Source: a virus
DNA length: 30,510 bases
Direction: 5' to 3' (one strand)
Virus record (IMG/VR): IMGVR_UViG_3300042868_004371
Coordinates: 1 to 30,510 of that record
Shown here: in pieces, positions 1 through 30,510 of the stretch
Layout of the letters: the number at the start of each line of letters is the position of its first letter
How positions within the stretch are numbered: position 1 is the stretch's first letter
Made by a program: the position numbers and the translations under genes
Notes under the pieces: generated by a model
Databases searched by the model: none
Told to the model about the DNA's origin: nothing
What the model saw: the letters and a program-made list of their open reading frames with translations, nothing else

Positions 1-386
1 CCGTTCCAACCTTTGCCGAAATGGTTGCTTTGGAAACTGCTATCGCAGAAGACAACGCTCTCATGGGCAACTTGGCCTACATCACGGACGCAGCCACTTA
101 CGGCGGTCTGAAGACGAAAGCCAAGGACGCTGGTTCGGGCATGTTCGTCCTCGAAAACGGTCAAGCAAACGGTTACAACGTAATCCGTTCGCAGCAAGCA
201 ACTGCCGGGAACGTATACTTCGGTAACTTCTCCGACTTGCTGATCGGTATGTGGGCTGGCCTCGACATCTTGGTCGATCCATACACCGCTTCGTCGAGCG
301 GCAATGTTCGCGTTCGTGCGATCCAAACCGTTGACGTTGCTGTTCGCAACGCAGTGTCGTTCGCTTACAACAACGACGGCGCATAA
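1..386 (+). CDS. Major capsid protein, C-terminal part (5'-truncated by window edge)
   Basis: This is the C-terminal ~127 residues of an HK97-fold major capsid protein, the subunit of the icosahedral shell. The reading frame is open from base 3, so the gene begins before the window. The first internal Met (base 21) is not a likely start. Features typical of this family's C-terminus are a segment with GGLKTKAKDAG, then a VLENGQANGYNVIRS stretch, then GNFSDLLIGMWAGLDILVDPYT, and a final strand leading to FAYNNDGA. The gene is followed by a strong hairpin and then by head-tail joining genes, as expected after a lambda E-like capsid gene. The fold assignment rests on these motifs and on position; no domain search was possible. 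Stop codon TAA is at 384-386. Confidence 0.85.
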   Translation, partial: VPTFAEMVALETAIAEDNALMGNLAYITDAATYGGLKTKAKDAGSGMFVLENGQANGYNVIRSQQATAGNVYFGNFSDLLIGMWAGLDILVDPYTASSSGNVRVRAIQTVDVAVRNAVSFAYNNDGA

Positions 387-391
387 GAAAT

Positions 392-430
392 GTTGGGGAC
401 CGGGATTTGGAAGTCATCTCGGTCCCCGAC
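392..430 (+). terminator. Strong hairpin after the capsid gene (terminator or mRNA-stabilising element)
   Basis: Bases 392-406 (GTTGGGGACCGGGAT) pair with 416-430 (ATCTCGGTCCCCGAC) in a 15-bp stem with two G-T wobbles and a 9-nt loop, starting 5 bases after the capsid stop. No T-run follows, so a partial attenuator or an RNA-end stabiliser protecting abundant capsid mRNA fits better than a full terminator. The stem is seen directly; the role is inferred. Confidence 0.7.
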
Positions 431-446
431 TTCTCAGGAGGTTTTC

Positions 447-653
447 ATGCAATATAAATGTGTTCGTGGTGTTGTTACATCACAAGGTCCGCTTAATGCG
501 GGTGATATTGTTACGCTTCCTGCCAGCGAAGCATTGGTCCTTTTGGCCGATAAGAAGCTGGAGATTTACGAAGAGGTCCGTGTTGCTGCGCCGCCAAAGG
601 TTGAGCATCGTGACCCCGTGATTTCGCGTGGATCAAAGCGCAATGGGCGTTGA
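447..653 (+). CDS. Small protein after capsid gene, possible head or neck accessory
   Basis: This 68-residue protein has a good ribosome binding site, CAGGAGG, 6 bases before the ATG at 447. An upstream in-frame ATG at 390 would lie inside the hairpin and has no such site, so it is rejected. The N-terminal part (GVVTSQGPLNAGDIVTLP, then SEALVLLADKKLEIYEE) resembles short phage proteins with a small beta barrel followed by a Lys/Arg-rich tail that often lie between capsid and connector genes. No enzymatic motif is seen. Its 3' end overlaps the next gene by 11 bases, indicating translational coupling. The function is not known, and the structural role is inferred from position only. Confidence 0.7.
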   Translation: MQYKCVRGVVTSQGPLNAGDIVTLPASEALVLLADKKLEIYEEVRVAAPPKVEHRDPVISRGSKRNGR

Positions 654-954
654 GTCCGCCGCTGATATTTTAGATTTCTTCGAGGTCGATGACTTTGCGG
701 AGGTTGCCACCTACACAGCCGTAGGTGGCAGTGCTGTATCTGTGACTGGTATCTTTGACGAGCCACAGGCCAGCCGCAATGCTACCGACCTGATCGACAT
801 CACAATCCCATCGCCCCAGTTCGTTTGCCGCACGGCTGACGTTCCATCGGCGGCTGACGGGGACCAAATCATCATTCGCACCGTGGCCTACACTGTTCGC
901 GTTGTTTTGACCGACGGCACTGGCGTATCGACGCTGATACTCGAAAAGGTATAA
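643..954 (+). CDS. Head-tail joining protein, lambda gpFII-like
   Basis: This 103-residue protein sits where lambda has FII, the protein that joins the finished head to the tail. Visible features are an acidic N-terminus (ILDFFEVDDFAEVATY), a central GIFDEP motif, then ADVPSAADGDQIII followed by a beta strand and DGTGVSTLILEK. The AEVATY...GIFDEP...RTADVP...GD order is characteristic of the small phage-attachment family. I chose ATG 643. A GTG at 628 would add five residues and neither start has a strong ribosome site, but coupling to the upstream gene by an 11-base overlap would suffice. The assignment is from motif order and synteny. Confidence 0.7.
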   Translation: MGVESAADILDFFEVDDFAEVATYTAVGGSAVSVTGIFDEPQASRNATDLIDITIPSPQFVCRTADVPSAADGDQIIIRTVAYTVRVVLTDGTGVSTLILEKV

Positions 955-955
955 T

Positions 956-1399
956 ATGAGCCATGTGAGGCAACAGATTAGGGACCGTGTTGCGACACTG
1001 GTAACGGGTTTGCCTACCACTGGCGCGAACGTCTACAAGATGCGCCGCTATGCACTTGACGATGCCAAGCTGCCAGCCATCTGCGTCTACACGATGGACG
1101 AGAGCAGTTCGCTAATCACAATCGGCACTCGCACGCTGCGCCGGGTCATCAACGTGGCGATTGATATTGTGATCAAGGGGACCAGCACTGCGGTGTCGGA
1201 TTCCATTGACACCATCTGCGTGTCGGCTGAAGAAGCCATCGCTGCGGATTTCACTCTTAATGGCCTCGCCAAATCTTGCATTTTGACTAGCACTGAGATA
1301 GATATTAATGTAGAAGGCGAAAAATCAATTGCATCCGCAAGGCTGGTCTACACCGTAGAATACATCACCAGCATAACGGATGTGGAGACAGCACGATGA
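956..1399 (+). CDS. Tail terminator protein (gpU-like)
   Basis: This 147-residue protein has an N-terminal helix (RQQIRDRVATLVTGL), a strand-turn segment (NVYKMRRYAL) and then LPAICVYTMDESS, followed by a beta strand with basic residues and a helix containing DTICVSAEEAI. This is the arrangement of gpU-type tail terminators, which cap the tail tube and form the surface that meets the head. It starts 1 base after the preceding stop. Its stop overlaps the next start as ATGA. Its position immediately before the tail-tube genes agrees with lambda order (FII-Z-U-V). A gpZ-like tail completion role is the main alternative. Confidence 0.65.
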   Translation: MSHVRQQIRDRVATLVTGLPTTGANVYKMRRYALDDAKLPAICVYTMDESSSLITIGTRTLRRVINVAIDIVIKGTSTAVSDSIDTICVSAEEAIAADFTLNGLAKSCILTSTEIDINVEGEKSIASARLVYTVEYITSITDVETAR

Positions 1400-1539
1400 A
1401 AATGGTTAAAGTCTATAACAAAACTGGCGATGAGATACTCGCCTGTGAAGTTGATCTGGACCGCTATGCTCAGATCGGCTGGACACCCGTCAAAGACAAG
1501 CCCAAGGCGAAGCCAGTGGCTAAAGAGGAGACTGAGTAA
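1396..1539 (+). CDS. 47-residue small protein, Lys-rich tail
   Basis: This short open frame starts at ATG 1396, overlapping the previous stop (ATGA), and ends with TAA that shares a base with the ATG of the first tail-tube gene (TAATG). The double overlap in a tightly packed morphogenesis operon is the main evidence that it is a gene. The product begins MKMVKVYNKTGDEI, has CEVDLDRYAQIGW and ends with alternating Lys/Pro/Ala and acidic residues. It has the look of the small accessory proteins found beside tail-tube genes. No function can be assigned. It shares no obvious motif with the 68-residue protein at 447. Confidence 0.65.
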   Translation: MKMVKVYNKTGDEILACEVDLDRYAQIGWTPVKDKPKAKPVAKEETE

Positions 1540-1937
1540 TGGCAACGCATACTGGTTCAGAGGGAACTGTTAAGGTTGGCTCAAACGCCATTGCTGAAAT
1601 CCGTTCCTATTCGCTTGAGGAAACTGCTGACACCGCCGAAGATACTTCGATGGGCGACAGCTATCGCACGTTCAAAACCACGCTAAAGGCATGGACCGGA
1701 TCAGTTGATGTGTTCTGGGATGAGACCGACACAAACGGTCAGGTTGCCCTTGCGGTTGGTTCCACAGTCACTGCAAACTTCTTCCCAGAAGGCGCTTCGG
1801 CTGGTGTATCTGAAAAGTATTATTCCGGTGAAGCAATTGTTACGGGCAAGACCGTAACTGGTAGCTTTGACGGTATGGTCGAATCCACAATCACGCTTCA
1901 AGGCACTGGTGCTTTGACGCTCTCCACCTTGTCGTAA
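1539..1937 (+). CDS. Major tail tube protein, copy 1
   Basis: This 132-residue protein belongs to the gpV/TP901-1 tail-tube type. It has an N-terminal beta-rich segment (GTVKVG, EIRSYS), an acidic-to-polar loop with TAEDTSMGDSYRTFK, a strand pair with WTGSVDVFWDETD, and a C-terminal hairpin ending VESTITLQGTG. The protein polymerises as hexamer rings around the tape measure. It is followed, after 11 bases, by a second gene that is almost the same: residues 27-64 and 99-124 of this copy are identical in the second. There is no C-terminal Ig-like domain. TAATG overlap couples it to the preceding small gene. Confidence 0.85.
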   Translation: MATHTGSEGTVKVGSNAIAEIRSYSLEETADTAEDTSMGDSYRTFKTTLKAWTGSVDVFWDETDTNGQVALAVGSTVTANFFPEGASAGVSEKYYSGEAIVTGKTVTGSFDGMVESTITLQGTGALTLSTLS

Positions 1938-1948
1938 GGACTATTTAG

Positions 1949-2341
1949 ATGGCAACGCATACTGGTTCTGAAGGTACTGTTAAGGTTGGCGCAACCAACA
2001 GCATCCTTGAAATCCGTTCTTATTCAGTTGAAGAAACCGCTGACACTGCGGAAGACACTTCAATGGGTGACAGCTACCGCACCTTCAAAACCACGTTGAA
2101 GGCGTGGACAGGTTCGGTTGACGTATTTTGGGATGAGACCGACAGCACTGGCCAAGGCGCTCTCGTCGTTGGCTCAGAAGTCACTGTTCGCTTCATGCCA
2201 GAAGGTTCAGCATCGGGTGACTCGTATCTAACGGGCAACGCAATCGTAACTGGCAAAACTGTCACAGGCAGCTTTGACGGCATGGTTGAATCCACAATCA
2301 CTCTTCAGGGTACTGGTTCACTGAGTGCTGCTACGGTTTAA
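1949..2341 (+). CDS. Major tail tube protein, copy 2 (tandem paralogue)
   Basis: This 130-residue paralogue of the preceding tail-tube protein lies in direct tandem. Both begin MATHTGSEGTVKVG and share the long central and C-terminal blocks, including the first 20 bases after the start. They differ in a loop near residues 65-98, where this copy reads STGQGALVVGSEVTVRFMPEG and is shorter by three residues, and at the extreme C-terminus. The differences are concentrated in the exposed loop, while core strands are conserved. This suggests either a mixed tube or a tube protein plus a specialised ring such as tail-end or tail-tip tube protein. Which copy is the bulk tube protein cannot be told from sequence. 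Confidence 0.85.
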   Translation: MATHTGSEGTVKVGATNSILEIRSYSVEETADTAEDTSMGDSYRTFKTTLKAWTGSVDVFWDETDSTGQGALVVGSEVTVRFMPEGSASGDSYLTGNAIVTGKTVTGSFDGMVESTITLQGTGSLSAATV

Positions 2342-2359
2342 TTTCAAAGGATATAATTT

Positions 2360-2698
2360 ATGAGTATTTCAAAGCGTATTGCAGAGCGTACATCGACTAA
2401 GCGCCATGTTGAAGTTGCAGAATGGGGTGATGATGGTAAGCCAGAGAAGGTCTATTACGGCCCTCTGCTTGCTGGCGAGTTAAACCGCATCCAACGCAAG
2501 CACCCGAACTTTTTAAGTTCTACATCATTTGATGCAATGGTCGATCTGATTATCCTTAAGGCGGAAAATGGCCAAGGTGAAAAGCTATTCACGCTTGAGG
2601 ACAAAGCTGTTTTGATGCGCGAAGAAGTTGGCGTTATTTCAAATGTTGCTGCTGCATTTATGAGTGGCACTAGTGTCGAAGACGCGGAAAAAAACTAG
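2360..2698 (+). CDS. Tail assembly chaperone, short form (gpG-like)
   Basis: This 112-residue protein occupies the lambda G position between the tail tube and the tape measure. It has a charged N-terminus (AERTSTKRHVEVAEWGDDGK), a mixed helix region (GELNRIQRKHPNF), and FDAMVDLIILKAENGQGEKLF followed by a C-terminal helix. Such chaperones coat the tape measure protein and recruit tube subunits; they are absent from mature tails. The last codons before TAG are GAA AAA AAC, which form a perfect -1 slippery heptamer, so this is the non-shifted product. Start ATG 2360 follows an AAAGGAT ribosome site. Confidence 0.85.
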   Translation: MSISKRIAERTSTKRHVEVAEWGDDGKPEKVYYGPLLAGELNRIQRKHPNFLSSTSFDAMVDLIILKAENGQGEKLFTLEDKAVLMREEVGVISNVAAAFMSGTSVEDAEKN

Positions 2699-2853
2699 CC
2701 AGCGATCCGTTCAGATTCAATTTACTGACCTTGGCGGATCGGTTGGGTAAAACCATTTCAGAGATTGAAGAAATATCAATTTCTGAGTATAACGAATGGG
2801 TCGCTTACTTTAAGCTGGACGCAGAGAGGCAGAAAAAGCGTGGCCCAAAATAA
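2360..2853 (+). CDS. Tail assembly chaperone, -1 frameshift fusion (gpGT-like)
   Basis: Shifting -1 at A AAA AAC (2689-2695) bypasses the TAG at 2696 and adds 52 residues up to the TAA at 2851-2853, for a 164-residue fusion. The added segment reads FRFNLLTLADRLGKTISEIE then SEYNEWVAYFKLDAERQKK, the standard T-type extension of G/GT chaperones in lambda-, P22- and HK97-like tails (the LADRLGKTxxE...SEYxEWxAYF pattern). The extension has no start codon of its own and is visible only by reading through the shift. In the known families only a small fraction of ribosomes shift. The extension's stop lies 14 bases inside the tape-measure gene, coupling chaperone and cargo. Confidence 0.88.
2689..2695 (+). 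promoter_or_regulatory. Programmed -1 ribosomal frameshift site, A AAA AAC
   Basis: The heptamer is in the correct phase (codons GAA AAA AAC) and directly precedes the zero-frame TAG, with an open -1 frame of 53 codons beyond. This is a canonical X XXY YYZ slippery sequence at the place where siphoviruses make their G/GT ratio. No strong downstream pseudoknot is obvious by eye. Confidence 0.88.
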
Positions 2854-4729
2854 TCTTGATTTTAATATCGTTGCCCATACGCAGGGTATGGAGGCTGTCG
2901 CCAATCTGATTAATCGGGTTGGTGCGCTTGAAGCCGCGACAAAGAAATTAGATACCGCTTTTTCGCAAATGCAAAGTTCTACTGGTTCCGCTGATGCAGC
3001 AGTAAGGAAGGCTGGAAAAGGGCTAGATGAAGCTGCCAAGCAGATTCGCAATGCCCGTCAGGGAACTCAGCAACTTGGGATGCAGTTTAACGATTTGGCG
3101 ACATCCATATCAACTGGCGCAAGTCCCGTCCAAGCGTTTAATCAGCAGATAGGCCAAATTGGCTTTGCCATGTCCATGATGGGTGGCAAGTTGGGTGCAC
3201 TTGGGTCTTTCTTGGCTGGACCTTGGAGCATTTTGGTTATTGGCGCTGCGATGGTGCTTGGGCCTTTTATAGAAAGTTTGCTTGATACAGGGGCCGCTGC
3301 TGAAGAGGCTAAGAAAAAGGCAGACAATCTAAGTAAGGCAGAAGGTGCATTTCGTGACAGTACCCTAAAACTAATGGAATCACGCTTGGCTCTGCAAGGG
3401 CCAATTGAGAAGAATGTTGAAGGTTATCGCAAACTGTATGTGGCATCACTTAACGCCGCTAACGCTGATTTAGCGTCAGCGCGAACGGCTGTTACGGCAG
3501 CGCAGCAAAGAATTAGGGCTGCTGAAATAGAAGCCAATACTATAGCAAAGCTAAAATCTGGCTCTAGGGAAGGCAAAACAGGAATCGCGAAATCGGGCTT
3601 GGCAGGGATGATTGGCTCTGCTGTAGGTTTTGGCCTTGATCTTTTCGGTTATGGCAAAGGCGTAAAAGCCGCTAAAGAAGAGAAAATGGTTGCCGATACG
3701 GCTGCTAATATAGCTGAAGCCGGTGTCAACGCTGCGCAAAAGATACTTAATGATTTTGAAGCCGATGCTGCAAGAGGGTTTAAAAAGCCTCTTACCGAAG
3801 CGCAGCAAAGGGCTGCTGGAAGAAGGGCGGCTGCTGAAGCAAAGAGAATTGCAAAAGAGGCAGAGGCTGAACGTCAAAAAGAATTAAAATCCATAGAGTC
3901 ATTCATGGATAAAATCGGCAAAGTTGGTTTGAAGGAAATCCCTGCTTACCAGCGACAAATTGCTGAATTGGAAAAAGATTTTATGGACCTCTCCCAAGCT
4001 GGGCAGAAGGCTACTATTGAGCCGTTTAGGGCCGCTGTGGAATCCATTGAAATGCAGCAGTACAGCGATCTTCTCAAGGAAGATGCTAAAGAAGCTGATA
4101 AAATGATTAAGGATGTCCTTTCAAAGATGGACGGCGCTCCTGTTAGCAAAAGCATGGAAGATATTGTCGCTCGAAATGAAGAAGTTAAAAAATCATTTGA
4201 AGCGATAGGAAATTCTGTCAGCGATGCCTTTAAGGGTATGTTGACGGGCGCTATGTCTTGGAAGGACGGGATGCGGAGCCTTATAGGTACGGTCATTGAC
4301 GAACTGTGGAAGTTGTTTGTTGTGCAGCAGATTGTAGGCTTTGTAAGTAGCGCACTTGGTGGCGCTTCTAATATGCCGGGAAAGATGGGAACTGCTGCCG
4401 ACGCCCTTAAGCTACTTCCACCTGTCCCACAATTTGCAAACGGCACTATGTATGCGCCGGGCGGCATGGCGCTTGTCGGTGAGCGTGGGCCTGAGTTGGT
4501 GAACCTGCCACGCGGAAGCCAAGTGATCCCTAATCACAAAATGCGCGGTGGCAGCGGCGGTAGCCCTATTAGCATCAGCGTCGATGCGCGTGGCGCTTCA
4601 GACCCAGCCGCTGTTCGCGCTCAGGTGCAGCAGGGCATCCTTGAAGCGGCCCCAGCAATTATCGCTGCGGCAGAGTCGCGCACGGTTGCAAGCCTTCGTA
4701 GGCCGCGCCTCGGTGGAGTTATGCAGTAA
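2840..4729 (+). CDS. Tail tape measure protein
   Basis: I place the start at GTG 2840, inside the chaperone's frameshifted end, giving 629 residues. The open frame reaches back to an ATG at 2765, but that would overlap the T-extension by nearly 90 bases, and the protein looks natural from VAQNNLDFNIVAHT. Features are an Ala/Lys-rich helical body, a hydrophobic stretch near residues 115-150 containing AGPWSILVIGAAMVLGP, a long basic-acidic helix from about 310 to 450 (AEAKRIAKEAEAERQKE), a second hydrophobic helix (LWKLFVVQQIVGFVSSAL), and the typical end motif ALVGERGPELVNLPRGSQV. By the usual ~0.15 nm per residue rule the tail would be near 90-95 nm. Confidence 0.92.
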   Translation: MAQNNLDFNIVAHTQGMEAVANLINRVGALEAATKKLDTAFSQMQSSTGSADAAVRKAGKGLDEAAKQIRNARQGTQQLGMQFNDLATSISTGASPVQAFNQQIGQIGFAMSMMGGKLGALGSFLAGPWSILVIGAAMVLGPFIESLLDTGAAAEEAKKKADNLSKAEGAFRDSTLKLMESRLALQGPIEKNVEGYRKLYVASLNAANADLASARTAVTAAQQRIRAAEIEANTIAKLKSGSREGKTGIAKSGLAGMIGSAVGFGLDLFGYGKGVKAAKEEKMVADTAANIAEAGVNAAQKILNDFEADAARGFKKPLTEAQQRAAGRRAAAEAKRIAKEAEAERQKELKSIESFMDKIGKVGLKEIPAYQRQIAELEKDFMDLSQAGQKATIEPFRAAVESIEMQQYSDLLKEDAKEADKMIKDVLSKMDGAPVSKSMEDIVARNEEVKKSFEAIGNSVSDAFKGMLTGAMSWKDGMRSLIGTVIDELWKLFVVQQIVGFVSSALGGASNMPGKMGTAADALKLLPPVPQFANGTMYAPGGMALVGERGPELVNLPRGSQVIPNHKMRGGSGGSPISISVDARGASDPAAVRAQVQQGILEAAPAIIAAAESRTVASLRRPRLGGVMQ

Positions 4730-5319
4730 TGGCAACAATATCCTTCCCCTCGTCCCCTAAGCCCAACGGCATGGCATGGCGCTTGGTCATGCCATCGCAG
4801 ACCAATGTGTCGGAATGGACTGGTCGCCGCCAGACCATCGCATCTGGCCGTGGCTGGTGGGAGTGCCAACTGTCATTGCCCCCAATCGTGGGTAGTGCAA
4901 ATGTCAATCCGTGGCGCTCTTTTATAGCCAAGGGCCGTGGCAAAGCTAACGATTTCCAAGTGCCTGTTGATCCCACGCCTCAGTCTGCTCTGGGTAGTCT
5001 GCCAACCACAAATGGTGTGAACCAAACGGGTCGGGCGATTGCCACAGACGGTTGGCCGGGTAACGCAACTTTGCTCTCCGCTGGTCAGTTTGTCACCATC
5101 AACAATCAGCTTCTGCAACTGACGGCTGATTTCGTCACAAACAGCGCTGGCCAAGGCACGCTCAATGTGGAGCCGCCCGTCCGCGTGCCTGTGGCTGACA
5201 ATACCGCCATCGAGTACAAGAACCCGTATTGCTTAATGTATATGGTAGAGGAGCCAACGCTTTCGGTTGAGAACGGCTATGTCTATAGCCTCTCGCTGAA
5301 TCTTCGGGAGTCCTTCTAA
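4729..5319 (+). CDS. Distal tail / minor tail protein
   Basis: This 196-residue protein starts at an ATG overlapping the tape-measure stop (TAATG). It follows the tape measure where siphoviruses encode the distal tail protein or lambda gpM-like protein that builds the tail tip. Visible features are paired Trp-rich strands (WTGRRQTIASGRGWWECQLSLP), NPWRSFIAKGRGKANDF, and a beta-rich C-terminus ending YVYSLSLNLRESF. No enzyme motif is present. The whole is predicted to be beta-sandwich. Naming rests on position and general composition. Confidence 0.6.
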   Translation: MATISFPSSPKPNGMAWRLVMPSQTNVSEWTGRRQTIASGRGWWECQLSLPPIVGSANVNPWRSFIAKGRGKANDFQVPVDPTPQSALGSLPTTNGVNQTGRAIATDGWPGNATLLSAGQFVTINNQLLQLTADFVTNSAGQGTLNVEPPVRVPVADNTAIEYKNPYCLMYMVEEPTLSVENGYVYSLSLNLRESF

Positions 5320-6026
5320 TGGTGGACGCAACCACCCAAGCGGCGCTTAATGCGCAAATCGTCAACTGGCGCGTGCTGATCTATGCCGACTTTGACGGCG
5401 ATGTGCTGCGTGGGACCAGTGGTCTTTACGACAAGGTAATATCAGGATCAGGCGATGCTGAGTTGGATGGTATATACGACAGCTTCAACCACGAATTGAT
5501 TAATGTGTCGGCTGTCAAGCACAGCGAAACTGGCTCTGACACAGTGTCAATCTCCTTAAGTGGTATGATAGTCAACCTTGACTATCTGCAAGAACGCGAC
5601 GGCGATTACATCTTTACACGCGACGAGCAACTGATCCGAGTGCGGTCTTCAGAGTTCCTCAACATCATTGGCGACAAGACGCGCTGGCAAGGGCGGACTG
5701 CTCGACTATGGTTCTATTGCGTTGACGAGAACGAGACCCAAATAGGCTCAATCATCCCGTATTACACAGGCTACATGAACGAGGTTAGCATCGCTGGCGC
5801 TCCAGATAGTCAGGTTGTGACCTTGACCATTGAGAACTATCTGGTCAGCATCGCAGGAGCGCAGAACAAGACCTACCTGATCCAGAACATTTTTGATTCC
5901 GGCGATCTTAGCGGTGAGGCAGCTATCTCTGCGGCCAACGGCATGGCAGCGGCAGGGTCTTATGGTTATGGTCCCGGAGGCGGAGGCGGAGGTGGCGGTG
6001 GCGGAAGCAATGGGGATTTCCGATGA
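5319..6026 (+). CDS. Baseplate hub-like minor tail protein with poly-Gly C-terminus
   Basis: This 235-residue protein is coupled by TAATG to the previous gene and by ATGA to the next. The body carries alternating strands: NWRVLIYADFDGDVL, NHELINVSAVKHSE, YIFTRDEQLIRVRS, IIPYYTGYMNEV, then VVTLTIENYLVSI. This resembles the hub proteins that alphaproteobacterial siphoviruses place between distal tail protein and the peptidase-like protein (lambda gpL position). Near the end is GPG followed by ten consecutive glycines and SNGDFR, an unusual low-complexity tail encoded by GGC/GGA/GGT codons. The glycine run may be a flexible tether. Function is from synteny only. Confidence 0.55.
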   Translation: MVDATTQAALNAQIVNWRVLIYADFDGDVLRGTSGLYDKVISGSGDAELDGIYDSFNHELINVSAVKHSETGSDTVSISLSGMIVNLDYLQERDGDYIFTRDEQLIRVRSSEFLNIIGDKTRWQGRTARLWFYCVDENETQIGSIIPYYTGYMNEVSIAGAPDSQVVTLTIENYLVSIAGAQNKTYLIQNIFDSGDLSGEAAISAANGMAAAGSYGYGPGGGGGGGGGGSNGDFR

Positions 6027-6421
6027 GAATACCGACATGGGAAGAGGCGTTGGCCAATTACATGGCCGAAAAGCGTCACGAGCCGTTTGAATATGGCGTG
6101 AACGACTGCTGCCTGTTCGCCGCTGGCGCTGTGCTTCAGATTACGGGTGAAGACCCTATGCCTGAGTTCCGTGGTAAATACGACAGCCTAAAGGGTAGTC
6201 TCAAGGTCATCAAAGAGATCGGCGCAGGGACACTGGAAGCAACGCTCGACACAAAGTTTCCAGAGGTTGCGATTGGACACGCACAAAGAGGCGACTTGGC
6301 TTTCTTTGACGGCTCTGTTGGTGTAGTGATGGGCGGCTTCGCCTATTTCGCTTCGGATGACGGCTTAGAGAAAATCCCACGCGCCATGTGGGACAAGTGC
6401 TGGAGTGTTGGCCGTGGGTAA
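6023..6421 (+). CDS. DUF6950-like protein (NlpC/P60-type tail protein, lambda gpK position)
   Basis: This 132-residue protein has the family signature: an N-terminal WEEALANYMAEKRHEPFEYG helix followed by NDCCLFAAGAV with Cys29/Cys30 (candidate nucleophile), then TGEDPMPEFRGKYDS, and a C-terminal GHAQRGDLAFFDG segment. In lambda the corresponding protein K carries an NlpC/P60 peptidase thought to help tail-tip maturation or cell-wall penetration. The His expected to complete a Cys-His pair is not clear here, so activity is uncertain. ATGA overlap joins it to the upstream hub gene, and the J-like gene begins within its last codons. Confidence 0.75.
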   Translation: MRIPTWEEALANYMAEKRHEPFEYGVNDCCLFAAGAVLQITGEDPMPEFRGKYDSLKGSLKVIKEIGAGTLEATLDTKFPEVAIGHAQRGDLAFFDGSVGVVMGGFAYFASDDGLEKIPRAMWDKCWSVGRG

Positions 6422-8828
6422 GACTGTCAAGGGTTTATTGGTTGCAGCCGTAATTATCGGCGTTTCATTCTTAATCCCACCAGCGGGTATCGGCATTGCG
6501 GCAGGGATGACAATAACCAGTGGCGCTATCCTTGCGATGGGCGTCACTATGGCCCTGTCAACCGTGGCTATGGCAGCATTTGCGCCTAAAGCACCCAAGA
6601 CGCAAATATCGCGCCTTAACGTCAGCCTTGACCCAAGCACGCCACGCAAGGCAGTGTTCGGCACTACGGCGATGCCTCTTGATCTGCGCTACCATGAGTC
6701 CAGTGGCACGAACCAAGAATATGTCGATTACATTATATGCGTTGCAGCGCATAAAGTGAAATCTATCGATGAGATTTGGTTTGAAGAGAAATTGGCATGG
6801 TCAGCCAGCGGTGGTGTCACTTCGACCTATTCTGGCTATCTGACAGTCGCAACCCGCACCGAAGGCACGGCGGCAAACACCATCGCCATCAATGGCGGAA
6901 CTAAGTGGGGCACATCTCGTCGCCTGACGGGCTGCGCCTATGTGTATCTGCGCATCAAGCGCACAGGCAACACCAAGACGGCGGAAAGCCCATTGGTCGG
7001 TGGCCTACCCAGCCGTGTGACCGTAATCGGTGATGGCGCTGCGCTTTACGACCCGCGCAAAGATAGCACTGTCCCCGGTGGCTCAGGATCGCACCGCGCC
7101 ACAGATCAAACGACTTGGGGTTCCTATACGGACGCCGACGATACAGACAACCCTGTGCTCCAGTTGCTTTGGTGGCTTCTGGGCTGGAAGATTAACGGCA
7201 AGTTGTCCGTAGGCGCTGGCGTCCCATACACCCGCATCGATATGGAGTCGTTCATCACGGCTGCAAACATCTGCGATGAGAGCGTGACCCTTGCGACAGG
7301 CGGCACGCAGAAACGCTATCGGACCAGTGGCACGGCGTCTGACGCTGATGACCGTATGGACATCATCAACAACTTCTTAATGTCGATGAACGCCACCCTT
7401 CGTGACAGCGGTGGTAAGTTGACCCTGACCGTCATGAAGAACGATCTTGCTGATTATACTCTGCAACTGAACGAAGCGGACATGCTTGGTGAGTTCGATT
7501 GGCAGCAGACCCGTGGCTTGACTGAGAACTACAACATTGCCCGTGGCCGCTTCATCGACCCATCGCAGAACAGCCTTTACCAGCTTGTCGATTACCCAGA
7601 GGTCGGCTTCGCATCGCCTGATGGCGTTGAGCGTGTGATGAGCGTTGACCTGTATTATGTCGAAGATGGGCGCAGGGCGCAGCGGATCGCAAAGCAGATA
7701 CTCCAGCGCAACCAGTATCGCGGTATGCTGTCGGCTGTGTTTAACGCCAAGGCGCTCGGCTGTCAGGTTGGTGACGTTGTGCTTCTCAGCCTTGAGGCGC
7801 TCGGCTGGTCGGGCAAGCCCTTCCGCGTGGTGAGCCAAGAGATTCGGTTTGACGGCCAAGTGCCGCTTGCACTGGTCGAAGAGAACGCCGCTATCTACGC
7901 ATGGGACCGCGATGATGTTGCCCCAGTCACACCAACGGCCCCTACGGTCTACAATCCGCTCAACAGCCCGTTCATCCTTGGGATTGATGTGGCTGGCACA
8001 ACGGCTGACTGGTCTGGGGTTATTGACGATAACGGCGACAAGCCAGAGGATAACGCTGACGTTACGGCCAACGCTGTACCATCTCTCGATCAGGTTGCCC
8101 CAGTGGCCTTCGCCGCTGATTATCTTGGCGTCCTGTCGGCTGGGCAGTTGCCCAAGAATATTGGCGTTATTCGCCGCCGCGGTGGCGTTGATGTATCGTC
8201 TAGCACAACTTGGAGCATTATATCGCAAACGGGCATCACTGGCACAGTGACCGTATCTTCTAGCGGTGTTGTGACCATCCCAACTGGCGCTACTATCGGA
8301 ACGTCCTCAGTAATTGAGGTTCGCTCTGTGCGTGATGGCACAACGCTTGACGCTCGGATTGGTGTTACACGGAATGACGCAGCGCCCCCAAATACAGGTT
8401 CGGGTGGCGGAACAACCGTTAGCGACTCGACCTTTAACTCGGTCAGCGGGACCAGTTTTGTGGCTATTTCTGATCTAATGACGGTCAAGACGGGTTCATC
8501 TGGTCAAGTGCAATTTGCTGCGGCATTGACAACGACGGTAGAAGCGGCTCCAGCCGTAGGTAGTTTTCCTGTCGAAATGAAGTGGCAGTACCGCACAGTA
8601 GGTGGAACATTCGCAGATGTTGCATCAGAAGTGCCTTCTACTACAGATGCCGCCACTCTTTTTGAAGGCTTCTATTATTCTGAAGATGGCTTCATTGACT
8701 GCTCTCCGTTGAAAACTGGGCTTTCAGCAAGTACTAACTATGAAGTCCAATTATTTGCTCGGCGCGTAAGTTCATTCCCCATAAAAGACGTTTTCTTTAT
8801 AGGCACTGCATCAGCAGTTGGCAGTTAA
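6414..8828 (+). CDS. Tail tip / host specificity protein (gpJ-like)
   Basis: This ~804-residue protein is the central tail-tip component that contacts the receptor. I chose GTG 6414 because GGAG lies 8 bases upstream; GTG 6405 is in frame and possible. The N-terminus has two hydrophobic segments (LLVAAVIIGVSFLIPPAG and GAILAMGVTMALSTVAMAAF), typical of the lambda I/J-type fused tip proteins. The middle contains the tip-attachment fold: WWLLGWKINGKLSVGAG, then MESFITAANICDESV, then LGEFDWQQTRGLTENYN and GCQVGDVVLLSLEALGW. After residue ~520 the sequence becomes Thr/Ser/Gly-rich and beta-like, with VVTIPTGATIGTSSVIEVRS. This C-terminal part is where host-range variation usually occurs. Confidence 0.85.
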   Translation: MGKTVKGLLVAAVIIGVSFLIPPAGIGIAAGMTITSGAILAMGVTMALSTVAMAAFAPKAPKTQISRLNVSLDPSTPRKAVFGTTAMPLDLRYHESSGTNQEYVDYIICVAAHKVKSIDEIWFEEKLAWSASGGVTSTYSGYLTVATRTEGTAANTIAINGGTKWGTSRRLTGCAYVYLRIKRTGNTKTAESPLVGGLPSRVTVIGDGAALYDPRKDSTVPGGSGSHRATDQTTWGSYTDADDTDNPVLQLLWWLLGWKINGKLSVGAGVPYTRIDMESFITAANICDESVTLATGGTQKRYRTSGTASDADDRMDIINNFLMSMNATLRDSGGKLTLTVMKNDLADYTLQLNEADMLGEFDWQQTRGLTENYNIARGRFIDPSQNSLYQLVDYPEVGFASPDGVERVMSVDLYYVEDGRRAQRIAKQILQRNQYRGMLSAVFNAKALGCQVGDVVLLSLEALGWSGKPFRVVSQEIRFDGQVPLALVEENAAIYAWDRDDVAPVTPTAPTVYNPLNSPFILGIDVAGTTADWSGVIDDNGDKPEDNADVTANAVPSLDQVAPVAFAADYLGVLSAGQLPKNIGVIRRRGGVDVSSSTTWSIISQTGITGTVTVSSSGVVTIPTGATIGTSSVIEVRSVRDGTTLDARIGVTRNDAAPPNTGSGGGTTVSDSTFNSVSGTSFVAISDLMTVKTGSSGQVQFAAALTTTVEAAPAVGSFPVEMKWQYRTVGGTFADVASEVPSTTDAATLFEGFYYSEDGFIDCSPLKTGLSASTNYEVQLFARRVSSFPIKDVFFIGTASAVGS

Positions 8829-8865
8829 ACGATAAAATGCTAGTAATAGCGCGAAAGGGATATTG

Positions 8866-10266
8866 ATGGCTTATATCTACGATCTGACCGACACTTGGAA
8901 CTCTGGGGGCACGACCTTCAACGGTATCAAGTTGAACGTGACCGACAGTGCGTCGGCCAGCCCCTCCAAGCTTGTCACCCTTCAGACCAACGGAACTGAG
9001 CATTTCAGTATCACTAAGGCTGGCGTTGGCTATGTCAGTGGGAATTTAGGCGTTGGTACGAGTTCGCCGAGTTTCAAACTGGATGTGAGCGGGGACGCTC
9101 ACGCCAGCGGCTCCGTATTTACGGGTAGCGATGCAAATGGATGGGGTCGCCTCTTTAATACGGGTGGGGCGCTTTATTTCCAAGCGGGTTCGCTTAACAG
9201 TGGCAGCGCAACCGCACAGCCGTTCATCTTCACCAATATGTATGGTGGCGCAGAACGTATGCGCATCGACGCCAGCGGCAACGTCGGGATTGGTACGAGT
9301 TCGATTATATCGGAAGCAAGGTTTCAGGTAGTCGGCGGCGCGATTGTTGGGCAGCGCGATACAACAGGCACGTTTGGGGATTTTGATAATCGCGGACAGC
9401 TAATTCTGCGCGGTGCAACAAACGTCGATAAACGGCTTGCGATGGGCGTTGACACATCCGCAGGGACTATGTTTGGCGTAATCCAAGCCATTGAAGCAGG
9501 TGTTTCAACTCGGAACTTGGCGCTTAATCCTGCTGGCGGCAACGTCGGGATTGGTACGAGTTCGCCTACTGCTAAGGTGACAATTTCCCAATTTGCTCCC
9601 AGCGTGGCGGGTGGGCAGTTATTGGTCAAAGACCCCAGTTTTTCTGGTGTGGCTTTGGTGCAAGGTGGTGCTGGTGAAGGCTACCTTTGGAATACCTCCA
9701 ATAACTTCCTGTCAATCGCCACAAACAACGCAGAGCGTATGCGCATCGACAACGCTGGCAGGGTGCTGATTGGGACCACAGCAACCGTTGGCGGAACATG
9801 GTCGAACGAGGTCAAGCAGACCAGTTCTGGCGTCTGGCCGTGGGGACTGAACTGTGTTGACCGTGGTTTGATTGTCCGCAACTCTTCAGCTAGCAGCGGC
9901 TTCTATGCCTACTTCGAGTATAACGGCGGAACCAACAACGGATCGATTTCATGGTCCGGCGGCACAACCTCATACAACACAACCTCAGACTACCGCCTAA
10001 AGAACATCGATGGCCCTTTGACAAACAGCGGCGCTTACATTGACGCACTTAAGCCCGTTGAAGGATCGTGGAAAGCTGACGGAAAACGCTTTATCGGCTT
10101 TTTGGCGCACCAAGTTCAAGAGGTGTCGCAAACGTCTGTGGTTGTGGGCGAGAAGGATGGCAAAGAAATGCAGCAGATGGACTATTCTGCACCTGAACTT
10201 ATTGCCAACCTTATTGCAGAGGTCCAATCACTACGCGCCCGTGTGGCCCAGTTAGAAGGGAATTAA
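8866..10266 (+). CDS. Tail fibre with C-terminal S74 intramolecular chaperone
   Basis: This 466-residue fibre starts at ATG 8866 behind a GCGAAAGGGA site; a TTG one codon earlier is ignored. The body is built from repeats with GNLGVGTSS, GNVGIGTSS (twice) and GRVLIGTT, each spaced by fibre segments, typical of beta-helical trimeric shafts. ERMRIDASG and ERMRIDNAG also recur. The C-terminus is a Peptidase_S74 domain: TTSDYRLKNIDG supplies the Ser374-Lys379 dyad with the S-x4-K spacing of endosialidase-type chaperones, followed by GFLAHQVQEV and a terminal coiled coil (EVQSLRARVAQLEGN). The chaperone trimerises the fibre and then cleaves itself off in front of the Ser. Confidence 0.9.
   Translation: MAYIYDLTDTWNSGGTTFNGIKLNVTDSASASPSKLVTLQTNGTEHFSITKAGVGYVSGNLGVGTSSPSFKLDVSGDAHASGSVFTGSDANGWGRLFNTGGALYFQAGSLNSGSATAQPFIFTNMYGGAERMRIDASGNVGIGTSSIISEARFQVVGGAIVGQRDTTGTFGDFDNRGQLILRGATNVDKRLAMGVDTSAGTMFGVIQAIEAGVSTRNLALNPAGGNVGIGTSSPTAKVTISQFAPSVAGGQLLVKDPSFSGVALVQGGAGEGYLWNTSNNFLSIATNNAERMRIDNAGRVLIGTTATVGGTWSNEVKQTSSGVWPWGLNCVDRGLIVRNSSASSGFYAYFEYNGGTNNGSISWSGGTTSYNTTSDYRLKNIDGPLTNSGAYIDALKPVEGSWKADGKRFIGFLAHQVQEVSQTSVVVGEKDGKEMQQMDYSAPELIANLIAEVQSLRARVAQLEGN
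9277..9564 (+). repeat. 27-base direct repeats inside the fibre gene
   Basis: An identical 27-base sequence encoding GNVGIGTSS occurs at 9277-9303 and 9538-9564. A degenerate version lies near 9040. Exact identity at synonymous positions suggests recent duplication or gene conversion of fibre repeat units. Confidence 0.85.
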
Positions 10267-10268
10267 GA

Positions 10269-10589
10269 ATGACAACGACTTGGAAAGTATCGCAGCTTGA
10301 CTGCTACCCAGAGTTTGAAGGTAACGCTGACATTGTGTTCACCGTGCATTGGTCGGTTGCCGCACAGGACGGCGAGTTCTCAGGTTACAGCTACGGCTCC
10401 CAAGCCCTGACGCTCGATCCAGAGGCGACCTTTGTACCATTTGCCGACCTGACTGAAGCACAGGTCATTGGCTGGGTGCAAGAGTCGATGGGTGAAGATG
10501 CTGTTGCTGCAATTGAAGCAAACCTCGCAACTCAAATCGAGAACGCCAAGAACCCACCAGTTGTCAACCCACCTCTACCTTGGGGCTAA
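10269..10589 (+). CDS. DUF7936-like phage protein
   Basis: This 106-residue protein has the pattern of a common aquatic-phage family: W-K-V at the start, an acidic FEGNADIVFTVHWSV strand, GYSYGSQALTL, a FVPFADLTEAQVIGWVQE motif, a C-terminal helix (VAAIEANLATQIENAK), and a Pro-rich end with PLPWG. Its position directly behind the fibre gene is typical for the family. Its role is unknown; a fibre-assembly or virion accessory function is inferred from gene order. Two bases separate it from the fibre stop. Confidence 0.7.
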   Translation: MTTTWKVSQLDCYPEFEGNADIVFTVHWSVAAQDGEFSGYSYGSQALTLDPEATFVPFADLTEAQVIGWVQESMGEDAVAAIEANLATQIENAKNPPVVNPPLPWG

Positions 10590-10601
10590 AGGAAAAGCAC
10601 A

Positions 10602-10811
10602 ATGGACATCAACACCATAATCACTGTCCTCGGTTTCATCGGCGGTCTCATAACCGTGTGGGTGAACCTTAATAGTCGCCTGACTTTGCTTGAGGCGCGA
10701 CTTGGTTTTGGTGATGAGAAATTCTCCGCCATCGACAAGAAGTTTGACGAGGTGATGATGCACCTCCGTCGCATTGAAGACAAGTTGGACAACAAGGCGG
10801 ATCGAGCATGA
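10602..10811 (+). CDS. Small TM + coiled-coil membrane protein
   Basis: This 69-residue protein starts with an ATG preceded by AAAGGAAAAG. It has a single N-terminal hydrophobic helix (IITVLGFIGGLITVWVNL) and then a heptad-like coiled coil (SRLTLLEARLGFGDEKFSAI, then FDEVMMHLRRIEDKLD). Such proteins commonly occur in lysis cassettes, as antiholin- or spanin-like partners. It ends with TGA overlapped by the next ATG (ATGA), so it is coupled to the secreted Asn-rich protein. Whether it is a holin regulator, a spanin-like subunit or part of a separate envelope function is not decidable from sequence. Confidence 0.7.
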   Translation: MDINTIITVLGFIGGLITVWVNLNSRLTLLEARLGFGDEKFSAIDKKFDEVMMHLRRIEDKLDNKADRA

Positions 10812-11689
10812 AGCGGTTTCTGATAGGTTTTGTAGCCGCCACCAGTGCGGCCTCGATGGTTTTGGCACAGACAGCCCCTGCGCCAGTATCCTATGTTTAT
10901 GATACGACAACCAATAGCACATCTAACAACACCAATAACAATACGTCTACCAGCACCAACACGAACAACAACACATCTACCAGCACATCAACCAACACGA
11001 ACGTCAACCAGAACATTAACTCTGGTACGATGACGAACAACAATAACAACACATCTACCAGCACGAACGTGAACCAGAATATCAATTCTGGCACGATGAC
11101 GAACATCAACCAGAACACCTCGACCAGCACATCGGTGAACTCGAACTCCAACCATAATTACAATAACGACACCAGCAACAGCACCATCGATCAGACCGTC
11201 AACAGCAAGTCCGATAACACCAACCGGAATATCGACACAAGCAATAGCACAGTCAACAGCACGGCGAACAACGTCAACCAGAACAACAACGTCAACGTCA
11301 GCGACAGCAAAAGCTACAGCGAAAGCGTCAATCGGCAGATAATCGACCAGAACATCAAGTCGCCACCACCCAGCGCCATCGCGCCGTCGATGATGTCCTA
11401 CAGCCAAGACCTTTGCACCACCGGGCAATCAGGCGCGGTTCAGACGCAGATTATTGGCTTGTCGGCTGGGCGCACTGTCCGCGATCAGAACTGCGAACGG
11501 ATGAAGCTGTCGAAGACCCTGTACGACATGGGTATGCGCGTGGCTGCTGTAAGCCTCCTGTGCCAAGACATCCGCGTTTTTAAGGCAATGGAGATGGCTG
11601 GCACACCTTGCCCGTTCATGGGTGCAATTGGTGAAGCTGCAACAGCGGCATGGGAAGAAAATGCTGACCGCCGCCCTGACGCAAAATAA
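10808..11689 (+). CDS. Secreted Asn/Thr/Ser-rich repeat protein
   Basis: This 293-residue protein has a signal peptide (KR, hydrophobic AATSAASMVLA, cleavage after AQ-like ALA/Q site near residue 20). Residues about 33-180 are almost only Asn, Thr, Ser, Val and Gln, with NVNQNINSGTMTN repeated. The repeat region is free of Cys and aromatic residues apart from a single Tyr. The C-terminal ~100 residues form a different domain with four Cys (QDLCTTGQSG, RDQNCERMKL, VSLLCQD, GTPCPFMG) and predicted helices, giving two possible disulfides, consistent with periplasmic or outer-surface location. It is coupled upstream (ATGA) and overlaps the downstream secreted protein. The family is not identified by me; adhesin-like or envelope-exposed role is inference. 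Confidence 0.8.
   Translation: MKRFLIGFVAATSAASMVLAQTAPAPVSYVYDTTTNSTSNNTNNNTSTSTNTNNNTSTSTSTNTNVNQNINSGTMTNNNNNTSTSTNVNQNINSGTMTNINQNTSTSTSVNSNSNHNYNNDTSNSTIDQTVNSKSDNTNRNIDTSNSTVNSTANNVNQNNNVNVSDSKSYSESVNRQIIDQNIKSPPPSAIAPSMMSYSQDLCTTGQSGAVQTQIIGLSAGRTVRDQNCERMKLSKTLYDMGMRVAAVSLLCQDIRVFKAMEMAGTPCPFMGAIGEAATAAWEENADRRPDAK
11000..11104 (+). repeat. Two 39-base imperfect repeats in the Asn-rich gene
   Basis: The units 11000-11038 and 11066-11104 encode the same 13 residues (NVNQNINSGTMTN) with a few synonymous differences. Shorter repeats with AACACATCTACCAGCAC occur around 10970 and 11047. The locus is prone to slippage or recombination and could vary in length between relatives. Confidence 0.85.
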
Positions 11690-13190
11690 GCGTCTAATCT
11701 CTTTACTGGCTGCATTGCTGGTCAGCACATCTGCGGCTGCACAGACCTATGAGCCTGTCTTGGTGACTCCGCAAATCCTCGGCGCTCCCACAACGATGAC
11801 GCCGCTAAACTTAGGCGATGATAACACGCGGAACGTGGCCCTTGGCTTTGAGTTCGAGTATTGGGGCCAGACCTTTACTGACGTTTGGGTGTCGAGCAAT
11901 GGCTTTGTGTCGTTCCAGAGCGGCAATCATCTGTGCTGCAACGGCCAGCCCATCGAAATGGCGCAGCGCAACACGATCTATGCCTACTGGTCAGACCTAA
12001 TCAGCTACACGGGCAACCCATATTACCGCCGGGATGATGGCTCGATCTTGTTCGGCTGGTATGGCGTGAACGAGTATGGTACGAACAACAGCAGCACCTT
12101 CGAAATAGGTCTCTTCGCCAACGGCGATATACAACTGAACTTCGGCAATCTGGGTTTCTCCGGTCGGCGCGACTTTACCGCAGGGCTTACTGGCCCAACT
12201 GCGGATGATAACATCTCTCTCTTCTATGGGCGCAATCCACAGTTCCTTCAGAACCAGTCGGGCCTCTTGTCGTGGATTGCGCCTCAGCCAGAGGTTGTGG
12301 CCGTTGACTGCAATGTGACGCCTATGGACCCAACCTGTCCACCAGCCGCCGTAGAAACAATACCTGATCCCGTTGCTGCCATTAATGAAGCCGTGGAGCA
12401 AAGCGTTGAACTTGAGCCAGAGCAGATGGAGCAAGTGCAGGAGGTTGCTGAAACCGCTCTGGAACGGGCAGAGGAGGCTGTGGAGATCGCTGAGGCCGTT
12501 GAGACCGTGGCAATCGCAGAAGAGATTGAAACCGCCGCAGAAGAGGCTGAGGATATAGCAGAGGCCAGCGTTGAAGAAGCCGACGCGGTTGAACGCCTTG
12601 ATCCAGATGAGGTCGCTGCACTGGCGGCAACTGGTGCGGACTTTGAAGACAGCGTGCAACAGCAAGACAGCACAACGCAGGAAGCACAACAGGCTCAGGG
12701 CGGCGCACAAACACAAACACAAAGCAGCTTCGCGCAGGAAACACAGGATGTCTCGGCGACTGGTGCGTTCACCACACAGATGCGTTTCGACAGTTCGTTT
12801 GGCGGATCGTTTTCTCCAACTGTGGTCGTATCGGTGGCACAGAGTGCATCGCCGCTTGACATGGCGATCTCGGCAAGCAGCCCAATGTCTATGTCAAACT
12901 CAGTTGAGACTTTAGGTCTTGGCTCATCCCAAACTACAACCTCTGGTGGAAATCAGCCTCAATCTGACAGTGGAATATCTGAGGGCGAGAGCGAAACAAT
13001 ATCAGCAATGGGTTCCGTACCGGGCTTCGCCGCGTACACACAGGCATCATTGCAAGATAGGGGTGACTTTTATGCAGTTCGTGATATATACAGCCGCCGT
13101 AGGCTGCGAGATGCGAACTTTGAATTGTATCGACTGATGCAGACAAACGATGCCCGTTGGCAGGAGATGGTAGATGAGCAGTACAGATGA
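11661..13190 (+). CDS. Secreted protein with nidogen-like domain and Glu/Ala-rich helix
   Basis: I choose ATG 11661 (GGGAAGAAA upstream). It gives a signal peptide (KRLISLLAALLVSTSAAAQ) that an earlier ATG at 11622 would bury; the result is 509 residues. Residues ~35-210 resemble nidogen-like extracellular beta domains: LGFEFEYWGQTFTDVWVSSN, GFVSFQSG, NTIYAYWSDLI, then TFEIGLFANGDIQLNFG and AGLTG. Residues ~240-330 are a long acidic helix of EEAVEIAEAVE type. Next comes a Gln/Thr/Ser-rich stretch, and finally a charged YSRRRLRDANFELYRLMQ helix. The overlap with the preceding secreted gene (28 bases) implies co-translation. Its role is unknown. Confidence 0.75.
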   Translation: MLTAALTQNKRLISLLAALLVSTSAAAQTYEPVLVTPQILGAPTTMTPLNLGDDNTRNVALGFEFEYWGQTFTDVWVSSNGFVSFQSGNHLCCNGQPIEMAQRNTIYAYWSDLISYTGNPYYRRDDGSILFGWYGVNEYGTNNSSTFEIGLFANGDIQLNFGNLGFSGRRDFTAGLTGPTADDNISLFYGRNPQFLQNQSGLLSWIAPQPEVVAVDCNVTPMDPTCPPAAVETIPDPVAAINEAVEQSVELEPEQMEQVQEVAETALERAEEAVEIAEAVETVAIAEEIETAAEEAEDIAEASVEEADAVERLDPDEVAALAATGADFEDSVQQQDSTTQEAQQAQGGAQTQTQSSFAQETQDVSATGAFTTQMRFDSSFGGSFSPTVVVSVAQSASPLDMAISASSPMSMSNSVETLGLGSSQTTTSGGNQPQSDSGISEGESETISAMGSVPGFAAYTQASLQDRGDFYAVRDIYSRRRLRDANFELYRLMQTNDARWQEMVDEQYR

Positions 13191-13695
13191 GGAGCCAAAG
13201 GTCTCGTTTGACGAGAGCGGCTTCAGCTTTAAGATCGGTGGCCTGAGCAGCGGCAAGATTGCCATTATCTTTGCAGCTTTTTCGACAATCATTGGTGGTC
13301 TATGGGCTGGTTTTCAGGTGTATCAGCAGTTCTTGACCATGAAAGAAGTCACGGCGGCTTATGTGCCGCCTGATCTGTCTAGCATTGAGAACCGAATTTC
13401 TGTGTTGGATGAGCGCGTCACCAGCGTCGAGCGTCTGACCAAGATTAACAGCGAAGCCCTCAACTACATGACTGGCAGCATTTCCAGCAGCGTCAGCGGT
13501 ACGCGCCAGACAGTTGACGCCGTATCGAGCAGCGTGCGCAATAGCGATGCGCAGAATATGGCGATGCAACGGGCTGTGATAGAGCAACTGCGTCAACAAG
13601 ATCAGGAGCAACAGCGCCGGATCAAGCAGCTTGAGGCTGAAACCGCTGAACGTATACAAAAGACGCTGGCGAACCCGCTGGCCGGAAAGGAATGA
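13174..13695 (+). CDS. TM + coiled-coil inner-membrane protein (spanin- or holin-like)
   Basis: This 173-residue protein starts at an ATG inside the end of the nidogen-like gene. It has a polar ~25-residue N-terminus, one TM helix (KIAIIFAAFSTIIGGLWAGF), then a long periplasmic-type coiled coil (LSSIENRISVLDERVTSVE and QLRQQDQEQQRRIKQLEAET). This is the layout of i-spanins, but no lipoprotein o-spanin with a lipobox is seen within or beside it. It is coupled downstream (ATGA-like overlap) to a two-TM protein. A role in the envelope step of lysis is inferred from the architecture and from the endolysin that follows. Confidence 0.65.
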   Translation: MSSTDEEPKVSFDESGFSFKIGGLSSGKIAIIFAAFSTIIGGLWAGFQVYQQFLTMKEVTAAYVPPDLSSIENRISVLDERVTSVERLTKINSEALNYMTGSISSSVSGTRQTVDAVSSSVRNSDAQNMAMQRAVIEQLRQQDQEQQRRIKQLEAETAERIQKTLANPLAGKE

Positions 13696-13697
13696 AC

Positions 13698-14177
13698 ATG
13701 GAAGATAAACTAATGGACGCCCGCATCAAGGCGCTCCTTATGGCTGCTTTGACGATGGCCTTTGTCATTGTCGCAATCACTTGCGCCATGATTGCTGGCT
13801 TGTTCGTATCGAACGAGGTCATCGACAATAAAGATGTGTTCGGCTTGCTGTCCTACGTCATGACTTCGGTTGTTGGCGCTGTGGCTGGCTCCTACGCCAC
13901 GCTGATGGGCATGAAAGGCGAGTTGGTTCCACCGACACCAGAAGACCACAACGATCCTGAGCCAGAAGAGCCTGTTGCGCCTCCACCAGCGCCACAACCT
14001 GAGCCAACACCTGTTGCCGACGCTCCAGAACTGGAATTGACCGATGTGGTCGATGACGATGATGACGATGACATGGAACCTTGGGAAAAGTATCGCGGCG
14101 ACCTTCGCTATGATGCGAACGGCGATGGCGTGGTTGATGAAAACGACTTTCCAGATTGGCGGAGTGCTGGCAAATGA
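13698..14177 (+). CDS. Two-TM holin-like protein with acidic tail and Ca-binding-like loop
   Basis: The start is taken as ATG 13698 because GGAAAGGA lies 7 bases upstream; ATG 13692 is in frame but too close to it. The product is 159 residues. Two hydrophobic helices lie at about residues 12-35 (LLMAALTMAFVIVAITCAMI) and 48-68 (LLSYVMTSVVGAVAGSYATL), as in class II holins. Then comes a Pro/Glu linker (PEPEEPVAPPPAPQPEPTP), a run of seven Asp after VV, and a C-terminal DANGDGVVDENDF that matches an EF-hand or dockerin-like Ca loop (D-x-N-x-D-G). Such a tail is unusual for a holin. It directly precedes the endolysin, with ATGA-type overlap. Confidence 0.65.
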   Translation: MEDKLMDARIKALLMAALTMAFVIVAITCAMIAGLFVSNEVIDNKDVFGLLSYVMTSVVGAVAGSYATLMGMKGELVPPTPEDHNDPEPEEPVAPPPAPQPEPTPVADAPELELTDVVDDDDDDDMEPWEKYRGDLRYDANGDGVVDENDFPDWRSAGK

Positions 14178-14785
14178 GCATGATTGAACTTCAGAAAAAG
14201 ATCGGAGTAACGGCAGATGGTGCGTTCGGTCCGGGGACATTTAAGAAGGCTGCGGCTTTTTATAAATTATCACCTAATCGGGCTGCACATTTCTTTGCTC
14301 AAACTGCGCATGAAAGCGGCAACTTCAAAGCGTTCAGTGAAAACCTGAACTACGGCGCTAAGGGTCTGCGCGGCATCTTCGGCAAATACTTCCCGACTGA
14401 TGCATTGGCTAAGGCTTACGAGCGCCAGCCACAGAAGATTGCTAACCGCGTATATGCCAACCGTATGGCTAATGGTGATGAAGCATCTGGCGATGGCTGG
14501 AAGTTCCGTGGCCGTGGTGCGCTCCAACTCACTGGGAAGGCTAACTACCAAGCGTTCGCTGATTACATTGGTCGCCCAGATGTGATGACGAACCCAGACC
14601 TTGTGGCTGGCGAACTCTGCTTTGAAAGCGCCCTTTGGTTCTTCGACAAGAACAAGCTGTGGGGCATCTGCGACCAAGGCATCAACGATGCTGCGATCCT
14701 TGCACTGACAAAGCGGATCAATGGCGGAACCCACGGTCTCGATGACCGCAAACTCAAAACCAAGAAATATGCTGCTTGGCTCTAA
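14174..14785 (+). CDS. Endolysin, glycoside hydrolase family 19 (chitinase-like)
   Basis: This 203-residue enzyme starts at ATG 14174 overlapping the previous stop. An ATG at 14156 would only add six residues from inside the previous gene. The N-terminus (IELQKKIGVTADGAFGPGTFKKAAAFY) resembles a short peptidoglycan-binding helix. The catalytic domain shows the GH19 motifs: FFAQTAHESGNF with the proposed catalytic Glu after His, RVYANRM, GDGWKFRGRGALQLTGKANY, and the late INGGTHG turn. GH19 endolysins cleave the glycan strand of Gram-negative peptidoglycan. No signal peptide is present, so release depends on a holin. Confidence 0.93.
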   Translation: MSMIELQKKIGVTADGAFGPGTFKKAAAFYKLSPNRAAHFFAQTAHESGNFKAFSENLNYGAKGLRGIFGKYFPTDALAKAYERQPQKIANRVYANRMANGDEASGDGWKFRGRGALQLTGKANYQAFADYIGRPDVMTNPDLVAGELCFESALWFFDKNKLWGICDQGINDAAILALTKRINGGTHGLDDRKLKTKKYAAWL

Positions 14786-14796
14786 GGGGAAGAACA

Positions 14797-14979
14797 ATGG
14801 ACTTTAAAAGCGTATTGAAGAAAGAAATCCAAAAGGCTGCGGTGAAAACTGCAACCGATAAAATCCTACCTATGGATGATGCGCCAAAGCCTCGTGTTGG
14901 GCCAAAAGCCAAGATCGCTGGTGTGCTTGCCTTGATTGGGACACTTGCAACATTGCTTTCTCAATATCTGGGTGGGTAA
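14797..14979 (+). CDS. Small one-TM protein after the endolysin
   Basis: The start is ATG 14797 with AAGGGGAAG 5 bases upstream. The 60-residue product has a positively charged amphipathic N-terminus (FKSVLKKEIQKAAVKTATDK), a Pro/Gly linker and one hydrophobic helix (IAGVLALIGTLATLLSQYL) at the extreme C-terminus. The layout fits a pinholin- or class III-like holin partner, and its place behind the endolysin favours a lysis role. No sequence motif proves it. The GC/codon use matches neighbours. Confidence 0.6.
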   Translation: MDFKSVLKKEIQKAAVKTATDKILPMDDAPKPRVGPKAKIAGVLALIGTLATLLSQYLGG

Positions 14980-14982
14980 TTA

Positions 14983-14997
14983 TTGCCGGAAAGGCAA
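14983..14997 (+). promoter_or_regulatory. Small hairpin containing the ribosome site of the phosphoesterase gene
   Basis: TTGCC (14983-14987) and GGCAA (14993-14997) flank GGAAA. The Shine-Dalgarno-like GGAAAGG overlaps the loop and stem just 7 bases before the ATG at 15002. This could modulate initiation; it is a short stem, so the effect may be weak. Confidence 0.4.
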
Positions 14998-15001
14998 GTA
15001 A

Positions 15002-16180
15002 ATGCCATCTACTATAAACTTCGACGAGGGGCTGTATAAATATTGCACCCCTCGTCAACGCGAAGTCTTGGAAGCCATAGAACGCCTTGGCAGTGCTAGG
15101 GCGGCATCCCTTGAATTGGGTATGAACATAGGTGGCGCAAGCGAGACCTATACCGCTGTAAAGCGCAAGGCTGCAAAGTTCGGCTATGCGCCAGAACATG
15201 ACTTTACTCGGCCCGTGCCTGATGGTTTCATTGCCAAGGGCGTCAGCACTTACTACAACGCCGAAGGCAAGCCATCTGGGCAATGGATAAAAGCATCACT
15301 TAGCCATCAGGCTCTCGTGGACGCCATGAGAGAGGCAATCGATGGCTTTAAGGACGAGATACCGCCAGCGGTATCAGTCGTGGCCCCAGCGGCTTCTGAC
15401 GAGCATCTGTGCAATCTCTACACATTCACCGACTATCACCTTGGCATGTTGGCGTGGCATAAGGAGGGTGGTTCTGACTGGAATATTTCCATTGCAGAGA
15501 AAACTATTCTGGCTGCGCTGATACAGATGGTCAATCAAAGCCCTACTGCACATACAGCGGTACTCAATATCCAAGGCGATTTCTTGCATACCGACGGCAA
15601 GACACCTGTAACACCAGCATCAAAGCACGTTCTGGATGCCGACAGCCGCTTTCCTAAGATACGCCGCTCCGCGATCCGGATCATACGATCATTAGTGGCG
15701 ATATGTTTGCAACGCCATCAAGAAGTGCGTTTGATTATCGCTGAGGGAAACCACGACGAGGAAAGTGCTGGCTGGCTGGCTGACCTGTTCTCTGTTCATT
15801 ACGAAGAAGAGCCTCGCGTCGCTGTCAACGATAGCGTTCTGCCATTCTATGTGTTTGAGTGGGGAACTACCATGCTGGGCATCCATCATGGTCACAAGGT
15901 CAAGAACGAGAGCCTACCACTGCTTTTTGCGGCACAGTTCCCGCAAGCGTGGGGCCGAACAACTCGGCGCGAGATACACTGCGGCCACAGACACCACAGA
16001 GATGAAAAAGAGTATAATGGTGTGACAGTTGTGCAACACCCCACGCTGGCGGCGCGTGACGCCTATGCTGCGCGTGGTGGTTGGATTGCGGATCGAGCGG
16101 CTTGGGCTATCACATATCATAAGAAATATGGCGCTGTTGGTCGCGTTATGATAACGACTGAGATGTTAGATGTTTCTTAA
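15002..16180 (+). CDS. Winged-helix + calcineurin-like metallophosphoesterase
   Basis: This 392-residue protein has an N-terminal helix-turn-helix (residues ~15-60: TPRQREVLEAIERLGSARAA, then YTAVKRKAAKFG). A linker precedes the calcineurin-type catalytic domain. The five metal-binding motifs are all present: D144-x-H146 (TDYHLG), G192-D193 (QGDF), GNHD at 249-252, H296-GH (HHGH), and GHRH at 328-331. The enzyme is therefore likely to be active as a phosphodiesterase or nuclease on DNA, RNA or nucleotides. Similar HTH-phosphoesterase proteins occur in many phages, where their substrate is not known. It is the last rightward gene before a convergent terminator. Confidence 0.88.
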   Translation: MPSTINFDEGLYKYCTPRQREVLEAIERLGSARAASLELGMNIGGASETYTAVKRKAAKFGYAPEHDFTRPVPDGFIAKGVSTYYNAEGKPSGQWIKASLSHQALVDAMREAIDGFKDEIPPAVSVVAPAASDEHLCNLYTFTDYHLGMLAWHKEGGSDWNISIAEKTILAALIQMVNQSPTAHTAVLNIQGDFLHTDGKTPVTPASKHVLDADSRFPKIRRSAIRIIRSLVAICLQRHQEVRLIIAEGNHDEESAGWLADLFSVHYEEEPRVAVNDSVLPFYVFEWGTTMLGIHHGHKVKNESLPLLFAAQFPQAWGRTTRREIHCGHRHHRDEKEYNGVTVVQHPTLAARDAYAARGGWIADRAAWAITYHKKYGAVGRVMITTEMLDVS

Positions 16181-16206
16181 TCTTCCACGCCATCGCTGCG
16201 GCGGTG

Positions 16207-16233
16207 GTCCCCGCCACTTTCGGGTGGCGGGAC
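16207..16233. terminator. Bidirectional terminator between convergent operons
   Basis: CCCGCCAC (16210-16217) pairs with GTGGCGGG (16224-16231) around loop TTTCGG, with GT/AC closing pairs outside after a bulge. TTTAAAA follows on the + side. It separates the rightward phosphoesterase from the leftward microgene operon, whose last stop lies at 16235. Confidence 0.8.
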
Positions 16234-16234
16234 T

Positions 16235-16312
16235 TTAAAACCGAATTTCATCGTCGGCCCAGTCGTAAATGTCCCAGCCGAAATTATCTTGTAGGAATTG
16301 GCGCAGGGTCAC
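16235..16312 (-). CDS. 25-residue micro-ORF, last of the leftward operon
   Basis: The GTG start overlaps the stop of the upstream gene as GTGA, and GGGAGG lies 6 bases before it. The product has MTLRQFLQDNFGW at the start, then an Asp/Trp/Tyr-rich acidic end (DIYDWADDEIRF). The stop directly abuts the terminator hairpin. The overlap plus strong ribosome site support translation. No function is known, but MTLRxF recalls the MTLRDYF motif in the protein at 16803-17012. Confidence 0.5.
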   Translation of the reverse strand: MTLRQFLQDNFGWDIYDWADDEIRF

Positions 16313-16491
16313 AGCGACCTCCCAATCTCGATACCCGTGCGGATGCCTTGCTCAACGAGGCGCATCCAGATGGCGTCATCGTATTTGCCGGACATATAGT
16401 GCACATGGTCGTTGCTATCGCCTTTGAAGGCTTGGTTAGCGCAAATGCTTCTAGCGGCTGCGCGTATTAACATATCATCTTCATTGATCAT
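16309..16491 (-). CDS. 60-residue hypothetical protein
   Basis: The product has an N-terminal helix (EDDMLIRAAARSICANQAF), a central HVHYMSGKYDDAIW segment and a C-terminal VEQGIRTGIEIGRSL helix. It starts 4 bases after the preceding gene's stop and ends in a GTGA overlap. All neighbours on this strand show the same packing, which supports it as a gene. The function is not recognised. Confidence 0.6.
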   Translation of the reverse strand: MINEDDMLIRAAARSICANQAFKGDSNDHVHYMSGKYDDAIWMRLVEQGIRTGIEIGRSL

Positions 16492-16495
16492 TGGC

Positions 16496-16681
16496 TCACA
16501 TCCATCTTGTTATAAAGGTTACGCCGCCAACCGTGCGGCACTTGAAGGCTTTGCCGTTACGGATACCGTATTGGCTCACGTTGCGACTGATGCGCTTGGC
16601 ATCACCCTTCTTGTCGGCTGGCATGGTGGCGACTTCGCCAACTTCCAGCGTTCCCATTGGGTAAATCATTGGACGGCTCAT
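16496..16681 (-). CDS. 61-residue hypothetical protein
   Basis: The start is ATG 16681, which overlaps the previous TGA (ATGA); a longer frame starting at 16690 would enter the upstream gene. The protein has an N-terminal MSRPMIYPMGTLEVGEVATM and a basic middle (ADKKGDAKRISRNVSQYGIR), ending GKAFKCRTVGGVTFITRWM. The last part has the look of a single small beta-rich fold that could bind nucleic acid. That reading is speculative. Confidence 0.6.
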   Translation of the reverse strand: MSRPMIYPMGTLEVGEVATMPADKKGDAKRISRNVSQYGIRNGKAFKCRTVGGVTFITRWM

Positions 16682-16806
16682 GACCACCAATCCTCTTCCA
16701 TCTCTTTGCGCTCTTCCTCTGTAATGTCAGGCGCGGTTGCAATGAGATATGCGGTCAATATCCAGACTGATATGACCAACAGGAAAAGCCAGTTATCTGC
16801 GGTCAT
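16678..16806 (-). CDS. 42-residue single-TM micro-protein
   Basis: The ATG at 16806 overlaps the preceding stop (ATGA), and its own TGA overlaps the next ATG (ATGA). The product has one hydrophobic helix (NWLFLLVISVWILTAYLIAT) followed by a very acidic tail (DITEEERKEMEEDWWS). The double coupling and the clear TM-plus-acidic-tail design argue for a genuine gene. A membrane-associated early function, such as superinfection interference, is only a guess. Confidence 0.65.
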   Translation of the reverse strand: MTADNWLFLLVISVWILTAYLIATAPDITEEERKEMEEDWWS

Positions 16807-17012
16807 TTGCCTTGTTCCCGTGCTTCAAGCATGGCGTCGGCCATATAATAGGCGCTTTTAGTGGCGTCTTCGTTGGTGAACATGCGCCGGGACTCTCGGC
16901 CAGCAAGTAGCCCTACCAGCGCCTGTCCCGCGAAATAATCGCGCAGGGTCATGCCGTCTTCCCATCCTTGGCAGTTTGCGGGGATGGCCATTGGAAATGC
17001 TGATATGCTCAT
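16803..17012 (-). CDS. 69-residue phage protein with MTLRDYFAGQ motif
   Basis: The product carries GMTLRDYFAGQALVGLLAG in the middle, a motif I recognise from widespread small proteins in proteobacterial phages and prophages of unknown function, and a C-terminal helix (DATKSAYYMADAMLEARE). It starts with ATGA overlap to the 45-residue gene before it and ends in ATGA overlap to the TM micro-gene. The N-terminal 19 residues carry WEDG before the motif. The family is common; its role is unknown. Confidence 0.75.
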   Translation of the reverse strand: MSISAFPMAIPANCQGWEDGMTLRDYFAGQALVGLLAGRESRRMFTNEDATKSAYYMADAMLEAREQGK

Positions 17013-17146
17013 TTGCTTTGTTCCTTTTCACGTTCTGCGCGGCGTTCGGCAAAGGTCTTGCCGTCCAAGCCACGAAGCGGCCATGCGTTCTCGGATGATA
17101 TACGATAGGGCTTGCGCAGTGGTGCTGCTTGTGGTGTCTTAATCAT
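17009..17146 (-). CDS. 45-residue first gene of the leftward microgene operon
   Basis: It has a strong ribosome site (AAGGAG, 8 bases before ATG 17146), which marks it as the leader of the microgene run. The product is Pro/Arg-rich (TPQAAPLRKPYRIS), with NAWPLRGLDGKTF followed by a charged helix (AERRAEREKEQSK). The stop overlaps the next start (ATGA). No homologue is recognised. Confidence 0.65.
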   Translation of the reverse strand: MIKTPQAAPLRKPYRISSENAWPLRGLDGKTFAERRAEREKEQSK

Positions 17147-17169
17147 TTTACTCACTCCTTATTGCTAAT

Positions 17170-17204
17170 ACCCTCAAACTATAATGAGAGGGTTCATGTG
17201 TCAA
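17170..17204 (-). promoter_or_regulatory. Candidate promoter with overlapping inverted repeat for the microgene operon
   Basis: Read leftward, TTGACA (17204-17199) is followed after 15 bases by TATAGT (17183-17178). The sequence ACCCTC...GAGGGT (arms 17188-17193 and 17170-17175) brackets the -10 and could be an operator. The 15-base spacer is short, so strength is uncertain. The AAGGAG ribosome site follows further downstream. Confidence 0.5.
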
Positions 17205-17212
17205 ACACAAAA

Positions 17213-17548
17213 TTACATATCGACGGTAATAGTTTTTGGCCTTTTGAGTGAGAGCAGCCGGGACAGCCAGAAATCATGCTCTGCGCCAGTTGTGCGGTCG
17301 GCGTGATACTGGAACAGCGCCCGTGCCAATGGGTCATAGCCACGGCTATTATGCGTGCTAATCAGCGGCGAGGGCATCATTGGCTTCAGGTTCGCTGGCT
17401 TGCGGCGCTTATCATTGGAAAGGGCATATTCGATGTCCTTCATGGTTAGGCGCAGATTGTTCTCGCGGTTGACATAGTTGAGAACTGCCGACCTGTCGGT
17501 GATGTAGCCGCACAGGTGGCGGATTTGTTTTCTTATATCATAGTCCAT
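17213..17548 (-). CDS. 111-residue hypothetical protein, HTH-like N-terminus
   Basis: I chose ATG 17548 because GGAGA lies 8 bases upstream; ATG 17554 is closer to the site. The N-terminal ~45 residues (IRKQIRHLCGYITDRSAVLNYVN, RENNLRLTMKDIEYAL) look helical and could form a DNA-binding HTH. The rest has a Pro-rich linker, HNSRGYDPLARALFQYHA and a basic end (LSLKRPKTITVDM). It overlaps the VRR-NUC gene by 11 bases, so the two are made together. The DNA-binding idea is inference. Confidence 0.6.
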   Translation of the reverse strand: MDYDIRKQIRHLCGYITDRSAVLNYVNRENNLRLTMKDIEYALSNDKRRKPANLKPMMPSPLISTHNSRGYDPLARALFQYHADRTTGAEHDFWLSRLLSLKRPKTITVDM

Positions 17549-17897
17549 TTTCATTTCTCCATTGTAAAAACTGCTCTATTTGTTTCTTTGCATCTTCCCA
17601 GCCTTTGCAGACCAAAGCGGTGTAGCCATTGGCCTCAAGATACTCGATCCAATCCTTTTGTTCTGGGGCCACCCTACCGCCCTTTACGCGCTTCATTTCC
17701 ACCCATAGCCGCCATTCTGGTATAAAAAGATCAGGGACACCAGAAACGACACCCTCAACTTTAAGCCTTGCCGCCGTTGCCTTACTTCTCATTCCCCCGT
17801 TGGGAATCGCAAAGATTCTTACTGGGCTATGCGTTTGCCGGAACCACATCACGAATAATCGCTGCTCTTGATGCTCAGTGGGGATAAAATCTGTCAA
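17538..17897 (-). CDS. VRR-NUC family nuclease
   Basis: This protein is a PD-(D/E)XK endonuclease of the VRR-NUC type, 119 residues from TTG 17897. Motifs are PTEHQEQ at residues 6-12, AIPNGGMRSKATAARLKVEG, GVPDLFIP (Asp56), WVEMKR (Glu67, Lys69), EQKDWIEYLEANGY and a C-terminal helix. Single-domain VRR-NUC proteins are structure-selective nucleases encoded by many phages. The TTG start is preferred: GGGAGGT sits 6 bases upstream and the start overlaps the previous stop as TTGA. ATGs at 17912 and 17927 would extend into the upstream gene. Confidence 0.88.
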   Translation of the reverse strand: MTDFIPTEHQEQRLFVMWFRQTHSPVRIFAIPNGGMRSKATAARLKVEGVVSGVPDLFIPEWRLWVEMKRVKGGRVAPEQKDWIEYLEANGYTALVCKGWEDAKKQIEQFLQWRNENGL

Positions 17898-18088
17898 AAC
17901 GGAACCTCCCATGACCAAGCGGAACATTGCCCTTGGCTATTAACAAAATCGACTGGTGGATACATGTTAAAGGCAAAGCACTTGCCGTCCCCAGCAAAAT
18001 GATCGCAAGTGTGGCAGCACTTCGGCGGACCAGCTTTCATCCAATTTTCGTATTCAATTAAAAAATCTGGCTTTGGTGGTCTAGGCAT
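17894..18088 (-). CDS. Small Cys4 protein (zinc-ribbon-like)
   Basis: The 64-residue product has a Pro/Lys-rich N-terminus (PRPPKPDFLIEYENWM), then CCHTCDHFAGDGKCFAF, followed by PPVDF and QGQCSAW. The C-x2-C...C...C spacing with a PP turn in the middle looks like a mini zinc or Fe-S binding fold. The same layout recurs in the protein at 25878-26069. It starts inside the helicase stop (8-base overlap) and overlaps the VRR-NUC start, so it is translationally linked with both. Partners are unknown. Confidence 0.7.
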   Translation of the reverse strand: MPRPPKPDFLIEYENWMKAGPPKCCHTCDHFAGDGKCFAFNMYPPVDFVNSQGQCSAWSWEVPF

Positions 18089-19673
18089 TTTCCCACTCCC
18101 TTTTTATAACCCTATAATATTTGCCATCGCGGCGGAACGTAATGTAACTTGGTGGCCTCCCAAGGTTCAGCGAATCTGCCCAATCATCTAAAGAGTCGCC
18201 CGGCTCGAACTGAATACCAGCCTTTCTTGCAATGTTCACAACATTTGTAATCGCCCTCTGCCCAGCATAACCGTCATGGGTCACAGGCAAATATTCAACT
18301 ACGCTCGGATCAGATAACCCACCATAATAGGAAACGGCAAGCATTTCTTTGCCGGACGCTCGGCTAACGTGCTTGCGCCAATTCCAACCCGTCAGTTCCA
18401 TCTCCTCTGCATCCAAGCCCATAATGTCATCATTACGAAGTTTAAGCTGTACAGGTTCCGGTACAGGAAATGGCTCACCGCAAGCCGGACATTCCTTGGC
18501 GCTGATGTGGACAAGTTCATGGCAATTTTCACAAGCCTTTGTAGGAGCATCGCCATCTCCCTCGCCGTCCTTGCGGCTGGGTGGCTGGACGTTGGTAATA
18601 GGACCGTGCATTTGCACCACGCCAGCAAAGTCAAGCACAAGGCAATGGTCGGTGTGGTCTTTGATCCGCATCCCGCGCCCAGCCATTTGGACATAAAGGC
18701 TCGGACTCATCGTTGGGCGCAGCATAACAATCAAGTCTATATTCGGTGCGTCAAAGCCAGTCGTAAGGACGTTGGCGTTAGTCAGCGCCCTGATCTTGCC
18801 AGCCTTAAAGTCATCCAATATGCGCTGCCGCTCCGCCTTTGGCGTTTCCCCTGTGATGCAAGCTGATGTTATGCCTCTGGCTGACAGCACTTCGGCAACA
18901 TCCTCCGCGTGCGCCACGCCAGTGCAAAAGAATAGCCACGACTTACAATCCTCGGCCAGTTCAATCACCTCATCCACGACCCTGTAATTATTGTCGGATG
19001 TGTTGACCTTCGCCTGTAATTCGCTCTCGATGAACTCACCGCCGCGCTTATGCACGCCAGCCGTGTCGAGAGTATATTTGGTTATCTTGCTGCGCAGTAT
19101 CGATAGGTGGCCTTTGCTAATCAACTCTTCGATACCAACTGGCTGGAGCAGATCGTGAAATAGCGCCGGGGCATCTGTGATTAACCCGTGACCCAAACGA
19201 TATGGCGTGGCCGTCAAGCCAATCACCCTCAAGTTTGGATTAATCTTTTTCAGACCAGCAAGGAAGGTGCGGTATCCGCCCTCATTTTTGTGACTGACCA
19301 AATGGCACTCATCGATAATGCAAAGGTCGATGAAGCCAACCTCTTCGGCCTTTGTCCTGATCGACTGAATCCCCGCGAAGGTGATTGGCTCACCAAGCTG
19401 CTTCAGCCCCAAGCCAGCGGAGTAAATGCCCATTGGCGCGTTGGGCCAGTGCTGGCGCATCTTCTCTGCGTTCTGGCTAATCAGTTCCTTAACGTGCGTC
19501 AGCATAAGCACGCGGGTCTCAGGCCACTTTTGCAGTGCGTCCTTGCAAAGCGCAGCAACAATGTGGCTCTTGCCGGAGCCTGTTGGCAGCACCAAGCATG
19601 GATTGCCCTCATTGCCATCGCTGAACCATTGAAGCAGTTGCTCGATGGAACGCGCCTGATAATCACGAAGCAT
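18081..19673 (-). CDS. SF2 DNA helicase (DEAD/DEAH-type) with C-terminal zinc ribbon
   Basis: This 530-residue helicase has motif I PTGSGKS (30-36), motif II DECH (121-124), motif III TATP (154-157), motif VI QMAGRGMR near residue 330, and in between a GFDAPN segment typical of RecG/UvrB/Rad25-like DNA translocases. After ~380 there is a ribbon, CENCHELVHISAKECPACGE, and a ~110-residue C-terminal domain. The protein probably unwinds or translocates on dsDNA in recombination or replication restart. Its start overlaps the end of the Mom-like gene by 11 bases. Such helicases often stand next to VRR-NUC nucleases in phages. Confidence 0.9.
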   Translation of the reverse strand: MLRDYQARSIEQLLQWFSDGNEGNPCLVLPTGSGKSHIVAALCKDALQKWPETRVLMLTHVKELISQNAEKMRQHWPNAPMGIYSAGLGLKQLGEPITFAGIQSIRTKAEEVGFIDLCIIDECHLVSHKNEGGYRTFLAGLKKINPNLRVIGLTATPYRLGHGLITDAPALFHDLLQPVGIEELISKGHLSILRSKITKYTLDTAGVHKRGGEFIESELQAKVNTSDNNYRVVDEVIELAEDCKSWLFFCTGVAHAEDVAEVLSARGITSACITGETPKAERQRILDDFKAGKIRALTNANVLTTGFDAPNIDLIVMLRPTMSPSLYVQMAGRGMRIKDHTDHCLVLDFAGVVQMHGPITNVQPPSRKDGEGDGDAPTKACENCHELVHISAKECPACGEPFPVPEPVQLKLRNDDIMGLDAEEMELTGWNWRKHVSRASGKEMLAVSYYGGLSDPSVVEYLPVTHDGYAGQRAITNVVNIARKAGIQFEPGDSLDDWADSLNLGRPPSYITFRRDGKYYRVIKREWENA

Positions 19674-20292
19674 TATACTGGCCCTTCGGATAAGGTGTAA
19701 TCGGATATTTTATTTTACCGATAGACATAGACCTAAACTTTTTGCTTCCGCAGACATAAATGTAGCGATGCTTTCGTGATCGCGGGACCAGATAAAAGTC
19801 ATCCCCGTAATAATCGCGCATTGCTTTAGCCCTATTTGGTGCACCCCTAAATTTATCTGAAATTGTCTGGCCATGCAGATGCTCAAGACCCTTCACCTTC
19901 CAGTCTGTTCTCTTTGCAGAAAGGCCGCAATACAAAAAATTACAAGCCTGATAAACATATCCGACATGACCTTGCTCTATATCTGCAAAGCTTACAACAA
20001 TCTTATCTCCAAGCATTTTCAAAGATTTAGAAACTAAAATTGAGGCTTCGTTTTTAATATTATCCTTTAAGCAAAGCCTGTTCAATTCTAAAACATTAGC
20101 GGACATTTCAATTCCAGCCACGCCCGATCTCAAAGTGCATGAGGCTGGTGTTCCGTATGTGCATACTCCGACAAGAAGCCCATCCCTATAGAGACCAAAA
20201 GCGTAGCTTATTGAAGGCCATCTTTTTGCATAATGGATGCCTATGACAAATGGTTCGCAGTCTGCACGAGATATTTTCTTTACTTCGTACAT
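19663..20292 (-). CDS. Mom-like DNA modification protein (GNAT-fold)
   Basis: This 209-residue protein matches the Mu Mom family, which modifies adenine N6 to block restriction. Visible motifs are GIHYAKRWP (His20-Tyr21), YAFGLYRDG, VGVCTYGTPAS, LELNRLCL (69-75), NEASILVSKSL, and VSFADIEQGHVGYVYQACNF (Asp104), the HY...ELNRL...S...AD...GYVYQA.NF pattern that carries most conserved Mom residues. It ends in FYLVPRSRKHRYIYVCG. Codons are richer in AGA, AGG and ATA than in neighbouring genes, which suggests later acquisition. It overlaps the nuclease start (TAATG) and the helicase. Whether this copy makes N6-carbamoylmethyladenine is unproved. Confidence 0.8.
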   Translation of the reverse strand: MYEVKKISRADCEPFVIGIHYAKRWPSISYAFGLYRDGLLVGVCTYGTPASCTLRSGVAGIEMSANVLELNRLCLKDNIKNEASILVSKSLKMLGDKIVVSFADIEQGHVGYVYQACNFLYCGLSAKRTDWKVKGLEHLHGQTISDKFRGAPNRAKAMRDYYGDDFYLVPRSRKHRYIYVCGSKKFRSMSIGKIKYPITPYPKGQYNAS

Positions 20293-21302
20293 TAGCCGAC
20301 AACCTCCGCATCAGGAAACAAAGCCTTGACAGATTCGACAACCGGATCGCCGCACACCTCTGGGTGGCTGAGAATTTCGCGGCTCTTGTATCCGCCAGTT
20401 CCGTTCTTGATTTCCCTGTCGCCAATGCGCCATGTCACGCTGTGACCGTCATCGCTTGGCGTCATCACCCAAGGCACAAGGTCAGGGTGCAGCACATGGT
20501 CATCGCAGCCCTCATGCTGAAATTCCTCCGGTATATTGTCGGCTTCGTGACGCTCACAGGTCCATGTGCTGTCTTCTTTGGCAGTGGCGTGCGCACAGGT
20601 GCGGCAATTGACCCGTTTGGTTAATTTTGTCTTGTGGCAAAAGGCGTGCGCTGGGCAGAACTTGCACTGATACCAGCTAGGATCGGCGCTGACTGGCTCA
20701 GGCATACGATCTGACATCGCAATGCGCTGTCCACGGGCGATATACTTCTCGGCCACATCCTTGTCGTATTTTACCCGCTCGGTGTAGATGCGGTCATCAT
20801 CTTTGCAGATGGCGAAATAAAGCGCACGCTGTAACTGCGTCCCATGCATGTAAATTTGCATCTGGACATAATGCATGGGCTTGGACTTCTCGACGCCGTT
20901 CTTAAGCACATCGTCAAAAGATTTCTTCGAGTGCGTCTTAAACTCTGCGACATGCCGATTCCTTGGGGACTCAGGCACACCCTTCTCAATGATGGCGTCC
21001 AAGCTGCCGGAAACGTGCGATCCGAAGCTGACAGACCTCTGCGCTCCGCGAACGTCTATGCCAATGGAACGAAGGTCGCGGATAATCATATCTTCTTCGC
21101 GGTGGCCGCGACGGAATAGGCGCAATATGCGGCCATCAAATTCCTCTACCACAGCCCAGCGGAAATTGAGCCACAACCAGCGATCACAGTGATGACCCAG
21201 AAGGCTAACACCCATGTGGCCGCGTGGCTTGCCCTGCTTTGACGCATGGTATTGATCAATTAGATTTCCAATGTTATGCACTGGTTCGGGCATTGCGCTC
21301 AT
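20292..21302 (-). CDS. Fe-S PD-(D/E)XK nuclease (Cas4/AddB-type)
   Basis: This 336-residue protein shows RGHREE (motif with His67), GSLDAII (Asp102), VAEFKTHS (Glu120, Lys122) and QMQIYMH (Gln147, Tyr151): the full RecB-family nuclease set. Cys39 before the nuclease core pairs with C213-x2-C216-x5-C222 after it, matching the 4Fe-4S cluster of Cas4/AddB enzymes. A second Cys set (C233, C236, C249, C266) may bind zinc. A 5'-end-resection or recombination exonuclease is expected. It starts with GGGAGGA 9 bases before ATG 21302, just behind a terminator. Confidence 0.85.
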   Translation of the reverse strand: MSAMPEPVHNIGNLIDQYHASKQGKPRGHMGVSLLGHHCDRWLWLNFRWAVVEEFDGRILRLFRRGHREEDMIIRDLRSIGIDVRGAQRSVSFGSHVSGSLDAIIEKGVPESPRNRHVAEFKTHSKKSFDDVLKNGVEKSKPMHYVQMQIYMHGTQLQRALYFAICKDDDRIYTERVKYDKDVAEKYIARGQRIAMSDRMPEPVSADPSWYQCKFCPAHAFCHKTKLTKRVNCRTCAHATAKEDSTWTCERHEADNIPEEFQHEGCDDHVLHPDLVPWVMTPSDDGHSVTWRIGDREIKNGTGGYKSREILSHPEVCGDPVVESVKALFPDAEVVG

Positions 21303-21325
21303 ATTACTTTCCTCCCTAAAAACTT

Positions 21326-21351
21326 CCCCCGCCCTAGAAATAGAGCGGGGG
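21326..21351 (-). terminator. Terminator between SSB-like gene and nuclease gene
   Basis: CCCCCGCCCTA (21326-21336) pairs with TAGAGCGGGGG (21341-21351) around GAAA, an 11-bp stem with one G-T. Read leftward it is followed by AAGTTTTTAG. It would reduce leftward transcription past the DUF669 gene, setting the Sak4-DUF7173-SSB genes above the downstream nucleases. The + side also carries T-rich sequence. Confidence 0.75.
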
Positions 21352-21358
21352 TTTATTT

Positions 21359-21880
21359 TTACTTAGCCCAAGGCGGCTTAATGCCTTCGGGTGCAGCGGA
21401 TGGTGCGGGAGCAGGGGTCGCTGGCGCAGCAGCAAATGTCTGAGCAGCCATCGGTGCGCTTGACACGGAGCGGAAGCCACCAATCTCGTTGCGCGAATCG
21501 CTGTATCCGTTTGCCTTATCGGCTTCGGATGCGTGTTTAATCTTGACGCGGATGCCAAGAACGTTTCCGATTAGCTGGTCGCTGTCTTGGATCGTGCCAA
21601 GGCCAATAGCGCGTAGAACTTCACCAAGTTGCTGCCGACCAATCTCTTCAGCCCGTGCCGACTGGTTGCGGATGTTGATCGTGCCAAAAATGACACGGCC
21701 TTCATGCGTTGGACCAGTAATGTCGTAGCGCATGTCCAGCTTCTGACCAGTTCCGCTCTTGGTCATGTTAATATCAGCCTTGGTAATGGTGGCTGTGTAC
21801 CAGCCCTCTGGAACCAAGTCATAGGAACGATCCGATACAGGAAGCGAATCGACCGAAAATGTTTCACCTAAAAATGCCAT
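21359..21880 (-). CDS. DUF669 family protein, single-stranded-DNA-binding-like
   Basis: This 173-residue protein has YDLVPEGWYTATITKADIN at the start, then TKSGTGQKLDMRYDITG, GRVIFGTINIRNQSARAEEI, and QQLGEVLRAIGLG, the standard DUF669 pattern with an OB-like fold. A Pro/Ala-rich linker (AAAPATPAPAPSAAPEG) leads to IKPPWAK, recalling the flexible SSB tail. The family is found with Sak4-like ATPases and recombination nucleases, as here. Role: protects ssDNA during recombination-dependent replication. Start ATG 21880 is preceded by AAAGGATAAAT. Confidence 0.85.
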   Translation of the reverse strand: MAFLGETFSVDSLPVSDRSYDLVPEGWYTATITKADINMTKSGTGQKLDMRYDITGPTHEGRVIFGTINIRNQSARAEEIGRQQLGEVLRAIGLGTIQDSDQLIGNVLGIRVKIKHASEADKANGYSDSRNEIGGFRSVSSAPMAAQTFAAAPATPAPAPSAAPEGIKPPWAK

Positions 21881-21885
21881 GCTAT

Positions 21886-22260
21886 TTATCCTTTTGTACT
21901 AATTGTGAATGATGGTCGCCCCGGTGTTGCCGTGATGGCATCCAAAAGCGGTTTGGTTATTGCCTCATCAGCAGCCTTCCACGCCGCTGCATTTATTTCC
22001 GGCTTCCACCGGAAGAGGCTGCTTAGATGTGCGCCAAGATCATTCTCAGCCGCAATCTCTTGCAACAGGTCGGCATTAACCCTGCGATTGATCCGGCCTT
22101 CGATTTTGATCTTAAAGCCATCTGCTTCGATATTAGATGTGCCTTCCAAGTTCTCTGGTATCTCAAATTGCTTGACAAGTGCATCTTCGATGCGCCGACG
22201 TTCCTCAACAGCGCGGCGCTCTTCTTCTTTGGCTTCAATCCATTGTTGGTAAAGGCTCAT
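21886..22260 (-). CDS. DUF7173-like phage protein
   Basis: This 124-residue product has an N-terminal long charged helix (QQWIEAKEEERRAVEERRR), then LVKQFEIPENLEG, a beta-rich FKIKIEGRINRRVN segment, LRxL-like helices with FRWKPEINAAAWKAAD, and a C-terminal strand end (PSFTISTKG). It resembles small phage proteins that accompany Sak4/Erf-type recombination genes and DUF669 SSB. Its start overlaps the ATPase stop (ATGA). It may be a recombination mediator; this is inferred from gene neighbourhood. Confidence 0.65.
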   Translation of the reverse strand: MSLYQQWIEAKEEERRAVEERRRIEDALVKQFEIPENLEGTSNIEADGFKIKIEGRINRRVNADLLQEIAAENDLGAHLSSLFRWKPEINAAAWKAADEAITKPLLDAITATPGRPSFTISTKG

Positions 22261-22934
22261 TCCCCACCCCCAATCTTGGCGATAATTGCACCAAGGTCAG
22301 GCGCTTCCCAAGTCGCCAAACGACCTGAGCGATCCTTGGCTAACCAGAGGCCGTCGCTGTCGCACATGATGGCACGCTGGGCATTGCCGTCAGAGTCACG
22401 CTCGACCCGTAGGGCCAGCACTTCATCGAAGAAGTATGGCAGACCTTGCGTCAGGGATTTGCCGGGCATTGATGGGTTATAAAGCAACTTGCCCATCTCG
22501 TCCTGCGACTTCTCCAACTTGGCGCTCATGTAAACGTGCTTATTCGGCAAATCGCGGAACGCACGGATCAGTTCCTGCATGGTGGTGTTGAGTTCGCCGT
22601 AAGCAGCCCGACCATCTTTATTGGTCTTCAGTTCGTGCTGCAAAACAACCTCAGCCACTTCACTGATGCTGTCCAGCGCAACGCTTTGGAACACCTCGGC
22701 CTCTTTACTGTCCTTGGCCCAAGCATACGCCTCGCGTAAATCTTCCATGTTCTTAATTTCAAGATAAGGAAGGTCGGCGTCTTGGATTGACAGCAAACCG
22801 CCCTCGGCAGATAATACAACAGGATTCGGCAAAGTGCGGATAAGAGATGTCTTACCAGCGCCAGCCTGACCATATACAAGCAACTTTACGCCACTGGCAG
22901 TCAGGCCACCTGTCTTCTTTATGTTAATAGCCAT
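22257..22934 (-). CDS. Sak4-like RecA-fold ATPase (single-strand annealing/recombinase)
   Basis: This 225-residue AAA/RecA-type protein has Walker A GQAGAGKTSL (22-31), Walker B VALDSI (Asp88), VYMSAKLEKSQDE near residues 134-146 and GKSLTQGLPYFFDEVLAL. This is the pattern of Sak4-like core RecA ATPases, which work with a phage SSB in annealing and strand exchange. It is the first gene of the leftward operon, with AAGGAG 8 bases before ATG 22934. It works presumably with the DUF669 SSB and the PD-(D/E)XK nuclease. Confidence 0.85.
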   Translation of the reverse strand: MAINIKKTGGLTASGVKLLVYGQAGAGKTSLIRTLPNPVVLSAEGGLLSIQDADLPYLEIKNMEDLREAYAWAKDSKEAEVFQSVALDSISEVAEVVLQHELKTNKDGRAAYGELNTTMQELIRAFRDLPNKHVYMSAKLEKSQDEMGKLLYNPSMPGKSLTQGLPYFFDEVLALRVERDSDGNAQRAIMCDSDGLWLAKDRSGRLATWEAPDLGAIIAKIGGGE

Positions 22935-22986
22935 TTGGCTTCTCCTTGAAACACCAGTCGGACAATCCAGTCGGTGTGTGAAAAGA

Positions 22987-23017
22987 CCTTTACAGGCACA
23001 ATTGTGATATGTAAAGG
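22987..23017. promoter_or_regulatory. Nested palindromic operator in the divergent control region
   Basis: Perfect 8-base arms CCTTTACA (22987-22994) and TGTAAAGG (23010-23017) enclose a perfect palindrome CACAATTGTG (22997-23006), almost concentric. It lies between the leftward recombination operon and the rightward HTH gene. TTTACA with TAAAGG at 17-base spacing reads in both directions, so overlapping divergent promoters are possible. The HTH protein encoded at 23049 is the natural candidate ligand. Confidence 0.65.
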
Positions 23018-23048
23018 GGAAAAATCACATTTAAAAGGAGCAATGAAA

Positions 23049-23225
23049 ATGGTAGAATTAAGCTGGATTAGAGAGGGGTTGATAGATCGTAGGCCCAAAG
23101 TCGTGGCGGAACGAACGGGGCTGCATGTCAACACCATCACACGCATACGTGATGGCAAGGAGACCAACCCTAAGATTAATACGCTAAACTTGTTGGCTGT
23201 TTATTTGATGGGGGAAGGCGTATGA
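23049..23225 (+). CDS. Small XRE-type HTH regulator (Cro-like)
   Basis: This 58-residue protein has a start at ATG 23049, since AAGGAG is 8 bases upstream; ATG 23043 is too near. The fold is a five-helix HTH: WIREGLIDRRPKVVAERTGL, HVNTITRIRDGKET (recognition helix), then NTLNLLAVYLMGEG. It stands next to a nested palindrome in the divergent control region and overlaps the DnaA-like gene (ATGA-like). Likely function: control of early leftward and rightward transcription. Confidence 0.8.
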   Translation: MVELSWIREGLIDRRPKVVAERTGLHVNTITRIRDGKETNPKINTLNLLAVYLMGEGV

Positions 23226-23458
23226 CACCGAAAGAAAGAAACCTCGCAGACATTAGCGAAATAGCATATAAATATGGATACACCGCAGAGGACATTCTCG
23301 GTAAAAGCAGATATAAAAGACTAGTTATGGTCAGGCGTCAGTGCGTAGGTATGCTACGCGCCAAGGGCTACTCGACCACAGAGATAGGGCGTATAATGAA
23401 TAGGGATCATTCAACCATCGTAGTTTCACTACAGATTTTGGCGGCAGAAAATGGCTGA
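23222..23458 (+). CDS. DnaA domain IV-like DNA-binding protein
   Basis: This 78-residue protein is nearly only the DNA-binding domain of DnaA. The recognisable part is VMVRRQCVGMLRAKGYSTTEIGRIM followed by NRDHSTIVVSLQ, matching the DnaA signature GxRDHSTVxxA. It lacks the AAA+ region, so it cannot assemble as a full initiator. It may mark an origin, recruit host DnaA partners or compete with host DnaA. It overlaps both neighbours (ATGA at 23222; its last 8 bases hold the primase-helicase start), so it is stoichiometrically linked to the replicative enzyme. Confidence 0.85.
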   Translation: MTPKERNLADISEIAYKYGYTAEDILGKSRYKRLVMVRRQCVGMLRAKGYSTTEIGRIMNRDHSTIVVSLQILAAENG

Positions 23459-25478
23459 TTTAACGAATATATTAGGCGGCCCTTGGTCGCCACCAACTGA
23501 GATTAAGCCGGACCCACCGGAAGTGCAGCTTAGGGATGCCATTGCCGCATTGGGCATGACACCACCTGAGAAGATACAGCTTGATGGCAAGTTGCACCGC
23601 TTCCGTAGCGGAACAAAGGGTGCGCCGGGTAAAGGCGATAAACCCGGCTGGTATATATGCTTTGGAGATGGTGTTCCAGCCGGACGCTTTGGCTGCTGGC
23701 GCTCAGGCGTTGAGTCAACTTGGCGTGCTGACATTGGGCGTACCCTGTCGGATGCAGAGCAGATCATCCACGCTCGGCGCTTGGCTGAAGCAATAAAGTT
23801 GCGTGATGATGAACTAAAGCGTCAGCGCGAGGTTGCCTCCACCACCGTCGAAACCATCTGGAGCAAGGGTGCAGAGGCAGATGCCGCGCATCCTTATCTT
23901 GTGCGCAAGGGTATCCAAACACACGGCGCAAGGGTGACTGGCGATGGACGGCTCATGGTCCCGCTCTACACGCCGGAAGGTGAACTATCCTCGATCCAGT
24001 ATATCGATGCCGACGGTGGCAAACTATACCACGCTGGGGGCCAAACGGGCGGATGCTCGTGGATGGTCGGAACAATGGATGAGCCGGGCGCTTTATACAT
24101 TGCAGAAGGCTATGCCACAGCAGCCACGATCCATGAGGTCACTGGCCGTCCATGCGTTGTGTCCTACTCGGCGTCAAACCTTGTGCCAGTCACCGGAACG
24201 TGCCGCGAAAAGTACGGCCCATCCCAAGAAATCGTCATTGTGGCTGACAACGATCAGAGCCGCACAGGCCAGAAGTACGCTGACCAAGCCTCGGCCAAGC
24301 ATGGCGCAAGGGTCGTAATCCCTCCGGTGCTTGGAGATGCCAACGATTACCGCGCAGATGGCAATGACCTTCTTGCGCTCCTAAGCCCACCCGCATCCGA
24401 TTGGTTGGTGTCCGCAGATGATTTCTGCCAACAGCCAGCGCCAATCAAGTGGCTGGTAAAGCACTGGGTGCAAGAAGAGGCGCTCATCATGGTCCACGGG
24501 CCGTCAGGTGGCGGCAAGACCTTTGTGGTTCTGGATTGGTGTTTGCACATCGCTTCGGGCAAAGAGGCGTGGAACGGACACAAGGTTAAGTCTGGGTCAA
24601 TCGTCTATTTGGCTGGTGAGGGACATCACGGCATCCGCTCTCGCATCTCGGCATGGAAGCAGCATCATGATGTCACCAAGACAAACATGTGGCTGTCGAA
24701 GGCTGGGTGCGATCTGAACACCCCAGAAGGCTACATCAAGGTCGTTGAGGCCATCAGGGGCTTGCCTGAGACACCCAGTGCCATTGTTGTGGATACGTTG
24801 CACCGCTTCCTTTCCGGCGACGAGAACAGCGCACAGGATGCCAAGACCATGATTGATGCCTGTGCATCTTTAATGCGTGAGTTTAATTGCAGCGTTGTCT
24901 TGGTTCACCACACTGGCGTTTCGGATGAGGCCCAGCATCGTGCGCGTGGATCGTCGGCTTGGAAGGGCGCTCTCGAAATCGAGATCAGCATCATCCCAGC
25001 CAAGGGCGAGAACCCTATGCAGATTGTGCAGCGCAAGTCCAAGGATGCCGAAGAGGCAAAGCCTGTCTATGCTGAACTGAAGCTGGTTCATATCAACGGC
25101 TGGTTCGATGAGGATGGCGACCCTGTGTCCAGTGCCGTCGTGGTCCAGACCGACGCCCCACCTGAGCGCAAGAAGGAGTCAAAGGAAACGGGCTGGATGA
25201 AGATGCTCGAAGGGGCATGGAGGGCGTCAGGCGAAGAGGTCAAAGATGGCAAGCCTTACATCACTCGCTCCGCGTTCATTGATCTGCTTATAGGTCGTGG
25301 CTCGAAACCAGAGGCAGCAAAGAAGGCATGTGCGCCTAATGATTCTGCTCGTCCAATTGGGGGTCTTTTGAACGCTCAAATGATCGAGCCGACAGAGCAT
25401 GGATGGGTCATAATTTGCCCTCAAAGTGCCACTTCTATGATGTGGACCAAAAATGGCGAGGGGACATGGGGGACATGA
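23451..25478 (+). CDS. Replicative primase-helicase (Toprim + RepA/DnaB-like ATPase)
   Basis: This 675-residue protein has an N-terminal zinc-free primase-like region with WYICFGDGVPAGRFGCWRSG, then a Toprim core with LYIAEGYATAATI (Glu219) and VIVADND (Asp266, Asp268), then a RecA-fold helicase domain: Walker A GPSGGGKT (350-357), GEGHHGIRSR, Walker B AIVVDTLHRF (Asp448), VVLVHHTG and RARGSSAWKGALE. Its C-terminal domain is ~140 residues. This is the phage's main replication protein. The first GGGGACATG iteron copies lie in its last codons. The start overlaps the DnaA-like gene by 8 bases. Confidence 0.9.
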   Translation: MADLTNILGGPWSPPTEIKPDPPEVQLRDAIAALGMTPPEKIQLDGKLHRFRSGTKGAPGKGDKPGWYICFGDGVPAGRFGCWRSGVESTWRADIGRTLSDAEQIIHARRLAEAIKLRDDELKRQREVASTTVETIWSKGAEADAAHPYLVRKGIQTHGARVTGDGRLMVPLYTPEGELSSIQYIDADGGKLYHAGGQTGGCSWMVGTMDEPGALYIAEGYATAATIHEVTGRPCVVSYSASNLVPVTGTCREKYGPSQEIVIVADNDQSRTGQKYADQASAKHGARVVIPPVLGDANDYRADGNDLLALLSPPASDWLVSADDFCQQPAPIKWLVKHWVQEEALIMVHGPSGGGKTFVVLDWCLHIASGKEAWNGHKVKSGSIVYLAGEGHHGIRSRISAWKQHHDVTKTNMWLSKAGCDLNTPEGYIKVVEAIRGLPETPSAIVVDTLHRFLSGDENSAQDAKTMIDACASLMREFNCSVVLVHHTGVSDEAQHRARGSSAWKGALEIEISIIPAKGENPMQIVQRKSKDAEEAKPVYAELKLVHINGWFDEDGDPVSSAVVVQTDAPPERKKESKETGWMKMLEGAWRASGEEVKDGKPYITRSAFIDLLIGRGSKPEAAKKACAPNDSARPIGGLLNAQMIEPTEHGWVIICPQSATSMMWTKNGEGTWGT

Positions 25479-25624
25479 GGGGACATTTAGGTCATGTCCC
25501 CGAAAAAGTGACGCTTTTCCGCCATTTTTTAGGTGGCGGGGACATGAAAAGGGACATGGATGGGGCAAAAGTGAGTTGGGGACATGAGGGGACAATGGCC
25601 TTTAGGCCATGTCCCTTTGTCCCC
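25460..25624. repeat. GGGGACATG iteron field with two large hairpins, origin candidate
   Basis: Direct copies start at 25460, 25469, 25479, 25538, 25550 (AGGGACATG), 25578 and 25588 (GGGGACAAT). Inverted copies lie at 25493-25501, 25608-25616 and 25617-25624. The arms at 25469-25478 and 25492-25501 form a perfect 10-bp inverted repeat. The field 25578-25624 folds into a long bulged hairpin. The cluster begins in the last codons of the primase-helicase gene, typical of an iteron origin or an autoregulatory site. Some copies may also act in transcription termination. Confidence 0.75.
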
Positions 25625-25656
25625 TCGATGCTCGCGTGAGATTGGAAGGATGATTT

Positions 25657-25866
25657 ATGATAGATAATGTGAACGCACCAACCCACTATCGGCAGGGTGA
25701 GATCGAGTGCATCGATGCCATTCAATCGGCGTTGACACCGGAGGAGTTTCGAGGGTACTGCAAAGGCAATGCGCTGAAGTATATTTGGCGTGAGCAATAT
25801 AAGGGTGGTGATGAGTCGCTGCGCAAAGCGCAATGGTATCTGGACCGCATCGTCAATTTGATATAA
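25657..25866 (+). CDS. DUF3310 protein
   Basis: This 69-residue product has the family core: NVNAPTHYRQGEIECIDAI, then LTPEEFRGYCKGNALKYIWR followed by GGDESLRKAQWYLDRIV. DUF3310 members occur in many phages and have been linked to a nucleotide-kinase-like name, but their activity is not established. The ATG at 25657 follows GGAAGGATGATTT. It is the first gene after the iteron field. Confidence 0.9.
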   Translation: MIDNVNAPTHYRQGEIECIDAIQSALTPEEFRGYCKGNALKYIWREQYKGGDESLRKAQWYLDRIVNLI

Positions 25867-25877
25867 GGAGTGAAAAT

Positions 25878-26069
25878 ATGGAAGATGATTTGACCCGTGA
25901 AGAAAAGTGCGCAGACTGCATGTTTTTTGTGCAGTCGCCCAGTGGGCTGCATGGTTACTGTAAAAGGTTCCCACCCGTGTTCACAGGGGCTGATGATCGC
26001 GGTAGAGTTAAGTTCCATAATCCGGTGGTGAGTCCCTACAGCTTCTGTGGTGAATTTGAGGAAATATAA
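25878..26069 (+). CDS. Small Cys4 protein, second member in this window
   Basis: ATG 25878 is preceded by AAGGAGTG. The 63-residue product has EEKCADCMFFVQSPSGLHGYC, then KRFPPVFTGADDRG, and SFCGEFEEI: C-x2-C, a single C and a final C with a central PP, the same arrangement as the 64-residue protein at 17894-18088. A small metal-binding fold is likely. The gene is followed directly by the next start (0-base spacing). Confidence 0.75.
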   Translation: MEDDLTREEKCADCMFFVQSPSGLHGYCKRFPPVFTGADDRGRVKFHNPVVSPYSFCGEFEEI

Positions 26070-26837
26070 ATGCTGGCGATGCGGATCGAAATGAGTGATT
26101 TCGACAAGGGCTTACGAGTTCTTGCCGAAACGCCTGAGATGATCCGCAAAGCTGTTGTTGGCGCTCTCTCTGACACTGTGGACGATCTTTACACGCGTCA
26201 AGAGATGGAGATGAAGGCTGTCTTTGATAGGCCATCTCCGTATATCTTAAAGGGGTTAAAGAAAAGCTACCCCGGTGGGCGCGAGGGCCAATCGTCAAGA
26301 GCGCGATTTGGTCAGGGCGTTATGCGCGCTGGTACGTTCTTTGAGTATTCAAAGGCAACTGGGTCGCCTGAAAGCATTGTCATGCCGCATGTGTTTGGCG
26401 GAAACAGGTCGCACAAGGCGTCAGAGAAGAGGCTTCACGACAAAGTCTTATCGCTTAGGAGCCAAGACACTGTGCAGGGCAGGAACTATGCCCGTGGATC
26501 AGGTGGCGATATTAACGGTGCTCGATACAGCGAAATGCTGGCGGCTGTCGGTGCGCTATCTGATACTGCTCGTGCAGCGATGCCCAAGGGTAAGCAAAAG
26601 GATCGTAAAGGTGTATCGTTTTTCGCTATGGTTCCCAAGGGGGGGCAGCGTGGTGATGTACCAATGCTCATTGCAGAGCGCAGGGGCAAGGATGTGAGAA
26701 TAATGCTTGTAAATACCAAAAGAAGAACGGTATACAAAAAGCGTTATGATTATTTTGGCGTTGGAAAGAAGCAAGTAGCTTACAGTCTCCCGCTGCACTT
26801 TAACCGTATTATTAACCGCATGGTTTCTAGGATTTGA
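26070..26837 (+). CDS. 255-residue protein, virion/neck-protein-like, out of its usual place
   Basis: The sequence has an N-terminal helix (FDKGLRVLAETPEMIRKAVV), ALSDTVDDLYTRQEMEMKAVFDRP, SPYILKGL, MPHVFGGNRSHKASEKRL, and a basic middle and C-terminus. The FDRPSPYILKGL plus GGNRSHKASE pair resembles phage minor tail/neck proteins that usually stand beside tail genes. Here it follows the replication genes instead. It begins one base after the upstream stop. The family link is from recall and is tentative; a nucleic-acid-binding protein is an alternative because the C-terminus is strongly basic. Confidence 0.55.
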   Translation: MLAMRIEMSDFDKGLRVLAETPEMIRKAVVGALSDTVDDLYTRQEMEMKAVFDRPSPYILKGLKKSYPGGREGQSSRARFGQGVMRAGTFFEYSKATGSPESIVMPHVFGGNRSHKASEKRLHDKVLSLRSQDTVQGRNYARGSGGDINGARYSEMLAAVGALSDTARAAMPKGKQKDRKGVSFFAMVPKGGQRGDVPMLIAERRGKDVRIMLVNTKRRTVYKKRYDYFGVGKKQVAYSLPLHFNRIINRMVSRI

Positions 26838-26840
26838 TAT

Positions 26841-27035
26841 ATGAATGACAATATGGAGCATGAAGGGCCAAAGCACCTGTTTGCTGCGGCGCTGTTAAAC
26901 GATCTTATGGTTATCTTGGACATGGCAGATAAGCGCGGCCTTGATATTCTCGATGAGGACGGCGTGCCGATCTACGGTTTTGGATACTGGTCGAGAGAGT
27001 GCGCGAAGGCTCTTAATGTTAAAAAGATAGCTTAG
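26841..27035 (+). CDS. 64-residue hypothetical protein
   Basis: The product is acidic and helical (KHLFAAALLNDLMVILDMAD, then RGLDILDEDGVPIYGFGYWS). It starts 3 bases after the previous stop, with a GGATTTGATAT region before the ATG, and its stop precedes a ~440-base noncoding stretch. No function is recognised. It closes the replication operon. Confidence 0.55.
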   Translation: MNDNMEHEGPKHLFAAALLNDLMVILDMADKRGLDILDEDGVPIYGFGYWSRECAKALNVKKIA

Positions 27036-27085
27036 GCTATGGGGCCACTGGCTGGATTGGGTTTCCCCGGTCGGAAGGTGGTCCC

Positions 27086-27227
27086 AAATTTTGCTCCATA
27101 AATCGTATGGGGTTATAAATTTTGGCCCATAAATCGTATGGGCCTACGCACCCCGCGCCAGCCCTTCCCTAAATTTTGGCCCGTAAATCGTATGGGGGTA
27201 AAATTTGGCCCATAAATCGTATGGGGG
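27086..27227. repeat. Four-copy hairpin repeat, CCCATAAATCGTATGGG type
   Basis: Copies lie at 27086-27112, 27117-27144, 27171-27198 and 27200-27227. The consensus is AAATTTTGGCCCATAAATC followed by GTATGGG; the core CCCATA-AATCG-TATGGG is a 6-bp stem with a 5-base loop. Copy 3 has CCCGTA, copy 1 has TCCATA. Start-to-start distances are 31, 54 and 29 bases. The pattern fits iterons or operator half-sites, not CRISPR. Confidence 0.85.
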
Positions 27228-27414
27228 TCACTTTGTTGCGACCCTGCGCAACATTTGGTCGCGCAATAATATATCAACATTGAGTAATAATGTTGCTGGC
27301 TACTTGCCAGCCGGAATATCGCGTCAATCCGTAAATTTTAGGCTTTATATATAGGGCCGTGAACGGCCATTGGTCGGCGGCCAAAAATTATTTTCATCCC
27401 GGCGCATTTTTATG

Positions 27415-27442
27415 TTGACGCGGCCATTGGCCGTGCTATTGC
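27415..27442 (+). promoter_or_regulatory. Candidate promoter of the island cassette with embedded operator
   Basis: TTGACG (27415-27420), a 16-base spacer and TATTGC (27437-27442) give a sigma70-like promoter 36 bases before the first ATG. The spacer consists mostly of the perfect palindrome CGGCCATTGGCCG (27421-27433), a natural operator position. The HTH protein encoded at 28737 is a candidate regulator. Confidence 0.5.
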
Positions 27443-27477
27443 GGCTTCATTAACAGTGAAAATAAGGATTATGTCTT

Positions 27478-27645
27478 ATGTCTAATATCAATCTTGGCTT
27501 GCTTGTGATTGCGATTTTCTTGGCGATTTTCGCGGCAACAGCTTTGTTTATCGCGCCGTTTTTGGCTGGCCATGTGGCGCTTGCTATATTGTGCGCTTGC
27601 ATGGCTGGCATGTGGGCGGGCGTTTTTATTATTGAGAATAATTGA
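27478..27645 (+). CDS. 55-residue two-TM membrane protein
   Basis: ATG 27478 follows AATAAGGATTATGTCTT (AAGGA 10 bases upstream). The protein is nearly all hydrophobic: GLLVIAIFLAIFAATALFI, then FLAGHVALAILCACMAGMWAGVFII, ending ENN. Two short membrane helices, with a possible Cys pair in the second, are predicted. It is the first gene of the compositionally distinct cassette. A role in the envelope, or as a small toxin-like or superinfection protein, is conceivable but unsupported. Confidence 0.65.
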   Translation: MSNINLGLLVIAIFLAIFAATALFIAPFLAGHVALAILCACMAGMWAGVFIIENN

Positions 27646-27673
27646 TTAACTTTTAATATAAGGATATTTTAAA

Positions 27674-28534
27674 ATGCTACATTTTATCAATCAACCGTTC
27701 GCATATAATAACGCTTTCCCCGAAACGGCCCTTGCTTATGATATATCGGCGCTTTCGCTGGATATCCAATTGCAGATATTGGGTAATGATCATAATCGAT
27801 CGCTATTTTCACGGCTTCCCGAAAAATTGCTAGGGATCGACACTAACGCCAAAACAATTAAGGGCGAAAAATACGGGATTAAAACGGCCATATTGTATTT
27901 AATGCCAGCAATGCAAAGCGGCGTGCAATTGTGCGCTATGGCGTCAACGGCTGGCTGTGAAAAGGGCTGCTTGTTTAAGGCCGGGCGCGGCGCAATGAGT
28001 AATGTTATGCTTTCGCGTTTACGAAAGACGCTATATTTTAATCAATATCCAGAATTGTTTATGCATCAATTGCATAATGAATTGATCCGTGAACGGGCAA
28101 AAGCCAAGCGCAAGGGATATAAGCTTATTGTTCGGCTTAATGGCACTAGCGATATCCGTTGGGAAAATATCAAGATTTCGGGTTATGCTAACATTATGCA
28201 AGCGTTGCCGGATCTAACCTATTATGATTATACTAAGCTTAGCAATCGCCGGAATATTCCCGCCAATTATGATCTAACATTTTCATATAGCGGCGTTGAA
28301 GCTTACGCGCCATATGTTGCTAAGGCCGTTGCCAATGGCGATAGGATCGCCGTTGTTTTTCGCAATCGCGCAATCGTTGAGGCAATGTTAGCCAATGGCG
28401 AAACGTTTCTTGGCTTGCCCGTTATTGACGGCGATAATAGCGATATCCGCCATATAGAGCCTAAGGGCGTTATTGTTGCGCTATACGCAAAAGGCCCAGC
28501 GCGTAAGGATCAATCCGGATTTGTAGTAGGATAG
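27674..28534 (+). CDS. GP88-family protein
   Basis: This 286-residue protein has the GP88 pattern: TNAKTIKGEKYGIKTAILYL, MPAMQSGVQLC with Cys87, then STAGCEKGCLF (Cys95, Cys99), GRG, RLRKTLYFNQYPELFMHQLH, VRLNGTSDIRWEN, YYDYTKLSNR, and LTFSYSGVEAY. The conserved Cys set suggests a metal or Fe-S site; spacing here is C-x7-C-x3-C, unlike the canonical radical-SAM C-x3-C-x2-C. The family is common in phages and its reaction is unknown. AAGGATATTTTAAA precedes the ATG. Codon use (CTA, ATA, GGG, GAA) differs from the virion genes. Confidence 0.8.
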   Translation: MLHFINQPFAYNNAFPETALAYDISALSLDIQLQILGNDHNRSLFSRLPEKLLGIDTNAKTIKGEKYGIKTAILYLMPAMQSGVQLCAMASTAGCEKGCLFKAGRGAMSNVMLSRLRKTLYFNQYPELFMHQLHNELIRERAKAKRKGYKLIVRLNGTSDIRWENIKISGYANIMQALPDLTYYDYTKLSNRRNIPANYDLTFSYSGVEAYAPYVAKAVANGDRIAVVFRNRAIVEAMLANGETFLGLPVIDGDNSDIRHIEPKGVIVALYAKGPARKDQSGFVVG

Positions 28535-28545
28535 GGGAAAGCATA

Positions 28546-28737
28546 ATGGCAAAGCAAATAACAAGCGAAAGCTTTCGGGCTTTTGTTAATCTGGATAATG
28601 GCGAAACGCTAACATGGAACGGCCTAACCTATGGCCAAGCCCGTTGGCGATATCATTGGCTAGGGCGCAACATTATACGGCCCTTAAACGGGCCGCGCTG
28701 GAAAAGTTACGGTTATGAAAGGGAAGGGCAAGCATAA
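28546..28737 (+). CDS. 63-residue hypothetical protein
   Basis: GGGGAAAGC precedes the ATG. The product has SFRAFVNLDNGETLTWNGLT, then YGQARWRYHWLGRNIIRPL, a Trp/Tyr/Arg-rich motif that could bind nucleic acid or a ligand, and KSYGYEREGQA at the end. TAATG overlap links it to the HTH gene that follows. The family is not known to me. Confidence 0.6.
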   Translation: MAKQITSESFRAFVNLDNGETLTWNGLTYGQARWRYHWLGRNIIRPLNGPRWKSYGYEREGQA

Positions 28738-28892
28738 TGGCAAGCCAGTTGAAGCAATGGCGCAAAGAGCGCAATCTAACACAAGAAAAGGCCGCAGATA
28801 TATTAGGGATAGGGCCGCGCCATATACAACGTATAGAAGCAGGGACTAGGCGATTGACGCCTACATTAGAGCGATTGATAGGGATTTTATAA
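28737..28892 (+). CDS. 51-residue XRE-family HTH protein
   Basis: The ATG overlaps the previous stop (TAATG), and the TAA overlaps the next ATG. The protein is a minimal HTH: KQWRKERNLTQEKAADILGI, then GPRHIQRIEAGTRRLTPTLE and RLIGIL. The TQEKAADILGI...IQRIEAG pattern is the standard Xre recognition motif. It probably regulates the cassette, perhaps through the palindromes near 27355-27433. No dimerisation domain beyond the core is present. Confidence 0.8.
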   Translation: MASQLKQWRKERNLTQEKAADILGIGPRHIQRIEAGTRRLTPTLERLIGIL

Positions 28893-29077
28893 TGAAACGA
28901 AACTATGGCATAATCGAAACTAACCTAACGCGTGAGCAAGCGGATCAGATAAGCGCATTAGTCGCACAAGTTAGGCAAGGCCAAGCCAAGCTTGACGCGT
29001 ATATCAAACAACAGAATAGGCCGCACTTAGTCGCTAGGCGCTGGCTAAGGATGCAACTAATCCGATTATTCAACTAG
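28892..29077 (+). CDS. 61-residue hypothetical helical protein
   Basis: TAATG couples it to the HTH gene. The sequence (ETNLTREQADQISALVAQVR, QGQAKLDAYIKQQ, ARRWLRMQLIRLF) is predicted to form one long amphipathic helix with a basic C-terminus. It is the last gene of the cassette and directly precedes a strong terminator. Function unknown; a coiled-coil partner of the HTH protein would be one possibility. Confidence 0.6.
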   Translation: MKRNYGIIETNLTREQADQISALVAQVRQGQAKLDAYIKQQNRPHLVARRWLRMQLIRLFN

Positions 29078-29104
29078 TCACAAATACAATTGAAACGAAA
29101 CTAG

Positions 29105-29129
29105 GGCCGCTTTTGCGGCCTTTTCTTTT
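29105..29129 (+). terminator. Rho-independent terminator of the island cassette
   Basis: GGCCGC (29105-29110), loop TTTT, GCGGCC (29115-29120), followed by TTTTCTTTT. Textbook intrinsic terminator 27 bases after the last stop. Confidence 0.93.
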
Positions 29130-29329
29130 GCCTATCGCATAGGCATTGCCAGCCATTGCGCTGGCTTTTGGCGTTTATGCCATAGGGCGATTTTAAGGCC
29201 TTTTGAGGCCATGCCATTGCGCTTGGCTATATGACTAGCAGGACCGTTGCGATTGACGCCCTAGGGGCCGTTTACGGGCGTCTATAGCCCATGTCTGATA
29301 GGCATATGAAAGCGGGTCCTCCCAGCCGG

Positions 29330-29347
29330 ATTGCCCGTGCGGGTGAT
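29330..29347. other. Candidate cosN-like site
   Basis: The pseudo-palindrome ATTGCCCGTGCGGGTGAT has imperfect two-fold symmetry. Its centre is about 184 bases before the small-terminase start, and lambda cosN lies a similar distance before Nu1. The match is positional and symmetric only; no sequence identity with lambda cosN is claimed. Confidence 0.3.
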
Positions 29348-29522
29348 TAGGAGCCCGAAGAATTTGCAGAGAGAGCAATTTCCAAACCTATTCTTGAAAT
29401 ATTGTTGCGCAGATTGGGGCTGGACACGCAAAGCCCTTGATGTCACAATACCAAAACGAAGCCGTAAATGCGGTTTCAAGCGAGTGATAAAATAATATTT
29501 TTATGGGAATTTAGGAACCATT

Positions 29523-29963
29523 GTGACAGCACAGCAGCGCAAACCTACAACTGGCGGCGTAATTATCGGCTCATCTTATGATGAGGCTCGGACGCGCAAG
29601 GTTAATGCCGAAGCGGAGATCGCAGAACTTGAACTGGCGAAGATACGCGGCACGCTCTGCATGACTGACGATGTCGTTAAAGCGTGGGAGAGCGTTTTGC
29701 ACGCTTGCAAGGCGAAGTTCCTGTCGCTGCCCACCAAGGTCGCGCCTGTTGTGGCGAACGAAAGCGATGTGGCGAAGGTAAAGGACTTTTTGGAGAGCGC
29801 GATCCGCGAGGCGCTCATGGAATTGTCGAACTACCAGCCGGAGATTGACCCTGTGCGGACTGGCAGTGGCGCTGTCGAGAATGCCGACGCTCCCGAAGAG
29901 GAAGCGCCAAAACCAAAGCGGAAGGTGGGTCGCCCCAAGAAGGGTCGAACGATAATCGTATGA
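29523..29963 (+). CDS. Terminase small subunit (Nu1-like)
   Basis: This 146-residue protein starts at GTG 29523 with AGGAAC 6 bases upstream. The middle holds ARTRKVNAEAEIAELELAKIRG, a helical segment, then LCMTDDVVKAWESVLHACKAKFLSLPTKVAP, the signature of Nu1-type small subunits, and a basic Lys/Pro tail (PKPKRKVGRPKKG, AT-hook-like). The N-terminal ~15 residues lack the HTH usual for lambda Nu1, so DNA recognition may use the tail. It recognises and cuts the packaging site with the large subunit. The stop overlaps the next start (ATGA). Confidence 0.8.
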   Translation: MTAQQRKPTTGGVIIGSSYDEARTRKVNAEAEIAELELAKIRGTLCMTDDVVKAWESVLHACKAKFLSLPTKVAPVVANESDVAKVKDFLESAIREALMELSNYQPEIDPVRTGSGAVENADAPEEEAPKPKRKVGRPKKGRTIIV

Positions 29964-30510
29964 TCGAACAAGCCACCAGACAGAACGCACTGGAGCAAAT
30001 GGCTAAGGCCATGAAGCAGATGACGCCACCTCCGCGTATGAGCGTGGCACAATGGGCGGATCACGAACGGCGGCTGGACTCGCAGAGCAGTGCGGAGCCG
30101 GGTCGGTGGATTACATCCAGAGCAGAGTATCAGCGCGGCATCATGGACGCTTGTTCTGACCCACTGGTCAAAGAGGTAGTGGTTATGTGCGGTGCGCAGC
30201 TTGGCAAGTCTGAGATGCTGCTCAACACCATTGGCTATCACATGGCTCATGACCCAGCGCCAATCCTGATGATGCAACCGACTGTGGACATGGCCCAGTC
30301 GTTCTCGAAGGACCGCGTAACTGCGGGTCTTCTCCGTTCAACCCCTTGCCTTCGGGACAAGGTCAAAGACAGTAAGGCTAAAGATGCAAACAATACCACA
30401 CTTCATAAAGTCTTTCCCGGTGGCGCTCTTTCTCTTGTCGGTGCTAATTCTCCTAGTTCCCTTGCTTCTCGTCCGATTCGTGTTGTTCTTTGCGATGAAG
30501 TTGATCGATA
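29960..30510 (+). CDS. Terminase large subunit (GpA family), N-terminal part, cut by window end
   Basis: The frame is open from ATG 29960 to the window end (183 complete codons). The N-terminus has MSVAQWADHERRLDSQSSAE, PGRWITSRAEYQRGIMDACS, then CGAQLGKSEM (Walker A-like), MMQPTVDMAQSFSKDRV, and VVLCDEVDR (Walker B with catalytic Glu). This is the packaging ATPase part of the GpA family; the nuclease domain is outside the window. It is coupled to the small subunit by ATGA. The GpA type fits a cos-packaging, lambda-like genome. Confidence 0.93.
   Translation, partial: MIEQATRQNALEQMAKAMKQMTPPPRMSVAQWADHERRLDSQSSAEPGRWITSRAEYQRGIMDACSDPLVKEVVVMCGAQLGKSEMLLNTIGYHMAHDPAPILMMQPTVDMAQSFSKDRVTAGLLRSTPCLRDKVKDSKAKDANNTTLHKVFPGGALSLVGANSPSSLASRPIRVVLCDEVDR

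Follow-up and report, generated by a model that had tools for sequence, protein, structure and literature searches.

Two-component spanins such as Rz/Rz1 and T4 PseT.3/PseT.2 act late, are encoded near the endolysin, and combine an inner-membrane helix and a periplasmic coiled coil with exported partner(s) and cysteines. T4 Spackle (gp61.3), a small exported periplasmic protein with cysteines and helices, acts in superinfection exclusion, and T5 Llp, a single lipoprotein, works from inside FhuA. Pelagiphages carry a curli (T8SS) module comprising CsgG, CsgF, CsgA/B, FecR and AC, and "sibling capture" has been proposed for such phage-encoded curli (PMC9599517). The locus described here belongs to a freshwater-type phage and lies in a 30.5 kb linear IMG/VR virus record, the whole of which is referred to as the window, and centers on three consecutive genes, g2, g3 and g4, encoding components A, B and C.

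This trio shares with two-component spanins all of the traits listed above, but it has no lipobox partner and instead two soluble exported partners, an adhesin-type head and a C-terminal NPL tail. Component A resembles Spackle in its size class, predicted export, cysteines and helices; however, it has four cysteines as opposed to one disulfide, belongs to a three-gene module and has no tail-lysozyme target in evidence. Like pelagiphage curli (PMC9599517), the trio is an exported multi-gene envelope module with N-rich repeats that occurs across SAR11 phage families, but the gene set differs and the length of the spacer in A is dispensable. The likeness to T5 Llp and similar receptor blockers, i.e., exported phage proteins acting on an envelope receptor, is by analogy, as the trio comprises three genes and is non-lipidated. 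The head of B has a NIDO-type domain in common with Flavobacterium RemA, a cellular adhesin of 1436 residues; the relation is limited to this head, the remainder of B being phage-specific. The literature searched on nidogen, spackle, cyanophage spore-coat and related subjects yielded no description of the module, and the annotations of all three families are either "hypothetical" or wrong. Judged from sequence, the gene module thus appears to be new, with only the head of B falling into a known domain family; this novelty refers to the module, for which a mechanism is proposed below.

Several identities were considered and rejected. Spanin identity would call for an outer-membrane lipobox lipoprotein, joined in the unimolecular type to a C-terminal TM segment, and the lipobox scan of the window returned only spurious embedded or antisense ORFs; scans of whole genomes returned none in HTVC202P and two antisense ORFs in AP013540, and true spanins coexist with the trio in other phages. 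The other spanin hallmark, an N-terminal transmembrane helix followed by a periplasmic coiled coil, is predicted for C. The lack of a recognized spanin is by itself weak evidence because none was found in 91 of 677 phages (Kongari et al., PMC6139136). The match of A to the T4 Spackle family (PF25676) reached 13.5 bits against a cut-off of 27 in one of 13 members (E = 0.12), i.e., chance level, and the Spackle structure was absent among the 50 matches listed in a Foldseek search of the Cys4 model against the PDB. CsgG, CsgF and curlin domains were all absent from the ten genes at 8863-16180 (Pfam, E ≤ 1), which rejects a curli/T8SS identity.

The window carries siphovirus tail genes (head closure, tail terminator, two major tail proteins, tape measure, distal tail and a J-like fiber). 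Two tandem genes at 1539-1937 and 1949-2341 both match the major tail protein family phrog_1407, and a Mom-like DNA modification protein (phrog_1384, 8.8e-53) is encoded on the minus strand at 19663-20292, with a helicase on one side and a Cas4-type exonuclease on the other. Two fiber-type genes and a DUF7936 gene are followed by g1-g5, the GH19 endolysin and a small tail-anchored protein (g7). The first-pass annotation had described five overlapping ORFs at 10602-14177 in a chain ending at the endolysin, with TM/coiled-coil proteins in first and fourth place and a two-TM protein last. All five are present at the stated place, with one N-terminal membrane segment each in g1 and g4 and two in g5 (Table 1). 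Overlaps measure 4 bp (g1/g2), 29 bp (g2/g3), 17 bp (g3/g4) and 4 bp (g4/g5); g5 overlaps the endolysin by 4 bp if the latter starts at ATG 14174, the likely start, and by 22 bp if it starts at TTG 14156. The start of g3 is most likely ATG 11661 and not GTG 11622, because the signal-peptide-like stretch LISLLAALLVSTSAAAQ comes directly after position 11661.

Table 1 Features of the gene chain and its 3' neighbors in the window
Feature	Position	Strand	Description
g1	10602..10811	+	69 aa; N-terminal membrane helix and coiled coil; clade companion
g2 (component A)	10808..11689	+	Sec signal peptide, N/T/S-rich spacer of variable length, C-terminal Cys4 domain
Cys4 domain of A	11354..11686	+	About residues 183-293
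g3 (component B)	11661..13190	+	Sec signal peptide, NIDO-like head (about 11736-12314), acidic middle, conserved C-terminal tail (last ~55 residues)
g4 (component C)	13174..13695	+	N-terminal membrane helix, coiled coil, C-terminal NPL motif
g5	13692..14177	+	Two membrane helices, acidic tail, C-terminal EF-hand-type loop DANGDGVVDEND
Endolysin	14174..14785	+	GH19-type, without signal peptide; PF00182 1.2e-8, phrog_181 1e-60
g7	14797..14979	+	60 aa; C-terminal membrane helix; 3' of the endolysin in 61/81 loci

A scan with g3 retrieved 111 relatives, and gene order was examined at 81 loci, the window included as one. Among these, g3 was present at 81, g4 and g5 at 77 each, g2 and the endolysin at 74 each, g1 at 63 and g7 at 61; the order was the same throughout, and most absences reflected contig ends or thresholds. 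Absence of this gene order from other phages had been named beforehand as grounds for abandoning the module, but more than 70 of 80 related IMG/VR contigs retain g1-g5-endolysin in this order, and the claim stands. In median identity, the Cys4 domain of g2 (92%) and g4 (91%) exceeded the endolysin (84%); within g3, the head (90%) and the tail (88%) were better conserved than the acidic middle (46%). Together with dN/dS values of 0.04-0.16 in every region of g1-g5, these identities mark the five ORFs as genuine genes subject to strong constraint, which for several exceeds that on the endolysin. The proposal of a five-gene envelope module nevertheless needs revision: the data support a conserved envelope system, but conservation reaches deep only for g2-g3-g4, and g1 and g5 are companions within the clade.

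The description of g2 as an Asn/Thr/Ser-rich Cys4 protein with a signal peptide was confirmed, with cysteines at residues 203, 229, 252 and 268. All 13 phages and all 33 aligned members compared have these four residues, an invariance that spans SAR11, Roseobacter and freshwater phages, and signal-peptide-type N-termini are present even in very divergent members. At least 597 confirmed relatives of A were recovered from IMG/VR by profile scan; A also matches phrog_20531, a family of unknown function (E = 1.3e-11 for the window protein and 7.9e-14 for that of locus L183). The model of the Cys4 domain comprises a beta hairpin and four helices at moderate confidence (mean pLDDT 74, hairpin weak); a Foldseek search of it against the PDB gave no match at E < 0.001, and its matches in BFVD were family members only. 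The stretch ahead of the domain ranges from about 41 to more than 290 residues between members while the size of the Cys4 domain is fixed, which makes a functional amyloid core in the N/T/S region unlikely.

For component B, the designation "nidogen-like" holds at the level of the family, as 13 of 25 aligned heads match the NIDO profile PF06119 at E ≤ 1 (best 4.6e-5) and a profile of B heads matches the adhesin RemA (PDB 8gl6) at E = 7e-15; the window copy alone has no Pfam match. The model of the head is all-beta (pLDDT 82.5) and found no PDB fold match at E < 0.001, so that the identity of the head rests on sequence. Direct evidence for the exchange of heads and tails comes from three phages: the B proteins of HTVC023P and HTVC033P are similar solely in the C-terminal tail, whereas those of HTVC033P and Votkovvirus are similar in the head. 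Of 73 B proteins, several truncated at contig ends, 39 carry the tail motif, [WF]Y...[IV]Y...DN..., within their last 65 residues, and it occurs nowhere else in the 73. Heads are of the NIDO type in most phages and other domains in the remainder, including several pelagiphages in which the annotated head resembles a carbohydrate-binding domain. In locus L162 the head is almost absent (B of 225 aa), and a binding head is therefore not always needed. Signal peptides of B in some relatives match an LLAC-type lipobox, which is not conserved. Direct tblastn searches with B gave no matches in the annotated phage collection, and B was reached there via the neighbors of A.

Component C has a predicted transmembrane segment at residues 29-47 followed by a coiled-coil-type region, and its C-terminus carries an invariant N-P and a nearly invariant L. 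Identity across the clade loci is 87-99%. In the wider family conservation is limited to NPL, which made a profile scan with C unproductive; as a query, C matched HTVC115P only. Linkage of C to A was assessed at the 55 loci where sequence extends 2.6 kb or more past A: C lies downstream of A at 46 of them by strict rules and at seven more by relaxed ones (53/55), and the same DNA contains two C-type ORFs elsewhere. A and C are co-inherited. Two Roseobacter phage genes, L086:3292-3873 (CRP-207, "putative lysozyme") and L087:7165-7587 (CRP-810, "lysozyme"), correspond to component C; with a transmembrane segment, coiled coil and NPL present, both lysozyme labels are apparently mis-annotations.

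Searches with the Cys4 domain reached Pelagibacter and Roseobacter phages, Votkovvirus of the Autographiviridae and spring-water phages, and in most of these the neighbors of A are B, a long exported protein, and C, a coiled-coil protein with a TM helix at its N-terminus and NPL at its end. SAR11 and Roseobacter phages with the trio include podo-, myo- and siphovirus types; hundreds of uncultured aquatic phages, along with isolates whose hosts are the most abundant bacteria of the ocean, have it in the same order. Among about 50,700 annotated phage records A is present in only 11, and the module is therefore mainly one of uncultured aquatic phages. The MAG matches L173-L191, drawn from bacterial collections, probably stem from phage contigs that were binned along, and host assignment made no use of them. 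In HTVC202P the trio lies 5' of the terminase and about 19 kb from the M15 endolysin; HTVC111P, HTVC112P and HTVC026P, whose TerL proteins are 95-81% identical to that of HTVC202P, lack it, and the trio is therefore accessory in this group. Many marine contigs carry spanin pairs near the trio, often together with a GH24 lysozyme (trio and spanin pair together in L106-L109, L114, L115, L123, L132 and others). Three extra small secreted proteins without Pfam match are encoded between B and C at L183:4971-6234 and L187:9276-10736; one begins HAHEMTPxYPKL, and one is pilin/spore-coat-U-like by eye.

As for the clade companions, g1 matches the holin family phrog_1296 weakly (E = 0.01) and may be holin-like or an accessory protein. 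No holin profile match was found for g5; its two transmembrane segments and its position adjoining a signal-less endolysin are those of a candidate holin or Ca2+-responsive membrane protein. Its EF-hand tail has a dN/dS of 0.044, and EF-hand ORFs, mostly with membrane segments, are found near A in other phages too. EF-hand-type loops close to the trio were seen at the C-terminus of g5 in the window, at L183:6752-7084, L086:3870-4226 and L127:3952-4161, and in L103, L104, L133 and L157; eleven lie on the plus strand and one on the minus strand, mostly in small membrane proteins. A link through Ca2+ to the control of lysis or the envelope is possible.

We tentatively lean towards the trio forming a complex, exported via Sec and anchored by C, with which the phage changes the infected cell's envelope through receptor masking or superinfection exclusion. 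The three components would be produced late in infection. C would be held in the inner membrane by its N-terminal helix, with the coiled coil ending in NPL reaching into the periplasm, and A and B would be exported via Sec. The disulfide-bonded Cys4 domain of A, on its flexible spacer, and the C-terminal tail of B would form the constant part that assembles with C, while the N-terminal head of B would be the exchangeable binding part. The complex would most likely bind a host surface or periplasmic ligand, e.g., a receptor or an envelope glycan, and the envelope of the doomed cell would be changed so that receptors are masked or blocked, which would guard against superinfection and keep progeny from being lost to cell debris, in a manner similar to that of T5 Llp. 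A constant tail of B with an exchangeable head related to a cell-surface adhesin, the co-inheritance of A and C, the invariant cysteine pattern, purifying selection throughout, the accessory status of the trio in the HTVC202P group and its coexistence with spanin pairs in several phages all agree with such a function. However, its placement in the lysis region, chained to the endolysin in the window's clade and several others, would suit lysis equally, the nearly headless B of L162 fits poorly, the strong conservation of the head within the clade gives no sign of an arms race, and most described exclusion proteins are single and early.

A somewhat doubtful, though still serious, possibility is that A, B and C bridge the periplasm and help rupture the outer membrane after endolysin action, as an Rz/Rz1 analog without a lipoprotein. 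The trio always adjoins the endolysin in the window's clade, an M15 peptidase gene directly follows C in HTVC023P, EF-hand/2TM genes are often close by and the architecture of C is i-spanin-like; moreover, no o-spanin candidate was found in the window or in the whole AP013540 and HTVC202P genomes. In T7, Rz/Rz1 occupy the interval between the holin-like gene and the terminase genes, which is where the trio sits in the T7-like Votkovvirus (AP013540). Yet spanin pairs accompany the trio elsewhere, the trio of HTVC202P is remote from the endolysin and missing from near relatives, and its absence is not offset by spanins, since lipoproteins are missing as well from related pelagiphage regions that have no trio. 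Membrane rupture, furthermore, needs no adhesin-type exchangeable head, and an exported, C-anchored complex with such a head fits envelope modification better than a membrane-rupture device. Of the options raised in the first-pass annotation, the periplasm-spanning lysis complex, if of the spanin type, is thus weakened by the missing lipobox protein in the window, the spanins of other trio phages and the HTVC202P relatives without the trio, whereas a superinfection block or a change in surface or adhesion better suits a swappable adhesin-type head. Display of B heads outside the infected cell, where they would stick to sibling cells or particles, nonetheless appears decidedly unlikely. RemA-like and carbohydrate-binding-like heads, the long N/T/S-rich spacer, the extra small secreted proteins in L183 and L187 and the fact that curli are already known from phages of the same hosts (PMC9599517) would agree with adhesion or aggregation, but the module lacks an outer-membrane pore, autotransporter or lipid anchor as well as curli domains, and there is no sign of anything leaving the periplasm. 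It is highly improbable that A and B are virion proteins, i.e., fibers or decoration with misleading signal-like N-termini: despite their location 3' of tail-fiber genes and modular heads reminiscent of fiber tips, signal-peptide-type N-termini in divergent members, paired invariant cysteines and an obligate membrane-protein neighbor point to export.

Modification of the envelope might also take a more elaborate form, which we consider unlikely, in which A-B-C is an undescribed envelope machine: amphipathic hairpins of A would oligomerize, possibly in the outer membrane, C would anchor the assembly at the inner membrane, and interchangeable B heads would be displayed to the periplasm or the outside, with modular exchange among phages of abundant aquatic bacteria serving to control binding or entry to the infected cell. 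Even if the trio is an exclusion device, it would be a new kind, with three exported or membrane parts. Recurrence of an exported system in podo-, myo- and siphoviruses that is yet accessory among close relatives may point to a common means of changing infected-cell envelopes in aquatic phages.

HTVC202P and HTVC111P form a cultured pair with and without the trio. At the site corresponding to the HTVC202P trio, the relatives that lack it carry one to several small TM or Cys-containing ORFs. In HTVC111P (L257:2098-2902) and HTVC026P (L259:2392-3300), these comprise another TM/coiled-coil protein and small Cys-containing proteins of exported type, possibly an alternative module with the same purpose. 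In a further locus, a phage protein resembling the TonB C-terminus by eye is encoded about 4 kb downstream of the trio (L152:10650-11249).
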